60,824 nt of DNA from a bacterium HR15 (lineage in GTDB: Bacteria; Armatimonadota; Fimbriimonadia; Fimbriimonadales; GBS-DC): the NCBI GenBank assembly GCA_002898555.1, contig BEHR01000022.1, positions 1 to 60,824 of the forward strand, read 5' to 3'. A model generated the notes under the pieces. That model had not been told where the DNA came from and ran no database searches. It saw nothing but the letters and a program-made list of their open reading frames with translations. Position 1 is the first letter of the stretch; every line of letters starts with the position of its first letter. The position numbers were made by a program, and so were the translations under genes. This document shows positions 1-60,824 of the stretch, piece after piece.

Positions 1-10
1 CCCCGTTGCG

Positions 11-148
11 GGCAGACACAGGGGTCTGCCCCTACATCGTTTTGGATAGGCAGACACAGGGGTCTGCCCCTACATCGTTTTGGATAGGCAGACACAGGGG
101 TCTGCCCCTACATCGTTTTGGATAGGCAGACACAGGGTCTGCCCCTAC
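11..148. repeat. Tandem 38-bp palindromic repeat, about 3.6 copies (module A)
   Basis: Units begin at 11, 49, 87 and 125; the last is partial and lacks one G. Each carries an inverted repeat, GGCAGAC facing GTCTGCC, followed by CCTAC, so each can fold as a short hairpin. The spacer between palindromes (ATCGTTTTGGATA) is identical in the full copies. Related single copies occur near 34519-34544, 60616-60642 and 60706-60732. The stop codon of the gene at 145-855 lies inside the last unit. I read it as a REP-like intergenic element amplified in tandem. Confidence 0.85.
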
Positions 149-855
149 GATGTTGTTTCCTGTGCCAACTCCGTTGCAGGGCTTAGCATGACCACTGCGT
201 CAGGAGATGGCTCGAAATCGCTTGGGAAGGCGACCACACGCCGATTAATCGCGTCCAGCGTCGCTAATCCAACCGCTCGGTAGATGTCCTGTCGCACCAA
301 TGCGCTGCCCACCAGCAGGTCTTCGCCGTTATCGCGCACCGCGCTGACCAGCACCACCGCTACAGGATACCCTGCCAGCACGGTGCTGGTGGATACATCT
401 TCCAGTCCGAATCGCTCGTGCAAACCGTGCGCTAACTCGACGGCGCGCAGGGTGGCGATGGCGACCAGTCGGGGCAGCTGCGTGCTGGCACGCACCCCTG
501 ATGCCGTGCCCCGATAGACCTGCCCGCCCCGCTCCACAAAGACGGAGACGGTGGCGCGGGTGCCTTCTTGGGTGATTTGCACATCGAGCCAGCGCAGACG
601 CGAAGTGGGTTGCCAGCGAGAGCCGCTTTTCTGCGCGACACTTACCTTGCGGTGGTCGATGCTGATGCCGAAGTGCGCCATCAGTGCCGACTCGACATCA
701 CGCACCACCTGCTTCGGGTTCCGATCGCCTTCCACCAGCAGGTGGATCTCTTGAATGAGACCCTTTTCGTCCGCCACTACACGCGCCCCGCAGACACCTT
801 TCAGCTCACGCAGGGCAGCTTCGATATGCGCTGCGCTCCAGCGGCGTTCCACCAT
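145..855 (-). CDS. Conserved hypothetical protein, 236 aa
   Basis: No enzyme family is recognised. The first ~75 residues look like a small alpha/beta domain (GARVVADEKGLIQEIHLLV, then KQVVRDVESALMAHFGI) of a type I recall from hypothetical proteins of several phyla. The middle (~80-170) is also alpha/beta and the C-terminal ~60 residues are low-complexity. There is no signal peptide or membrane segment, so it is probably cytoplasmic. I chose ATG at 855 because GAGGAGG lies about 6 nt upstream; a GTG at 870 would put that Shine-Dalgarno inside the gene. A TATAAT box on the minus strand lies at 948-943. The TAG stop is formed by the adjacent palindromic repeat. It is divergent from gyrA. That the gene is real is well supported; its function is unknown. 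Confidence 0.75.
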   Translation of the reverse strand: MVERRWSAAHIEAALRELKGVCGARVVADEKGLIQEIHLLVEGDRNPKQVVRDVESALMAHFGISIDHRKVSVAQKSGSRWQPTSRLRWLDVQITQEGTRATVSVFVERGGQVYRGTASGVRASTQLPRLVAIATLRAVELAHGLHERFGLEDVSTSTVLAGYPVAVVLVSAVRDNGEDLLVGSALVRQDIYRAVGLATLDAINRRVVAFPSDFEPSPDAVVMLSPATELAQETTS

Positions 856-942
856 GGTTCTCCTCCTCACCTACCCTGAAAAGGAGTTCTCCTACACATC
901 CATGTGCCCACCCCCGGGGCGTGCTTCGGGGCAGCTGCTCCT

Positions 943-948
943 ATTATA
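943..948 (-). promoter_or_regulatory. -10 box for the 145-855 gene
   Basis: TATAAT on the minus strand, about 87 nt upstream of the ATG at 855, implying a 5' leader of roughly 80 nt that contains the Shine-Dalgarno. No convincing -35 was seen. The region up to gyrA (949-1101) shows nothing else I can name. Confidence 0.45.
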
Positions 949-1101
949 CACCTCCACTTTCTCGATTCCTGCTTTTTCCCCTGCCGCTTTCAAGATATTC
1001 GCCTATGAATCGCAGATTCCTGCTTAAATGCGTGCAATTGGCAGCGGATGCCTACGGACTCTGCCGCGCAGGGGGAAGTGGTTCCCCATTTCCTCATCAG
1101 G

Positions 1102-1107
1102 TATACT
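1102..1107 (+). promoter_or_regulatory. -10 box of gyrA, leaderless spacing
   Basis: TATACT ends 9 nt before the ATG at 1117. A start site 6-8 nt after the -10 would fall almost on the ATG, so the mRNA would be leaderless. There is no Shine-Dalgarno at a workable distance. Other genes in the window show the same spacing. Confidence 0.5.
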
Positions 1108-1116
1108 TTATCTTGT

Positions 1117-3594
1117 ATGAGTGCCCAGATTGGTCGCGAGGTATTGCAGATTCCCGTCGAGGAGGAGATGAAGCGCTCCTATCTCGATTATGCGATGAGC
1201 GTGATCATTGCCCGTGCGCTGCCTGATGTGCGGGATGGTCTCAAGCCTGTTCAGCGGCGCATTCTCTATGTGATGCGTGAGCTTGGGTTGACCCCCGATT
1301 CAGCCCATACCAAGTCTGCCAAAGTGTGTGGCGAGACCACGGCGAACTACCACCCGCATGGTCAGGAGGTGGTCTATCCGACGCTGGTGCGTATGGCGCA
1401 AGAGTTCAACATGCGCTATCCCTTGGTGGATGGGCAGGGCAACTTTGGAAGCGTGGATGGGGATCCTCCGGCGGCGATGCGCTACACCGAGGTACGTCTC
1501 ACGCCCATCGCGATGGAGATGCTGGCGGACATCGACAAAGAGACCGTTGACTGGATGCCAAACTACTTGCAAAGCACGGAGGAGCCGGTGGTGCTGCCAG
1601 CGCGGTTCCCGAACCTGCTGTGCAATGGCGGCAGCGGCATCGCGGTTGGCATGGCGACCAATATCCCACCACACAACCTTAGCGAAGTGGTTGACGCGCT
1701 CATCTATCGGTTGGAGCACCCGAACTGTTCGCTGGACCCCATTTTGAAACTGCTGCCTGGACCCGATTTCCCGATGGGTGGGCTGATATTGGGCATGCGC
1801 GGCATTCGACAGGCGTACGAAACGGGTCGTGGCAGCATTATCATGCAAGCCAAAACGCAGATTGAGCCGCTGGATGGCGGCAAAAGTGCGATCGTGGTTA
1901 CGGAGCTGCCCTATCAGGTGAGCAAGGCGCGCCTAATCGAACAAATTGCCGCCCTGGTCAAGGCGGGCAAGCTGGAAGGCATTACCGATATCGCCGACTA
2001 CTCCGACCGCACGGGCATGCGCGTCGTGATTGAGCTGCGCCGTGATGTGAACCCGAACCGTATGCTCAATCGCTTGCTGAAACACACCCAATTGCGCACC
2101 ACCTTCGGCGCGATCCTGCTCGCGCTGGTAGAGAATGTGCCGCGTGTGATGAGCCTGCTCGACCTGATGGATCACTATCTGGCACATCGGCGCACGGTGA
2201 TTTTGCGGCGCACGCGCTACGAGCTTTATCGCGCCAAGTCGCGTGCCCATGTGCTGGAAGGGCTGCAAATCGCCGTGAGTGTATTGGACGAGATTATCCG
2301 CCTGATTCGCCGTTCGGAAACAGCGGAGGTCGCTCGCCGCGAAATGATCCGCCGATTCGGGCTGACGGCTATCCAGGCAGATGCCATCCTGGCGATGCAG
2401 CTGCGTCAACTGGCACGCTTGGAGCAGGAAAAAATCGCGGACGAATATCGCGGGCTGCTGCGCGAAATCACCCGACTGGAACATATCCTGACGGACCCGC
2501 ACCGCGTGGAGCAGATAATGAAAGAGGAGCTGCTTGCGCTCAAGGAGAAGTTCGGTGATGCGCGACGCACACGCATTGTCGCCCGCGAGGCAGAAGAGAT
2601 TTCAGAAGAGGATCTCATCCCCGAAGAGGAGACGCTGGTGCTGATTACGCGCGATGGCTACATCAAGCGCGTATCGCTGGATGCCTATCGCTCGCAAAAG
2701 CGCGGTGGCAAGGGTGTGATTGCCACCACCGCCCGCGAAGAGGACGAGGTGGAACACTTGTTCCAAGTCAGCACGCACCACTATATTCTCTTTTTCACCG
2801 ATCGCGGGCGCGTCTACCGTCTTAAGGCGTATGAGATTCCCGAGACCTCGCGTCAAGCGAAGGGCACGCCCGTTATCAACTACATCAGCATCCAGCCTGA
2901 CGAGAAGGTGACGGCGACCGTTTCGATTCGTGATTTTGATGCGCAGGGCTACCTGACGATGATTACGCGCGGAGGCGAAATCAAGCGCACCGCATTGAGC
3001 GAGTTCGCGAACCTGCGTAGCAACGGCCTGAACGCCTTTGACCTGGAGGAGGGCGACGCGCTCGGCTGGGTGCTGCACACCACGGGCAACGACGACATTC
3101 TCTTAGTGACACAGGCAGGCTTTGCGATTCGCTTTTCTGAAAAGGATGTACCCGTGCGCTCGCGCACCGCAGGCGGCGTGATTGCCATCCGATTGACTAA
3201 GGGCGATACGCTCGTCGCGGCATGCCGGGTAGTGCCAAACGCGCTGCTGCTGGTCGTCTCGGAGAACGGCTACGGCAAATGCACCCCACTGAAGGAGTAT
3301 CGCGTGCAATCGCGCGGGGGCAAGGGCATCTTGACAATGAATGTCACGCGCAAGACGGGACATGTGGTCGCTGCCGAAGTGGTGGACAAAGACGACAAGC
3401 TCATCCTCGTCACCGCCAACAGTAAGGGTATCCGACTGCGCGTGAGTGACCTCCGCATCACTGGGCGTATTGCCCAAGGGGTGAAACTAATCGACCTGGC
3501 AGAGGGCGATCGCGTGGCTGCCGTGACGCGCATCGTCTTAGGCAAGCGATTGCAAGAGGCCGGAATGAAAACGGCACAAATCAGTGAAGGTTAG
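1117..3594 (+). CDS. gyrA: DNA gyrase subunit A (type IIA topoisomerase)
   Basis: The ATP-dependent A subunit that breaks and rejoins DNA. The 825-aa product starts MSAQIGREV and has the conserved [20 protein letters not shown] block (~25-45), a winged-helix region with HPHG, the catalytic tyrosine in AAMRYTE (~125) and [14 protein letters not shown] (~175). The C-terminal half carries a beta-pinwheel; a QKRGGKG box (~530) matches the GyrA-box, favouring GyrA over ParC. The quinolone-determining segment reads [10 protein letters not shown], so the usual Ser83 and Asp87 positions (E. coli numbering) are Glu and Pro. ATG 1117 was preferred to an upstream ATG at 1048 because family proteins start here and a -10 box lies 9 nt upstream. 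gyrB is not adjacent. Confidence 0.95.
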
Positions 3595-3607
3595 GAGGCG
3601 ATTCACT

Positions 3608-5386
3608 ATGGAGCAACAATCCTTGCGTTTTCTAAATCAGTGGGGCATGACTCTTCTAACCGTCTGGTTATGCCTGATTTCAATACTAATAACAGGTTAT
3701 AAGGATATAATAGGGGCTAATCACCCTCTGCAATTGGTGTTGGTACAGAAGATTCTACATCCTGAACTTTACCCCAATGATCAGTTTGTCCAAGAAACCG
3801 CTTATGCTTATGCCTCCTTCCTATGGTATTTGGTGGCATTGCTCTCGCGGTGGGTTGACCTTTCGGTGGTGCTTGGCGTTCTGTTCGTTGTTTCACGGCT
3901 ACTGTTTCTTATAGCGGCGTTCCAGATAGGGCGAGCGTTTTTTGCGAGTTCGCATGCGGCGCCATTAGCAGCAATGGCATTTATCGCATCCAGTCCTTCC
4001 CCGTTGGTCGGAGCAGGTAATCCTATCCGCGACTTTACAGAGCAAACAAGTTTTGCGGTCGCTTTTGTGTTGTTGGGATTGGCCGCTCTTATGCAGAGAC
4101 GCCCCGTGCTGACCGCGTCGTTTCTCGGATTGGCAATGGACATGAATATGATGTATGCTCTTTTTGGAATGGTGTACCTTGCGGTTTCTTGGGTGGTCAC
4201 TCCTGAATGTCGGAAAGAGGCACGAAGGTGGCTGATATCGCTGCCTGTGGTTGTTCTGGTAGGCGCCCCCGGCATCTGGCTGACCCTACAAAGTAGTGCG
4301 CACTCCAGTTTCGATGTGCAAGCGGTTTGGCAAGTTGCCGAATTACAGTTCCCATACCACTTCTTCCCTACACTTTGGCACCCTCTGCTGCAAGTGGCAC
4401 TACTTGGGCTAATGGGGCTGAGCGGGTATTTGGCGCGCGTGCTGCCGTTTAGCACGACCGCAGCAAGGACTTATCTCCCGCTGTGGGCAGTCATCGGCTT
4501 TTTCTGGTACTTGCTGGCATGGCTGACCCCTTATGTATTTCATTCACTCTCTCTATTGCGCCTTCATCCTATTCGCGGACATGACCTCTGGATGTTTACC
4601 GCAGGTGTCTTCTTTGCGGGTGCCGCTGCGACATGGATCGATCAACGCCCTGCCACTTCGTGGTGGCTTTTTGCTGTTCAGGTCGGCATGCTAACAGTGG
4701 CTATTGTATGGCGACGCTTCGATATCCTGAAAATCGACTCAATAACTCTGTTAATCCTTGCTTTTCTTCTCAGTGGGATACTGGGAGCTGGTCTTCGCGC
4801 GTTATGGTCAAAAAGCTACTCCCAACAGTTCACACACGCCACAAATGCGTGGCTGGCACTACTGGTGGGCATTGCTTTCCTGTCAGGGCGTGCGATCATT
4901 GCCCATGCACAGCGCGTTACTACAGCAGGTAACTGGTTAGGAATCCAGGCACCGCCATGCTTACCCTTTGCAGAGTGGGCACGCAAGAACACCCAATTAG
5001 ATGATGTGTTCCTTATCCCATTCGGTCCTCAGGAGGGATGGCAAGACTTTCGCCACCTTTCCCAGCGCAATGTGTTTGTGCACTGGAAAGATGGAACGGC
5101 TTGGCCGTATGCGCCCTGGTATGCCACACACTGGCTACAACGCATGCGCCTGCTGGGCTTGATGGAGGTCGCCCATCTCGATGAGCACCACTATCGCACA
5201 GGACGATGGACCCATGTCCGAGAAACCTATGCAGATCATGTCTACATAAAGACTATTGATGAAACACGCATACTTCAATTGGTGACACAGTTCCGAATCG
5301 ATTACTGGATCGCTTACAAGCAAACCCGTACTAACCTGCCCGTAGTGTACCAGCATGGCGAATGGAAGATTATCAAGGTAAAATAG
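3608..5386 (+). CDS. Polytopic membrane protein, 592 aa, function unknown
   Basis: About ten hydrophobic segments span residues ~12-420 (first segment MTLLTVWLCLISILITG), followed by a soluble ~150-residue C-terminal domain with many W, H and Y residues (for example WARKNTQLDDVFLIPFG). The layout resembles large polytopic envelope proteins such as GT-C glycosyltransferase-like proteins, and the tail resembles a domain I associate with DUF6798, but I cannot confirm either. The start at 3608 has GGAGG about 10 nt upstream; the gyrA stop lies within that leader, so the two genes are probably co-transcribed. The DNA is visibly richer in A and T than gyrA (for example 3671-3725), hinting at a different origin. 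Which face of the membrane the tail occupies is not visible. Confidence 0.7.
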   Translation: MEQQSLRFLNQWGMTLLTVWLCLISILITGYKDIIGANHPLQLVLVQKILHPELYPNDQFVQETAYAYASFLWYLVALLSRWVDLSVVLGVLFVVSRLLFLIAAFQIGRAFFASSHAAPLAAMAFIASSPSPLVGAGNPIRDFTEQTSFAVAFVLLGLAALMQRRPVLTASFLGLAMDMNMMYALFGMVYLAVSWVVTPECRKEARRWLISLPVVVLVGAPGIWLTLQSSAHSSFDVQAVWQVAELQFPYHFFPTLWHPLLQVALLGLMGLSGYLARVLPFSTTAARTYLPLWAVIGFFWYLLAWLTPYVFHSLSLLRLHPIRGHDLWMFTAGVFFAGAAATWIDQRPATSWWLFAVQVGMLTVAIVWRRFDILKIDSITLLILAFLLSGILGAGLRALWSKSYSQQFTHATNAWLALLVGIAFLSGRAIIAHAQRVTTAGNWLGIQAPPCLPFAEWARKNTQLDDVFLIPFGPQEGWQDFRHLSQRNVFVHWKDGTAWPYAPWYATHWLQRMRLLGLMEVAHLDEHHYRTGRWTHVRETYADHVYIKTIDETRILQLVTQFRIDYWIAYKQTRTNLPVVYQHGEWKIIKVK

Positions 5387-5465
5387 TATCACCTCCCAAA
5401 AAGACGGGAAGGGGTTGACCTATTTGTATGTCGCATGTCCTTCAACAGGCGGAGGTTATCCAGAA

Positions 5466-5963
5466 ATGCCTGTCAGATTTCGCAGACAGCATACGACAAT
5501 CACGGTCAGCCCCAACAACCCTCTCCCTGTCTCCGTTGCGAACAGCGAGAACCAGCCCGTGCCGACGGAAGAGAGCCGTATCGACCTTCTGCTCACGGGC
5601 GAAGTCACTTGCGACGGAACCGCCAAAGACCTGTTAGGCGTCACAGCCACAGAAGCAGCGACCATCCAGAACGCCAGACCCTACCGAAGATTCATCCTCA
5701 TGTTCTGGAACCCAGGCGGCGTCACGCCCCAATTCACCCTGTTAGGTCGCCCCACCGATATCGATGGCAACCCGCTCTTTACCAGCTGGTTCAACTACGG
5801 CACTTTCACTGCCTCAGGCAGCACCGCAGGCTGGTATCGCATCGTGCTTCAGACCTCAGACGGCACGCCCCTCGGAGCCGATATGTACCGCATCGAGGTG
5901 ACGGATTCAGCAACCCCGCCAGGCTCCGCCACGCTCATCTTCAACCTCAAGGGGGAACGGTAA
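5466..5963 (+). CDS. Hypothetical protein, beta-rich, 165 aa
   Basis: Not recognised. The sequence is rich in Thr, Ser, Pro and Gly with alternating hydrophobic strands (RFILMFWNPGG, GWYRIVLQTSDGT, ATLIFNLKG), suggesting a small beta-sandwich. There is no signal peptide. I chose ATG 5466 because GGAGG lies about 10 nt upstream; a GTG-type start at 5415 is possible but adds an unconvincing tail. The stop abuts the next start at 5964, so the two genes look like an operon. It lies between the membrane protein and the CRISPR-truncated gene. Confidence 0.55.
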   Translation: MPVRFRRQHTTITVSPNNPLPVSVANSENQPVPTEESRIDLLLTGEVTCDGTAKDLLGVTATEAATIQNARPYRRFILMFWNPGGVTPQFTLLGRPTDIDGNPLFTSWFNYGTFTASGSTAGWYRIVLQTSDGTPLGADMYRIEVTDSATPPGSATLIFNLKGER

Positions 5964-6938
5964 ATGCCAAGGATCTTGCTGCTGACACCGAACCGACGCG
6001 ACCTGTTCCACGCGCCCAAGCGCGCCTTAGAAACGCTCGGCATCGAGGTCGTCACAGGTCAAATAGACAGCAGCTTCTCCACCACGATCTGGACCGATGG
6101 ACTGGTTGTCCCCAGCGCCAATGTACGCGCATTCCTGCGAAATTTCAATGCCGTCTTCGTGCTGGAACGGCAAGCCATCTCCAGTTCAGACAACAGTACC
6201 CGACACGCCTTAGAAACTTGGATTAATTGGAACGCGGATGAAGATACGCCTGTGGTGTTGTTCGGTCCGAACCTCAGCACGGCACGCACCGCGCTCACGC
6301 TGCCCAGCGATTTCCCGATTGTCCGCCCGGACCCTAACGATTTGGCGAACACCGTCTCGCAAGTGGATAGCAACACTTTCGCCTCCACAGGCAGCGTTCC
6401 GAACGGCGGCACCAGCTACCCCCGCTTGGGCGCACGGGTACGGCTCACACGAGAGAACCTCCGCGTCTATACCCCGACCTACTGCGCCTTCAACAGCACC
6501 AATGCCTACTTCTGGCGTTTAGATGAGATAAAGCACCTTCTCTTAGGCACAAATGGCGAGATTCTTGCCGTGCCCGATTTCCCTGACCAGAGCTTCCCGC
6601 CCGATACCCTCATCGCCTACCGCTACTACAAGCATTTCATCTTGCCTGGCATTGAGGTGCAGACGGAGCGCATGCATCCGCTTAGGCACTCACAACTTGG
6701 CACTTTGTCTATCTTCTGGCTGCTCTATGCGCTGAAGTTGGTCGGCATCCAGCCCGCTCGCCAAGCGATACTCTGCTTTGAGATAGACCATCCGATAATT
6801 ACCCGTCCCGACCGAACCGATTTGACCGCAGCGCAGCAGCAGCTCGTTATCTTGCGTGAGACCTACCGCTGGCTCATCGGGTTTCAATCCCCTGCGCAGG
6901 GGCTGTCCCTTTGGACCATTCTGCCACGACCGCCTTGA
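5964..6938 (+). pseudogene. Hypothetical gene truncated at its 3' end by a CRISPR array
   Basis: About 305 codons look native; codon 306 onward is CRISPR repeat and spacer, and the frame then stops inside the first spacer at 6938. The N-terminus (MPRILLLTPNRRDL) suggests a flavodoxin-like alpha/beta start. A later stretch (AILCFEIDHPI, ~265-280) recalls the first strand of polysaccharide deacetylase-like barrels, after which a catalytic domain would normally continue. That domain is missing, so I call it a truncated gene rather than a complete protein. The ATG follows the upstream TAA without a gap. I do not claim a specific function. The array either formed next to the gene with deletion of its 3' end, or arrived by rearrangement. 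Confidence 0.6.
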
Positions 6939-7214
6939 GTACGCCGCCGCCGTTATGTTTCAATCCCCTGCGCAGGGGCTGTCCCTTTGGACCATTCTGC
7001 CACGACCGCCTTGAGTACGCCGCCGCCGTTATGTTTCAATCCCCTGCGCAGGGGCTGTCCCTTTGGACAAACTGAGACCAGATACTGATAACACTGCCGA
7101 CCACTCCGTTTCAATCCCCTGCGCAGGGGCTGTCCCTTTGGACAGAAGATAGCGGGGTGGCTGAAGGGCCGGAGAAAAGTTTCAATCCCCTGCGCAGGGG
7201 CTGTCCCTTTGGAC
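6881..7214 (-). CRISPR. CRISPR array, five 36-bp repeats, four spacers
   Basis: Five identical repeats lie at 6881-6916, 6957-6992, 7033-7068, 7108-7143 and 7179-7214. On the plus strand each begins GTTTCAATCCCCTGCGCAGG, so in transcript orientation (minus) each ends GGGGATTGAAAC, the common 3' handle. The core CCCCTGCGCAGGGG is a perfect palindrome. Spacers are 40, 40, 39 and 35 bp; the two at 6917-6956 and 6993-7032 are identical, meaning one 76-bp repeat-spacer unit was duplicated at the leader-distal end. The handle fits type I or type III systems. No cas gene is in the window, so it is either an orphan array or is served in trans. Confidence 0.97.
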
Positions 7215-7225
7215 CCTGCGCCCCT

Positions 7226-7255
7226 ATTATACCCCATTGCGAACTCAAAATGCAA
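7226..7255 (-). promoter_or_regulatory. Promoter of the CRISPR array
   Basis: On the minus strand TTGCAT (7255-7250) is separated by 18 nt from TATAAT (7231-7226), which ends 11 nt before the first repeat. Transcription would begin only about 4-6 nt before that repeat, so the transcribed leader is nearly absent. The stretch 7215-7358 between the two CRISPR loci holds this promoter and otherwise nothing I recognise; it may serve as leader for both divergent arrays. Confidence 0.7.
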
Positions 7256-7358
7256 GTCCCGATTCAGAACCTCCCCTCGATCGGGCTTAATTTGACTCGT
7301 GGGCCAGGGGGGTTGCGAATCGAGATTTGAGTATGTTATTAGGAGAGATCAACCCACC

Positions 7359-7454
7359 GTTTTTCGCCTCCCTGTGAGGGATTGAAATGGCTTCAGCGTT
7401 TCCGCGAGCTCTTTCCTGGCAGCAGCTTTTCGCCTACCTGTGAAGAAGTGAAAC
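7359..7454 (+). CRISPR. Relic CRISPR, two degenerate 30-bp repeats, one spacer
   Basis: GTTTTTCGCCTCCCTGTGAG plus GGATTGAAAT (7359-7388) and GCTTTTCGCCTACCTGTGAA plus GAAGTGAAAC (7425-7454) match at about three quarters of positions and flank a 36-bp spacer (7389-7424). The 30-nt length and form (GTTTTT at the start, TTGAAAC-like end) resemble widespread 30-bp type I-B-like repeats. The orientation is plus, divergent from the 36-bp array 144 bp away. Repeat decay and the single spacer indicate a dying or minimal array. From 7455 to 7575 only a fragment resembling the CCCTCACCCCCAGCCCCT element (7477-7497, reversed) is seen. Confidence 0.7.
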
Positions 7455-7575
7455 TCAGGAAACCTGTTCGGAAAGGGGCTGGGGGTGAGGGCAAATCAGG
7501 AGGACGGGGCTGCCCACCGAGCCGAAAATGGCTTAGACCATCGGGAACGAGGAATGCGCCACTACTTCCTGCTCC

Positions 7576-9486
7576 CTATTCCCTAAAGCCATTCTTTGGC
7601 AGGGTTGGTTTCCAATCCTGCAGAGGCATCGGGAGACCGTTCTTGCCCGGGGCTTGAAGCCCGCTTTGACGAATAAACATACGCGCCTGCTTGGGGTAGA
7701 GCTTAATTCGCGTGCCTGCTGGATAAGTCTGCTGAGTTACCCATTCGTAGTAGGTATCGTCTAACACCCATGTAAACACCGCCCCATCTTTCCAATAAGG
7801 GCGGGTGATGCCGGTTGGGTTGACCAGTACAAATCCATTCTCAAAGGGTCGGTAGTAAAGTCCGCCTCGATAGTCAGAGGAGCGGAAGAAAACTTGATAA
7901 GGGCCTGTCGGCTGACCCAGTGGTACATCAAGATCGGCATCAGGACGCCAGGAACGCTGGCGACCAAAAGGTGTGCCCTCGTAATAGTGCTTATCTAAAT
8001 AGAGGTAGGCATTTTCATTGCTGCCGAGTAGGAAGCTTGCCATCGCGTACAATTTCATAGGACGTCCTTTCACAGGATCTATTGTATAGCCGCTATAGTA
8101 AATGCGCACTTTATCAGGTGTTTCGGCAAGCGTTTGTAGCTGGGCTTCCCAAGTGGTAAACGAAATATAATCGGCAGGGGCTGGAAGGCTGTAAATGGTC
8201 GTGAACGCCTGCTCGATAAAAACGCCGTCTAAGTATCCTTGCCTTAGTAGGTAGGTATGCATCCAGTCGCGGGTATACGGCTTAGAAGCGACATTGGCTA
8301 ATAACAAGGGTGGTCCATACAGTGATAGCTCGCGACGCAGGGTAAGAAAGTACTTCACCACAGCTGCCAGGCGGCTGGCGACGGTTGGGTAACGCTGGTT
8401 AGGGTGGGTGTGTGTAAAGTCAATTAGATTATCTAATTTGATTGAGAAAAGACCCATGTTTGAGTGGCGGAAGCGTTCCCGGATTCGAGATGCTGCTCGA
8501 TCCGCGCAGTCAGGATTGCCAACATCCATCATGTAAAGCGAACCGCCGAAGCGAACTCGTTGACCAAATTGGTTCAGAAGAAACCATTCAGGATGATATT
8601 GATTGCAGTAAGTATATCCGAATGGGTCACGTATGGAGTTCCCATCGCCTGCGGCATCGCTGGTAAAGCCCAAGTAATAGGTCGTGGTTTTTAGTTCTGG
8701 TTTATAGACGAGCATACGGCGTGCTTCGTACATGCGCTGGGAAATACCAATCATATCGAACTCGCGTGCATAGTAGATCCAGTCGTTATTTGCTTCCTCA
8801 CGGGTGGGATCATAGTAAGTAAATATTTTAAGAGAACGGGGTGGGCGAGTACGCCACTGTTTACTGCCATAAACCTCGAGATTATCAAGCCAGAGCGTCC
8901 CTTCCGAAGCGCCCGCTTGCAAGGTTAGCTCGAAAGCGAGCCGAATGCCTGCAGGATTTGAGTTTGGCACTACATAATTTGCTTCAAAGCGTGACCAATT
9001 CGGGATAGGGGTTGAGGATGAGATGAGATTGCTGTAAGCAGTTTGGTCATCCAGCCCGCGCGCCCGCACACGCAGGAGGGCGTTGCTCCAGTTGCCAGTC
9101 TTAGCCCAGAAGCTGATGCGTATGGTCTCGCCTGCGCGGGGATAATCCTCCGAGGGAAAATAGAGATCGATAAAGAGAGTACCTACTACACTCCCGGTGC
9201 CTGTGCGCGAGAAGCTTATGCGTTGGCTGGCAACGCCGCTTGCCTTCTCGATGTAGTCGATGGCAAAGGTGAAAAACTGGGCAGCATCTGAAGGGCTATA
9301 GCTGATGTAAAATCCATCCGCTATCCCTTCACCATAAGTCATTCCATCTTCACCGAGCCCCGGCGGAATCTCATCATGCTCAAATTCGCCAATGCCCGCC
9401 GCGTAGTTAATCAGCGGCGGCTCCTGAGCAAATGCTACAACCCAGAGCAACAAAGCGATCCATCCGAATACCCATACGCGCGTCAT
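7576..9486 (-). CDS. Secreted glycoside hydrolase-like protein (GHL15-type barrel, uncertain)
   Basis: The 636-aa product has a signal peptide (hydrophobic WVFGWIALLLWVVAFA, residues ~5-21), then a ~190-residue carbohydrate-binding-like beta-sandwich ending LWLDNLEVYG, then a ~350-residue domain consistent with a TIM barrel (LKIFTYYDPT, GLFSIKLDNLIDF, YLDGVFIEQAF) and a small C-terminal beta domain. The order and motifs resemble hypothetical glycosyl hydrolase family 15-like proteins (GHL15); Asp and Glu in IKLDN and FIEQ are candidate catalytic residues. It probably acts on polysaccharide outside the cell. The start at 9486 has AGGAGAG upstream and leaves a shorter, better signal peptide than 9504. 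It is an isolated transcription unit, divergent from rodA. Confidence 0.6.
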   Translation of the reverse strand: MTRVWVFGWIALLLWVVAFAQEPPLINYAAGIGEFEHDEIPPGLGEDGMTYGEGIADGFYISYSPSDAAQFFTFAIDYIEKASGVASQRISFSRTGTGSVVGTLFIDLYFPSEDYPRAGETIRISFWAKTGNWSNALLRVRARGLDDQTAYSNLISSSTPIPNWSRFEANYVVPNSNPAGIRLAFELTLQAGASEGTLWLDNLEVYGSKQWRTRPPRSLKIFTYYDPTREEANNDWIYYAREFDMIGISQRMYEARRMLVYKPELKTTTYYLGFTSDAAGDGNSIRDPFGYTYCNQYHPEWFLLNQFGQRVRFGGSLYMMDVGNPDCADRAASRIRERFRHSNMGLFSIKLDNLIDFTHTHPNQRYPTVASRLAAVVKYFLTLRRELSLYGPPLLLANVASKPYTRDWMHTYLLRQGYLDGVFIEQAFTTIYSLPAPADYISFTTWEAQLQTLAETPDKVRIYYSGYTIDPVKGRPMKLYAMASFLLGSNENAYLYLDKHYYEGTPFGRQRSWRPDADLDVPLGQPTGPYQVFFRSSDYRGGLYYRPFENGFVLVNPTGITRPYWKDGAVFTWVLDDTYYEWVTQQTYPAGTRIKLYPKQARMFIRQSGLQAPGKNGLPMPLQDWKPTLPKNGFRE

Positions 9487-9573
9487 ACCGGCTCTCCTCT
9501 CCATCGGCTCTATTATAGCATATTCGAACGCTTAGACGCAATCCCCCCGTGCAAAACCATTAGAGTTGCGGGG

Positions 9574-9579
9574 TAAAAT
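9574..9579 (+). promoter_or_regulatory. -10 box of rodA
   Basis: TAAAAT ends 12 nt before the ATG at 9592, with no Shine-Dalgarno between them, so a very short or absent leader is expected. TTGCGG lies just upstream (9566-9571) but is too close to be a -35. Confidence 0.35.
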
Positions 9580-9591
9580 AGCGAATCGCGC

Positions 9592-10728
9592 ATGGCGAAG
9601 AGTGAATGGCGAATAGCCGGTGAATGGCAGCAGACCGCGCGCCGTCTGAAAACACTGGATATCCCTTTGCTGCTGACTACTCTGTTGCTGATGGGTGTGG
9701 GTCTGTTGAGTCTCTACAGCGCGACCTATCAGTGGGCACCTGAGCTGTTTCGACGGCAGCTTCTTTGGTTGGGGCTGGGACTCACGGGCATGGCAACGCT
9801 GGCATTGATCGACCCCGCGGTCTGGATGCGCCACTGGCGCTGGCTTTACGCGCTGAACCTGGTGATGTTGCTTATGGTGGATTTAATCGGGGCGGAGCGC
9901 AAAGGCGCCCAGCGCTGGCTGGAACTGCCCGGTGGCTTTCAGGTGCAACCTTCCGAGTTCGCCAAGCTGCTGTTGATTCTCACTCTGGCGAGTCTCTTCG
10001 CACGAATGGGCGCGTCGGTGCGCACGCCGCGCGGCTTCCTCATCAGCCTGCTGCATGCGGCACTGCCCGCTCTACTGGTGTTCAAGCAGCCCGATCTGGG
10101 CACATCCATCGTGCTGGGTGCGCTCTGGTTCGGCATGGTCTATCTGGCAGGTGCACCCTTGCGCTGGCTCGCGCTGGTTGCCCTGGCTGGTGTGTTCGCC
10201 TTTGGCGCGATGTGGCACTGGAACCTGCTCAAAGACTATCAAAAAGCACGCCTTGTCTCCTTCCTCAACCCGGAGGCAGACCCACAGCAGAGTGGCTATC
10301 ACATTCTGCAAGCCCGCATCGCCATCGGCAGCGGGCAGCTGACGGGCAAGGGCTATCTGCACGGGACACAGAAAAACTTGCGCTATATCCCTGAACAGCA
10401 CACCGACTTTATCTTTGTGGTGATTGGCGAGGAAGGCGGCTTTCTCGGTGCGGTCGGTTTCCTCGCGCTGTATGGCTTCTTCCTTTATCGTGTTTGGCGT
10501 GTCATGGTTAGCGCTTCCCAAGAGTTTTACCGCCTAATGGCAGGCGGTATTCTGGTCTTTTTCCTGTTCCATCTGATGACCAATGTGGGCATGACACTGG
10601 GGCTTTTTCCTGTAGTGGGCATCCCGCTGCCTTTTGTCAGTTTGGGGGGCAGCATGTTGATTACTACCTGCGCCGCGGTCGGCTTCCTCCTCGGCGCGCG
10701 CCTGCGCGAACAGCCGTTCCAAATTTAG
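9592..10728 (+). CDS. rodA: Peptidoglycan glycosyltransferase RodA (SEDS family)
   Basis: An inner-membrane SEDS protein that polymerises lipid II during elongation, working with a class B PBP. The 378-aa product has about ten transmembrane segments. Diagnostic pieces are GAQRWLELPG and QPSEFAKLLLILTLA (~95-130), KQPDLGTSIVLGALWFGM (~165-180), GYHILQARIAIGSG and LRYIPEQHTDFIFVVIGEE (~225-285), and GIPLPFVSLGGSMLI (~345-360). The Asp in EQHTDFIF is the conserved catalytic acid of the family. RodA fits better than FtsW because of the short N-terminus and the QHTDFIF pattern. There is no mreBCD or PBP2 neighbour. The following small genes may be separately transcribed, since an inverted repeat lies between. 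Confidence 0.93.
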   Translation: MAKSEWRIAGEWQQTARRLKTLDIPLLLTTLLLMGVGLLSLYSATYQWAPELFRRQLLWLGLGLTGMATLALIDPAVWMRHWRWLYALNLVMLLMVDLIGAERKGAQRWLELPGGFQVQPSEFAKLLLILTLASLFARMGASVRTPRGFLISLLHAALPALLVFKQPDLGTSIVLGALWFGMVYLAGAPLRWLALVALAGVFAFGAMWHWNLLKDYQKARLVSFLNPEADPQQSGYHILQARIAIGSGQLTGKGYLHGTQKNLRYIPEQHTDFIFVVIGEEGGFLGAVGFLALYGFFLYRVWRVMVSASQEFYRLMAGGILVFFLFHLMTNVGMTLGLFPVVGIPLPFVSLGGSMLITTCAAVGFLLGARLREQPFQI

Positions 10729-10750
10729 CGTTAATCACCTTCCAGTTTCA

Positions 10751-10773
10751 TTGTCGTTTTGCCGACAATTGTC
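10751..10773. promoter_or_regulatory. Inverted repeat, possible operator, upstream of the SwrB-like cluster
   Basis: TTGTCG (10751-10756) faces CGACAA (10763-10768), and the overlapping GACAATTGTC (10764-10773) is a perfect 10-bp palindrome. It lies between the rodA stop and the ATG at 10788. It could be a repressor site, or a short hairpin affecting initiation at the GAGGTGAGG ribosome site just downstream. The regulator is unknown. Confidence 0.35.
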
Positions 10774-10787
10774 ATGAGGTGAGGACG

Positions 10788-10964
10788 ATGGCAGAAGGCA
10801 TTCGCCCGACCGAGCGCATCACGCCCCGAGAGTCGGTGCGCATCCAGCCTGTGCGGGAGCAGCCGAACCTTCCCCAACAGCGTCGTCAGTCGCGCCCGCG
10901 CACGCAACCGTCCGAAGAAACACCTCCTGACGAACAACCCCATCAGCTGGATGTGGAGGTGTAG
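10788..10964 (+). CDS. Small disordered Pro/Gln/Arg-rich protein, 58 aa
   Basis: Not recognised. The composition (many P, Q, R and E; pieces such as RITPRESVRIQPVREQ and PSEETPPDEQPHQ) predicts an intrinsically disordered, soluble polypeptide without membrane segment or fold. The coding call rests on a good Shine-Dalgarno (GAGGTGAGG ending about 3 nt before the ATG) and on its position 27 nt ahead of the SwrB-like gene with no other frame covering the gap. It may act as a linker or partner of the downstream membrane-anchored coiled-coil protein; that is inference. Confidence 0.5.
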   Translation: MAEGIRPTERITPRESVRIQPVREQPNLPQQRRQSRPRTQPSEETPPDEQPHQLDVEV

Positions 10965-10991
10965 TCCCGGCTAACGAGGGAGGAACACGCG

Positions 10992-11519
10992 ATGCCAGAA
11001 CTCTTGGTCTTGCTGCAGGCGTTGTTGCTGGTGGCAGGCTGGCTGCTTTTCCTGCGCGCCCAGGCAGAACTGCGAGCGCAAGCCGCGCGCCGGTCGCTCA
11101 CTGGGGAGATGGAGGAGCTGCGTCGCACCCTGGACGCGCTGTTGGTACGGCTGACCAGTGAAGCCGAAGCCGCCGAAGCACGGGTGCAGGCGTCTATCGC
11201 TACTTTGCAGCCCCTGCTGGAACGCATCGAGAGCGCATGCACCCCCCTTGCCAAAGGCGAAATGGCACCGATTCCACCTCCCCCCTCCCCAACAGAGGCG
11301 GATGGAGCAGCACGGGAGGCAACGACGCAGGTGGAAACTTCGGCGACTGCTATCGGGTATAACTTATCGGAGAGTGAGATGCACTCGTTTGGAATCGTAG
11401 CAATGCTGGCGCAACAAGGGCTAAGTGTGCAAGAAATTGCCCGCCAAACTGGCTATGCGCCTGGTGAAGTGGAACTCATTCTCAATTTACAACAACGACG
11501 ACTGGAGGAGGAAATATGA
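10992..11519 (+). CDS. Membrane-anchored coiled-coil protein with C-terminal HTH-like motif (DUF6115/SwrB-like)
   Basis: The 175-aa product has an N-terminal transmembrane helix (LVLLQALLLVAGWLLFL, ~4-20), a coiled coil (~22-85), a Pro-rich linker (~92-105), and a C-terminal helix-turn-helix-like motif, GLSVQEIARQTGYAPGEVEL (~147-166). This order and the IAR...GEVEL signature match the DUF6115 family, to which the B. subtilis swarming protein SwrB belongs; such genes often sit in flagellar operons. Here it lies between rodA and a PpiC-type lipoprotein, away from the flagellar genes at 37-49 kb. It overlaps the next gene by 4 nt (ATGA). A flagellar or envelope assembly role is plausible but unproven. 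Confidence 0.6.
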   Translation: MPELLVLLQALLLVAGWLLFLRAQAELRAQAARRSLTGEMEELRRTLDALLVRLTSEAEAAEARVQASIATLQPLLERIESACTPLAKGEMAPIPPPPSPTEADGAAREATTQVETSATAIGYNLSESEMHSFGIVAMLAQQGLSVQEIARQTGYAPGEVELILNLQQRRLEEEI

Positions 11520-12544
11520 AGTATTCAATCGGTGGTTGTGTTTTACTTGGGCTGATAGCGGCGCTCGGACTCAGTGCCTGTCGCTCCGGCGAGCAAGCCA
11601 TAGCAAAGGTCAACGATACCCCGTTGCCCCGCGAGGAGTATTACCGACGCCTCGAAATCGTGCCGACCCCTATCCAAATCGGTCCCAATCAAGCGACAAC
11701 AGCGCCTGCTGGCTACACCACGCTGGTACAGATGATCCGCGAGCAAGTATTGCTTCAGATGGCGCGTGAAAAGGGCGTGATGCCCACGGATAAGCAGGTC
11801 GATGAACGCGTCGAACGCGAGATGAAAAACAACCCCCAGATCAAGCAAGCCATCACGGAGCAGAAAGTGATGACGCTGGACGACTTTCGTCGACAAGTGC
11901 GAGTCGCCCTGGCACAGTTTAACTTGCTGACACGCGGCGTCACCGTCACGGAACAGGAGGTAAAACAGTTCTACGAGCAGAACAAGCAAGCGTTCTATCT
12001 TCCCAAACGGGTGCAGGTGCGCTTCGTCTTGGTACAGAACCCTGAGATTCGCAAGCAAATCGACGACGACCTCAAGCGCGGTTTCAGCTTCCAGAGCATC
12101 GTGCAGAAGTACTCGCAGAACCCTGCAGCGGGTATTCAGGCAGGCGAGACTACGATTGCCATCGAGGGGCCTCCCAGCGCCCGCACACCAGAACAGCAAG
12201 CACAGGAGATGCAGCTGCGCAAGGTGTTGCAAAATGCCAAGGTGGGGCAGGTGACGAACTGGATACCGCTTGGCAATGTCGCCGCGCGCGTGGAGGTCAT
12301 CACCGCCATGTCGGGACGCCAGCAGACCTTCGAAGAGGTCAAAGATTCCATCCGCGAGGGGCTAATGCTGCAGAAAGGGCGCGAGAAAAACAAAGACATC
12401 AATGCCGAGTTGGCACGCGCGGTGCTCAACGCCAAAGTCGAGATCCTCAGCCCACAGTGGAAGGAACGCTACCAGAAAGACATGGAGCAGCTGCGCAAAG
12501 CGCTGGAGGAATACGACAAGCAACAGAAGCAGGCAAGCCGGTAA
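11516..12544 (+). CDS. Lipoprotein peptidyl-prolyl isomerase/foldase (SurA-PrsA-like, PpiC type)
   Basis: The 342-aa product starts with a lipoprotein signal (GGCVLLGLIAALGLSAC, lipidated Cys ~22), followed by a SurA_N-like chaperone domain opening AIAKVNDTPLPREEYYRR and extending to ~145, a parvulin-like section (~150-270: KRVQVRFVLVQ, GFSFQSIVQKYSQNPA) and a charged helical tail. Classic parvulin active-site features are weak, so it may be mainly a chaperone. It would assist folding of exported or outer-membrane proteins in the periplasm. The ATG overlaps the previous stop by 4 nt and a ribosome site (GGAGGA) lies inside the upstream gene, so translation is coupled to the SwrB-like gene. 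Confidence 0.8.
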   Translation: MKYSIGGCVLLGLIAALGLSACRSGEQAIAKVNDTPLPREEYYRRLEIVPTPIQIGPNQATTAPAGYTTLVQMIREQVLLQMAREKGVMPTDKQVDERVEREMKNNPQIKQAITEQKVMTLDDFRRQVRVALAQFNLLTRGVTVTEQEVKQFYEQNKQAFYLPKRVQVRFVLVQNPEIRKQIDDDLKRGFSFQSIVQKYSQNPAAGIQAGETTIAIEGPPSARTPEQQAQEMQLRKVLQNAKVGQVTNWIPLGNVAARVEVITAMSGRQQTFEEVKDSIREGLMLQKGREKNKDINAELARAVLNAKVEILSPQWKERYQKDMEQLRKALEEYDKQQKQASR

Positions 12545-12576
12545 GTCCACGAGACCGACTTGTCAGAATCTGGGCG

Positions 12577-14019
12577 ATGATCTATCTGGTCGGATTGGGT
12601 GCGGGCGGTGCGCGGGAGATGAGCGCGGACGCGCTGGGTGCGCTTCGACGGGCGCGGCGCGTCCTTTTGCGCACAGCAAGCCATCCCGCAGCCACCACGC
12701 TCCGACTGGCAGGGATTGAGTTTGAACCGCTCGATTCGCTTGCGCCGGATGCCGATGCGGAAGCGCGGGCGCAAGCCCTCGCCGAATTTGTGCTGAATGC
12801 CGCACGCGAAACCGACCCGCTTGCCTATGCCGTGCCCGGACATCCATTGATCGCTGAGCTTTCCGTGCGCCTCATCATGGAGAAAGCGCAGCAAATGGGC
12901 ATCCCTGTGCGCATCGTGCCCAGTCGCAGCTTCCTCGAACCCGTGCTGGAGGCGGTTCGCTACGAAATGAGCCACGGCTTGCAGCTGCTGGATGCCGGCA
13001 CGCTGCCCAATGTGCAGACAAACCCCAATCTGGCGCAAATCTATTACCAGCTGGAAACGCCCGAACTGGTACAGCGTGTCAAAAACCACCTCCTGCGCCA
13101 CTACCCACCCGATTTCCCTGTGACGCTCGTGCATGCCGCGGGGGTGGAAGGCGCAACCGAAACGAAAACCATCCCACTGGACCAGCTGGACCAGCAGCGA
13201 CTGGACCCACTCACCAGCCTCTTTGTGCCACCTGCGCCCCCGCGTCAACGCCGTTTCGAGGGTTTTGAGGGGCTGGTGGAAATTGTGGCGATCCTGCGCA
13301 GCCCCGAAGGCTGCCCATGGGACCGTGAACAGACCCATGAGAGCCTCAAGCCCTATCTCGTCGAGGAGGCGTACGAGGTCATCGACGCTATCGACTCCGG
13401 CGATCCTGAACGGCTGTGCGAGGAGCTGGGCGACCTGCTGCTACAGGTGGTGATGCACAGCCAGCTTGCCCGCGAGCGCGGCACTTTCGATATCCATCAA
13501 GTCATCCAGCAACTGAACGACAAGTTGGTGCAGCGTCATCCCCATGTATTTGGCGATGTTTCGCTGGAGAATGCCGAGCAGGTGCTGCGCAACTGGGATC
13601 GGCTCAAGCGCGAGCAAAAAGGCGATTCCTCCATTCTGGAGGGCATCCCCCGCGCGATGCCCGCGCTGATGCGTGCCTTAGAGGTCTCTCAGCGCGCGGC
13701 GCGCGCCGGCTTCGAATGGGAGAATATTCACGGTGTGCTGGAAAAGCTTCAGGAAGAGGAAAGTGAGCTGCGCTGTGCCCTTGAGCAGGGCGAGCCATCG
13801 CGGATCGAAGCCGAGATTGGCGACCTGCTCTTTACCCTCGTCAATGTGGCACGCCACGCAGGCGTCGACCCCGAAGAGAGCCTGCGCCGCATGGTAGATC
13901 GCTTTATCCAACGCTTCCGCTGGATGGAGGCGACCGCTGCGCAGCAGAACCGCAGCCTCGAATCGCTCTCACCCGATGAGTGGGAAGCCCTCTGGCAGGC
14001 AGCCAAGCAAATGACCTGA
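12577..14019 (+). CDS. mazG: Tetrapyrrole-methylase domain fused to MazG nucleotide pyrophosphohydrolase (YabN-like)
   Basis: The 480-aa product is a two-domain protein like B. subtilis YabN. Residues 1-~215 form a SAM-dependent tetrapyrrole methylase-like domain (MIYLVGLGAGG, YAVPGHPLIAE). Residues ~230-480 hold MazG: GCPWDREQTHESLKPYLVEE, EEAYEVIDAID and EELGDLLLQ supply the metal-binding acids, and a second MazG-like repeat follows (EEESELRCAL, EAEIGDLLFTLVN). MazG hydrolyses NTPs to NMP and pyrophosphate, cleaning non-canonical nucleotides. The start at 12577 begins exactly at the methylase first strand; longer frames run back into the lipoprotein gene. It follows that gene by 32 nt and is probably in the same operon. 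The methylase substrate is unknown. Confidence 0.92.
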   Translation: MIYLVGLGAGGAREMSADALGALRRARRVLLRTASHPAATTLRLAGIEFEPLDSLAPDADAEARAQALAEFVLNAARETDPLAYAVPGHPLIAELSVRLIMEKAQQMGIPVRIVPSRSFLEPVLEAVRYEMSHGLQLLDAGTLPNVQTNPNLAQIYYQLETPELVQRVKNHLLRHYPPDFPVTLVHAAGVEGATETKTIPLDQLDQQRLDPLTSLFVPPAPPRQRRFEGFEGLVEIVAILRSPEGCPWDREQTHESLKPYLVEEAYEVIDAIDSGDPERLCEELGDLLLQVVMHSQLARERGTFDIHQVIQQLNDKLVQRHPHVFGDVSLENAEQVLRNWDRLKREQKGDSSILEGIPRAMPALMRALEVSQRAARAGFEWENIHGVLEKLQEEESELRCALEQGEPSRIEAEIGDLLFTLVNVARHAGVDPEESLRRMVDRFIQRFRWMEATAAQQNRSLESLSPDEWEALWQAAKQMT

Positions 14020-14042
14020 CCCACCTTCCCGACAGGGAAAGG

Positions 14043-15428
14043 TTACTCCCGAATAATCTCCGGCTTCAGGAAGATGACCAGCTCATTTTGGGCGGTGGAA
14101 CGGCGGCGGCTCTTGAACAGCTCGCCCAGCACAGGAATTCGGGCAAGGATAGGCACCTGCTGTAGCGTGCGCACCTCCTCTTCACGGATCAGCCCACCCA
14201 AAGCGATCTGGGCACCGTCCCGCACCCGAATCTTGGTGCGCAGCTCGCGCGTGGCAATCTGTGGAAAGCTGCTATCACCCACGCGCAGGAAGCCTGTGAT
14301 GATGCTCACCTGCGGATAGATGTCCAGCGTGATCGTGCCGCCCGGCTCCGCATAGGCACGCACTTGGAGCACGATGCCAACCTCCTGCTCACGCACATCG
14401 AACAGGGGGGTGCCCGCGGTGGTCGTGCCCGACACGACCGGATAGAGAATGCGATCGCCGATCAGCACCTGCGCCATCTCGCCGTTCAGCACCGACACGC
14501 TGGGATTCGCCAGCAGTTTGGCGACGCCACGCTGCTCCATCGCCTTCAGCGTCGCCTCGATGCTAAGGGGCGTGCGCCAGAATCGGCTCTTATCGGGCGG
14601 AGTGAGCAAGGTTTCGTTGGCAACCGACGCCTGCTCGCCCGGACGCACGATCTCCTGCACGCCGAACTTGCTCCAATTATAGTCCAGCCCCAATTCCTTC
14701 AGCGAATTGCGGGAGATGTCGGTAACGATAACCTCTATTCGAATCTGCATCGGTGGCTGGTCGAGCCGTTGTGCAGTTTTGAGGGCAGCTTGCACATGTT
14801 GGGGTGTACCGTAGAGCAATAGTGTACGGATATTGCTTGGCATGGAGGCTGGCTGCGTCCCTTCGCGTGGTGCGTTTCCCTCTGTGCCTTGTGACAAGCC
14901 TACGGGCATGCCTTGAGCACCCTCCTCACCAGCAGAAGCGGTGCCGCTCCCCGAAGTATCGCTGCCGCCGAGCACAGGTGCAAGGGGTGGCACACCTGGC
15001 AGCACCCGCACCTCGGGATGGAGCAAGCTGAGCGTTTGGAGCAATCTGAGCGGGTTCACAAAGCGAACCTCATATACCTCCACTATGGGCGGCTCCTGCT
15101 TCACGGGGGCAGGGGGCGTGGCAGGCACATCCCAGATGGCTAACTGCTCGGGCTTGCCCACCACATAGCAGCCCTGCACCTTGCGGAACGCCAACCCCAG
15201 TGGCTTAAGCATCACTTCCAACGCCTGCTCCACGCTGACCCCTTTGAGATGCGCTGTGACTTTGAGGTCGTCGCCACCCGCCAGCATCAGGTTCACATTC
15301 GCCTGACGCGCGATAATCTGCAGGGCGACACCGAGCGGGATTCCGTCCAGCTCCAGATCGAGCTGGGCATAGACAGGCAGCAGCAGGATCCAAGTGAGGC
15401 TCCAAAGGAGAACGCATTTACGGCGCAT
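14043..15428 (-). CDS. pilQ: Type IV pilus secretin PilQ-like
   Basis: Forms the outer-membrane secretin ring for the pilus. The 461-aa product has a signal peptide (CVLLWSLTWILLLPVYA), an STN/secretin N0-like domain (LELDGIPLGVALQIIARQAN ... FRKVQGCYVVGK, ~22-95), a linker rich in G, S and A, an N1-like domain with VYEVRFVNPLRLLQTL and LLLYGTPQHVQAALKTAQ, then the secretin beta domain (IRIEVIVTDISRNSLKELGL, LLANPSVSVLNGE, QIALGGLIREEEV, LGELFKSR) ending FLKPEIIRE. It is short for PilQ and has no AMIN domains. The start at 15428 overlaps the pilP-like gene by 11 nt; further upstream the frame lacks family features. Last gene of the pilMNOPQ operon. Confidence 0.9.
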   Translation of the reverse strand: MRRKCVLLWSLTWILLLPVYAQLDLELDGIPLGVALQIIARQANVNLMLAGGDDLKVTAHLKGVSVEQALEVMLKPLGLAFRKVQGCYVVGKPEQLAIWDVPATPPAPVKQEPPIVEVYEVRFVNPLRLLQTLSLLHPEVRVLPGVPPLAPVLGGSDTSGSGTASAGEEGAQGMPVGLSQGTEGNAPREGTQPASMPSNIRTLLLYGTPQHVQAALKTAQRLDQPPMQIRIEVIVTDISRNSLKELGLDYNWSKFGVQEIVRPGEQASVANETLLTPPDKSRFWRTPLSIEATLKAMEQRGVAKLLANPSVSVLNGEMAQVLIGDRILYPVVSGTTTAGTPLFDVREQEVGIVLQVRAYAEPGGTITLDIYPQVSIITGFLRVGDSSFPQIATRELRTKIRVRDGAQIALGGLIREEEVRTLQQVPILARIPVLGELFKSRRRSTAQNELVIFLKPEIIRE

Positions 15429-16089
15429 AGGGTACCTCCAGCACAAGAGTATGCTCCCCGTTGCGAACGGTAATCTGGCGCGGCTCGATGCGCACAATCC
15501 GCCATTCGGCATTCGGTTCGTTCGACGCACGAAGCAGTGTGCCGTTGAGTTCAAACAGCACAACGATTTTGCCGTGGGCATGGTCGCGGATCTGCCCACG
15601 CAGTCGCGGGGCGGGGTTTCCTTCCGTTGTTTGCGAAGAATGGGGCGTGTCCCCATCCTGGGAGCGATTCGTCGGTGAGGATGCCGATGCGACAGGTTCC
15701 GATGGATGAGCAGGACCGCTCATCATAGGAGGCTGTAGGGCAACGGGCAGCACAGGGAGCGAGCCTGAGCGCGTTGCTGAAGGCGATGTGTCCCCGAATG
15801 ACGGCGCAGCGGGAGCAGGGCGATCCCGCGCCACAAAAGGCTCCTGATGCTCCGGCGCGATGGCTAAGAGTTGCTGGCGAATACGCTGATAGAACTCAGG
15901 GTTCAAACCGGGCATTTCGGCACTGGATGCACCGGGTTCAACAGGTACTTCGGCAGAAGTGGGCGCGCTGGACAGGACAGATTCAGCAGGCGATCGATTC
16001 CCAGAACCTGAAAGCAGGCTCATCAGCGCGACAAGCACACAGGCGACCGCGCCACCAATCAGCAGCGTCTGTCGGTTCGGCTTTCTCAT
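15418..16089 (-). CDS. PilP-like pilus assembly protein
   Basis: A 223-aa protein with one N-terminal transmembrane helix (LLIGGAVACVLVALMSLLSG, ~10-29), a long Pro/Ser/Ala-rich linker (~30-160) and a small C-terminal beta domain (GQIRDHAHGKIVVLFELNGT, WRIVRIEPRQITVRNGE) of the kind PilP uses to couple PilO/PilN to the PilQ secretin. The assignment rests mainly on position between pilO and pilQ and on this layout; PilP in other bacteria is usually a lipoprotein, whereas this one is anchored by a helix. It overlaps pilO by 4 nt and pilQ by 11 nt. Confidence 0.7.
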   Translation of the reverse strand: MRKPNRQTLLIGGAVACVLVALMSLLSGSGNRSPAESVLSSAPTSAEVPVEPGASSAEMPGLNPEFYQRIRQQLLAIAPEHQEPFVARDRPAPAAPSFGDTSPSATRSGSLPVLPVALQPPMMSGPAHPSEPVASASSPTNRSQDGDTPHSSQTTEGNPAPRLRGQIRDHAHGKIVVLFELNGTLLRASNEPNAEWRIVRIEPRQITVRNGEHTLVLEVPYAP

Positions 16090-16679
16090 CGTTGGGTGCC
16101 TCCTTGAACAGGTGGCAACAGGATTTCCATCTCCACCACCGCGCTTACCCCTTTGCTCGCGCTCGAATCGGCGGAAATTTGCACACCTGTCAGCTTAATC
16201 ACGAGGGGCATCCCCTCCAGGCTCTGCAGCCAACGCAGCACCTGCGAACTGGAACCGTTCAGGCGAAAGCGCAGCAAGCGCGTTTGCCAATCGCTTGTCG
16301 AGTTCGGTGTATTGGGGGCGCCAGGCTGTTCAGTGGTCTCCACACCGGTCACTATCAGTCCTTGCTGCTGGGCGACTCGGCTGAGCTGGCTGATGGCAAA
16401 TGCCTGCGCGTTCGGTACGCTGGTCAACTGCGCGGCGATTTTTTGCACCGTCTCCAGCAACATCCGCTCCTCCAACGGCAGTTCAGGCTGTGCAGGGGGT
16501 GCAAGCACCGACGCGCGATACGCTTCGGCTTCTGCCCGAACACGGGTCAATCGCACCCAGCCAATGCTTAGCAGCAACACAGAAGCGACCGCACTGCCTA
16601 TCGCGGCGATTTGCAGCCGTCTCAACCGGTCGGGTGTCAGCGTGAGTTGTGCCCAGAACCGGGTCAGCCAGCGGCTCAT
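16086..16679 (-). CDS. pilO: Type IV pilus inner-membrane protein PilO
   Basis: A 197-aa bitopic protein: a short cytoplasmic N-terminus, one transmembrane helix (IAAIGSAVASVLLLSIGWV, ~24-42), a coiled-coil start and a ferredoxin-like periplasmic domain (ISQLSRVAQQQGLIVTGVET, VLRWLQSLEGMPLVIKLTGV, VEMEILLP). PilO pairs with PilN to form the alignment subcomplex linking the cytoplasmic PilM ring to PilP/PilQ. It overlaps the neighbours on both sides by ATGA, the usual arrangement in pilMNOP operons. Confidence 0.85.
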   Translation of the reverse strand: MSRWLTRFWAQLTLTPDRLRRLQIAAIGSAVASVLLLSIGWVRLTRVRAEAEAYRASVLAPPAQPELPLEERMLLETVQKIAAQLTSVPNAQAFAISQLSRVAQQQGLIVTGVETTEQPGAPNTPNSTSDWQTRLLRFRLNGSSSQVLRWLQSLEGMPLVIKLTGVQISADSSASKGVSAVVEMEILLPPVQGGTQR

Positions 16680-17335
16680 GGATGCTCACCCCCTTCCGCA
16701 GCAGGAGCAGATGTAGGTTGCTCCGAAGGTGTGGGAACCGTCAGGCGAATCTCGAACTGGCTCTGCTGCCGAGTGTCCATGGTGCGCGTCACGGAGAGGG
16801 GTGTGATATCGGTAAATAGCCCCGTGTTGCGTAGTCGCTCGGTATAAAGGCGCACCGGTTCAAAGCCCTGTGTGCTGCCACGCAGGGTGATGGTCAGCCC
16901 CGTGTCGGGTTGATGGGCGATAGTGGCTTCCTGCAAGGTGGCGGCGCGGGGCAGCAAGCGTGTAATCGCCATCAGGATAAGATTGAATTCCAGCGTGCGC
17001 AGGCGAGCATGCTGCAACTGTTCCGTGGGAAAGGGCGGTGCAGATGGCTTCGTCTGTCCCTGTGCCATGCGCTCCAGACGCGCATGCCAGAAGGCACGCT
17101 GCTGAACCGCTTGCGGAAACTGATACGCCAGATAGAGTACGCCGCCCCCCATCGCCACCAGGCTGATGAGCAGCCCCAAGGTGCTGAGCTGTGCCTTTCG
17201 GATGGCGTGTTGCCGCCGGTTTGCCCACTCCGACAGCAGGTTCAGGGAATGCCAACCGCCTCTCGCCTCAGAAGGGATGGGCACGGAAGAGGTAGCCACA
17301 GCGGGATGTCTATTTGGGACGAGAAGCTTTCTCAT
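16676..17335 (-). CDS. pilN: Type IV pilus inner-membrane protein PilN
   Basis: A 219-aa bitopic protein. The N-terminal ~25 residues would bind PilM, although the canonical INLLP motif is only loosely present (HSLNLLSEW). A transmembrane helix follows (LSTLGLLISLVAMGGGVLYLAYQF, ~58-81, read as two halves), then a periplasmic ferredoxin-like domain (FNLILMAITRLLPRAATLQE, GLTITLRGSTQGFEPVRLYT, FEIRLTVP). I set the start at 17335, where the ATG overlaps the pilM stop by 4 nt; the longer frame reads through pilM sequence. The C-terminus is rich in Pro and Ala. Confidence 0.85.
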   Translation of the reverse strand: MRKLLVPNRHPAVATSSVPIPSEARGGWHSLNLLSEWANRRQHAIRKAQLSTLGLLISLVAMGGGVLYLAYQFPQAVQQRAFWHARLERMAQGQTKPSAPPFPTEQLQHARLRTLEFNLILMAITRLLPRAATLQEATIAHQPDTGLTITLRGSTQGFEPVRLYTERLRNTGLFTDITPLSVTRTMDTRQQSQFEIRLTVPTPSEQPTSAPAAEGGEHP

Positions 17336-18468
17336 GCGGCTGGCACCCCCTCCACAGGCATAAGCAACTGAGAATCGGCTTCTGCCGCTCCCCATTCCAA
17401 CCTCCCGATTTCCAACTCCCCCTCCATCGCGGCGCCCAACGCGGATACATAGCGTCCCATCACCTCGGGTGAGCGATCCTGCACCTCCACACGCCATTTG
17501 AGCGCGTTCAGGATGTCACCTATTAAGCAGGTCAATCCCAAGCTATGTGAGCAGTAGCGTGTCAGCCCGTTCAAGACCGCCCCCTCGCCAGTGATGAGAA
17601 AACTATCCAGTAGCCCCAGATAGCTGCCTTCGGGAAAGCGCGAGCGCTGGAAATCGACCATGCGACGCATCTCAGAGGTGAGGCTGTGCAGAAAGCTCAA
17701 TAGCGAGACAGGGGGCAACCCCAACGGTTCGGGAAAATGAAGTGTGCCATGCTCGTCCAGCTGGCTCTGCTGGAGCAACGATTCCGCTTCCTCGAAGGTC
17801 GCTCCTAAGGCGCGCTGGACAGCTTCTATCGCGTCCTCCAGTCCGATACGCAGCGTGCGTGTAAACTCCAGATAGGTTTCACGGGCGATGGACATTTCGG
17901 TGTAGTCATATCGGATGGCAACGAGCGCGCTTGCCTTCCCACGCCAGAGCAGGCTGTGCGGGCGGTGATGGCGCGTGAGAACACGCACGAGCGCGTCCCC
18001 TTCAGGAAAGACGCTCACAGGCTGCAAGCCCGCGAGCAACACGGCGTCGAGGCGTGAGTGAACCACGGCTTCGGGGATGGCGATCAAGCGTGCAGGCATC
18101 GTGTCGCCCGAATGTTGATGCGCATGCGGGGGCACCCAAAAACGGTAAAGCATCGGCTCTTGCGTTGGCGGTAGATGACGCGGTGCCTCCAACGGGGCAG
18201 CGCGGTTCAGCTCCTCCGAGGACAAGCGCGGCACCTCCACCCACTTGTTGATGACATGCACGCCGCCCACCACAAGGCAAACCGTCGATTCGGGCACGCG
18301 CATCAAACGCAACAAGCGTGAAAGCGCGTCCGCCACGCGCAGCGGCTCCACCACAATGTCATCCACCACGCTCTCTGGCGGTGTGGGGCACTGCCCGAAT
18401 GCCAGTACCTCACCATTTGTGTAGCGTGTGAGATAAATTGCACGGCTGCCGATGTCCAGCCCAAGCAT
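17332..18468 (-). CDS. pilM: Type IV pilus assembly ATPase-fold protein PilM
   Basis: A 378-aa actin-like (FtsA-like) cytoplasmic protein that binds the PilN N-terminus and connects the motor ATPases to the envelope complex. It begins MLGLDIGSRAIYLTRY, the phosphate-1 loop of the actin fold; other parts are VCLVVGGVHVINKWVEVPR (~72-90), YDYTEMSIAR (~185-194) and SFLITGEGAVLNGLTRYC (~300). First gene of the pilMNOPQ operon. No Shine-Dalgarno is evident before the ATG. The 148 bp upstream (18469-18616) contain no other gene and may hold the operon promoter. Pilus ATPases PilB/PilT/PilC are not in the window. Confidence 0.9.
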   Translation of the reverse strand: MLGLDIGSRAIYLTRYTNGEVLAFGQCPTPPESVVDDIVVEPLRVADALSRLLRLMRVPESTVCLVVGGVHVINKWVEVPRLSSEELNRAAPLEAPRHLPPTQEPMLYRFWVPPHAHQHSGDTMPARLIAIPEAVVHSRLDAVLLAGLQPVSVFPEGDALVRVLTRHHRPHSLLWRGKASALVAIRYDYTEMSIARETYLEFTRTLRIGLEDAIEAVQRALGATFEEAESLLQQSQLDEHGTLHFPEPLGLPPVSLLSFLHSLTSEMRRMVDFQRSRFPEGSYLGLLDSFLITGEGAVLNGLTRYCSHSLGLTCLIGDILNALKWRVEVQDRSPEVMGRYVSALGAAMEGELEIGRLEWGAAEADSQLLMPVEGVPAA

Positions 18469-18616
18469 AGGACTGGTAATATTTTCGGCAACCGTGCGCT
18501 ACGCCATTACCCCTGCATGGCAGGTCCTGCCCCTTACCGTAATCATCGGCATGTATGGGCGCATCTGAGTGCGCTCTGTCTCATTCCCCGTCATCCCTCG
18601 CACACGAGCTGATACC

Positions 18617-19537
18617 CTAATCCACCACGAAGACCACCTTCATCGCCTGCAGGAAGTGGGTACGGGCGTCCTCGGCTAACAGTTTGGCGGCGTCGGCATC
18701 GCTGATGACCACATCGGTGGTGGCGACCGCACGGCGATAGACCCCGATGGGGCGGATGACCAACGGGTTGCTGCCCGCACGGGCATCTGCCCGCGCGGTG
18801 GACATGTCCCGATAATAGGAGGCCATCCCCTTTTCGATAAGCTGGTCAGGATCTATCTTGCCTGTGCCGTACAGCACCGTACCGTCCGCTTTGAGGATGC
18901 GCGGGGCCATCGCAGGCTGCACCTTCAGTCCACGCGCGTCGATAATCAGCCCAGTATAGTTCCCCTCGACGGGCGGCGATTCGACCGCAGGCGGGTTGGG
19001 GGCGACAAGTTCGATGTGTGGCGGCGACGGCTCAGGTAGCTTCGGCGGCGATGTGAGGGATGGTTTCAGCAATACACGGCTCAACCCGCGTTGACCGTAC
19101 ATCGCCGTGCCGACCGTCACCTGCACCGCTTCCTGACCTTCGATGAAGATTTTGCGCTCGTCCACCACTTGCGCGCCGCGAATGAACCCGTTGATGCTGG
19201 CGCGTATCTCCTCGCTCTGGGCGGTATAGTCCGCGCCCACATATTGGGCATCGATCTGGACGCGGTCGATGAGCATCAGCAGGTTGGCAAGCGCGTCGAG
19301 TCGGGCGTAGCCGCGTGCCTTGAGGTAAGCGCGGGCACGGTTCGGCTCGTCGCGCGGCATCAAGCCGACACCGGTGGCGGTCAACATGCCCTCCGACCAG
19401 TTAATCGCGCCGGCATCATACACCTCAATATAGCCGGCTTGCTGGGGCGGAGCCGATTTATCGCCGCTTTGGGCGTTGAGCAGCACGCTGCCGCCCATCA
19501 GCAGAAGCAGTAGGCTTATTAGAGTCGCGTTTCGCAT
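18617..19537 (-). CDS. LPP20-family-like exported protein
   Basis: The 306-aa product has a signal peptide (ATLISLLLLLMGGSVLLNA) but no clear lipobox. Residues ~35-165 match the LPP20 pattern: an ATG-type beta strand (LTATGVGL), an Ala/Arg-rich helix (YLKARGYARLDALANLLMLI) and a paired strand region (DERKIFIEGQEAVQVTVG). After a Pro-rich linker a C-terminal domain follows (YTGLIIDARGLKVQPAMAPR, ARTHFLQAMKVVFVVD). LPP20-like folds occur in H. pylori Lpp20 and in the flagellar H-ring protein FlgT. The start at 19537 has GGAGGTT upstream and lies 80 nt inside the end of the preceding gene. Probably an envelope complex component together with the next two entries. Confidence 0.65.
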   Translation of the reverse strand: MRNATLISLLLLLMGGSVLLNAQSGDKSAPPQQAGYIEVYDAGAINWSEGMLTATGVGLMPRDEPNRARAYLKARGYARLDALANLLMLIDRVQIDAQYVGADYTAQSEEIRASINGFIRGAQVVDERKIFIEGQEAVQVTVGTAMYGQRGLSRVLLKPSLTSPPKLPEPSPPHIELVAPNPPAVESPPVEGNYTGLIIDARGLKVQPAMAPRILKADGTVLYGTGKIDPDQLIEKGMASYYRDMSTARADARAGSNPLVIRPIGVYRRAVATTDVVISDADAAKLLAEDARTHFLQAMKVVFVVD

Positions 19538-20462
19538 GGTTTCGAACCTCCTTCTGTTCGGACCCGTCCGACCTGTCCGACAGGTCCAAAATCTGGTTAA
19601 TCCACAGCGTGGCGAGCGTGATGCGCCAGTCGGCATGGGGTTCCAGCACCACTTTACGCACAGCGCGTTGCACGGCTTCGCTATCGCCCGTGAAGCTGAC
19701 CGCTTTGGCTTCGCGCTGCAGCAGCGCAGAGGGTGTCGTGGTGCCGCTGCCTTCTGGGCGTGTTCGGGAAGGTGGCACCACTTGAAGCAGCAGGTGCGCC
19801 TGCCAGCTGGCAAAGAGATCCCCCAGCGCATAAGGCGCGTCGGAATCAGCCCATCGCTTGACAGGTTCCACCTGAATCTCGGCAAGGAGTTGCCAGCTGT
19901 GGGCGGTCGGTTGCGAGTTGAGGCGCACCCCCATCTCGCGCAGCGATTCGAGCAAGGCGGCTTTCAGCGCGTTGCGCACGGGCGTCTCCAGCGCTGGCTC
20001 ACCAAAGTAGCGGATGGTTAGCGTGAGCGGGGGATGCCCCACCGTTTGCCACACTTCGCGCCAGTCGGCGGCGGTCTGGAGCTGGGTCAACGACACGACC
20101 TCTGCCTTGACGCGCACATAGACACATCCATCGACAACGCGCGGTGCACCAAGCGGTTGCCAGCGGAGAATAACGCCCTGCGCAAACGCCAGTTGCGCCT
20201 CATGCCGCAGCTCGCCCTCTTGACCCACTTCGAACCGGGCCAGTCGCACCCCGCACCCACTCTCAATCGCTTGTTGCAGAGCGCTGCGTGTCGCCTCGCG
20301 GATCGCTTGCGGATACGGCTTGCGCCACTCAGCGACCCCCTCCGACTCCACCACGATGGGCTCCAGACGCGCGCCACCCTGTGCAAAAGCGATTGCCGCT
20401 AAAAAGGCAAGTGGCAAACCGCGCATGACAAGTAAAAAGGTGGGTGCAACAGAGACTCTCAT
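19458..20462 (-). CDS. FlgT N-terminal-domain-like exported protein
   Basis: The 334-aa product has a signal peptide (PTFLLVMRGLPLAFLAAIAF) followed by a domain (~32-125) with the FlgT N-terminal pattern: ESEGVAEW, an Ala-rich helix with IREATRSALQQAIESGCGV, then GVILRWQPLG and VYVRVKAEVVSL. A second alpha/beta part (~135-290: LTLTIRYFGEPALETPVRNA, HLLLQVVPPS, VLEPHADWRITLATLWI) recalls the TolB/CsgG-like fold. The last ~30 residues are polar and run 80 nt into the next gene, an unusually long overlap. FlgT is a periplasmic flagellar H-ring protein in Vibrio; here the related domains are spread over three genes. Confidence 0.55.
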   Translation of the reverse strand: MRVSVAPTFLLVMRGLPLAFLAAIAFAQGGARLEPIVVESEGVAEWRKPYPQAIREATRSALQQAIESGCGVRLARFEVGQEGELRHEAQLAFAQGVILRWQPLGAPRVVDGCVYVRVKAEVVSLTQLQTAADWREVWQTVGHPPLTLTIRYFGEPALETPVRNALKAALLESLREMGVRLNSQPTAHSWQLLAEIQVEPVKRWADSDAPYALGDLFASWQAHLLLQVVPPSRTRPEGSGTTTPSALLQREAKAVSFTGDSEAVQRAVRKVVLEPHADWRITLATLWINQILDLSDRSDGSEQKEVRNHAKRDSNKPTASADGRQRAAQRPKRR

Positions 20463-21421
20463 GGCGAACCCTCCGGCGGATGCTCGCGCTTTTCGATGGC
20501 TTTCATCAAGTTATGAAGCAGTGCGGCGAGCCGCTCGCGTGTCAGTGGCGTGGCGCGTGCGCCTTCCCAGCCGACAACACCCTTTGCCCAATCGGGTATG
20601 TCCAGGTACGAGGAGCGGTTGGCAGGCAGCCGCGTCTTGCTCAGTTCCGTGAGCAGAAGCACCGCTTGCCCGCGGCTGATAGGACGGCTCGGATCGGACG
20701 GCTGATAACTCACAAAAGTACCGAGTTGCGCCTGCAGTCGCTGCAAGAGGGCAGCAAAATAGCAAGCGGACACCGGCTCTTCTGGGCGAAAAGTGCCGTC
20801 CGGATAGAGGCGCATCCAGCCATGCGCCAGCACATAGTCGATATGCCAGCGATAAGGGCTATGCTCGTAATCGCGCAGGTTCCGACTGGGCGGGATGCCC
20901 TCGTCGGGCAGTGGCTCGATGGGAATGCCGACCGGTAGCGTCTCGCCAATCAAGCGGCGATGCATGCGCTCCGCCGCACGCTGGGCAAGCGTTTCCCATT
21001 CGGTCCGTGCACCGCTCACCAGCTCCACCCCGCCTGTCAGCAACGCGCCTGTGCGCACATCGAGACAGCTCAACTCAATTTGTAAGCGTGTTCCGTCGCT
21101 GGTGACGCGCCCAATCAGCAGCCAGTTCGCGGGCGCAAGCGGCGCACTCTTACTGTCAGAATCGCCTGTTAGCCCCGATTCGCGCAGGCGTTGCTCCTGC
21201 AGGAGGGCGCGCGCCTGCAATCGATCGGCGATTTGCAGATGGGTGGAGAGGGTCAGGGTTTGCACGACCTGCTGGCGCACCTGCTGGATAAGGGTTGGCT
21301 CGCTGCCCTCGAAGTCGCCAATTGCCAGCGTCGGTTTGCTCGCCTGCGCCCAAACAAGGCTTAACCCCCCTATCAGGCACGGGAGCAGCCCCCACACGCG
21401 CCTTTGCCCATTGACCATCAC
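20459..21421 (-). CDS. CsgG/TolB-like exported protein with SLH domain
   Basis: A 320-aa product with a signal peptide (LLPCLIGGLSLVWA), then a CsgG/FlgT-middle-like domain (~28-150: PTLAIGDFEGSE, LSTHLQIADRLQARALLQEQ, WLLIGRVTSDGTRLQIELSC, ETLAQRAAERMHRRLIGE). The C-terminal ~110 residues hold an S-layer-homology motif, HGWMRLYPDGTFRPEEPVS (~217-235), and a second degenerate one containing the stretch DIPDWAKGVVGW. SLH domains bind secondary cell-wall polymers or peptidoglycan, so the protein may anchor a ring to the wall. It overlaps the FlgT-like gene by 4 nt (ATGA). Confidence 0.65.
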   Translation of the reverse strand: MMVNGQRRVWGLLPCLIGGLSLVWAQASKPTLAIGDFEGSEPTLIQQVRQQVVQTLTLSTHLQIADRLQARALLQEQRLRESGLTGDSDSKSAPLAPANWLLIGRVTSDGTRLQIELSCLDVRTGALLTGGVELVSGARTEWETLAQRAAERMHRRLIGETLPVGIPIEPLPDEGIPPSRNLRDYEHSPYRWHIDYVLAHGWMRLYPDGTFRPEEPVSACYFAALLQRLQAQLGTFVSYQPSDPSRPISRGQAVLLLTELSKTRLPANRSSYLDIPDWAKGVVGWEGARATPLTRERLAALLHNLMKAIEKREHPPEGSP

Positions 21422-21502
21422 ACTTCACCCCGCTATTAGACGATTCGGCATAACATTCCGAGACTCCTGCCGAACCCGTCGCAGCGGGCGATCCGGTGAC
21501 TC

Positions 21503-21904
21503 CTATGCCAGTCCGCGCTCCTTCAGGTATTCCCGATAGACGGCGACCGCCTGCGGCATGGTGCTGGTCAACTGCATGATGCCGCTGACGCGTCCTTTGG
21601 GCTGAATCTTGCGCTGGGTGAACGCCATCATCGCGTTCTCCTGACCCGTGTAGAGCCTGTGGAACAGGTCCGCAGTGAGCGTCAGCGCGGCTTCCTCCTC
21701 ACCATCGGGCTTCTCGGTGCAAAGTTCCAACTTGCCGCCGCGTGTGTCGATCCAGAAGTCGATGTCAGGCTGACGAATATGAATCGCAATCAGCATATCG
21801 AGCTTCTGCCAACCTTCCCGAATCTCGTCCACATTGCGCAACCGGTCAATGAACTCGAACACGAACGCCTTCGCTTGCTCCGGATCCTTGTAGGGAAATC
21901 CCAT
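21503..21904 (-). CDS. SCP2 sterol-binding-domain protein
   Basis: A 133-aa single-domain protein of the SCP2/lipid-binding fold (residues ~25-115: AIHIRQPDIDFWIDTRGGKL, LTADLFHRLYTGQENAMMAF, KIQPKGRVSGIMQL). Bacterial stand-alone SCP2 proteins bind hydrophobic ligands; the ligand here is unknown. There is no signal peptide, so it is cytoplasmic. ATG 21904 has GGAGG 10 nt upstream; a GTG at 21913 would overlap it. It lies 81 nt ahead of the CsgG-like gene on the same strand. Confidence 0.8.
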   Translation of the reverse strand: MGFPYKDPEQAKAFVFEFIDRLRNVDEIREGWQKLDMLIAIHIRQPDIDFWIDTRGGKLELCTEKPDGEEEAALTLTADLFHRLYTGQENAMMAFTQRKIQPKGRVSGIMQLTSTMPQAVAVYREYLKERGLA

Positions 21905-21991
21905 TCTCAACACCTCCTGTACAGGGCTTCGACAGGCTCACCTTTTTCTCCTGCCAAAAATCGACTGTCCAGTCAGTGGAGCGAGCCAAAG

Positions 21992-22106
21992 CCTCACCCC
22001 CAGCCCCTCTCCCAGAGGGAGAGGGTGTTGCCCTCACCCCCAGCCCCTCTCCCAGAGGGAGAGGGTGTTGCCCTCACCCCCAGCCCCTCTCCCAGAGGGA
22101 GAGGGG
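21992..22106. repeat. Three tandem copies of a 40-bp palindromic element (module B)
   Basis: Units start at 21992, 22031 and 22071. Each contains CCCTCACCCCCAGCCCCT followed by the palindrome CCTCTCCCAGAGGGAGAGG and, between copies, GTGTTG. Single copies occur at 27020-27057, 60556 and 60646, and a fragment at 7477. Similar sequences are scattered in many bacterial genomes; here one copy has been amplified in tandem between SCP2 and a MITE-like element. Confidence 0.9.
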
Positions 22107-22145
22107 AGTGGAGGGCGAACCACTCTCGCTGCTCACTACTTGTTA

Positions 22146-22416
22146 GAGACTGTTTAAAAATGGTAGGGACAGGCTGGCGCATCTGCCCGAAACTCACACT
22201 GGAGGGCGAGCGTCCCTGCGAGCCGACATGCGTGACGAAGATAGTCCTGTTTTAGTGCGGCGCCGGTTGGAACGGCTCGGCGGGAGCCTCGCCCTCCAGG
22301 TTCGGCTCAGCAGGAGCCTTGCCCTCCAGGTTCGGCTCGGCGGGAGCCTCGCCCTCCAAAATGCTCCAGCGTGAATGCCTGCCCATCTCCTTGAACTCCA
22401 GTTTTTAAACAGCCTC
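22146..22416. mobile_element. MITE-like element with terminal inverted repeats, 271 bp
   Basis: The left end reads GAGACTGTTTAAAAATGG and the right end, reversed, GAGGCTGTTTAAAAACTGG. TTA flanks both ends (22143-22145 and 22417-22419), a possible 3-bp target duplication. TNA duplications and GAG-type ends are typical of the IS1031/IS427 groups of the IS5 family, so a non-autonomous derivative is likely. No transposase is encoded. Inside are three tandem 30-bp module C copies. It ends 35 bp before the -10 of the next gene. Confidence 0.6.
22269..22358. repeat. Three tandem 30-bp repeats (module C) inside the MITE
   Basis: Units at 22269, 22299 and 22329 read about CGGCTCGGCGGGAGCC followed by TCGCCCTCCA, with two or three substitutions between them. 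Each unit can fold (GGCTC facing GGAGCC). The reverse complement, GGAGGGCGAG plus GCTCCCGCCGAGCCG, matches single copies at 27058-27078, 34556-34584, 38575-38596, 60595-60614 and about 60685-60705. Confidence 0.8.
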
Positions 22417-22451
22417 TTACTTGCTTTGCAGGAATCGTCTCGTCAACGGTG

Positions 22452-22457
22452 TATAAT
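22452..22457 (+). promoter_or_regulatory. -10 box, leaderless spacing
   Basis: TATAAT ends 9 nt before the ATG at 22467, the same spacing seen for gyrA, argH and the gene at 60788. There is no Shine-Dalgarno. Confidence 0.6.
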
Positions 22458-22466
22458 AAAAGCGTG

Positions 22467-25349
22467 ATGAAGGGCATAGCGACATGGTGGTGGCTGTATG
22501 GTGCGCTGCCCGCGTTATTGATGGGGTTAGTGTTCCAATCGCCCGCGCCTCCCCAACCTCCCGCTCGGGTGCGCCCGGTGGATTTCGCGCGTGAGGTGCT
22601 GCCCATTTTCAAAGCCTCCTGCTTCCCCTGCCACGGACCGACCAAACGCAATGGCGGGCTGCGCTTGAGCAATCGGGAGGATGCCTTCAAAGGCGGTGTC
22701 AGCGGGCCGGTGATTATCCCCGGTAATGCCGAGGCAAGCGTGCTGGTCAAACGCATCAGCGGAGAGGAACTGGGTCCCCGCATGCCCAAGGGCATGACCG
22801 CGCTTGCGCCAGAGCAAATCGAAACGATCAAACGCTGGATTAACGAGGGTGCGCCCTGGCCCGATGGCGCCGAGAACGCCAAGCACTGGGCATTTATCAA
22901 GCCTGTGCGTCCCCCTATTCCGGAAGTGCAAAACAAGCGCTGGGTACGCAACCCTATCGATGCCTTTATCCTGCATCGGTTGGAGCAGGAAGGGTTGCAG
23001 CCCTCGCCTGAGGCGCCCAAAGAGGTGCTGATCCGCCGTGTCTATCTGGACCTGATTGGGCTGCCGCCCAGCCCCGAAGAGGTGGATGCCTTCCTGAAAG
23101 ACAAGCGTCCCGACGCCTATGAGCGACTCGTCGATAAGTTGCTTGCTTCGCCCCACTATGGCGAGCGTCAAGCGCGTATCTGGCTCGACCTTGCCCGCTA
23201 TGCCGACACCGACGGCTACGAGAAAGATCTCCGCCGCTCCATCTGGCGCTATCGCGACTGGGTGATCGATGCCTTCAATCGCGACATGCCCTTTGACCAG
23301 TTCACGATTGAGCAGATTGCGGGCGATCTATTGCCGAACCCGACACTGGAACAGCGCATCGCGACCGGTTTCCATCGCAACACGATGCAGAATCTCGAAG
23401 GGGGCGTGGATCAAGCTGAAGCGCACTTTATGAAGCTTGTCGATCGCGTCGATACCACCGCCACCGTGTGGTTGGGCATCACCTTTGGGTGCACCCGCTG
23501 CCACGACCACAAATATGACCCCTTCACGCAGAAAGATTACTACGCGATGCTGGCATTTTTCAACAACTCCAAAATCTATCCCGTTGGCGACGCGAGCGTT
23601 GGTGAGGAGAAATGGCTGGAGGCGCAAATCCGAGCGCCCACCCCCGAACAGCAACGCCAGCTTGCTGCCTTGGAGAAGCGCATCGAGCGGTTGAAAAAAC
23701 TCTATCCCACACCCCCCGAATGGCATACGCTGATACCCATCGAGGCGACCGCAGCGCATGGCAGCGAACTCAAATCGTTGCCTGACGGCTCCATGCTTGC
23801 GACAGGCAACACGCCTGACCAGGAGGTGTATTCCCTGCAGCTGCGTCTGCCGCCCGGTCGCTACCTTGCCCTGCGTATTGAGGCGATTCCCGACGAGCGA
23901 TTGCCTCAGAAAGGCTCTGGACGCGCAGGGAGCGGCAACTTTATCCTGACAGGCGTTTCTGCCATGTTAGAAGGTCAACCCCTCGCTTTCCGCCGCGCCC
24001 TTGTGGACTTCACGCAGGACGGCTTCAATCCGACCGCACTGCTCCAACGCGACTCGCCCGACCAAGGTTGGGCTATCTACCCACGCGTCGCTGAATCACA
24101 CGAGTTGCTGCTGCTCTTTGACAAACCGCTCCGCCTCCGGCGCGAGGCCATACTGAAACTGACCTTGCGCTGCGAATCGCAACGCTGGAAGCAGCATGTA
24201 TTGGGGCGGTTCCGCATCAGCGCGACCGGTTCCAACGCGCTGCAATGGCGCGAGGCAGAGGAAGACAAACGCCTGTTCGAAGCGCAAATTCCGACCACGC
24301 TGGTCATGGAGGACAATGCGCAAAATGGCGTTCTGAAAGCGCAGATTCGCATTCGGGGTGAGTTCACCAACCCCGGGGAGGAGGTGGAAGCGGGCACGCC
24401 TGCGGTGCTCCATCCTTTCCCGCCCGACTATCCGCGCAACCGTCTGGGACTGGCGAAGTGGCTTGTCTCGCGCGAGAACCCGCTCACCGCCCGGGTGCAG
24501 GTCAACCGGATGTGGGAGGCGATTTTCGGGCGCGGGCTGGTCGAAACAAGCGACAACTTCGGCACGCAGGGCACGTATCCCACCCATCCCGAACTATTGG
24601 ACTGGCTCGCGGTGGAATTTATGGAGCGCGGCTGGCGCATGAAAGCCATCTATCGGTTGATAGTGACCAGTGCGACCTATCGCCAGTCGTCGCGCATGAC
24701 GCCGGAATTGCTGCAACGCGACCCGAAGAACACGCTCTATGCGCGTGGTCCGCGCCATCGCCTCGAAGCGGAGCTGATTCGGGACAACGCGCTCGCCATC
24801 GGCGGGCTGCTCAGCCGCAAGATTGGTGGTCCGAGTGTGTTCCCCTATCAGCCTGAAGGAGTATGGGACATTCCTTATAATGCTGACCGCTGGGTAATGA
24901 GCGAGGGCGAGGATCGCTATCGGCGTGGGATCTACACCTTCTGGCGGCGCTCCGCCCCGTACCCCTCCTTTGTCGCGTTCGATGCCAACTCGCGTGAGGT
25001 CTGCACGGCTAATCGCCCGCGCACGAACACCCCGCTACAGGCGTTGGTGCTGCTCAACGATCCCGTATATATCGAAGCTGCGCAAGGGCTGGCGAAACGC
25101 ATGCTCAAAGCGTCGCGCGGCTCCATCGAAAAGGGCATTCAGTACGGTTTCCGCTGCTGCACCGCTCGTTATCCTCAGCCGCCAGAACTGGCTCGCCTGC
25201 GTACCCTCTATGACCGCATGCGGGAACACTACCGTGCCCACCCAGACGCGGCGCGGAAACTCACAGGGCAAGACGACCCCGCTCTCGCCGCGTGGACAAT
25301 GGTCGCCCATGTGATGCTCAATCTGGACGAAACCATCACCAAAGAATAA
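22467..25349 (+). CDS. Planctomycete-type cytochrome c with DUF1549 and DUF1553 domains
   Basis: The 960-aa exported protein has an N-terminal hydrophobic segment (ATWWWLYGALPALLMGLVF), then a PSCyt1-type c-heme domain (~30-120) with the motif CFPCH. DUF1549 follows (~135-340: NPIDAFILHRLEQEGLQPSP, RVYLDLIGLPPSPEEVDAFL, ARIWLDLARYADTDGYE, GCTRCHDHKYDPF), then a variable middle, and DUF1553 (~645-910: RVQVNRMWEAIFGRGLVET, YRLIVTSATYRQSSRM, RPRTNTPLQALVLLNDP). CTRCH inside DUF1549 is a second heme-like motif of the family. Function is unproven; such proteins are abundant in Planctomycetes and thought to handle complex polysaccharides. The usual DUF1501 partner gene is absent. The start at 22467 lies 9 nt after TATAAT. 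Confidence 0.93.
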   Translation: MKGIATWWWLYGALPALLMGLVFQSPAPPQPPARVRPVDFAREVLPIFKASCFPCHGPTKRNGGLRLSNREDAFKGGVSGPVIIPGNAEASVLVKRISGEELGPRMPKGMTALAPEQIETIKRWINEGAPWPDGAENAKHWAFIKPVRPPIPEVQNKRWVRNPIDAFILHRLEQEGLQPSPEAPKEVLIRRVYLDLIGLPPSPEEVDAFLKDKRPDAYERLVDKLLASPHYGERQARIWLDLARYADTDGYEKDLRRSIWRYRDWVIDAFNRDMPFDQFTIEQIAGDLLPNPTLEQRIATGFHRNTMQNLEGGVDQAEAHFMKLVDRVDTTATVWLGITFGCTRCHDHKYDPFTQKDYYAMLAFFNNSKIYPVGDASVGEEKWLEAQIRAPTPEQQRQLAALEKRIERLKKLYPTPPEWHTLIPIEATAAHGSELKSLPDGSMLATGNTPDQEVYSLQLRLPPGRYLALRIEAIPDERLPQKGSGRAGSGNFILTGVSAMLEGQPLAFRRALVDFTQDGFNPTALLQRDSPDQGWAIYPRVAESHELLLLFDKPLRLRREAILKLTLRCESQRWKQHVLGRFRISATGSNALQWREAEEDKRLFEAQIPTTLVMEDNAQNGVLKAQIRIRGEFTNPGEEVEAGTPAVLHPFPPDYPRNRLGLAKWLVSRENPLTARVQVNRMWEAIFGRGLVETSDNFGTQGTYPTHPELLDWLAVEFMERGWRMKAIYRLIVTSATYRQSSRMTPELLQRDPKNTLYARGPRHRLEAELIRDNALAIGGLLSRKIGGPSVFPYQPEGVWDIPYNADRWVMSEGEDRYRRGIYTFWRRSAPYPSFVAFDANSREVCTANRPRTNTPLQALVLLNDPVYIEAAQGLAKRMLKASRGSIEKGIQYGFRCCTARYPQPPELARLRTLYDRMREHYRAHPDAARKLTGQDDPALAAWTMVAHVMLNLDETITKE

Positions 25350-25354
25350 AAAAT

Positions 25355-26233
25355 TTAAACTATAATTTGCTCCGGAGCCATTGTGGGCGCGTTCAGCGCG
25401 GTTTGTAAAGCGCGGGCGGCATCCGAAGCGAGCACCACCCCAATCAGCTCCGTCTCGCGAATGTCGGTACCGAGTGCCTGCGCCTGACGACGCACATACT
25501 GCACGATGCGATACAGATCGGTACGGTCGGGTTGGGTGATATTCAGTGAGACTTGGGCTGTCTGACGCGCGGGCAGCCAGAAACCCAGCGCACGCACGCC
25601 CTGCAGGTCGGGGTTGGTTGCGCGCTCCTGCCGAATCTGGCGGGCAATCTGGCGAGCAATCGCGGGGTCGGTGGTTTGCAGGTTGATGTTGAACGCGATC
25701 AGCGGATCGCGCACGCCTATCACCGTTGCGCCTGCAGTCGGATGCATTCGTACCCTGCCAAAATCGGGTGGGAACGCCTCGATACCCGCGCTGACCCGCT
25801 TGCGAATAGTCGGTAAATCTTTCGGACGCCCCGCGAAAGCCGAATGCTCATATAGATAGACGGGCACTTGCAGCTGCCGCGCGAAGCGTCGCGCCAAGCG
25901 ATGGGAGAAGGCAACGGCTTGCTCGCGTGAGATATCTCTAAGGATCACCAGCGGCACCACATCCACCGCGCCGATGCGCGGATGAGCGCCCTCATGCACG
26001 CGCAAATCGATCTGTTCGATAGCGACCGCCGCCGCACGCAGTACTGCCCGCCCTACCTGGGTCGGTGTGCCCGAAAATGCCATCACCATCCGATGGTGGT
26101 CATAGTCCCACGATAGGTGGTGCATCGTCACGCCCGCGCTGCACGCAGCATCGGCAATCGCATGGATGGTTGCTTCGTTTCGCCCCTCCGAAAAGTTGGG
26201 CACACAGAGCAAGCGCGGCACGTTCTTTCCCAT
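25355..26233 (-). CDS. ftcD: Glutamate formimidoyltransferase
   Basis: Transfers the formimino (or formyl) group between glutamate and tetrahydrofolate. The 292-aa product has the N-terminal signature LLCVPNFSEGRNEATI, HHRMVMAFSGTPTQV (~46-60) and HEGAHPRIGAVDVVPLVIL (~80-98), where the first His is the family's catalytic residue, and ends near the transferase domain boundary, so no cyclodeaminase domain is fused. No other histidine-degradation gene is nearby, so a one-carbon salvage role is as likely as histidine breakdown. Its start is 9 nt after the end of the HAD gene, so co-transcription is likely. It is convergent with the DUF1549 gene, only 5 nt apart. Confidence 0.9.
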   Translation of the reverse strand: MGKNVPRLLCVPNFSEGRNEATIHAIADAACSAGVTMHHLSWDYDHHRMVMAFSGTPTQVGRAVLRAAAVAIEQIDLRVHEGAHPRIGAVDVVPLVILRDISREQAVAFSHRLARRFARQLQVPVYLYEHSAFAGRPKDLPTIRKRVSAGIEAFPPDFGRVRMHPTAGATVIGVRDPLIAFNINLQTTDPAIARQIARQIRQERATNPDLQGVRALGFWLPARQTAQVSLNITQPDRTDLYRIVQYVRRQAQALGTDIRETELIGVVLASDAARALQTALNAPTMAPEQIIV

Positions 26234-26242
26234 GGCGAATGG

Positions 26243-26959
26243 TTAGAGCAGGAGCGTGCGTAGCTCTTGCAGCGAGCGCAACACGGGCACAGGCGCATTC
26301 GGTTCTGGGACAGGCATGCCCTCTCGGTCAAGCCAGGCTGCCTGCCAGCCCACTCGCAAGGCGCCTTGCACATCATGCTCCCATGAATTGCCCACAAACA
26401 GGATTTGCTTTGGATCAAGGCGCAGCTGCTCTTGTACATGCAGAAAAATGGCCGGGTCGGGCTTCCCAACGCCCAGCTCCCCCTCGATAGCAACCACCTC
26501 AAAATAAGGTTCTAAGCCGAGCAGGCGCAACTCGCGCCGCTGTTCCTGCGCGGGACCATTCGTGATAAGGAACAAGCGATATTGCTCGCGCAAAGCGTTC
26601 AGAACGGGCAGGGTATCCTCAAAGAGCTGGAGCTGGCTCTCGCGCAGCTGGAGGTAGCGTGCGCTGAGCTGCTCCGCCAGGCCATCCGATGGAACATTCA
26701 GCAGGGTCAGCATGCGGCGCATCGTCTCGGTACGGGTCGGCTCACCACTCTGGAGGTAGCGCGAGCGCCACGGCTCCCGCTTAATTTCGTCCATCATCTG
26801 CCAGAACGCCTGCTGATAGGCTTGCTCGATGGTCTCGATGTCCTGTTCCAGCAGGGGTTGCACCAGCTCGGCAAACGCCTGCCGCCGCGCCCGCTGGGCA
26901 ATCGGCATATAGAGGCAAAGCGTATCATCCAGATCGAACCCCACCGCCTGCACACGCAT
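26243..26959 (-). CDS. HAD-superfamily hydrolase
   Basis: A 238-aa cytoplasmic phosphatase-like enzyme. Motif I is GFDLDDTLCLY (nucleophile Asp ~9), motif II is the Thr/Ser in FLITNGPAQEQRR (~127), motif III the Lys in GELGVGKPDPAIF (~160) and motif IV the acid in ILFVGNSWEHDVQGAL (~187). The cap (~18-90) is helical, placing it in subfamily I with YjjG/2-haloacid-type members. The substrate cannot be read from sequence. It precedes ftcD by 9 nt. Confidence 0.88.
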   Translation of the reverse strand: MRVQAVGFDLDDTLCLYMPIAQRARRQAFAELVQPLLEQDIETIEQAYQQAFWQMMDEIKREPWRSRYLQSGEPTRTETMRRMLTLLNVPSDGLAEQLSARYLQLRESQLQLFEDTLPVLNALREQYRLFLITNGPAQEQRRELRLLGLEPYFEVVAIEGELGVGKPDPAIFLHVQEQLRLDPKQILFVGNSWEHDVQGALRVGWQAAWLDREGMPVPEPNAPVPVLRSLQELRTLLL

Positions 26960-27019
26960 CGTTTAAAGAGTGTACCCCCACCGAGGCTGTTCACCAATCT
27001 GGAGGGTGAGTCAAAAAAC

Positions 27020-27078
27020 CCTCACCCCCACCCCCTCTCCCAGTGGGAGAGGGGAGTGCAAGCCTCCCGGCGAGCCGA
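27020..27078. repeat. Composite intergenic repeat, modules B then C
   Basis: CCCTCACCCCCACCCCCTCT and a CCCAGTGGGAGAGGGG palindrome (module B, 27020-27057) are followed directly by AAGCCTCCCGGCGAGCCG (module C). A GAGGCTGTTCACCAATCTGG sequence at 26983, resembling one MITE end, lies just upstream without a matching partner. The composite sits between the HAD and serpin genes. Confidence 0.7.
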
Positions 27079-27092
27079 AAAAGGTCGGAGGG

Positions 27093-28382
27093 TTATGGCG
27101 CAGGCGCCGGCACCACATCCCGCACCACGCCCATAAACAGGATGGCACCTGTCGCGTTATGCCGAATGACAAAGAAGAAGGGGCGATTCGCAATCAGCAC
27201 GAATCGGTTCGGGTTATAAGCAGTGATTTCGAACACCAGACCTGTTGCCGCGGCGGCTTTCGTGCCCTCCTCGTCCACCTCCACGATGGCTTTCTGCAAC
27301 GCTTTGGAGATGAACAGCCTTCCATCGGTTAGGGGGGCGATGCCGCTCAGATCGGCGCGTTGCGGGTCGAACACATCGGTGATACCCATTGCCTGGAGCG
27401 GCGCCTTCAGGGGATAGGTCGCCTCGATGCGGAAGCGTGGCAGCCCCACATCGCCCTCGGTTGGCTTGAACCCTTTGAGCCACTCCTTCCAGCGAGCAGG
27501 TGTCAGCCCCTTCAGGAACTCCTCCAGCGATCGCCCCTCATCGGGCAGAAACAGCACGAAGCTCAGCTCGCCCTCGCCATAGGGCAGTGCCACTGCCTGA
27601 AAGCCGTCGCCCTTCAGATAATCGAACTTGCCCGACTGGTGCATCATCGGCACGCGCTTCGTTTTGCCACCGCCGAGATGGAACTCTTGCTCGTCGGTCG
27701 CCTCCTTATTAAACGGCTGCTGCCACTTGCCCTTGAAGTAGAGCGTGTTGACCACGACGAGGCGGGTGGTGTCTCCGAAATCGTCGGGTTCGAACAGCTT
27801 GATAATCAGCCCTTTGGTGTTCGCTTTCACCCAATCGTTGATGCGTTGCGCCGCGCCTTCCCGATCCTGCATGAAGTCCACCGAATCGACTTCCGCTGCA
27901 TAATATTGCTGGCATGCGTGGAGGAAGCTGGGCATCAGCGAGAAACCCTGCTGTACCCATAGGGCGTTGGCGACCAGCGTCTCCGTTTTGGGGTCGGGCG
28001 AACGCAGCAGGTGCAACAACAGCGCGTTCTCCGCATTGATGGCTTCGATGGGTTGCTCACCGTAGCCGAGCGTGTTTGCCATCTGGCGATAGGTCGCACC
28101 CCGTGCACCGTTCAGCACCATCGTCAGGGCGAGCGAGGCGCTGAGGGGCGAGAAAAAGAGGTTGGGCTGCTCGCGTTGTTTGTCCAGCTCATGTAAGAGC
28201 TGGAACCCAAACTGCAGGGTCGCGTCCACACTGTGCGGGTCAATTTTCACGGTGGTCTCCTTAGGAGCAGATTCCTGCCTGCGCTGAGTGGGCGGTTGGG
28301 TTCCCACACCGCTGGTACCGCATCCGCTCAGCACGAAAACAGTGATCAATCCTACCCAGATAATTTCTGTTCGCTTCGGCAT
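27093..28382 (-). CDS. Serpin-family protease inhibitor, lipoprotein
   Basis: The 429-aa product has a lipoprotein signal (WVGLITVFVLSGCG, Cys ~21), a short disordered linker and a full serpin domain (~55-425): NLFFSPLSASLALTMVLNGA, TLVANALWVQQGF, RLVVVNTLYFKGKWQQPFN, and C-terminal NRPFFFVIRHNATGAILFMG. The hinge EEGTKAAAATG has small residues at P12-P9, which indicates an inhibitory rather than substrate-like serpin. Counting from the hinge Gly as P15 gives P1 near Thr in FEITA, but the loop appears about three residues longer than in antitrypsin, so P1 is uncertain. It would protect the envelope against serine or cysteine proteases. Shine-Dalgarno GGAGGAG lies 4 nt before the ATG. Confidence 0.93.
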   Translation of the reverse strand: MPKRTEIIWVGLITVFVLSGCGTSGVGTQPPTQRRQESAPKETTVKIDPHSVDATLQFGFQLLHELDKQREQPNLFFSPLSASLALTMVLNGARGATYRQMANTLGYGEQPIEAINAENALLLHLLRSPDPKTETLVANALWVQQGFSLMPSFLHACQQYYAAEVDSVDFMQDREGAAQRINDWVKANTKGLIIKLFEPDDFGDTTRLVVVNTLYFKGKWQQPFNKEATDEQEFHLGGGKTKRVPMMHQSGKFDYLKGDGFQAVALPYGEGELSFVLFLPDEGRSLEEFLKGLTPARWKEWLKGFKPTEGDVGLPRFRIEATYPLKAPLQAMGITDVFDPQRADLSGIAPLTDGRLFISKALQKAIVEVDEEGTKAAAATGLVFEITAYNPNRFVLIANRPFFFVIRHNATGAILFMGVVRDVVPAPAP

Positions 28383-28466
28383 GCGCTCCTCCTGTGTTTC
28401 CTCTCGCCATTTTAGACGAGTCGCCCAAGCGATGGCTACATCCCAGTTGGTGTGCGTGTCCTGGCT

Positions 28467-29189
28467 CTATAAAATCCCTTCGGGGGGTAGCACGACAAGC
28501 TCATCAATGCTGGCATCGGGCGGTGTGGCGAGGATTTGCAGCACGATTTGGGCGACCGTTTCGGGGCGGATCATGCGCTCGCGTTCGGGTGCGTTGGGGA
28601 ACTCGTTCCACAGGTCGGTATCCACCGCGCCGGGCAAAACGGCTGAAACGCGAATGCCCCGCTTGCGCACCTCACGGGCGAGGATGCGTGTGAACATCAG
28701 CCCTGCTGCTTTGGCACAGCTATACGCGCTCAAGCCCGTGAAGGGGCGGCTTGCGGCGACGGTCAGCATGTTCACAATCTGTCCGCGCCCTTGCTCCAGC
28801 ATAATCGGCAGCACGAAGCGCGTAGCCAGATATAGCCCTCTCAGATTGCTCTCTATGACCTGCCACCACTCAGCGGGGTCACTCTGCTCAATTAGTCCGG
28901 CGCGCGCGGAGCCAGCGTTATTCACCAGGATATCGATTCGTCCCGTAATTTGTTGTGTGCGCTCCACCAAGGCGCGCATGGTGGCTTCATCCGCCACATC
29001 CGCGACGCAATAAAACGCGCTGCCTCCTTCCAACTCTATCTGACGAGCAGTCTGTTGCAACTGGCTTTCGGTGCGAGCGACCAGCATGACCTGCGCACCT
29101 TGCTGCGCCAGCAGGCGAGCGATCCATGCGCCAATGCCTCGCCCGCCCCCTGTGATCAGCGCGACCTGCCCTGTGAACCGTTTCTCCAT
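28467..29189 (-). CDS. Short-chain dehydrogenase/reductase
   Basis: A 240-aa classical SDR. The NAD(P) loop is VALITGGGRGIGAWIARLLA (~10-29); ILVNNAGSA follows at ~85; the catalytic set is Ser in TVAASR (~137) and Tyr-Lys in YSCAK (~150-154). Arg in the second strand end (VARTESQL) favours NADP. The substrate is unknown; the fold resembles 3-oxoacyl-ACP reductase-like enzymes. The start at 29189 gives the standard short N-terminus; a longer frame reads into the divergent exporter promoter region. Confidence 0.9.
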   Translation of the reverse strand: MEKRFTGQVALITGGGRGIGAWIARLLAQQGAQVMLVARTESQLQQTARQIELEGGSAFYCVADVADEATMRALVERTQQITGRIDILVNNAGSARAGLIEQSDPAEWWQVIESNLRGLYLATRFVLPIMLEQGRGQIVNMLTVAASRPFTGLSAYSCAKAAGLMFTRILAREVRKRGIRVSAVLPGAVDTDLWNEFPNAPERERMIRPETVAQIVLQILATPPDASIDELVVLPPEGIL

Positions 29190-29259
29190 CGCTGATACCG
29201 ATTCGCGCGTCACCACTACACTCCTTCTCGATGGCAGGTATACTGCCGCATGGCAACAG

Positions 29260-30687
29260 ATGGGCAGGAGACGACTGATAGGGATTCTGGTGGTCGTGGT
29301 GGCTGTGCTGGGTTTGTTGATGCTGCTGCGCTCACGCGCTTTGCCACCGGTAGTGGTGGTGGCAGAGGTGCGGCGAGGTGAGCTGTTCGTGCCGTTCAGC
29401 GCCGAGGGCATTATCAAAGGATGGCAAGCAGGCCTCTCGCTACCCATCGCGGCGCAGGTGGTGGATGTGCTGGTGCAGGAGGGTCAGCAGGTGCGTCGAG
29501 GTCAGCCGCTGGTGCGCTTTTGGGATCAGGATATGGCGAGTGCCGTGCGTGTAGCGAGGGCACGCTATGCTCAAGCAGTCGCCGTGATGCGTGAAGCGGA
29601 GCGTGCCTATGCGCAGGCATGTGTGGAAACTCGTGCCCGTATCCAGCGTGCTGAAGCTCTTTTGAAGGAAGCTGAGGCGCATCAGCGACTCATTGAGCGC
29701 GGCGCGCGTGTCGAAGAGATTGAGCAGGCGTCTCAAGAGGTGGAAGCCGCTCGCGCCCAATCCGAGCTGGCTCAACAGAACTGGCAGCGGGCACAGCAGC
29801 TCTACGCACGAGGCGCGATTGCGCGCGTGGAATACGAGCGCGCCAAGCAAGAGTATCAGGTTGCCGAGGCGCGTCGCCGGGCAGCGGAGGCGAATCTACA
29901 AAAGATTCGGCAGGGCGCTCGTCCAGAAGAGCGTGCCGCCGCGCAAGCACGGGTCGAATCGGCTCGTGCTGAACTCGCCCTCGCCCGCAGCATGGAGGGC
30001 AATCTCGCGGTGCTAAAGGAGCGTGTGCAACGCGCCCGCGCCGCCTTGCGGGAAGCAGTGGCTGCCCTGCACCAAGCCCAAAGCATGCTGTCGCTGCGCA
30101 CCCTCGAAGCTCCGCGCGATGCTCGCGTGAACCGTTGTGAGGTGGAACCGGGCGAAAGCGTCGCGCCCGGCGTGCCCGTTCTCGAACTGATCGATACACG
30201 CTCGCTCTGGGGTGAGGCGGAACTCGCCCAGGAGGATGCAGGCAAAGTGCGCATCGGCGACATGGTACGCCTTAGCGCGCCTGCTCTGCCCGGACGCAGC
30301 TGGCAAGGGCAAATCACTGCCATCCTGCCTGCTTTTGAGCGCAAACCCGACTCGATGCTGCGTGTGCGTATACTCCGCATCACTGTCAAGATGATTGAGC
30401 CACCTGCCGAGCTGCGCCCCGGCATGGAGATCACGGTCGAAGGCACAGGGCGATTGGGCACAACTACGCTCCTTGTGCCCAGCGACGCGGTACAGGAAGA
30501 GCCAAACCGCACATGGGTGTGGGTTGTGCAGAACGGTCTCGTGCATCGGCGCGTTATTAAAACAGGCTACTTTACCTACAACTATACCGAGATCATTAGC
30601 GGGCTGCGTGAAGGTGAGCTGGTCGTCGTCATGGGCAAAACAGAACTCTCGGAAGGTCAACGGGTACGCATCCAGCGACAGCGATGA
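29260..30687 (+). CDS. Membrane fusion protein of an ABC exporter (HlyD/MacA-like)
   Basis: A 475-aa periplasmic adaptor with an N-terminal anchor (LIGILVVVVAVLGLLMLL, ~6-23), a split lipoyl/biotinyl domain (GLSLPIAAQVVDVLVQEGQQ and LRTLEAPRDARVNRCEVEPG), a long alpha-helical coiled-coil hairpin (~95-270, Ala/Arg/Glu-rich), and beta-barrel and membrane-proximal domains (LWGEAELAQEDAGKVRIGDM, LRPGMEITVEG, LREGELVVVMG). It bridges the inner-membrane transporter to an outer-membrane channel. The start at 29260 follows TATACT (29239-29244) by 15 nt. It overlaps the ATPase gene by 4 nt. Confidence 0.9.
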   Translation: MGRRRLIGILVVVVAVLGLLMLLRSRALPPVVVVAEVRRGELFVPFSAEGIIKGWQAGLSLPIAAQVVDVLVQEGQQVRRGQPLVRFWDQDMASAVRVARARYAQAVAVMREAERAYAQACVETRARIQRAEALLKEAEAHQRLIERGARVEEIEQASQEVEAARAQSELAQQNWQRAQQLYARGAIARVEYERAKQEYQVAEARRRAAEANLQKIRQGARPEERAAAQARVESARAELALARSMEGNLAVLKERVQRARAALREAVAALHQAQSMLSLRTLEAPRDARVNRCEVEPGESVAPGVPVLELIDTRSLWGEAELAQEDAGKVRIGDMVRLSAPALPGRSWQGQITAILPAFERKPDSMLRVRILRITVKMIEPPAELRPGMEITVEGTGRLGTTTLLVPSDAVQEEPNRTWVWVVQNGLVHRRVIKTGYFTYNYTEIISGLREGELVVVMGKTELSEGQRVRIQRQR

Positions 30688-31391
30688 GTGAACCGCTGAT
30701 ACAGCTAATCGGCGTCAGTAAGGTCTACCAACGCGCGCAGGTCGCGGTACATGCCCTGCGCGAGATCAACTTGCAGATCGCACGCGGTGAGTTTGCGGTC
30801 GTGCTGGGGCCCAGCGGTTGCGGTAAAAGCACCTTGCTCAATCTCATCGGCGGGCTGGATACACCGACTGAAGGGCATGTGATCGTCGATGGGGAGGACA
30901 TCAGCCGCTACAGTGAAGCGCAGATGAGCGCGTACCGCCGACATAAAATCGGCTTCGTGTTCCAGTTTTTCAACTTAGTGCCGACGCTCACGGCACGCGA
31001 GAATATCGAACTGGCAGCCGACTTAGTGCCCAACCCACGCTCCGTGGATGAACTGCTTCGCGCGGTGGGGTTGCTCGAACGCGCCGACCACTTTCCGGGC
31101 GAGCTCAGCGGCGGTGAGCAGCAACGCATCGCGATAGCACGCGCCCTCGTCACACGACCACCTATTCTATTGTGCGATGAGCCAACGGGCGAACTCGATT
31201 CAGCAACGGGCAAACGCATCCTCCGCTTGCTACGCGAACTCAATCAACAGGAAGGGCAGACCATTGTATTGGTCACACACAATACAGTGATTGCAAAGAT
31301 AGCTGACCATGTGATCCACCTGCGTGATGGGCGCGTTGATAGTGAGCGCTACCCGACACAACCTGCGGAGATGGAGGCGCTGCAGTGGTGA
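30684..31391 (+). CDS. ABC transporter ATP-binding protein (MacB/LolD type)
   Basis: The 235-aa nucleotide-binding subunit. Walker A is [14 protein letters not shown] (~40-53), the Q-loop is [15 protein letters not shown] (~91-105), the signature [16 protein letters not shown] (~138-153) and Walker [13 protein letters not shown] (~160-171). The LVTHNTVIA switch region follows. These match the LolD/MacB/FtsE type-VII class that drives substrate across the periplasm mechanically. It sits between the adaptor and the permease with 4-nt overlaps on both sides, forming a tripartite export or lipoprotein-sorting system. Confidence 0.95.
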
Positions 31392-33802
31392 GCGGTGTTC
31401 TCTGGCGCAAGGTACTGCGTGAGTTCTGGCAGTCGCGCTGGCAGTATGCTGCCATTGCCACGATGGTCATGTTGGGCGTGATGCTGTTCGCGGTTGCCAA
31501 CACTCTGTATCACAACTTACGCTTGTCTTATATGACCTCCTACGCGGAGTATCACCTGGAGGATTTCGGCATTCGGGTACGCGCTGCGCCTGCGAGCGTG
31601 GTTCAGCGCGTTCGGCAGCTACCCGGCGTATCGGGTGCGGAAGGTCGTTTGGTGGAGACGGCTGCACTGGAACTGGGTAGAGAGCACCCACGCCGGCTGA
31701 TGGGGCGATTGATCGGTATCGAAACACGCGATCCCCTACAGGTGAACCAGCTACGAGTAATGGCGGGGCGATTCCTACGGGGCAGTCGCGATTACGAAGT
31801 GCTGCTGGAAAGCAAGTTCGCAGCGTATCATCGCCTGCGTCCGCACGATCGGCTAACCGTGCTGTGGCGTGGTGAAAAAGTGCGCTTCACCATCGCGGGA
31901 TTGGTGCGCAGCCCCGAATATATCTATGTGGTACAGAGCAAACAACAGGTAATGCCCTCCGAGGATGTGTTCGGTGTTATGTTTGTGCCGCGTGAGGTGG
32001 CGGGCGACCTCACTGGGCAGAGCGGACTCATTAACGAGGTGCGCGTGGAAGTGAAGCCTGGCTTTAACCCTGCGTTGGTCGCGCGTGAGGTGAAACAGCT
32101 GCTTACTCCCTATGGGGCGGAAGAGCCTGTTATGCGAGCCGACCAGCCCAGCTACCGCCTGCTGGAAACTGCCACGCGCATACTACGCACCTACTCGGTG
32201 TTTTTCCCCTTGCTGTTTTTGAGTGTGAGCATTCTCACGCTCTACACCCTGCTGATGCGCCTGGTGCTACAGCAACGGCAGATTATTGGCTTACTGCGTG
32301 CACTGGGCTACACCCGCCTGCAGGTACTATGGCACTACTTGAGTGGTGCGCTCCTGGTGGGGATAATAGGGGGGACTATGGGAGTGGGGATAGCGCTGTG
32401 GCTCTCGGGCTGGCTCTCGCGTGGCTATATGAGCTTTTTAGGATTGCCCAGCGAGCGGGTTGAACCGCCTGTTGCACAAGCATTGATGGGGCTTGTGATG
32501 GCGCTGGGCGCGATGTTGGTAGGTGGGTGGATTCCAGCATGGCAAGCGTCGCGCATCCCCCCTGCCCAGGCATTACGCCCACCCCCACCCCTATGGGGGC
32601 GCGTGCTAACCTTGGACCGCTGGCTGCCGCTGTTGCGGCGCGCTCGCCTGATGTACCGCCTGCCTCTGCGCAACCTGACACGCTCACCCCGGCGCACCCT
32701 TGTCGGTATCTTCGGCATGGCGATGGGGGTGATGCTGGTAATGCTGGCGCGAGGGATTCTCGATTCGCGCGAAACCGCTATTGCACGCTATCTCAATCAG
32801 AGCCTGCGCGAGGATGTGCGCATTAGCTTCATCCATTTCCAGGACGCGCATCTCGTGGCGCAGGTGCGAAACTGGCGCGGGGTGCAGCGAGCCGAAGGCG
32901 TGTTGGAGTTGCCTATCAAATTGCGTCGGAGCAACCGAGAATATGACGCCTTGCTGATGGGGGTGGAGCCGGGCAGCCCAATGCTCCAGCTCCGCACCGA
33001 GGCGGGCGCACCCGTCTCGCTGACACCCAACGGCGTTGTGTGCGGACAAATTGTGCAACAGAAGCTGGGACTGGAGCCAGGGGATATGGTGAGGCTTGTG
33101 CTGCCCGCCGACCTCAGCGACGAAGACACGCGCGAACATCCTGTGCGCGTTACGGGGCTGGTGTGGGAAACTATCGGCACGGTGGTCTATATGCCCCGCG
33201 CAAAGGTGCGTGCGCTGCTACATCGCGAGCTGGACATGCCCCCCAATCCAATCACCAGTATCCGGTTGTGGGTACAACCTGCCTATCGGGATGAGTTGGT
33301 TCAGCGGCTGAAATCGCTGCCGAATGCAGGGGTTGTGGTTATGCGCCAGGAGGTGGTCGCCCGTGTTGAGGCGTTGAACGAGATTGCCCGCCGCTTCCTG
33401 ACCTTCATGATGGCGTTCGGGATGGTGCTGGCGCTCAGTGTGATTTTCAGTGTGGTGACGGTCAGCGTGCTGGAACGGCGCCACGAGGTCGCCACCTTCC
33501 TCACAATTGGCTTCGGGCAGCGGCAGGTATTCGGGTTAATCCTGGCGGAAAACGCGCTGTTGACCACTCTCGGCATGCTGCTCGGCCTATTGCTTGGTCG
33601 CATAATGGTCTCTGTCTTCATCGCGGTCGTCGCATCGCCAGAGCAGATGGAACTGATTGCCTTTCGTCCCTATGTTTATCCGCGCACCTACTTACTAGCA
33701 GGGCTGGGTGGCTGGCTGGTCGGACTGCTCGCCCAGCTCCCTGCCTTACGCACCCTTGCCCGGATAGACCTCGTTGCCTCGCTGAAGGAGCGAGCGTTGT
33801 AA
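31388..33802 (+). CDS. ABC transporter permease with two FtsX-like domains
   Basis: A large permease (804 aa). An N-terminal helix (~20-40) is followed by a ~220-residue periplasmic MacB_PCD-like domain, then three transmembrane helices (for example FFPLLFLSVSILTLYTLLM and LVMALGAMLVGGWIPAW). The arrangement then repeats (second half from ~430: LVGIFGMAMGVMLVMLA, second periplasmic domain, last helices MAFGMVLALSVIFSVVTVSV and LLGLLLGRIMVSVFIAVVA). Such internally duplicated FtsX permeases resemble LolC/LolE fused in one chain or DUF214-type transporters. I prefer the GTG at 31388, which overlaps the upstream stop as GTGA; another GTG is at 31385. Confidence 0.9.
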   Translation: MSGVLWRKVLREFWQSRWQYAAIATMVMLGVMLFAVANTLYHNLRLSYMTSYAEYHLEDFGIRVRAAPASVVQRVRQLPGVSGAEGRLVETAALELGREHPRRLMGRLIGIETRDPLQVNQLRVMAGRFLRGSRDYEVLLESKFAAYHRLRPHDRLTVLWRGEKVRFTIAGLVRSPEYIYVVQSKQQVMPSEDVFGVMFVPREVAGDLTGQSGLINEVRVEVKPGFNPALVAREVKQLLTPYGAEEPVMRADQPSYRLLETATRILRTYSVFFPLLFLSVSILTLYTLLMRLVLQQRQIIGLLRALGYTRLQVLWHYLSGALLVGIIGGTMGVGIALWLSGWLSRGYMSFLGLPSERVEPPVAQALMGLVMALGAMLVGGWIPAWQASRIPPAQALRPPPPLWGRVLTLDRWLPLLRRARLMYRLPLRNLTRSPRRTLVGIFGMAMGVMLVMLARGILDSRETAIARYLNQSLREDVRISFIHFQDAHLVAQVRNWRGVQRAEGVLELPIKLRRSNREYDALLMGVEPGSPMLQLRTEAGAPVSLTPNGVVCGQIVQQKLGLEPGDMVRLVLPADLSDEDTREHPVRVTGLVWETIGTVVYMPRAKVRALLHRELDMPPNPITSIRLWVQPAYRDELVQRLKSLPNAGVVVMRQEVVARVEALNEIARRFLTFMMAFGMVLALSVIFSVVTVSVLERRHEVATFLTIGFGQRQVFGLILAENALLTTLGMLLGLLLGRIMVSVFIAVVASPEQMELIAFRPYVYPRTYLLAGLGGWLVGLLAQLPALRTLARIDLVASLKERAL

Positions 33803-33898
33803 AGCGCGTCAACGGGTAAAATAGCAGGAGTCAGGTGATGGAACGCGAATCAGCAGGAGACGACTTCGCTGAACTCAACCTACATGGAGGTACGGTGA

Positions 33899-34423
33899 AT
33901 GATGAAACGATGGCTACGCTGGAGCGCACTGGGTGCGCTGTTGCTGGTAAGCAGTTTGTCTGGCATGGCTCAGCCGGAAGGCTCGCTGCGCCTGCGTTTG
34001 GGCGCGTACTTCCCTTCCGATGAGGATTTGCAGGCGTTCAATAAGACATGGTTCGCTGTCGGGCTGACCTACCAGACGGTCGGCATCCCCTTTTTCGGCA
34101 GCGCGGCGACCGAAATCAGCGCAGACCTCTTTACTCATCAAACGGGCGGCTCGCGCGGCGCTGTCACAGCACTGCTGGTCAGCCAGGTCTATGAGCAACC
34201 TCTCGGGGAGACCGATGCCGTGCTTCAGCTACGATTCGGCATCGGCTTATATGTGGCGGACACCGCTGGCCCGAGCAAGAATGTGTTCGGCGGTCGCGTC
34301 GGGCTAACCCTGCACCTGAACGAGACCTATAGCGTGGAGCTGAACTACGATATCACCGACCGCTTCGGACCCAACAACGACCGTGCCAACGGCTTCTCGC
34401 TCACTGTCGGCTACCGCTTCTGA
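33899..34423 (+). CDS. Small outer-membrane beta-barrel-like protein
   Basis: The 174-aa product has a signal peptide (WSALGALLLVSSLSGMA, cleavage ~24) and alternating amphipathic strands (GSLRLRLGAYFPSD, WFAVGLTYQT, DAVLQLRFGIGLYVAD, GGRVGLTLHLNETYSVELNY, GFSLTVGYRF). It ends in Phe, as many outer-membrane proteins do for BAM recognition. About eight strands suggest an OmpW/OmpA-like small barrel. Ligand or role is unknown. ATG 33899 has GGAGG about 7-9 nt upstream; a TAAAAT box near 33817-33822 may be its -10. Confidence 0.65.
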   Translation: MMKRWLRWSALGALLLVSSLSGMAQPEGSLRLRLGAYFPSDEDLQAFNKTWFAVGLTYQTVGIPFFGSAATEISADLFTHQTGGSRGAVTALLVSQVYEQPLGETDAVLQLRFGIGLYVADTAGPSKNVFGGRVGLTLHLNETYSVELNYDITDRFGPNNDRANGFSLTVGYRF

Positions 34424-34439
34424 ACAGGGCTATCCCCCT

Positions 34440-34614
34440 GAATCTGTTTGGAAAATCGTGGGCGTAGGGAACAGGAGGGCGCATCCGCAGGTGCGCCCCT
34501 ACACCCTCTCTCCAACCCCGTAGAGGCAGACCTATCTGCCTGCCCAAAAACCTCCCAACGGCTCGGCAGGCAGCTCCGCCCTCCATACACTTGGCGGATT
34601 TTCTGAACAGCCTC
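34440..34614. mobile_element. Second MITE-like element, 175 bp, with degenerate inverted ends
   Basis: The left end GAATCTGTTTGGAAAATCG matches the reversed right end GAGGCTGTTCAGAAAATCCG at most positions and resembles the ends of the 22146-22416 element. The interior has a GC-rich hairpin (GGGCGCATCCGCAGGTGCGCCC), a module A copy (34519-34544) and a module C copy (34556-34584). No target duplication is evident and no transposase is encoded. It lies between the beta-barrel gene and the first pseudopilin. Confidence 0.45.
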
Positions 34615-34697
34615 AGGAGGTCAGAAAGCGGGAAACCTTGAAACGACACGGTATAATAGGAGTGGTGGGCAGCGTATCACCCCCAGGGAGACAAGCG

Positions 34698-35498
34698 ATG
34701 AGACGGAGAGGCTTTACGCTTATCGAGTTGCTGGTTGTGATTGCGATTATCGCCATTCTGGCGGCGATTTTATTCCCCGTGTTTGCGCAGGTGCGGGAGA
34801 AGGCGCGTCAGACAGCTTGCGCATCGAACATGAAACAGATGCTCACCGCGGCGATGATGTACCAGCAAGACTATGAGGAAAAGTTCCATCGCCTGTTGAG
34901 TGGAACTCGGCAATTCAATAACGATCCGAACGGTCCTGATCAGGCGTTTGGCGCGGAAGATATGCTGATGCCGTATGTCAAGGATCGGAAAGTTTTCTCC
35001 TGTCCCAGTGATAACATTCCGCGCGACGATTGCACAGGTCCGAACGGCATCTGGTTTCCCATCAGCTACTCATGGACACACTACGAAGCCAGCGAATGGC
35101 ATGACGCGGCGACTTTTGGGGTTTGTGCGTACTATCCCCAATATGATTCGCGTCCTCAGGCGGTGATTGGTCGCCCTGCCGAGACGATTGTGCTGTACGA
35201 ACTCTGGACGACGGTCAGTTACGGGCGCTATATGGCCTATTGGCGCTGGGACAACCGCAATATTGCCGATCCCAGTTGGCCCGATGCGCCGAATGCCTTC
35301 TGCTTCAACTGGTGCGGCAATTGTGACGCCCGGATGACGATTGGGGCGCACCAGAAGTTAACCAATTTCGGCTTTGCGGACGGACATGTGAAAAACATGA
35401 ACCGCAAGTCCATCATGTACTGGCCTTGGGATCTGACCGCGGCGCGGCAATTTCGGCGCAACCTCATTCACTGGGACGAACGCTACAAGGGGAACTAA
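34698..35498 (+). CDS. Pseudopilin-like protein with prepilin N-terminus and H-X9-DG C-terminus (copy 1)
   Basis: A 266-aa exported protein. It starts [14 protein letters not shown]: a type III signal cleaved before Phe, with Glu5 conserved, followed by a hydrophobic helix ending [12 protein letters not shown]. The body is Cys- and Trp-rich ([25 protein letters not shown]) and ends with an H-X9-DG-type motif ([15 protein letters not shown]). Such proteins (DUF1559-like) are greatly expanded in Armatimonadota and Planctomycetes; their role is unknown and they may form pseudopilus or surface filaments using pilus machinery. ATG 34698 has GGGAGAC upstream, and TATAAT lies at about 34651-34656. 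A small membrane protein follows 2 nt later. Confidence 0.9.
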
Positions 35499-35500
35499 CC

Positions 35501-35701
35501 ATGGAGGAGCGTACCAAACTGATTTTGCTGGTTATCTTTGTGGTGCTGGCAATCGCGGCGGCAGTCTATTCGGGCTATCGCTCCTTCCGCCAGGAGCAGG
35601 GCGAGGTCAAAGGGCGCATTGAGCTGTTTCCGGGCGGCAAGAAGGGTGCGATGGAGCGACAAATGGAAGAGCAGGGTCCTCCGGCGCAAGCCCCACGATA
35701 A
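35501..35701 (+). CDS. Small single-span membrane protein, 66 aa (partner of pseudopilin copy 1)
   Basis: Not recognised by family. One transmembrane helix ([20 protein letters not shown], ~7-26) is followed by a charged cytoplasmic or periplasmic tail with [16 protein letters not shown] and a Pro-rich end. It starts 2 nt after the pseudopilin stop, with AAGGGGAAC upstream, so it is co-translated. A similar-sized protein with the same layout follows the second pseudopilin, suggesting a conserved pair. Confidence 0.75.
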
Positions 35702-35793
35702 GCCGGCACCCCGAACGCATGCGTCGCGTTGTGCGTCTCGGTATAATAAACCCCAACGCGGGCTTTCACGCTCGTGTAAAAGGAGGCTCTGTG

Positions 35794-36735
35794 ATGATAC
35801 GGCGCGGCTTTACGCTTATCGAGTTGCTGGTTGTGATTGCGATTATCGCCATTCTGGCGGCGATCTTATTCCCTGTGTTTGCGCGGGCGCGGGAGAGCGC
35901 TCGCAAGACCATGTGCCTGAGTAATCTGCGGCAGTTAGGCAACGCCGTGACGATGTATATCGGCGACTACGACGAGTACTTCCCCGAACTGGTTAGCGGC
36001 GGTTGCTGGGGACGCGGTTCCATCGCGAATGCACTTTGGTCGCGCCAGATCTACCCCTATGTCAAGGACAAGGGTGTTTTCCTATGCCCCTCCGCGTCGA
36101 TTGCCCGAGCAGGGTTTCGCTTTATGGCGAATGTCCCCGTGCCTGAAGACCCAGAGATTAACCCGCCCCCATGCGGTAATCAACATACCGACCGTCGGGC
36201 GATGCCCATCGGCATGAACAAGTTCTTCGCGCCCTACTGGCAGTGCGATAACCAAACCGATCCCGGCTGCAGTGCTTATTGGGAGCCATGCAACGCGCCC
36301 GGTGGGTGCGATGCCGGCTGTCCAAGACACTATGTGCATCAGGCACGCATCCGTGAAACCGCCAAGATGGTGCTGCTGACGGATGGCGTGACGGATTGCA
36401 ACGGAGGCGGCGGCTATTGGATCAACCCTTCGGGACCGGTCAACACATGGTTCAGCATCTCAGGGCGACATGAGGGGCACAATGTCACCTTCACCGATGG
36501 GCACTCTAAATGGTTTCCAGTGCGACGCGATGCTCAGATTGAGCAGCTGGTAGGTGATAATCGCGTGCGTATCTCCGTGACTCAGCATCGCGGCATGGTG
36601 ATCCAGCGTGTCAGTGGCAACACCCAGAACTTCACCTGCGTCAATTTCAACGCCGCCGATGTCCACTGGAATGTGATGACCGCTTATCCGGGCGATGTGC
36701 CAGCGATTGATAATATGTGCAAGCCGACCATGTAG
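35794..36735 (+). CDS. Pseudopilin-like protein with prepilin N-terminus and H-X9-DG C-terminus (copy 2)
   Basis: A 313-aa exported protein starting [12 protein letters not shown], with the same cleavage site, Glu5 and [14 protein letters not shown] as copy 1. The first ~85 bases of coding DNA are almost identical between copies, while the rest is strongly diverged. The body is rich in Cys, Gly and Trp ([26 protein letters not shown]) and carries [16 protein letters not shown], the H-X9-DG motif, after which ~70 residues follow, more than usual. Shine-Dalgarno AAGGAGG lies 8-9 nt before the ATG; TATAAT is at about 35742-35747, so this gene has its own promoter despite following copy 1. Confidence 0.9.
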
Positions 36736-36783
36736 CTCTGGCGGCGGAAGAAGGCTTCCTCACTCGCAACAGGAGGCTGAAAG

Positions 36784-36981
36784 ATGAAGCGAGAGGTTCC
36801 GACTTGGGCAGCGGTGGCGTTGATTGTGTTGGCGCTTGCGCTGGCAGGCTGGTGGCTTTGGAGCAGCGCTGGGCGTAGCAGCCACAGCGAGCAGGTTGTG
36901 CCGAAAACCTTCGGCAGCGAGGCACAGCGTGCGCCCGGCGCTGCTCAGCCCGGTACCGCCCAGGGAGCAGATGCCCCTTGA
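36784..36981 (+). CDS. Small single-span membrane protein, 65 aa (partner of pseudopilin copy 2)
   Basis: The layout is equivalent to the protein at 35501-35701: a short charged N-terminus (MKREVPTWAA), one helix (VALIVLALALAGWWLW, ~11-26) and a polar tail rich in Ala, Pro and Gln. Sequence identity to the first is low outside composition. It starts 48 nt after the pseudopilin stop with CAGGAGG upstream. Its stop lies 7 nt from the convergent flgG stop. No function is known. Confidence 0.7.
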   Translation: MKREVPTWAAVALIVLALALAGWWLWSSAGRSSHSEQVVPKTFGSEAQRAPGAAQPGTAQGADAP

Positions 36982-36988
36982 AGCGCGC

Positions 36989-37777
36989 TTAGCGCTTCAA
37001 ATCCTTGGCGACGGAGAGCATTTCGTCGGCGGTCTGGATGGCGCGGGAGTTCACCTCATAGGCGCGCTGTGCCATAATCAGGCGCACCATCTCCTCCACG
37101 ATCTGCACATTGGACGCCTCCAAACTGCCCCCGCTCAGCTCGCCCAGCCCATTGGTGCCGGGCGTGCCCTCGATCGGTTCGCCCGAGGCAGGAGTGACGC
37201 GGTAGAGGTTCAGTCCGATACGGCTTAACCCGGCGGGATTCACAAAGCGCACCAGAGTAATCTGCCCAATCTCTTCCAGCCCCTGTTGCCCGCCGCGTCG
37301 CACCGAGATCGTGCCGTCGCGCCCAACCAGAACCTCCTGCACATCGGGCGGGATGATAATCTCCGGCTCCAGCGGGTAGCCCATCGAGGTGACCAGCCGT
37401 CCTTGGCTGTCCAGCTTGAAGCTGCCGTCGCGCGTGTAGGCGACACTGCCATCGGGCATCAACACTTTGAAGAAGCCGTCACCCTCAATCGCCATATCGA
37501 GCGGGTTGCCCGTTACCTGCAGCGCGCCGGGCGTGAACAACCCATAGGTGGCAGCAGCTCGTGCCCCCAACCCCACTTGGAGCCCGCTCGGCACCTGCGC
37601 ACCACCTGCCACATTCGCTCCCGCCGGGCGCAATGTCTGATAAATTAAATCTTCAAAATCGGCGCGCACGGTCTTGAAGCCCGTTGTGTTCACATTTGCC
37701 AGGTTGTTCGCGATGACATCGATGTTGAACTGCTGTGCTTCCATTCCGGTGGCCGCTGTGTGCAAGGCTCTTATCAT
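36989..37777 (-). CDS. flgG: Flagellar distal rod protein FlgG
   Basis: A 262-aa axial protein of the flagellar rod. The N-terminal family block is [20 protein letters not shown] with [15 protein letters not shown] (~20-36), then [16 protein letters not shown] (~90-105), [16 protein letters not shown], and the C-terminal helical block [20 protein letters not shown] with [13 protein letters not shown]. These self-assembly termini and the 262-residue length match FlgG rather than the hook protein. It follows flgF by 14 nt in the same operon. Confidence 0.97.
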
Positions 37778-37791
37778 GGTTTCATCCTCCT

Positions 37792-38514
37792 CTAAATCCG
37801 TGCAATCTCGTTAATCGCGCGTCCCAGTGTCTCATCCTGAGACTGAATGGCTTTTTGATGGGTTTCATAGGCACGGAGATGCTCAATCATCTCCACCATT
37901 TCGCGAACGATGTTCACATTAGAGCCTTCCAATGTGCCCACGGCAAGGCGCGGATTGGGCACGGGCGTCGCGTTGCCGACCAGCCAGCCGTCAGGGTCTT
38001 TTTGTAATCTGCCCTGCACAATCAGCAGGTGATCGATCACTTTGCCGTCGCTGCGCACGGCACCGTCCTCACCAATCTGGAGGGTGGCGTTGCGCGAGAC
38101 GCGAATCGCACCCTGCGCCCCCAGCACGGGGAAGCCCCCGCGCGTGACCAGCATCCCCTCCGCGTTCAGCGCGAACGCACCACTGCGTGTATAGCGCACC
38201 CCTCCAGGTGTTTGAATGGCGAAATAGCCCTCGCCCTCTATCGCCACATCAAGGGGGTTGCCTGTGTGCATCATTGGACCGGGCTGAAGGTCGGTATAGG
38301 TAGCAGCAAGCAGCGCACCCGCAGAGAGCGTGCCAATCGGGGTGGTCGTTGTGCCCTCCACGCGATAGAGCATGCGCTGGAAGGCAGTCTCGAAAAGGGG
38401 TCGGTCGGCTTTGAAGCCGCTGGTGTTCACATTCGCCAGATTCGCCGCGAGCACATCCTGTGCTTTCTGTCGGGCTACCATTCCTTCGGCAGCCACATAC
38501 AGCCCGCGTATCAT
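37792..38514 (-). CDS. flgF: Flagellar basal-body rod protein FlgF
   Basis: A 240-aa proximal rod protein. It begins [20 protein letters not shown] with [20 protein letters not shown]; the centre is [20 protein letters not shown] and [16 protein letters not shown]; the C-terminus is [20 protein letters not shown]. It is shorter than and distinct from FlgG next door, which fits FlgF (also called FlhO in Gram-positives). First gene of a two-gene flgF-flgG operon that is separate from flgBC-fliEFG 6 kb away. Its promoter must lie within the 200 bp it shares with the divergent eno. Confidence 0.92.
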
Positions 38515-38558
38515 CAGAGGGCATTATCGGTGTCCATGCTGTGCAGCTGGAGGGGTAA

Positions 38559-38641
38559 GTGGCAAGTAGCGAGCGGCGAGCCTCCTGGCGAGCCAAAAAA
38601 CAAAGGGTTCAGAGAAAAAATTTTGCTCGCTACTTGCCCAC
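38559..38641. repeat. Inverted repeat with module C core between flgF and eno
   Basis: GTGGCAAGTAGCGAGC (38559-38574) pairs with GCTCGCTACTTGCCCAC (38625-38641), with one bulged base. The 50-nt loop holds a module C copy (GGCGAGCCTCCTGGCGAGCC) and CAGAGAAAAAATTTTG. Related (C)GAGTAGCGAGTAG inverted repeats lie at 48660-48722 and 58099-58127. The right arm ends 9 nt before the eno -10, so it may affect expression of both divergent genes. Confidence 0.6.
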
Positions 38642-38650
38642 GAAGCGAGG

Positions 38651-38656
38651 TATAAT
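38651..38656 (+). promoter_or_regulatory. -10 box of eno
   Basis: TATAAT lies 62 nt before the eno ATG. The implied leader contains AGGAG 6-7 nt before the start codon, so this gene uses a conventional leader, in contrast to gyrA or argH. Confidence 0.5.
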
Positions 38657-38697
38657 TCGCGTCGTAGAACTTGCCCTTCTGGGCGGTTAGGGATTGA

Positions 38698-41432
<2,735 letters not shown>

Positions 41433-41510
41433 CGCCTCGATCCTCTTTAGCAAGGGCACGCACTGCAGGAAACGGTGCTCTTTCTCTGGGGGAGCCTCAC
41501 AGAATCAGCG

Positions 41511-42962
41511 CTACAAGGTATGTTGGGTGATGTTTTGTCCATCGCAGGAGATGAGCAATGGTTCATCGTCCACGACCGTTTCGATATGCACGGGACGTCC
41601 CCAGAGCTTGACCAGATAGCGCAGACAGCGCGTGGTGCGCTCCATGTCAAGCGGCTTGCCGTCGTAGTGGTGCTTGATGTATAGCTCGCCCCGATGCTCC
41701 CAGTCGCCATCCTCCACGGTCAACACAGGCACTCCAAAGTTGGTCAACTGATCCACCAGCGTGTCGCGCACCTTGCGCCAGTCGGTCTCGTCCACCACCC
41801 ATACCAACTCGCCGTCCTGCTCCTCCACGCGATAGGTGTAGAGGTCCAGCTCGCGCACCAATCGCTCGGTGAGATATTTATGCAGGAAGCTCTGGTCGCA
41901 CTCCAGCTGGCGCACTTCGAACACCTTCCGCAACCCCTGTCCCTGTGGGCGTTCGATGGGATAGCCCATCCAGTCGGTTTCCTGCTCGTCGGGTTCCAGT
42001 TCACCGTTCCAGCGGCGCTCGATATCGCGAAAGATTTTGTAGCCCACATAGTAGGGGTTCAGACTCAGGCGAGAGTAGGGCTGAACGACCGACGCATGCA
42101 TCTTACGGAACTGCACATGCTCATCCGCTGTGAGCGGCAAATTCTCCAGGATGCGTTCATGCCAAAAGGTTGCCCAACCCTCGTTCATGATCTTGGTCTT
42201 GAGTTGCGGCAAGAAATAGATCATCTCCTCACGAACCATGCTGATAATGTCGCGTTGCCAATCTTCCAGCACGCGCGAGTGGTCGCGAATGAACAGCAGC
42301 AGGTCTTTTTGCGGCTCTTCGGGGATTTTACGCGGTTTGGGCTGAGGCTTCGGCTTGGGCTGCACCATATAGAAGATGTCCTCATAGGTATCGCCCACAG
42401 GTTGTTCCTCGCGGGAAGGCTCGTGGCGGCTGGGCATGCCATGGGTGGGCAGCACGGGGTCGATATGCTCCTCAATAGACAGTACGGCATCCAGAAACTG
42501 TTCCACGACCAGAGGACCGTATCGCGCTTCGTACTGGCGGATGCGCTCGGCATGCAGGCGCGCCCGCTCAATCATTCGACGATCAGTGTGCTCAAAATAG
42601 ATGTTATTTTTGAAAAAGTCGGAGTGCCCATATACATGGGCAACCACCAGTTTGTGCGAAAGCATGTCGTTCACATCGAGCAGGAACGCTTGCGCCGGGT
42701 CGGCGTTGAACACCAGTTCGTAGATACGGCTGACACCGTATTCATACATTGTTTTCTGCACATGGTAATCGCGCCCGAAGGTCCAGTGCGAGAAACGCGC
42801 GGGCAATCCGTATGCGCCCAGCTCGTAGATGACATGCGCAGGCACCACCTCAAAATGCACCGGATAGGGGTCCAAGCCCAGTTCCAGTGCCTTCTCGTAA
42901 ATCATTTCGATCCACTTCTCCAGCTCAGCGCGTTCTGCCGATGTCATTGCTCGGTATCCCAT
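41511..42962 (-). CDS. SpoVR-family protein
   Basis: A 483-aa cytoplasmic protein of the SpoVR family. Conserved pieces are GLDPYPVHFEVVPAHVIYEL (~29-48), ARFSHWTFGRDYHVQKTMYE, YELVFNADPAQAFLLDVND, VAHVYGHSDFFKNNIYF, NEGWATFWHERIL (~265), NPYYVGYKIFRDIERRWN and the C-terminal GELYIKHHYDGKPLDMERTT. In B. subtilis SpoVR affects cortex formation; in non-sporulating bacteria the family usually sits with prkA and yeaH and is linked to stress response. Here neither partner is adjacent. It stands alone between pyk (convergent) and argH. ATG 42962 has AGGACAGG upstream. Confidence 0.93.
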   Translation of the reverse strand: MGYRAMTSAERAELEKWIEMIYEKALELGLDPYPVHFEVVPAHVIYELGAYGLPARFSHWTFGRDYHVQKTMYEYGVSRIYELVFNADPAQAFLLDVNDMLSHKLVVAHVYGHSDFFKNNIYFEHTDRRMIERARLHAERIRQYEARYGPLVVEQFLDAVLSIEEHIDPVLPTHGMPSRHEPSREEQPVGDTYEDIFYMVQPKPKPQPKPRKIPEEPQKDLLLFIRDHSRVLEDWQRDIISMVREEMIYFLPQLKTKIMNEGWATFWHERILENLPLTADEHVQFRKMHASVVQPYSRLSLNPYYVGYKIFRDIERRWNGELEPDEQETDWMGYPIERPQGQGLRKVFEVRQLECDQSFLHKYLTERLVRELDLYTYRVEEQDGELVWVVDETDWRKVRDTLVDQLTNFGVPVLTVEDGDWEHRGELYIKHHYDGKPLDMERTTRCLRYLVKLWGRPVHIETVVDDEPLLISCDGQNITQHTL

Positions 42963-43038
42963 GGGTTTATACCTGTCCTTATTATCGGACGGTTCCCCGT
43001 GAGAGTGTGAAGGGTCTGAAAATTTTTCTCTGGGGTAC

Positions 43039-44460
43039 TCAGTGCAGCAGTTCGCTTAGTAGCAGATGCAGGTATTCGAGGCGGTGGGTTGCCAGCTCGA
43101 TCTGGTGCTGTACGGCTTCGGGCGCAGTACCGCCATAGGTGGTGCGGGCGTGTAAGGCGGCTTCTGGCTGAACTGCCTGCAGGGCATCCTCTTCAAATAG
43201 GGGCGAATGGCGCTTCAAGTCACTGAGCGTAAGTGTTTCCAAGGTTTTTCCCTGCTGCAGGCAGTCGCGCACGATTTGCCCAACCAGGTGGTGCGCTTCG
43301 CGGAACGGCATGCCCTTGCGCACCAGATAGTCCGCCAGCTCGGTGGCGGTGGAAAAGTCGCCTTGTAGCGCTTGGCGCATGCGCTCTGTGTGCCAGCGCG
43401 CCGTCTCCAGCATCTGTTTCATCAGGCGCACGGCGGGCAGCACGAAATCGTTTGTGGCGAAAAGCAGCGTTTTGTCGTCTTGGAGGTCACGATGATAGGT
43501 CAGGGGTAGCCCTTTGAGCAAGGTAAGCATCGCGGTCAGATTACCAATCGCGAGCGCGCTGCGCCCCCGTATCAACTCGGCGATATCGGGGTTCTTTTTC
43601 TGCGGCATCAAGCTGCTGCCTGTGGTGTAGGCATCGTCCAGCTCGACAAAGCCGTATTCAGGCGTGCTCCACAGGATAAGCTCCTGCGCCAGGCGGGATA
43701 GATGCACCATCAGCAGCGCGCAGAGAAACAGATGCTCTGCGACGAAGTCGCGATCGGACACCGCATCCATGCTGTTGGGAGCGGGTTCATCCAGCTCCAG
43801 CTCGTTCGCGAGCAGTTCTCGGTCGATAGGGAACGAGGCACCCGCTAACGCACCTGACCCCAGCGGGCAGACCTTCACGCGCAGGACGCTGTCTGCCAAC
43901 CGCTCCAGATCGCGCATGAATGCCCAAGCATGCGCCATCAGGTGGTGTGCCAGCGACACCGGTTGCGCATGCTGCTGGTGGGTCAGCCCGGGCATGAGTG
44001 TCTCGGTATGCTGTTTGGCGAGTTCGATCAGCGTGCCGACCAGCCCAATCAGATTGCCTGCCAGCCCATTAATATACTGCTTCAAGTAGAGGCGGGTATC
44101 GGTAGCAACCTGATCGTTGCGGCTGCGAGCGGTATGCAGTTTCCCTGCGAGCGCGCCCACCTTCTCATAGAGGCGGTTCTCGATGGCGGTGTGGATATCC
44201 TCGGCGCTTGGGTCGGGTTGCCACAACCCTTTTTCGATCTCCTGCGCGATCTCCAGCAGCCCCTCCACCAGCAGGTTCGCTTCCTGATGGCTGATGATGC
44301 CGCGAATGCCCAGCATGCGGGCATACGCGAGGCTCACCTGAATATCCTGTCGCCAGAGGCGCATATCGGTAGGCAGCGAGTGGGCAAACGCTTCCGCTTC
44401 GGGCGCGGGCGACTTTTCGAACCGCCCACCCCACATCCGTGCCTGTTCCTGACCTTGCAT
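43039..44460 (-). CDS. argH: Argininosuccinate lyase
   Basis: Last step of arginine biosynthesis: argininosuccinate to arginine and fumarate. The 473-aa product has MWGGRFEKSP near the start, LHTARSRNDQVATDTRLYLK (~105-124), TLMPGLTHQQHAQPVSLAHH with the catalytic His, the superfamily signature GSSLMPQKKNPDIAELIRGR (~276-295, catalytic Ser loop) and LTYHRDLQDDK. The length is typical. I set the start at 44460: on the minus strand TATAAT ends 9 nt before this ATG. A GGAGG sequence lies upstream of, and overlapping, the promoter box, so it cannot be in the transcript. Not clustered with other arg genes. Confidence 0.97.
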   Translation of the reverse strand: MQGQEQARMWGGRFEKSPAPEAEAFAHSLPTDMRLWRQDIQVSLAYARMLGIRGIISHQEANLLVEGLLEIAQEIEKGLWQPDPSAEDIHTAIENRLYEKVGALAGKLHTARSRNDQVATDTRLYLKQYINGLAGNLIGLVGTLIELAKQHTETLMPGLTHQQHAQPVSLAHHLMAHAWAFMRDLERLADSVLRVKVCPLGSGALAGASFPIDRELLANELELDEPAPNSMDAVSDRDFVAEHLFLCALLMVHLSRLAQELILWSTPEYGFVELDDAYTTGSSLMPQKKNPDIAELIRGRSALAIGNLTAMLTLLKGLPLTYHRDLQDDKTLLFATNDFVLPAVRLMKQMLETARWHTERMRQALQGDFSTATELADYLVRKGMPFREAHHLVGQIVRDCLQQGKTLETLTLSDLKRHSPLFEEDALQAVQPEAALHARTTYGGTAPEAVQHQIELATHRLEYLHLLLSELLH

Positions 44461-44469
44461 CGACAGGGG

Positions 44470-44475
44470 ATTATA
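44470..44475 (-). promoter_or_regulatory. -10 box of argH, leaderless spacing
   Basis: TATAAT on the minus strand ends 9 nt before the ATG at 44460. The only Shine-Dalgarno-like sequence (GGAGG) is immediately 5' of the -10, outside any transcript started here, which makes leaderless translation likely. Confidence 0.6.
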
Positions 44476-44584
44476 CCTCCTTTCCCTGACCACGCTGTAT
44501 AAATGGCGGTGCCTTGCCGATAATCAGGCAGAGAGGCAAGGGATGCCTGAATAGGAAGGCATGGAGGCGAGAGGAGGAGATGAG

Positions 44585-45022
44585 ATGCCTTTACCTATTC
44601 AAACGGGCTATCGAACTTTCTGGGATACACCGGTATTACAAGCTGCGGAGCGCGCGATGGATCACGCCGCCGCGCGTCAGCGGCTACTGGCAAACAACTT
44701 GGCGAATGTGAACACGCCGGGCTACTTGCGATACGACCTGCCCCCCCCTGCTATGTTGAGCCGTGCGAGCAACCGAGCTGTGGAGTTGGCGCAGCAACAT
44801 GGCATCCCGACACCCCCACTGCCTGGGGCATGGGGAGAACGCTTCCACAACGCGCCTCTGCCTATGCCCACCGCGATGCGTACCGATGGCAACACGGTGG
44901 ACCCTGAACACGAGATGGCAGCGCTCGCAGAGAACGAGCTGCGCTATGCCATGTTGGTGCGCATAGCGGGCGGGCAGATACGCGGGCTACTGGACGCCAT
45001 CACCGGTGGGCGCACACCATAA
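44585..45022 (+). CDS. flgB: Flagellar basal-body rod protein FlgB
   Basis: A 145-aa proximal rod protein, first of the flgBC-fliEFG operon. Family features are [34 protein letters not shown] (~41-54) and the C-terminal DPEHEMAALAENELRYAMLV helix that packs in the rod. The start at 44585 has GAGGAGG a few bases upstream; an ATG at 44561 would add eight poorly conserved residues. FlgB assembles directly on FliE. Confidence 0.93.
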   Translation: MPLPIQTGYRTFWDTPVLQAAERAMDHAAARQRLLANNLANVNTPGYLRYDLPPPAMLSRASNRAVELAQQHGIPTPPLPGAWGERFHNAPLPMPTAMRTDGNTVDPEHEMAALAENELRYAMLVRIAGGQIRGLLDAITGGRTP

Positions 45023-45039
45023 CCCGAGGAGGGATGCGC

Positions 45040-45447
45040 ATGGGACTGATCAGCACGATGAAAATCAGCGCGAGCGGGCTTTCTGCTGAGCGGCTGCGCA
45101 TGGACCTTATCGCGGATAACCTGGCAAACGCAAACAGCACGCGCTCGGCAACGGGCGAGGTGTACCGCCGCAAAGTGGCGATTCTGCAGCCGATTTCCCC
45201 ATCGCCCACGATGCCGGGCGGCGTGCGCGTGGCAGGCATCGCCTACGATAACACGCCCCCACGACTGGTCTATCAACCCGGTCATCCAGACGCCGACGCG
45301 AACGGCTATGTCACCTATCCGAATGTGGATATCGTGCATGAGATGGTCGATATGATCACCGCCAGCCGCGCCTATGAAGCCAATTTAGCCGCCTACAACG
45401 CAGCAAAGACCATGTTCCTACGCACCCTTGACCTGGGACGAGTCTAA
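45040..45447 (+). CDS. flgC: Flagellar basal-body rod protein FlgC
   Basis: A 135-aa rod protein. MGLISTMKISASGLSAERLR, IADNLANANSTRSATGEVYR and RRKVAILQP form the N-terminal block; YVTYPNVDIVHEMVDMITAS and AYEANLAAYNAAKTMFLRTL the C-terminal one. I prefer ATG 45040 over 45034 because the GAGGAGG ribosome site lies 7 nt upstream of the former and only 1 nt before the latter. It follows flgB by 17 nt and is followed by a strong hairpin. Confidence 0.95.
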   Translation: MGLISTMKISASGLSAERLRMDLIADNLANANSTRSATGEVYRRKVAILQPISPSPTMPGGVRVAGIAYDNTPPRLVYQPGHPDADANGYVTYPNVDIVHEMVDMITASRAYEANLAAYNAAKTMFLRTLDLGRV

Positions 45448-45453
45448 CCAGAT

Positions 45454-45494
45454 GAAATTTTCTTCTCCGGGATACTCGCGGAGAAGAAAATTTT
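45454..45494 (+). terminator. Hairpin with T-tract between flgC and fliE
   Basis: AAATTTTCTTCTCCG (45455-45469) pairs perfectly with CGGAGAAGAAAATTT (45479-45493) around a 9-nt loop, followed by one further T. It could be an intrinsic terminator or attenuator that lowers fliEFG transcription relative to flgBC, or an mRNA-processing site. The following 85 bp, up to fliE, contain a CAGAGAAAAAAATTCAGAC sequence also seen near 38611 and, reversed, near 43015. Confidence 0.55.
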
Positions 45495-45579
45495 GAGCGC
45501 AGCTGGATCAGAGAAAAAAATTCAGACAAGGGTTCTCTTTTGCATGAGAAACCCGACAGAAGGGGGTTAGTGAACGGCT

Positions 45580-45909
45580 ATGCGAATCGAGGGTCTGAGT
45601 TTGTTCAAGGTGTTGCCGCGCCCCGAGATGCGCGAAGTCGAGCCGCCGACGCGATTGGAGCCAGAGGCGGTCGAACTCGATGCGCCCGAAGCAGATTTCG
45701 GCAAGATGTTGCGCGAAGTGATAGGGCAGGTATCGGAAGCGCAGAATCGGGCGGGTGAACTGGCACAGCGGTTCGCAGCAGGCGAGCCGATAGACGAGCA
45801 TACACTAATACTGGCGATGGAGCGAGCTAATCTCGCCTTCCAGCTCACCCTGCATGTGCGGAATAAAGTGCTGGAAGCGTACCAGGAGATTATGCGCCTT
45901 CAGATTTAA
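45580..45909 (+). CDS. fliE: Flagellar hook-basal body protein FliE
   Basis: The 109-aa adaptor between the MS ring and the proximal rod. The N-terminal ~40 residues are variable; the conserved part is FGKMLREVIGQVSEAQNRAG (~45-64), AAGEPIDEHTLILAMERANL and FQLTLHVRNKVLEAYQEIMR, ending LQI. The length is normal. No strong Shine-Dalgarno is obvious (GGGGG lies 14 nt upstream). Twelve bases separate it from fliF. Confidence 0.93.
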   Translation: MRIEGLSLFKVLPRPEMREVEPPTRLEPEAVELDAPEADFGKMLREVIGQVSEAQNRAGELAQRFAAGEPIDEHTLILAMERANLAFQLTLHVRNKVLEAYQEIMRLQI

Positions 45910-45920
45910 ATAGATAGCCT

Positions 45921-47564
45921 ATGCAAAATGTCCTGAACCAACTGCGGGCTTGGTGGATAAACGCGCCTCGCCCGACACGCATCGGCGTGATCGGCGGGGG
46001 GGTGGGGCTGCTCCTGCTGTTTCTCATGCTGGGTTTCTGGGCAGCCACGCCGGGCTATACCACCCTCTACACCGGGCTTAGCCCTGCCGATTCCGCTGCC
46101 GTCGTACAGACCCTGAAGGAGAAGGGCATCCGCGTGCGCACTTCGGGCGGTGGCAGCGTTGTCGAGGTGGAGAGCGGACGCGCTGAAGAAGCACGCCTGG
46201 AGCTGGCTGCCAAAGGGCTACCCAAAACGGGTGCGCCCGGCTACGCCCGCCTCGAAAAAACGCCCTTCGGTATCACGCAGGCGATGGAACAGACCACCCT
46301 GCGCATTGCCCTCGAAGAGGAACTGCAGAACACCATTCAGCACCTTGAACCCGTCGAAAGCGCGCGCGTGCATATCACGCCGGGCAACGACTCGCCTTTT
46401 GCAGACTCGCGCACCGAGCCGACCGCCAGCGTGGTGGTCAGCTTGAAACCAAACGCCACGCTCACCCGCGAGCAGATTCGCGGCATTGTGCATCTGGTGT
46501 GCCACAGCGTCGATGGGCTGAAGCCGGAGCGCGTCACGGTTGTGGACGGCGAGGCGCGACCCCTCTGGAGTGGGGGCGACCCCTCGGAGACCGACGGCGA
46601 GCTGGTGCGCGCCCGACGCGAGGCGGAACGCACCTATGCGGACGAACTCCAACGCCAACTCCAGCAAGAGCTGGATCGCGTGCTGGGTCCGGGCAAATCG
46701 AGCGTGGTGGTGCAGGCGGAACTCGATCTGGATCGGGCGGAGGTGCAGGCACAGCGGGTGGAACCGTTGGATCCGAACCGCGCCGCCGTCGTCAGTGAGA
46801 CCTCATCCGTCGAGCGGCTCAATGGCAGCCTGCCCACCGCTGGGGGACCCGCCGGCATCGCCTCGAACCGCGCCGATACCCCCATGTACCCCACCACGCC
46901 GCCCACCAGCTCTGCCGGTGAGTACAACCGTGAGGATCGCGTGCGCAACTACGAAATCAATAAGCAGGTGGAACATATTATCCGTGCGCCGGGGCGCATC
47001 GAACGGCTCAGCGTCGCGGTGCTGATCGACCAAAGCGTTTCCCAAGAGACGCTCACCGCTATTCGCAATTGGCTGGAGACCACCGTTGGTGTCACGCCCA
47101 ATAATCCCTCGCGTATCGTCACGGTGCAACCGGTAAAGTTCGACACCAGTCAGGCACAGGCGGCAGCGCGAGAGCAGAAGGTGCGTGAACAGGCGCGTCG
47201 CCTCACCCTACTATGGCAGTTGCTGCCCTTTATCGTGCTGCTGATGGTCTTTTTCTTCTTGGCGCGTGTGATTGGCAAGCAGCTCAAGCATCCAACGGCG
47301 CAGGCGCCACGCCCGATTGCTGCCTTGCCCGGCGCGGGCGGCATCGATGTGGCAATTGGCGAGCAGGGACTGGTGCCTATGCATGCCGAGAGCGCAGACA
47401 GCAACTTGCCTACACAACGCTCCGCGCCCGAAGAAAGCGAGCTGGCGGAATCTGCACGCGCGATCCAGGAGCGCACCCAACCCGAGCTCATCGAGATTCA
47501 ACGCTTCGCAGAATATAAACCTGAACATGTGGCTGCACTGCTGAAAAACTGGCTCAAAGATTGA
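45921..47564 (+). CDS. fliF: Flagellar MS-ring protein FliF
   Basis: A 547-aa inner-membrane ring protein that houses the export gate. There are two transmembrane helices (IGVIGGGVGLLLLFLMLGFW, ~21-40, and LLWQLLPFIVLLMVFFFLA, ~430-448). Between them are ring-building motifs RBM1-3: TLYTGLSPADSAAVVQTLKE, TPFGITQAMEQTTLRIALEE, ELQNTIQHLEPVESARVHIT, then a beta-collar insertion with RAAVVSETSSVERLNG and YEINKQVEHIIRAPGRIERL. The C-terminal FliG-binding tail (FAEYKPEHVAALLKNWLKD) is present. It overlaps the longer possible fliG frame, but fliG starts 38 nt downstream. Confidence 0.96.
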   Translation: MQNVLNQLRAWWINAPRPTRIGVIGGGVGLLLLFLMLGFWAATPGYTTLYTGLSPADSAAVVQTLKEKGIRVRTSGGGSVVEVESGRAEEARLELAAKGLPKTGAPGYARLEKTPFGITQAMEQTTLRIALEEELQNTIQHLEPVESARVHITPGNDSPFADSRTEPTASVVVSLKPNATLTREQIRGIVHLVCHSVDGLKPERVTVVDGEARPLWSGGDPSETDGELVRARREAERTYADELQRQLQQELDRVLGPGKSSVVVQAELDLDRAEVQAQRVEPLDPNRAAVVSETSSVERLNGSLPTAGGPAGIASNRADTPMYPTTPPTSSAGEYNREDRVRNYEINKQVEHIIRAPGRIERLSVAVLIDQSVSQETLTAIRNWLETTVGVTPNNPSRIVTVQPVKFDTSQAQAAAREQKVREQARRLTLLWQLLPFIVLLMVFFFLARVIGKQLKHPTAQAPRPIAALPGAGGIDVAIGEQGLVPMHAESADSNLPTQRSAPEESELAESARAIQERTQPELIEIQRFAEYKPEHVAALLKNWLKD

Positions 47565-47602
47565 GCGCGCGGCGAATAGCCACTAACAAGAGAGGGGCTG
47601 TC

Positions 47603-48619
47603 ATGCTGAAGCCAGCGGAAAAGAAATTGACGGGCAAGCAAAAGGCGGCGATTGTGTTGGTCGCGCTCGGTACGGAGATTGCCGCCAAAATCCTGCCACA
47701 TCTGAACGAGGCAGAGGTGGAGGAGCTGGGACTGGAGATTGCCCGCTTGGGCAGCATCCCCGCGGAAGTGCGCCAGCAGGTCATTCAAGAGTTCTATGAG
47801 GTCTGCCTGGCACAGAACCTCGCTTTAGAGGGCGGCATCGACCACGCCCGCGCCCTGCTGGAGCAAGCCTTCGGCGCTGAAAAAGCGAACGAGATCCTGA
47901 GCCGCTTGACCCGTGCCCTGCAAATGCTGCCCTTCGATTCCATCAAGCGAGTGCATCCCGCCCAACTAAGCACCTTCCTGCAGGACGAGCACCCACAAAC
48001 CATTGCGCTGGTGCTGGCGTATTTGGAGCCGCAGGCAGCCGCCGCGGTGTTGAGCAGCCTGCCACCTGAACTGCGTCCCGAAGTGGCAGAGCGGCTCGCC
48101 ACAATGGGCAGTACGCCCCCTGAGGTCATCCGCCGTGTGGAGAGCGTGCTGCAACGCAAACTCTCCAGCCTCGCCAGTCAAGAGCTGACTGCCGCCGGCG
48201 GAGTCAAATCGCTCGTCGACATCCTCCAGTGGGTCGACCGCAACACGGAGCGTACCATCTTCGATGCGCTCAACGAATCGAACCCCGAACTGGCAGAAGA
48301 GGTGCGCAAACTGATGTTTACCTTCGAAGACCTGCTGCAACTGGACGACCGTGCGATCCAGCAGGTGCTGAAAGAGGTGGAGATGAAAGAGCTTGCGCTC
48401 GCGCTCAAGGGCGCAAGCGACGCGCTCAAAGAGAAAATCTTCCGCAACATGTCGGAACGCGCCGTGAATATGCTCAAAGAGGAGATTGAGTTTATGGGAC
48501 CCGTGCGCGTGCGCAATGTGGAGGAGGCGCAGCAGCGCATCGTGAGCATCGTGCGCCGTCTGGAGGAGGCAGGCGAGATTGTGCTTGCCCGCGGCGGTGA
48601 AGATGAAATGCTGATATGA
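47603..48619 (+). CDS. fliG: Flagellar motor switch protein FliG
   Basis: The 338-aa rotor protein that contacts the MS ring, FliM and the stator. N-terminal part: LTGKQKAAIVLVALGTEIAA. Middle: HPAQLSTFLQDEHPQTIALV and the EHPQ motif (~130). C-terminal torque helix region: FTFEDLLQLDDRAIQQVLKE, with charged residues in ELALALKGASDALKEKIFRN. ATG 47603 has GAGAGGGG about 4-5 nt upstream; longer frames start inside fliF. It is the last gene of this operon; fliH, fliI and later genes are not adjacent, and a helicase lies convergent. Confidence 0.97.
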   Translation: MLKPAEKKLTGKQKAAIVLVALGTEIAAKILPHLNEAEVEELGLEIARLGSIPAEVRQQVIQEFYEVCLAQNLALEGGIDHARALLEQAFGAEKANEILSRLTRALQMLPFDSIKRVHPAQLSTFLQDEHPQTIALVLAYLEPQAAAAVLSSLPPELRPEVAERLATMGSTPPEVIRRVESVLQRKLSSLASQELTAAGGVKSLVDILQWVDRNTERTIFDALNESNPELAEEVRKLMFTFEDLLQLDDRAIQQVLKEVEMKELALALKGASDALKEKIFRNMSERAVNMLKEEIEFMGPVRVRNVEEAQQRIVSIVRRLEEAGEIVLARGGEDEMLI

Positions 48620-48659
48620 GGGAGCGAGCAGCGAGTGGCGGATGACGAGTAAAGTTGTA

Positions 48660-48722
48660 GGTGAGTGGCGAGTAGGGGTACGGCGCCACCGTGCCCCTCC
48701 TCGTTGCTACCCACTACTCACC
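48660..48722. terminator. Nested inverted repeat between convergent fliG and helicase genes
   Basis: An outer arm GGTGAGTGGCGAGTAG pairs with CTACCCACTACTCACC (13 of 16 positions), and an inner stem GGGGTACGG pairs with CCGTGCCCC. The right arm includes the helicase stop codon (48707-48709). It probably acts as a bidirectional terminator and belongs to the same (C)GAGTAGCGAGTAG family as 38559-38641 and 58099-58127. Confidence 0.5.
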
Positions 48723-50995
48723 TCTTTCCACAGAAAAGGCGTCCCATCGGGCAGGTGGTGACGAGTGCGCGGCTGATTCAAGTAGCGGCTGAGTGCGCCC
48801 ATCAGACCACGCGCCCACGGATTGCCCGCCATTGTCAGGTTCACGATGAGGTAGTCGCGGGCGCGGGTGAGCGCGACATAGAGCTTGCGCTGTGCTTCGG
48901 CAATCTCCTCTTGACGGTGGCGGTCGCGCAGTTCACGATAGGTGGTGGTCTCGTAGCCGTTGCGCAGGCGTAGCCCCATCCTGCGCTCCAGTGGCTCCAC
49001 ATAAATAGGCAGGTCGCGCGCCCGCTCGCGATATCCCGTATCGGCAAGGAACACCACGGGGAACTCCAACCCCTTCGCCCCATGCACGGTGTAGAAGCGC
49101 ACCACATCGGCACTCTCCTCGAAGGTGGGCGCGTTGCCCTCACGCTGTTCCGCACGCACGAGTGCGTCCAACTGGGCCGCAAACGCTTGTGGATGAACCG
49201 CAGGCTGCCCAATCGCCAGCGCAAGCAATTTACGCACATTCGCCACCTGCTGCTTGCCGTCGGGTAGGCGCAGTAAGCGCGCCTCATACGCGCTTGCCTC
49301 CAACGCACGGGCAAGCAGCCAGCCAACAGAGCGTCTACCCACCTCGCGCTCCAGCGAGCCGAACCAGCCCAAAAAACGCATCAGCCGTTCCGTATCTTCA
49401 GGAGGGAGGTCGGAGGGCGGGTCGTTCAACGCGAGGCGCAGAGGCAGCTGCCATCGCTGCGCTTCGTCCACAAGCAGCATTAGTGCATCCAAGCTCAGTC
49501 CGACCATCGGCGAGCGCAGCAGGCTCAATAGCGCAACTTCATCCTCCAGATCGGTCAACGCACGCAGCAGGTTCGCCAAATCGCGCACTTCATAGCGCAG
49601 ATAGTAGCCACGCCCGCCACCTACCACATAGCAAGGCACACCTATCTGCTGGAACTGCTGCTCGTATCGCTCCACCGCGGTGTATTGGTGGAACAGCAGG
49701 GCGAAATCGCCATAGCGGGCGGGGCGCAGCGCATTTGTCTCCATATCGTGAACAGGCAGCGAGGAATTTGCCACCCACTGGCGGATAGTGCCTGCGATCA
49801 GCGCGGCTTCGGCATCTGGCTCGCGACGCGCCCAACGCCAGACCTGCACATGCGGCTCCTCGTGCCCCTCATCGGCGGGCAGAGACGGACGCGCATGCTG
49901 GGGCGGCAGAAACGCATCGCCCCACAGGTGCGCAAATATGAACCGCACAAACGCCAGGATCTCAGGGCGCGAGCGGAAGTTATCGTGCATTTCTAAGGTG
50001 CAACTCGCCTTTGCTTGCCAGTTGCGGAACACGCGCAGGTCAGCAAAACGGAAGCCATAGATTGATTGTTGTCCATCGCCCACCACCATTAGGTTGCCCT
50101 GCTCGCCGGTAAGCAGTTCGATTAGCTCTGCCTGCAGCGGGTCGATGTCCTGCGCTTCGTCCACCAGCAGGTATTGGAACCGTTGCTGATAGCGATGGCG
50201 CACGGTTGCCGAGGAGCGCAACATTTGCACCGCACGCAACTGCAGGTCGTCGAAATCGAGAGTGCCTTGCTCCTCCTTCAATTGCTGATATTGAGCGAGA
50301 TATTCGCATGATAGCCGAAGCAGCGCGTGTTGGAGCTGCTGCGCGTGTGCTTCCTGCCGATCTTCACTGGCGGGCGAGGCTCCTGCCGAGCGGAAAGTCT
50401 CTTCGGATAGCCATTGGAGCAGCTCAGGGAGGGCAAGTCCCTGATGGCGCGATTCATCCACGAGATAGCCCACCATGCGATAGAGCGTCTGGAGTGGGTC
50501 ACCCCTGACCGCTGTATCGCCCAGCATGAGGTACTCGGCAATCAGTGCGTGCAACGCCTCCTGCTCAGCAGCCTGACTCTGCATGCTCAACAGGTGGTCC
50601 AGCGCACGATGAAACGCTTCGGTACGCAGCTGGTGGCTCGCTGGCGCGGATAAGACGGTAGGGTCAGGCTCTATGCCCGCTTCAAAAGGGTTCTCTTGCA
50701 ATAGGCGTCGGCAGAGGGCGTGTACCGTGTGGATATATGCGCTTTCGATGCGGTGACGGGCATCATGAAGCCCGCGCCACTCCAGCTGACGAATGATACG
50801 CGCCTTCATCTCGGCGGTCGCATTCCGAGTGAAGGTGATGGTCAGGATGCGTTCTGGATCAACGCCGCGCTCGCTGACCAGATGGACGAAGCGTTCGGTC
50901 AACACGCCCGTCTTGCCCGCACCTGCACCCGCCACCAGCACCAGCCGCCCCTCACCAAACTCAATCGCCCGCTGCTGAACAGGAGTCAAACGCAT
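48707..50995 (-). CDS. UvrD/PcrA/Rep-type superfamily 1 DNA helicase
   Basis: A 762-aa 3'-5' helicase. Motif I is VLVAGAGAGKTGVLTERFVH (~20-39), Ia ILTITFTRNATAEMKARI, II LLVDEAQDIDPLQAELIE (~240), III VVGDGQQSIYGFRFADL, IV VHDNFRSRPEI-like (EMHDNFRSRPEILAF), V HGAKGLEFPVVFLAD (~640) and VI RKLYVALTRARDYLIV (~700). It is longer than PcrA in the 2B region and could be a UvrD-like or AddA-like repair helicase; no partner nuclease gene is adjacent. I start it at MRLTPVQQRA because family proteins begin so and the upstream frame overlaps the divergent dinB promoter. The 3' end shares a nested inverted repeat with the end of fliG. Confidence 0.93.
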   Translation of the reverse strand: MRLTPVQQRAIEFGEGRLVLVAGAGAGKTGVLTERFVHLVSERGVDPERILTITFTRNATAEMKARIIRQLEWRGLHDARHRIESAYIHTVHALCRRLLQENPFEAGIEPDPTVLSAPASHQLRTEAFHRALDHLLSMQSQAAEQEALHALIAEYLMLGDTAVRGDPLQTLYRMVGYLVDESRHQGLALPELLQWLSEETFRSAGASPASEDRQEAHAQQLQHALLRLSCEYLAQYQQLKEEQGTLDFDDLQLRAVQMLRSSATVRHRYQQRFQYLLVDEAQDIDPLQAELIELLTGEQGNLMVVGDGQQSIYGFRFADLRVFRNWQAKASCTLEMHDNFRSRPEILAFVRFIFAHLWGDAFLPPQHARPSLPADEGHEEPHVQVWRWARREPDAEAALIAGTIRQWVANSSLPVHDMETNALRPARYGDFALLFHQYTAVERYEQQFQQIGVPCYVVGGGRGYYLRYEVRDLANLLRALTDLEDEVALLSLLRSPMVGLSLDALMLLVDEAQRWQLPLRLALNDPPSDLPPEDTERLMRFLGWFGSLEREVGRRSVGWLLARALEASAYEARLLRLPDGKQQVANVRKLLALAIGQPAVHPQAFAAQLDALVRAEQREGNAPTFEESADVVRFYTVHGAKGLEFPVVFLADTGYRERARDLPIYVEPLERRMGLRLRNGYETTTYRELRDRHRQEEIAEAQRKLYVALTRARDYLIVNLTMAGNPWARGLMGALSRYLNQPRTRHHLPDGTPFLWKEVSSG

Positions 50996-51070
50996 GGTCG
51001 GAACAGAAGGATTGTACCCATGCAGGAAACCACCCAGCGAGACAGAACTCCTATTATAGGAGGTATCCCT

Positions 51071-51538
51071 ATGAGCTTTTATGAGGCGTTGGAACGGATG
51101 ACTTGGGAAGCGGTGGAAATGCTTTTCCGATACGCGCGCGCCGTGCCAGAAGAGAAGTTGCGCTGGCGACCTGCTGAGCATGCCCGCAGCGTGATGGAGA
51201 TTTTGGAGGAAAATGCCGTTCTGCCCTACGGTTTACGACTGGGGCTGGAGGAACGCCCGCAAACGCCCGACCCCTCCATGTGGGAGCGTGCCAAGCAGCT
51301 GGCGGGTGACCTTAGCACGCTCGACGCCTGCGAACAAGCCTGTCGCAAAGGCACGGATGCGCTGCTGGCAACAATCAAGCAAATCCCACCTGAGGAGCTG
51401 TCGCAGACAATTATGGCGCCGTGGGGCAAGCCCATTAGCCTGTTTGAAATCGCCTATGACCACTACTGGAACCTCACCTACCATCTGGGGCAGATTGCTT
51501 ACATCCAGCTGCTGTATGGCGATACAGCGCCTCATTGA
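51071..51538 (+). CDS. DinB-family protein
   Basis: A 155-aa four-helix-bundle protein of the DinB/YfiT metal-binding superfamily. Candidate metal ligands are His in RPAEHARSVMEILEENA (~38), and the two histidines in AYDHYWNLTYHLGQIAYIQ (~135-142). Members include thiol-dependent transferases and damage-inducible proteins; the substrate is unknown. ATG 51071 is preceded by TATAGGAGGTATCCC, giving a strong Shine-Dalgarno; a longer frame to 50720 overlaps the helicase antisense and is rejected. It precedes the DprA-like gene by 9 nt. Confidence 0.88.
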   Translation: MSFYEALERMTWEAVEMLFRYARAVPEEKLRWRPAEHARSVMEILEENAVLPYGLRLGLEERPQTPDPSMWERAKQLAGDLSTLDACEQACRKGTDALLATIKQIPPEELSQTIMAPWGKPISLFEIAYDHYWNLTYHLGQIAYIQLLYGDTAPH

Positions 51539-51547
51539 GAGGCGAAG

Positions 51548-52456
51548 ATGAGCGACCGTCGGTGGCTGCTGTTGTTGAGCCTGTTGCCCGATGTGGGGCG
51601 ACAGACCCTACGCCATCTGTTGGAGCGCCAGCAGGTGTGGCGTCTTACGCCCGACGAGGTGCTTCACCTGCCTGCTGAGACGCTGCAGCGTGAATACCAC
51701 CTGCCACCACGCGCCTTCCATGCGCTGCGCGAGAACCTGCCTGCCCTCCGGGGTGAGGCGGAACGGCTGGAGGCGTACCTGACGCGCTGTGGGGTACGCT
51801 GGCTCAGTTTTCAGGACGCGGCGTATCCGCACCGGCTGGAATATATGCCTGACCCGCCTGCCCTGCTCTTTCTGTATGGCAACTACGAGCTGCTGAATCA
51901 GCCGACCTTCGCGCTGCTGGCGTCGCATACTATCTCCGCAGAAGGGCTTGCCGAACTGGAGCAAGTGGCGCAGAGCTTCTTCAGCAACGGCTGGGTGCCG
52001 ATGGTCAGCGCCACTCAGCCCGCCTACCAGCGGCTGCTGCTCTGTGCGCTGCGAGCGAGCCATCCCTATATCTTGGTGCTGGATCGGGGGCTGTTGCGTG
52101 CCTTTGGCGAGGACCTGCGCAAGGAACCGCTTCGTCAGGCGCGCATCTGGCAGGCAGAGTTTGACCCCTCCAGAGCGTTGGCAATCAGTCCCTTTCGCCT
52201 GCGCGATGGCTGGATCGCCTCTAACAGCCGTTATCGCGATGCGCTGATCGCCTATCTGACCGATGCACCCGTTGTGATTGAGGCGCGCCCTGACGGCTAC
52301 ATCGTGCAACTCGGTCGCGAGTTGCTCCAGCGCAACGGCACGCTATCGGTGCTGGCACATCGGCTGGCACAGCTGCCCGGCAACCACCAGCTTATCGAGG
52401 CAGGTGGCAAACCCATCGCGCTGGATCGGGACGAAGCGTCCCTTTTTGGGTTATAA
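51548..52456 (+). CDS. Degenerate DprA/Smf-like protein
   Basis: A 302-aa protein resembling the DNA-processing protein DprA. The N-terminal ~60 residues form a helical SAM/HhH-like domain (LLSLLPDVGRQTLRHLLE), followed by the DprA-typical AYPHRLEYMPDPPALLFLYG (~97-116). The Rossmann core follows in altered form: where DprA has GTR and SGGA motifs binding single-stranded DNA, this one reads ALLASHTISAEGLAELEQVA and PMVSATQPAYQRLLLC. The later YRDALIAYLTDAPVVIEAR retains the family's NR-x2-ALS strand position in altered form. It may have lost canonical DNA binding or adopted a regulatory role. The TAA stop lies inside the hflX -10 box. Confidence 0.7.
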   Translation: MSDRRWLLLLSLLPDVGRQTLRHLLERQQVWRLTPDEVLHLPAETLQREYHLPPRAFHALRENLPALRGEAERLEAYLTRCGVRWLSFQDAAYPHRLEYMPDPPALLFLYGNYELLNQPTFALLASHTISAEGLAELEQVAQSFFSNGWVPMVSATQPAYQRLLLCALRASHPYILVLDRGLLRAFGEDLRKEPLRQARIWQAEFDPSRALAISPFRLRDGWIASNSRYRDALIAYLTDAPVVIEARPDGYIVQLGRELLQRNGTLSVLAHRLAQLPGNHQLIEAGGKPIALDRDEASLFGL

Positions 52457-52457
52457 T
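52452..52457 (+). promoter_or_regulatory. -10 box of hflX overlapping the upstream stop codon
   Basis: TATAAT (52452-52457) contains the TAA stop of the DprA-like gene and ends 14 nt before the hflX ATG. GCGGAGGTG lies immediately before the ATG, closer than normal for a Shine-Dalgarno. Confidence 0.5.
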
Positions 52458-52471
52458 CTTAAGCGGAGGTG

Positions 52472-53743
52472 ATGCCGATCCCACATACGGCAAGAGCGAC
52501 TGTCGAGCCAGAGCGAGCGATTCTGGTGCTTTGCCACTCGGAAGTTGTGGAGGAGGATGCTTACTGGGCGGATGAGATGCGCGCGCTCAGTCAATCGGCT
52601 GGGGTGCAAGTGGTCGCGGAGATACGCCAGCGACGCCACAGTCCCGATGTTGCCACCTGCATCGGCAAAGGCAAGGCGCAGGAACTGTTCGTGCTTGCCC
52701 GCGAGAAGGATGCCAACCTGATTATCTTTGACACGGAGCTGACACCCATTCAACAGCGCAATCTGGAGGAGATTACCCAGTCGCGCGTGATTGACCGCAC
52801 GCAGCTGATTCTGGACATTTTCGCGCGGCGTGCCCGCTCAAGGGAGGGTGCGCTGCAGGTGGAACTGGCGCAGCTGCTCTATCTGATGCCGCGCCTATCG
52901 GGTAAAGGCGCCGCGCTCTCGCGATTGGGCGGCGGCATTGGCACCCGCGGTCCCGGCGAGACGAAGCTGGAGATGGATCGGCGGCGCATTCGTGAGCGGA
53001 TCGCCCACCTGCGCCACGAACTCGCGGAGATCCGCCGTCAGCGCGAGCATCAGCGTGCTGCGCGACGCCGACTGCCCTTCCCCAGCGGCGCAATCGTCGG
53101 CTACACCAACGCGGGGAAGTCCACCCTGTTGAATGTGCTCTCCGGTTCACAGACCTATGTGGATAATCGCGTGTTCGCTACGCTGGACCCGACCACACGC
53201 CGCGTGGTGCTGCCCGACGGCTGGTCGGTGCTGCTGACCGATACGGTGGGCTTCGTGGAAAACTTGCCCCCGATGCTGCTGGATGCCTTCCGTGCGACCC
53301 TCGAAGAGGTGCTGGCAGCCGATTTCCTGCTGCATGTGATTGATATCTCCAGCCCGTATTGGGAAGCTCAGCGCGACGCGGTGGAGACGACGCTGGTCGA
53401 ACTGGGCGCGGATGACAAGCCGACCATTTTAGTGTTCAACAAAGCCGATCGCGTCAAGGATACCTACTGGCTGCGTCAGCTGGTGACGGAGCATCCGAAC
53501 TCGGTCTATATCTCGGCAAAACTGGCGCAGGGTATTCCCCACTTGATGGACCGAATCGTGCAGACACTGCAAGGCATGCTGGTCAGCGTCGAGGTATGGC
53601 TGCCTTATGAATCGAGCGCGCTCGTTGCCGAGTGCTACGAGTTCGGGCGCGTGCTATCGGTCGATTATCAGGAACAGGGCATCCACCTGCGGGCGCAGGT
53701 CATTCCATCCGTTGCCGCCAAACTGCAACCCTATAGTAAGTAG
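52472..53743 (+). CDS. hflX: Ribosome-associated GTPase HflX
   Basis: A 423-aa GTPase that splits or rescues stalled ribosomes under stress. The N-terminal HflX domain (~10-180) has [35 protein letters not shown] and [20 protein letters not shown]. In the G domain, G1 is [16 protein letters not shown] (~209-224), G2 [14 protein letters not shown]3 [12 protein letters not shown] and G4 [10 protein letters not shown]; a short C-terminal ferredoxin-like domain follows. Start choice: ATG 52472 (a GTG at 52469 also exists). It has its own -10 and reads on toward thiL 17 nt downstream. Confidence 0.96.
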
Positions 53744-53760
53744 GGCTTGGGGAACCGCCG

Positions 53761-54774
53761 TTGGAAAATAGAGATTGGAAGCTGGACGCGGAGTACGCGC
53801 TCATCGAGCGCATCGCGCGCGCGGTCCAGGCGATGACACCACCCAGCGCGGAGGCGGGTGTCGTGACGAGCATCGGGGACGACACCGCGGTGCTTCGATG
53901 GGGAAATCACCTTTTGCTCTGGACAGTCGACATGCTTATCGAGGGGGTTCACTTTCGGCTGGACTGGACTGATGCCCATGCGCTGGGTTGGAAATCGCTC
54001 GCGGTGAACCTGAGCGACATCGCCGCGATGGGGGGCACACCGCGTGCTGCTCTATTGACGATTTCGCTGCCCCCTGAACGCACGGGCGATTGGCTCGATG
54101 AATTCCTAAAGGGCTTTTTGGAGTGCGCTCATGCATATTCTACAGCTCTGATCGGCGGCGACACGAATCGTGCCCCCTGTGCCGATGGACCCACCGTGAT
54201 CGATGTGAGCGTGCTGGGCATTATCGAGGGCTTACCGGTGCTGCGTCAGGGTGGGCGTCCCGGTGATTGGCTACTGGTCACGGGATCGCTGGGCGGCTCG
54301 CGCGCGGGATTGATGCGCCTGCTGCAAAACGACCGCTCCGATGTGGATGCGTTGAAGGCGCACTTCATGCCCGTTCCACGCCTTCGCGAGGGGCAGTTGC
54401 TGCGCCAGCGTGGCGTCCATGCCATGATGGACATCAGCGACGGGGTGGCGTCCGATCTACCGAAATTGGCACATGCCTCGCGCTGCGGCGCTCAGGTGCT
54501 CTGTGCGCAGCTGCCTGTGCATCCTGCGGCGTTGCGTTGGTGCATGGAAACAGGCGAGGACCCGGTGCGGTTTGCCCTCGCGGGAGGTGAGGATTATGAA
54601 TTATTGATTGCTGCCCCGCCCGAAACTGCACAGTCGCTCCTTGCCGAATTCTCTATGCAGACAGGCACACCTCTCACCCATATCGGCTATCTTACCGCAG
54701 GAGAGGAGCTAATCCTGCAAGACGAACAGGGCAACCTAACAGAAATGCCCACCCTTGGCTGGAGCCACTTCTGA
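53761..54774 (+). CDS. thiL: Thiamine-monophosphate kinase
   Basis: Phosphorylates thiamine monophosphate to the active cofactor thiamine diphosphate. The 337-aa product of the AIR-synthase-like fold has VTSIGDDTAVLRWGN (~36-50), WTVDMLIEGVHFRLDWTD, GWKSLAVNLSDIAAMGGTPR (~82-100), ALIGGDTNRAPC, MDISDGVASDLPKLAH (~223) and FALAGGEDYELLIAAP (~277). The start is TTG at 53761 (GGGGAACC upstream), 17 nt after hflX; the first in-frame ATG is later and would cut conserved residues. No other thi gene or TPP riboswitch is visible. Confidence 0.94.
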   Translation: MENRDWKLDAEYALIERIARAVQAMTPPSAEAGVVTSIGDDTAVLRWGNHLLLWTVDMLIEGVHFRLDWTDAHALGWKSLAVNLSDIAAMGGTPRAALLTISLPPERTGDWLDEFLKGFLECAHAYSTALIGGDTNRAPCADGPTVIDVSVLGIIEGLPVLRQGGRPGDWLLVTGSLGGSRAGLMRLLQNDRSDVDALKAHFMPVPRLREGQLLRQRGVHAMMDISDGVASDLPKLAHASRCGAQVLCAQLPVHPAALRWCMETGEDPVRFALAGGEDYELLIAAPPETAQSLLAEFSMQTGTPLTHIGYLTAGEELILQDEQGNLTEMPTLGWSHF

Positions 54775-54801
54775 ATGCCCAACGGACGGGCGATGTGCCC
54801 T

Positions 54802-56019
54802 TCAGCAAGCATGTTCACGACAGGCAGGCGTGCCGGTCCCAGGACTTCGCTTTCCTTTTGCCTGGGGGATGGTACGGAGCCGGGATGCCATCAGCCCAAG
54901 CATGGTACATGCCAGAATGCTTAGACTGGTGGGTTCAGGCACAGTGTCCAACAGGTAGGCTTCGAAGCGACCGGTCTGGGCATTGTAGCCGCGACCCACA
55001 ATATATCGCCCATCCGCAGAGACGGCACGTGCTGTCCAAAGAATCGAGCCGTCCGTGAGCAGCGCAGCATATCGTTCGTTCAGGTTCTCTAATCCATGTT
55101 GCGGGGTCCAGCGAATGGCGCGATATTCTTCCGCCGCATTTTGCGCATACCCAACAATGACCCAGCCGTTGTCCGACACATCGAAGGCGTGGCTCATTGG
55201 GTAATCATTCAGGGCGCCGAGATCCTGCAACCCTGCGTGCGCGGTCCAGCGGAAGGCGTGCGGTGGGTCGGTGCGTTCGGGTCCGATGCGCGCTGCGCCC
55301 ACAATCACCGAGCCGTCCGCAGAGACCGCCATCGCGCTGCTATTGCCTCCGTTGGGAAAAGTACCGAGGCTCTGCATGCCTTCATGCGCAGTCCATCGGA
55401 AAGCGCGACGCCTGCCCTCCGCATCATGCGCCCAACCTGCCACGACCGAGCCATCCGCCGAGATGCCGTAGGCGGCACTGAGTTGCCCACCTAAGGTGCC
55501 GAGGTCCTGCATGCCTGTCCCGCGCGTCCAGCGAAAAGCGCGGATATTGCCCTCACTGTTATCTGCCCAGCCGACGAGGGTCGCTCCGTCACGGCTCATG
55601 GCTAACGCCGCGCTCCACTCCCCGCTGAGCGTGCCCAAATCGGTCATTCCCCCACCCATCACCCAGCGGAAGGCACGCCATCGCCCGCTGGCATCCTCAG
55701 CAATCCCTATCACGACGGAGCCATCCGCAGAAACCGCGCGCCCCTCGCTGCCGTTGCCACCCAGCGTGCCAAGATCCTGCATGCCACTCTCGCGCGTCCA
55801 GCGAAAGGCACGCGGCGCAAGACGGTCATTCTGCGCAACACCCACAATCACACGCCCGTCCGGGGAGATATCATACGCATAGCTCCATGCGCCCCCAAGC
55901 GTGCCTAACCAAGTGAGGTTCTGGCCGAACATGCCGGGAAAGACGAGCAGACCTGCCCAGACTGCCAACACCCGATAGCCCCAGTGTTGCCCATCATGCG
56001 CTCTTCGTTCATGTGTCAC
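54802..56019 (-). CDS. HAF-repeat protein with PEP-CTERM sorting signal
   Basis: A 405-aa exported protein: signal peptide (VLAVWAGLLVFPGMFG), then seven or so HAF-type repeats of ~40-48 residues (pattern LGTLGG...A..IS.DG.VIVG.A....G..RAFRWT..GMQDLG) that should form a beta-propeller. Near the C-terminus are the PEP-CTERM motif VPEPTS, a helix (LSILACTMLGLMA) and a basic cluster (SRLR), the signal recognised by exosortase. Unusually, 24 more residues follow the basic cluster (IPQAKGKRSPGTGTPACREH, then AC). The start is GTG at 56019 with GAGGAGG upstream; TATAAT on the minus strand is near 56095-56090. Exosortase genes are not in the window. Confidence 0.9.
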   Translation of the reverse strand: MTHERRAHDGQHWGYRVLAVWAGLLVFPGMFGQNLTWLGTLGGAWSYAYDISPDGRVIVGVAQNDRLAPRAFRWTRESGMQDLGTLGGNGSEGRAVSADGSVVIGIAEDASGRWRAFRWVMGGGMTDLGTLSGEWSAALAMSRDGATLVGWADNSEGNIRAFRWTRGTGMQDLGTLGGQLSAAYGISADGSVVAGWAHDAEGRRRAFRWTAHEGMQSLGTFPNGGNSSAMAVSADGSVIVGAARIGPERTDPPHAFRWTAHAGLQDLGALNDYPMSHAFDVSDNGWVIVGYAQNAAEEYRAIRWTPQHGLENLNERYAALLTDGSILWTARAVSADGRYIVGRGYNAQTGRFEAYLLDTVPEPTSLSILACTMLGLMASRLRTIPQAKGKRSPGTGTPACREHAC

Positions 56020-56163
56020 GGTATGTTCCTCCTCTCCGTTCAGGTGAAACGGCGATCGCTGCTGCTATTCAAGTGTCTCACCCTATTGAATTATACCACA
56101 TCAGTGATGATGCACGGTGCATGTGTCCCCCTATTAATAAGGGCTTTGCGCCACCGAGACGGG

Positions 56164-56169
56164 TATAAT
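56164..56169 (+). promoter_or_regulatory. -10 box of phoU, leaderless spacing
   Basis: TATAAT ends 10 nt before the ATG at 56180; a second in-frame ATG follows at 56183. There is no Shine-Dalgarno in between. Confidence 0.55.
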
Positions 56170-56179
56170 CCCTGCCGAT

Positions 56180-56926
56180 ATGATGACGAGGCAAGCATTT
56201 GACGCTGAACTCAAAAGCCTGGAGACGAAGGTGCTGGCGATGGCAAGCATCGCGGAGGGAATGGTTGCCGACGCGGTGGAAGCGCTCATGCGAGGTGATT
56301 TGAAACGCGCTGAACAGGTGCTACTACGCGACGACGAGGTAGATCAAATCGATGTGGACATCGAGACGCACTGCCTGCGCCTGCTCGCCTTGCAGCAGCC
56401 GATGGCAAGCGACCTGCGCGTGATTGGCACCATCATGAAGATGATTACCGACATCGAGCGAATCGGCGACTACGCCGTGGATGTCGCCAAAGCTGCCCGT
56501 AAGATTCAGGATGAGCCGAAAGTAACGCAGATGGTGGACATTCCGCGCCTCGCCAACGCCGCGCGCCGCATGCTGCTGGATAGCATCGAAGCATTTGTCA
56601 AGCGTGACCTGCAGCTGACGCTCCATGTGTGTCAGCAGGATGATGAGGTGGACGCGCTCTATCGCCAAATCCGCACCCAACTGCAGGAAACCATGCGTCA
56701 ACACCCTGAGTATGTAACGGCGGCGTCATGGCTACTGCTGACCGCGCACTATCTGGAGCGGATTGCCGACCACGCGACCAATATCGCAGAACGTGTCTGG
56801 TTCATGGAGACGGGTCGGTTGGAACAGCTTGCCAAAAAGCATAAGAGTGGCAGCCTCGACGAAGCATATGCCGAAGCTGCCCAGCATGCCCTCGAATATC
56901 AGGCGCATGAACAACATTCAGGCTAA
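56180..56926 (+). CDS. phoU: Phosphate signalling regulator PhoU
   Basis: A 248-aa helical-bundle protein with two PhoU repeats, each with an acid-rich metal-binding motif. The first repeat reads RQAFDAELKSLETKVLAMAS ... LRDDEVDQIDVDIETHCLRL (~50-70), then RVIGTIMKMITDIERIGDYA. The second reads VCQQDDEVDALYRQIRTQLQ and TAHYLERIADHATNIAERV. It links the Pst transporter to PhoR kinase and limits phosphate uptake; pst and pho genes are not nearby, which is less common. ATG 56180 or 56183. It overlaps yggS by 20 nt. Confidence 0.96.
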   Translation: MMTRQAFDAELKSLETKVLAMASIAEGMVADAVEALMRGDLKRAEQVLLRDDEVDQIDVDIETHCLRLLALQQPMASDLRVIGTIMKMITDIERIGDYAVDVAKAARKIQDEPKVTQMVDIPRLANAARRMLLDSIEAFVKRDLQLTLHVCQQDDEVDALYRQIRTQLQETMRQHPEYVTAASWLLLTAHYLERIADHATNIAERVWFMETGRLEQLAKKHKSGSLDEAYAEAAQHALEYQAHEQHSG

Positions 56927-57581
56927 CCTCATCGCTTTGCAAGAACGCATCGCGACGGTCTGTCATCGCATAGGACGCGACCCACAGAGTATTCGGCTTG
57001 TGGCGGTGAGTAAGGGCGTGCCCGTTGAGCGTGTCCGTGAAGCCTATCACTGTGGGCTGCGCGATTTCGGTGAGAACTACTGGCAGGAAGCACGCGAGAA
57101 GCTTGCCCTGCTCCCCAACGATATCCAGTGGCACTTCATCGGACACCTGCAGACCAACAAGGTAAAGTATGTGGTCGGATGGTTCCATCTCCTACATGTT
57201 GTGGATAGGGTATCCTTAATGCAGGAGATACAGCGGGTGGCGTCGAACAGGGGCATCGTGCAACCAGTGCTGATAGAGGTGCGCCTGTCCAATGAGGCGA
57301 CACGCGCCGGCGTCTCGCCGGAGGAGATGCTCGACCTGGCGGAGGCAGTATTACAGCAGCCAAATCTATTGCTGCAGGGACTGATGGGCATCGCTCCGCT
57401 CACCGACGAGGAGTCGCGCATTCGGCAGGCGTTTCGGACCCTGAGGCGGCTGTTCGAACAGCTGCCCGAACCGAATCGTCGTTGGCTCTCGATGGGGATG
57501 AGCCACGATTTCGAAATCGCCCTCGAAGAGGGCAGCAATATGTTGCGTATCGGCACCGCGCTCTTCGGAGCCCGGGCTTAG
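56907..57581 (+). CDS. PLP homeostasis protein, YggS family
   Basis: A 224-aa single-domain TIM-barrel protein that binds pyridoxal 5'-phosphate and balances vitamin B6 and amino-acid pools. PLP Lys lies in IRLVAVSKGVPVERVREAY (~31), followed by FGENYWQEAREKL, WHFIGHLQTNKVKYVV, LIEVRLSNEATRAGVSPEE, LMGIAPLTDEE and the phosphate-binding end SMGMSHDFEIALEEGSNMLR. The start at 56907 is standard and lies inside the phoU end. It precedes sepF by 53 nt, the conserved ylmE-ylmF order of many bacteria. Confidence 0.95.
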   Translation: MNNIQANLIALQERIATVCHRIGRDPQSIRLVAVSKGVPVERVREAYHCGLRDFGENYWQEAREKLALLPNDIQWHFIGHLQTNKVKYVVGWFHLLHVVDRVSLMQEIQRVASNRGIVQPVLIEVRLSNEATRAGVSPEEMLDLAEAVLQQPNLLLQGLMGIAPLTDEESRIRQAFRTLRRLFEQLPEPNRRWLSMGMSHDFEIALEEGSNMLRIGTALFGARA

Positions 57582-57634
57582 ATCAAAGCATGGGCAGGAT
57601 GCCCACGCCACACTCAACACAGGGAGGGACTGAA

Positions 57635-58054
57635 ATGAGCCACTACTACTATGACGAACCGGAGCAGGAGCCGCGTGTGGGGCTCTGGACGCGCTTGCGC
57701 AACTGGTTCAGCCGTGAGGAGGACGAGGAGCTGGACGAGTTGCCTTATGAGTCAAGCGTGCGTTATCGCCGATTCCACCCCTATCACATCTGCGTGCGAC
57801 GCGAGGTGCATAGCCTGGAAGACGCTCGCCTGATTGCCGACGGATTGAAAGAGGGCGTTCAGCAGATTATCAACTTGGCGTCGACACCACATCCCACGCG
57901 CGAGCGTGTGATCGATTTCCTCAACGGGGTCATCTACGCGATTGAGGGCAGCGTGGAGAAGGTGAGCGAGCATGTATTTGTCTACGCGCCCCCACAGGCG
58001 ATTATCGACGCGCCCACCGCGACAATGCGACCACGCTCTGCCTCCGACGAGTAG
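57635..58054 (+). CDS. sepF: Cell-division protein SepF
   Basis: A 139-aa protein that polymerises into rings and tethers FtsZ to the membrane. The N-terminal acidic linker contains an amphipathic part (VGLWTRLRNWFSREEDEELD, ~16-35), which fits a membrane-targeting helix moved slightly inward from the extreme N-terminus. The SepF core (~50-125) has YHICVRREVHSLEDARLIAD, ERVIDFLNGVIYAIEGSVEK and VFVYAPPQA. ATG 57635 has GGGAGGG upstream. Synteny with yggS supports the call. Confidence 0.93.
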   Translation: MSHYYYDEPEQEPRVGLWTRLRNWFSREEDEELDELPYESSVRYRRFHPYHICVRREVHSLEDARLIADGLKEGVQQIINLASTPHPTRERVIDFLNGVIYAIEGSVEKVSEHVFVYAPPQAIIDAPTATMRPRSASDE

Positions 58055-58098
58055 AAGCCACCATTCGGGCAAGTGGGATTTGGCGAATAGCAAATAAC

Positions 58099-58127
58099 GA
58101 GTAGCGAGTAGATTCTACTCGCTACTC
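58099..58127. terminator. Perfect palindrome between convergent sepF and nuclease-like gene
   Basis: GAGTAGCGAGTAGA and TCTACTCGCTACTC (58099-58112 and 58114-58127) form a near-perfect palindrome between genes that end at 58054 and 58136. It probably serves as a bidirectional terminator, and it belongs to the same sequence family as the inverted repeats at 38559-38641 and 48660-48722. Confidence 0.6.
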
Positions 58128-58135
58128 ACCCCTTA

Positions 58136-58513
58136 CTACTCGCTGCTTGCCTGAAAATCGGTTTCATTCAGATGTTCGCGCCAGTGCATACCGTATTTGA
58201 GCATGATTCGCTCGAAGTCGCGTGCGCTCATCAATTTGATGCGGATGTCGGGATAGAGCGCCTGCAGCAGTGCGATTTTGCGGCGTTTGCGACGATTGAT
58301 GTTTGCCCGACGAACCGTTAACTCAATATAAAGGTCATAGTCGGGCAGGTAGAAATCGGGCGTGAACGACTCTTTTGGGTTGCCCTGCTCATCGGTGCGT
58401 AGCACAAAGGTACGTGGTTCATACTCCCAGCGGATACGATAGTAATCCAGCAAGCGGGCGAACGCCGCCTCGCTGGGATGCATAAACGACACCGTTGCCC
58501 TGCGACTGCGCAC
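58136..58513 (-). CDS. Small PD-(D/E)XK-like putative nuclease
   Basis: A 125-aa cytoplasmic protein. HPSEAAFARLLDYYRIRWEY (~12-31) provides a helix and the usual acid of small endonuclease folds; ESFTPDFYLPDYDLYIELTV (~49-68) supplies PD...E-L-T, where the classical ExK lysine is Thr; a basic helix (RRANINRRKRRKIALLQALY) follows. Homologues I recall from Actinobacteria and Chloroflexi share this pattern but are uncharacterised. GTG 58513 is preceded by GAGGAGG at 10 nt and a TATAAT box (minus 58543-58538); an ATG at 58483 is the alternative start. It may be a VSR- or Holliday-resolvase-like relative or an inactive binding protein. Confidence 0.6.
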   Translation of the reverse strand: MRSRRATVSFMHPSEAAFARLLDYYRIRWEYEPRTFVLRTDEQGNPKESFTPDFYLPDYDLYIELTVRRANINRRKRRKIALLQALYPDIRIKLMSARDFERIMLKYGMHWREHLNETDFQASSE

Positions 58514-58614
58514 GCTATATATGCCTCCTCGCGGGTTATTATACCACAACAGGCAGCGCGAAGGTAGAAATGGGGAAGCTCCTTGTCTCCTTGCCAAATG
58601 CCCCAGAAATGGGG

Positions 58615-58620
58615 TATAAT
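58615..58620 (+). promoter_or_regulatory. -10 box of the WD40 gene
   Basis: TATAAT, 29 nt before the ATG at 58650. The implied short leader contains GAGAGGT about 8 nt before the start, so this gene has a conventional ribosome site. Confidence 0.5.
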
Positions 58621-58649
58621 AGGACAGCAACCATTGAGAGGTATCAGCA

Positions 58650-60542
58650 ATGCGACGAACGAAGGTCTATCTGGGGAATTTGGGCGTTAGCGTTTGGACC
58701 GTGTGGTTGTGCCTGCTGCCGTTGGTGGCGGGGGCGCAGGGCAGACCCGACATCGTGTGGATGGCGGGCGGGCACGCGGGTTCTGTCTATTCGGTGTCGT
58801 TTTCTCCTGATGGCAGCCTGCTCGCTTCGGGGAGTTATGACCGCACGGTCAAGTTGTGGCGAGTTTCAGACGGGGCGTTGATAAGAACCCTCACGCACAC
58901 GGATCCTGTCTATTCGGTGTCTTTTTCTCCCGATGGCAGCCTGATTGCTTCGGGGAGTAGGGACAGCACGGTCAAGTTGTGGCGCGTATCGGACGGTGCG
59001 TTGATAAGAACCCTCACAGGGCACACGGGTTATGTCTCTTCGGTGTCGTTTTCACCCGATGGCAGCCTGCTCGCTTCGGGGAGTAGGGACGGCACGGTCA
59101 AGTTGTGGCGAGTTTCAGACGGGGCGTTGATAAGAACCCTCACAGGGCACTGGGATGGTGTCTCTTCGGTGTCGTTTTCACCCGATGGCAGCCTGCTTGC
59201 TTCGGGGAGTTTGGACAGCACGGTCAAGTTGTGGCGAGTTTCAGACGGGGCGTTGATAAGAACCCTCACAGGGCACTGGGATGGTGTCTATTCGGTGTCG
59301 TTTTCTCCTGATGGCAGCCTGCTCGCTTCGGGGAGTTATGACCGCACGGTCAAGTTGTGGCGAGTTTCAGACGGGGCGTTGATAAGAACCCTCACGCACA
59401 CGGATCCTGTCTATTCGGTGTCGTTTTCTCCCGATGGCAGCCTGCTCGCTTCGGGGAGTTATGACCGCACGGTCAAGTTGTGGCGTGTGTCGGACGGGGC
59501 GTTGATAAGAACCCTCACAGGGCACAGTTGGGTTGTCAATTCGGTGTCGTTTTCTCCTGATGGCAGCCTGCTCGCTTCGGGGAGTGGTGACTACACGGTC
59601 AAGTTGTGGCGCGTATCGGACGGGGCGTTGCTCCAAACCCTCAACGCGGGTTTTGTCTATTCGGTGTCGTTTTCTCCCGATGGCAGCCTGCTTGCTTCGG
59701 GGAGTTATGACACCACGGTCAAGTTGTGGCGAGTTTCAGACGGGGCGTTGATAAGCACCCTCACAGGGCACACGGAAAGGGTCTATTCGGTGTCGTTTTC
59801 TCCCGATGGCAGCCTGCTCGCTTCGGGGAGTTTGGACGGCACGGTCAAGTTGTGGCGAGTTTCAGACGGTGTGTTGATAAGAACCCTCACAGAGCACACG
59901 GGTCCTGTCTATTCGGTGTCGTTTTCTCCTGATGGCAGCCTGCTCGCTTCGGGGAGTTGGGGCGGCACGGTCAAGTTGTGGCGTGTGTCGGACGGGGCGT
60001 TGATAAGAACCCTCACAGGGCACAGTTGGGTTGTCAATTCGGTGTCGTTTTCTCCCGATGGCAGCCTGCTCGCTTCGGGGAGTGGGGATTGGACGGTCAA
60101 GTTGTGGCGCGTATCGGACGGGGCGTTGATAAGAACCCTCACAGGGCACAGTTGGGTTGTCAATTCGGTGTCGTTTTCACCCGATGGCAGCCTGCTCGCT
60201 TCGGGGAGTGATGACCGCACGGTCAAGTTGTGGCGCGTATCGGACGGGGCGTTGCTGCAGACTTATGACCAGGAGACCGGCACCGGCGTAGACTCCATTC
60301 AGTTCTCGCCCAACGGCAGGCTGTTCGGCTATGGACGCAGGGATGCCACAGTGGTGGTGGCGCGGAACCCGTTCTGGACACCCGGCGATGCCGATGGCAA
60401 TGGTTGTGTAGGCGACGCGGACCTGCTTGCCGTGTTGTCTGCTTTTGGCTCGGAGGGTGGCAACACTGACCTGAACGGCGACGGGGTTGTCGACGACGCG
60501 GACTTGCTGATTGTGCTGTTCAACTTTGGCAACGGGTGTTGA
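58650..60542 (+). CDS. Secreted WD40-repeat protein with C-terminal dockerin-type domain
   Basis: A 630-aa exported protein: signal peptide (SVWTVWLCLLPLVAGAQG, cleavage ~32), then 13 WD40 units of about 41-42 residues (~40-565), twelve nearly identical in the framework SVSFSPDGSLLASGS and TVKLWRVSDGA and one divergent (SIQFSPNGRLFGYGRRD). The C-terminal ~55 residues are a dockerin type I-like pair of calcium motifs (GDADGNGCVGDADLLAVLSA and DLNGDGVVDDADLLIVLFNF). Differences between blades cluster at the loop positions after GH, before SVSF, and in GS-x-D-x-TV, the same surface positions that vary in fungal HNWD proteins. Probably a surface-exposed binding scaffold; the ligand is unknown. 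Confidence 0.92.
   Translation: MRRTKVYLGNLGVSVWTVWLCLLPLVAGAQGRPDIVWMAGGHAGSVYSVSFSPDGSLLASGSYDRTVKLWRVSDGALIRTLTHTDPVYSVSFSPDGSLIASGSRDSTVKLWRVSDGALIRTLTGHTGYVSSVSFSPDGSLLASGSRDGTVKLWRVSDGALIRTLTGHWDGVSSVSFSPDGSLLASGSLDSTVKLWRVSDGALIRTLTGHWDGVYSVSFSPDGSLLASGSYDRTVKLWRVSDGALIRTLTHTDPVYSVSFSPDGSLLASGSYDRTVKLWRVSDGALIRTLTGHSWVVNSVSFSPDGSLLASGSGDYTVKLWRVSDGALLQTLNAGFVYSVSFSPDGSLLASGSYDTTVKLWRVSDGALISTLTGHTERVYSVSFSPDGSLLASGSLDGTVKLWRVSDGVLIRTLTEHTGPVYSVSFSPDGSLLASGSWGGTVKLWRVSDGALIRTLTGHSWVVNSVSFSPDGSLLASGSGDWTVKLWRVSDGALIRTLTGHSWVVNSVSFSPDGSLLASGSDDRTVKLWRVSDGALLQTYDQETGTGVDSIQFSPNGRLFGYGRRDATVVVARNPFWTPGDADGNGCVGDADLLAVLSAFGSEGGNTDLNGDGVVDDADLLIVLFNFGNGC
58776..60260 (+). repeat. Twelve near-identical ~120-126-bp WD40-coding repeats plus one divergent
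   Basis: The DNA units share long identical stretches (for example GTCAAGTTGTGGCG in every unit). Three synonymous versions of the VSDG codons recur in mixed order: GAGTTTCAGACGG, GCGTATCGGACGG and GTGTGTCGGACGG (written from the last base of TGGCG). A longer block covering blades 1-2 (58830-58925) is repeated almost exactly for blades 5-6 (59333-59428). This indicates recent copying and recombination inside the gene. Confidence 0.9.
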
Positions 60543-60555
60543 GAGGTAGCGAGTG

Positions 60556-60735
60556 CCCTCACCCTCAGCCCCTCTCCCAGAGGGAGAGGGGCGTGGAGGG
60601 CGAGCCTCCTGGCGTGTAGGGGCAGACCTCCGTGCCTGCCCCATACCCTCACCCTCAGCCCCTCTCTTAGAGGGCGAGGGGGGTGGAGGGCGATCCTCCT
60701 GGCGTGTAGGGGCGGACCTGCGTGTCTGCCCCAAA
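60556..60735. repeat. Two tandem copies of a ~90-bp composite repeat (modules B-C-A)
   Basis: Copy 1 starts at 60556 and copy 2 at 60646. Each has module B (CCCTCACCCTCAGCCCCTCT plus palindrome), module C (GGAGGGCGAGCCTCCTGGCG) and module A (TGTAGGGGCAGACC ... GTGCCTGCCCC), in this order. Copy 2 differs by about a dozen substitutions. Elsewhere in the window the same modules occur singly or in pairs. Confidence 0.85.
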
Positions 60736-60772
60736 AACTCGCTCCCATCGGAGTCAAAAGCCCTTGGTCAGG

Positions 60773-60778
60773 TACAAT
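60773..60778 (+). promoter_or_regulatory. -10 box, leaderless spacing
   Basis: TACAAT ends 9 nt before the ATG at 60788, matching the spacing at gyrA, argH and 22467. Confidence 0.45.
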
Positions 60779-60787
60779 TCCCTCACT

Positions 60788-60824
60788 ATGAAAACAGCCA
60801 GTGCGCTACCCCGTTGGGAGATGA
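60788..60824 (+). CDS. Start of a gene cut by the window edge, possibly M3-family peptidase
   Basis: Only twelve codons are visible (MKTASALPRWEM). The LPRWEM sequence resembles the N-terminus of oligoendopeptidase F-like M3 metallopeptidases, where LPRWD-type motifs precede the helical domain, but the stretch is far too short for a firm call. It begins 9 nt after TACAAT and has no Shine-Dalgarno. Confidence 0.35.
   Translation, partial: MKTASALPRWEM

What the first reader, a model, noticed from the sequence alone, without database searches (positions are those of the whole stretch)
6881..7454. Two divergent CRISPR loci of different repeat families sharing a 144-bp spacer
A 36-bp, palindrome-containing array (minus) and a relic 30-bp repeat pair with a 36-bp spacer (plus) lie back to back. 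The repeats are unrelated, so two distinct Cas systems once used this spot. No cas gene lies in the window. This could be a CRISPR island served in trans, or a hotspot where arrays are inserted or lost.
Basis: partly seen in the sequence, partly recalled or inferred. Interest (0 to 1): 0.65.

Follow-up and report, generated by a model that had tools for sequence, protein, structure and literature searches.

The report
Outlying CRISPR array beside array relic
A small bacterial immune-memory array, apparently fed from elsewhere in the genome by a reverse-transcriptase CRISPR enzyme, sits in a broken gene next to the worn-down remains of a second, different CRISPR array; it is a real but largely ordinary case of arrays scattered away from their enzymes.

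Summary
At 6881-7214 (minus) there are five identical 36-bp repeats with three distinct spacers, the last duplicated. At 7359-7454 (plus) there is a decayed 30-bp repeat, a 36-bp spacer and a second decayed repeat. The 144 bp between them is not shared: about 108 bp (7215-7322) is the leader of the 36-bp array, 99% identical at two other loci of this genome and 78% in another genus. The 30-bp pair has no recognisable leader.

Both repeat families belong to systems present elsewhere in this genome. The 36-bp repeat and leader match an array beside a Cas6-RT-Cas1 fusion and Cas2 (contig C35, continuing on C25), so the window array is most likely an outlying array served in trans. The 30-bp pair is a decayed minimal array of the type I-B family (four long arrays, several mini-arrays). 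The 36-bp array ends inside a gene that is about 700 aa in relatives and cut to 307 codons here. The other half was not found in the assembly.

RT-Cas1 modules working in trans are already described (PMC5513706). This is a new member of a known kind. No protospacers were found. Whether the array was copied in or left behind by deletion is unresolved.

The parts
6881..7214 (-). 36-bp CRISPR array: 5 identical repeats GTCCAAAGGGACAGCCCCTGCGCAGGGGATTGAAAC, 4 spacers (3 distinct; 6917-6956 = 6993-7032)
7215..7322 (-). Leader of the 36-bp array (homology traceable to 7329), ending in GGGGTATAATAGGGGCGCAGG next to the first repeat
   Evidence: 99% identical at C35:353-496 and C3:75733-75876, 78% at G004:C14:187537 (these matches include the first repeat); 97.4% over 115 bp; alignment
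7323..7358 (.). Unassigned stretch before the 30-bp repeat; not similar to the type I-B leader (6 of 44 positions ungapped, below chance level)
7359..7388 (+). Decayed 30-bp type I-B family repeat, copy 1 (3 mismatches from consensus)
   Evidence: Rfam CRISPR-DR2 28.4 bits, below gathering
7389..7424 (+). 36-nt spacer of the relic pair
7425..7454 (+). Decayed 30-bp repeat, copy 2 (5 mismatches)
5964..6884 (+). N-terminal half (307 codons) of gene X, about 700 aa in relatives; the reading frame runs into the terminal 36-bp repeat and the conserved Phe codon TTT overlaps the repeat end GTTTC
7579..9504 (-). GHL15-like gene whose homologue lies about 40 bp from full-length gene X in relative G004 (same convergent order)

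Best explanation
The 36-bp array is an outlying, leader-bearing array of the genome's reverse-transcriptase CRISPR module (Cas6-RT-Cas1 plus Cas2 on C35). Shown: same repeat, same leader and different spacers at three loci (C35/C25 being read as one array split between contigs), with the integrase genes beside only one of them; the leader ends at the first repeat as in the parent. Inferred: Cas6-RT-Cas1/Cas2 recognises the leader-repeat junction at 7214/7215 in trans and adds spacers there; the array is transcribed leftwards from the leader, the Cas6 domain cuts the repeat RNA below the CCCCU-GCGC-AGGGG hairpin to give crRNAs with an AUUGAAAC tag, and the type III-A and/or III-D effectors encoded on C15 and C12 use them. 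The 30-bp pair is a dead one-spacer array of the type I-B family, left without leader and with mutated repeats. The array reached or survived at this place through a rearrangement that cut gene X after codon 306-307 and removed its second half.
For: Repeat identity in the genome; leader identity at C3 and C35 and 78% in another genus; the C35 gene is Cas6 (PF10040, E 8e-9) + RT (PF00078, with YGDD) + Cas1 (PF01867) and matches solved Cas6-RT-Cas1 7KFT; Cas2 (PF09827) lies between it and the leader; no other copy of the fusion in the genome. Repeat RNA folds as two small hairpins, -13.4 kcal/mol, z -1.8. Type I-B genes (Cas6, Cas8b, Cas7b, Cas5, Cas3, Cas1) lie just before the long 30-bp array on C12; Cas10/Csx10 on C12 and Cas10a/Csm3/Csm4 on C15. 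30-bp family: C7, C12, C15, C16 long arrays with leader. Gene X is full length next to the same neighbour in G004. Silas et al. 2017 (PMC5513706): about half of RT-cas loci lack effector genes and the module is proposed to act in trans.
Against: No expression or adaptation data. The effector used is a guess: no effector gene was recognised beside any 36-bp array. No protospacer found. The promoter scan found no sigma-70 site in the leader by its rule, although TATAAT is present. The assembly breaks in the same repeat on C25/C35, so an assembly error at the gene X junction is not fully excluded.
Confidence: 0.78

Rival explanations
1. A complete Cas6-RT-Cas1-cas2-array locus once stood here and its cas genes were deleted in place, leaving leader and array; nothing was copied in. 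(This shares the trans-service part of the best explanation and differs only in origin.)
For: Orphan arrays with a cas2 3' tail in front of the leader exist at C3 (18 codons, 83% identity) and in G004 (24 codons, 79%), and G004 has no Cas6-RT-Cas1 left: such decay, or partial copying, does happen.
Against: The window leader copy lacks any cas2 tail and to its right come the 30-bp relic and a host gene; three complete loci in one genome would be needed (window, C3, C35).
Confidence: 0.3
2. The array came with a phage or prophage (virus-borne mini-CRISPR array) and the phage-cluster-like genes 5382-6938 are its remains.
For: In G004 gene X lies beside Mu-like gpT capsid and head genes; virus-borne mini-arrays are known in Sulfolobales viruses (PMC6858448).
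Against: The array interrupts gene X instead of lying beside it; G004 has the same gene pair without an array; the window genes themselves hit no phage family; the array carries several spacers and a full host leader.
Confidence: 0.07
3. Assembly artefact: identical leader/repeat stretches were used to join gene X to the wrong DNA.
For: C25 and C35 end within the same repeat and share a spacer, as expected of a short-read break.
Against: The window leader differs from the C3 and C35 copies at its own positions; its spacers are unique; the missing half of gene X was found on no contig (with a control hit in G004).
Confidence: 0.07
4. The 30-bp pair is a dispersed repeat, not CRISPR.
For: The pair is decayed and lacks a leader.
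Against: 27/29 match to a repeat that forms arrays of 20, 48, 33 and 31 units; spacer length 36 equals the family's.
Confidence: 0.02

Closest known systems
Cas6-RT-Cas1 (RT-linked, type III associated) CRISPR adaptation modules
   Same: Fusion architecture, Cas2 neighbour, array beside it, no effector genes at that locus, spacers without detectable targets (Silas 2017, PMC5513706; structure 7KFT)
   Different: Here the same leader-array also occurs at two further sites without cas genes, one of them inside a broken gene
Type I-B CRISPR arrays of the same genome (C7, C12, C15, C16)
   Same: Repeat family and spacer length of the 30-bp pair
   Different: Two mutated repeats, one spacer, no leader
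Orphan/isolated CRISPR arrays
   Same: Arrays far from cas genes with a matching system elsewhere in the genome
   Different: Two families lie back to back
Virus-borne mini-CRISPR arrays (PMC6858448)
   Same: Small arrays with host-type repeats
   Different: Not shown to be in a virus; host-type leader; interrupts a gene of a phage-like cluster

Membership tests
Array of the Cas6-RT-Cas1 module | Repeat identical to the array adjacent to cas6-RT-cas1 | tested here: met
Array of the Cas6-RT-Cas1 module | Same leader at the repeat junction | tested here: met
Array of the Cas6-RT-Cas1 module | cas genes adjacent to the array | tested here: not met
   No cas gene found in the window. Adjacency is usual but not required of an array; 'served in trans' remains an inference about function
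Array of the Cas6-RT-Cas1 module | Spacer uptake and crRNA production at this array | not testable with these tools
   Needs RNA and adaptation data
Type I-B array (30-bp pair) | Repeat sequence of the resident I-B family | tested here: met
   3 and 5 mismatches
Type I-B array (30-bp pair) | Family leader upstream | tested here: not met
   6/44 identity, no blastn match to any I-B leader: filed as a relic, not as a working array
Type I-B array (30-bp pair) | Spacer of family length (mostly 34-39) | tested here: met
   36 nt
Virus-borne mini-CRISPR array | Located in a viral genome or prophage | tested here: inconclusive
   Gene X belongs to a phage-like cluster in G004 but hits no phage family itself, and the array cuts it

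The most novel reading that the evidence does not exclude
Leader-array cassettes of both systems spread in this genome as small mobile units through the integrase chemistry of Cas1-Cas2 itself, and the I-B integrase also makes off-target insertions: on C3 a 31-bp piece of the 36-bp family's leader is duplicated around a 34-bp unique insert with a 65-bp period, the I-B repeat-spacer period.
Probability: 0.1. Interest if true: 0.6.

Novelty: new member of a known kind. Interest (0 to 1): 0.3.

Why it matters
It is a clear natural example of one RT-Cas1 integrase with a conserved leader at three separate sites in the same genome, so leader recognition in trans could be tested directly. It also shows arrays lying at broken-gene junctions, which bears on how orphan arrays arise. 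Neither point overturns what is known.

Tried and rejected
Shared-leader idea for both arrays: rejected, since the right-hand 36 bp does not resemble the I-B leader. Dispersed-repeat idea: rejected. Search for the lost half of gene X in the assembly: nothing. Protospacers: nothing credible in phage records (best E = 9; all 15 spacers in one concatenated query), in viral contigs by exact cores of the four window spacers, or for the duplicated spacer in own and 30 related genomes. Synteny of the G004 orphan array with the own-genome array loci: no match. The organism's name could not be obtained. Literature searches for rearrangements at CRISPR arrays returned nothing to the point.

Full report
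What is there. Five exact copies of GTCCAAAGGGACAGCCCCTGCGCAGGGGATTGAAAC lie on the minus strand at 6881-7214, with spacers of 35, 39, 40 and 40 nt counted from the leader; the last two are identical. On the plus strand, 7359-7388 and 7425-7454 are decayed copies of a 30-bp repeat around a 36-nt spacer. Nothing else in the window comes closer than 10 mismatches to the 30-bp consensus, and three shuffled windows give at best 11. Rfam recognises both only weakly, below its gathering scores.

The two families in the genome. The window is contig C22 of a 72-contig, 3.04-Mb assembly. The 36-bp repeat occurs 19 times, all exact: the window (5), C3 (3), C25 (6) and C35 (5). C35 and C25 share a spacer at their array ends, so they are probably one array of about ten repeats split by the assembly (inference). 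The 30-bp family has 144 matches, mainly in arrays on C7 (20 repeats), C12 (48), C15 (33) and C16 (31) that share a leader, plus mini-arrays on C19 (2 repeats) and C53 (3), and decayed or leaderless copies on C12 (31926-32037), C15 (about 59.8-60.0 kb) and in the window.

The 144-bp gap. Positions 7215-7322 are the leader of the 36-bp array: 99% identical in front of the C3 and C35 arrays and 78% in G004, another genus of the same family (first repeat included). Its repeat-proximal end GGGGTATAATAGGGGCGCAGG has a TATAAT box, though the promoter scan did not call a promoter. The remaining 36 bp shows no match to any I-B leader (6 of 44 ungapped positions). The two loci therefore do not share a leader.

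Who could serve the arrays. Beside the C35 array lies one open frame of 897 aa with Cas6, reverse transcriptase and Cas1 domains, matching the solved Cas6-RT-Cas1 (7KFT, E 2e-70); the aligned RT motif reads YGDD. A Cas2 follows, then the leader and the array. No other copy of the fusion is in the genome. The I-B genes Cas6, Cas8b, Cas7b, Cas5, Cas3 and Cas1 stand just before the long C12 array; type III genes (Cas10 with Csx10 on C12; Cas10a, Csm3 and Csm4 on C15) are present. No cas gene was found in the window: the Cas1 profile rings only on C12 and C35, fourteen Cas proteins of this genome do not match the window, and eight ORFs near the array match no PADLOC family. Only those eight ORFs were scanned with PADLOC. 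Because both repeat families end in GGGATTGAAAC, their crRNAs would carry the same 5' tag, which would let a type III complex use either; this is inference.

The junction with gene X. The reading frame 5964-6938 is homologous over 307 codons to proteins of about 670-760 aa in relatives. In G004 the full-length homologue (705 aa) stands about 40 bp from the homologue of window gene 7579-9504, in the same convergent order, and next to Mu-like head genes. In the window the frame runs into the terminal 36-bp repeat at 6881; a Phe conserved in the homologues is encoded by TTT inside the repeat end GTTTC, a possible microhomology, although one codon is weak evidence. The second half of gene X was not found in the assembly with a query from G001; the same query does hit G004. 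A similar junction exists on C12, where two exact 30-bp repeats abut a LutB-like iron-sulfur gene lacking its N-terminal part (the LutB name rests on reading the translation).

How it most likely works. Shown: leader, repeats and different spacers at three loci, one set of integrase genes. Inferred: integrase acting in trans, transcription from the leader, Cas6 cutting, type III use. The 30-bp pair is a dead remnant. Whether the 36-bp array was copied here or is what remains of a larger locus is open. C3 and G004 orphan arrays keep the 3' end of cas2 in front of the leader, which fits either partial copying or decay of a full locus; G004 has no fusion gene. The window copy keeps no cas2.

Spacers. 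None of 15 spacers (the three distinct 36-bp-array spacers and the relic spacer of the window, and those of C3, C25 and C35), searched as one concatenated query, has a credible match in phage records. Exact 22-24-mers of the four window spacers are absent from viral contigs, and the duplicated spacer is absent outside the array in 31 genomes. Exact-core searches miss mutated targets, so this is weak negative evidence; it agrees with the report that RT-linked spacers can rarely be traced (PMC5513706).

Verdict. Observation confirmed, interpretation partly supported, new member of a known kind, interest 0.3. The least ordinary thread is outside the window: the C3 leader duplication listed under noticed items.

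Noticed in passing
L039 (C3) 11649-11744: A 31-bp stretch of the 36-bp family's leader is directly duplicated (one mismatch) around a 34-bp unique insert, period 65 bp; this resembles an off-target spacer insertion of the size made by the I-B system. A chance tandem duplication is not excluded.
   Followed up: partly
L043 9926-10037 (C12:31926-32037): Two exact 30-bp repeats around a 52-nt 'spacer' that begins with a partial repeat, abutting a LutB-like gene without its N-terminal part.
   Followed up: partly
L106 9446-9820 (G004:C14): Relative of another genus with a cas2 3' tail, the homologous leader and a three-repeat array but no Cas6-RT-Cas1 found in its genome.
   Followed up: partly
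L117 7936-12819 (G004:C19): Gene X lies in a cluster with a Mu-like major head protein, a structural protein and a head protease; gene X homologues occur in several relatives. Possible prophage remnant or domesticated particle genes.
   Followed up: no
L147 3842-3935 (C19) and L148 2740-2901 (C53): Mini-arrays of the I-B family with a variant leader carrying an inserted palindrome GGGGCGAATNATTATTCGCCC; the C53 one lies just behind what looks like the end of argS (gene name from reading the translation only).
   Followed up: no
window 7470-7512: Stretch similar to short sequences at many places in this and related genomes, a dispersed intergenic repeat.
   Followed up: no
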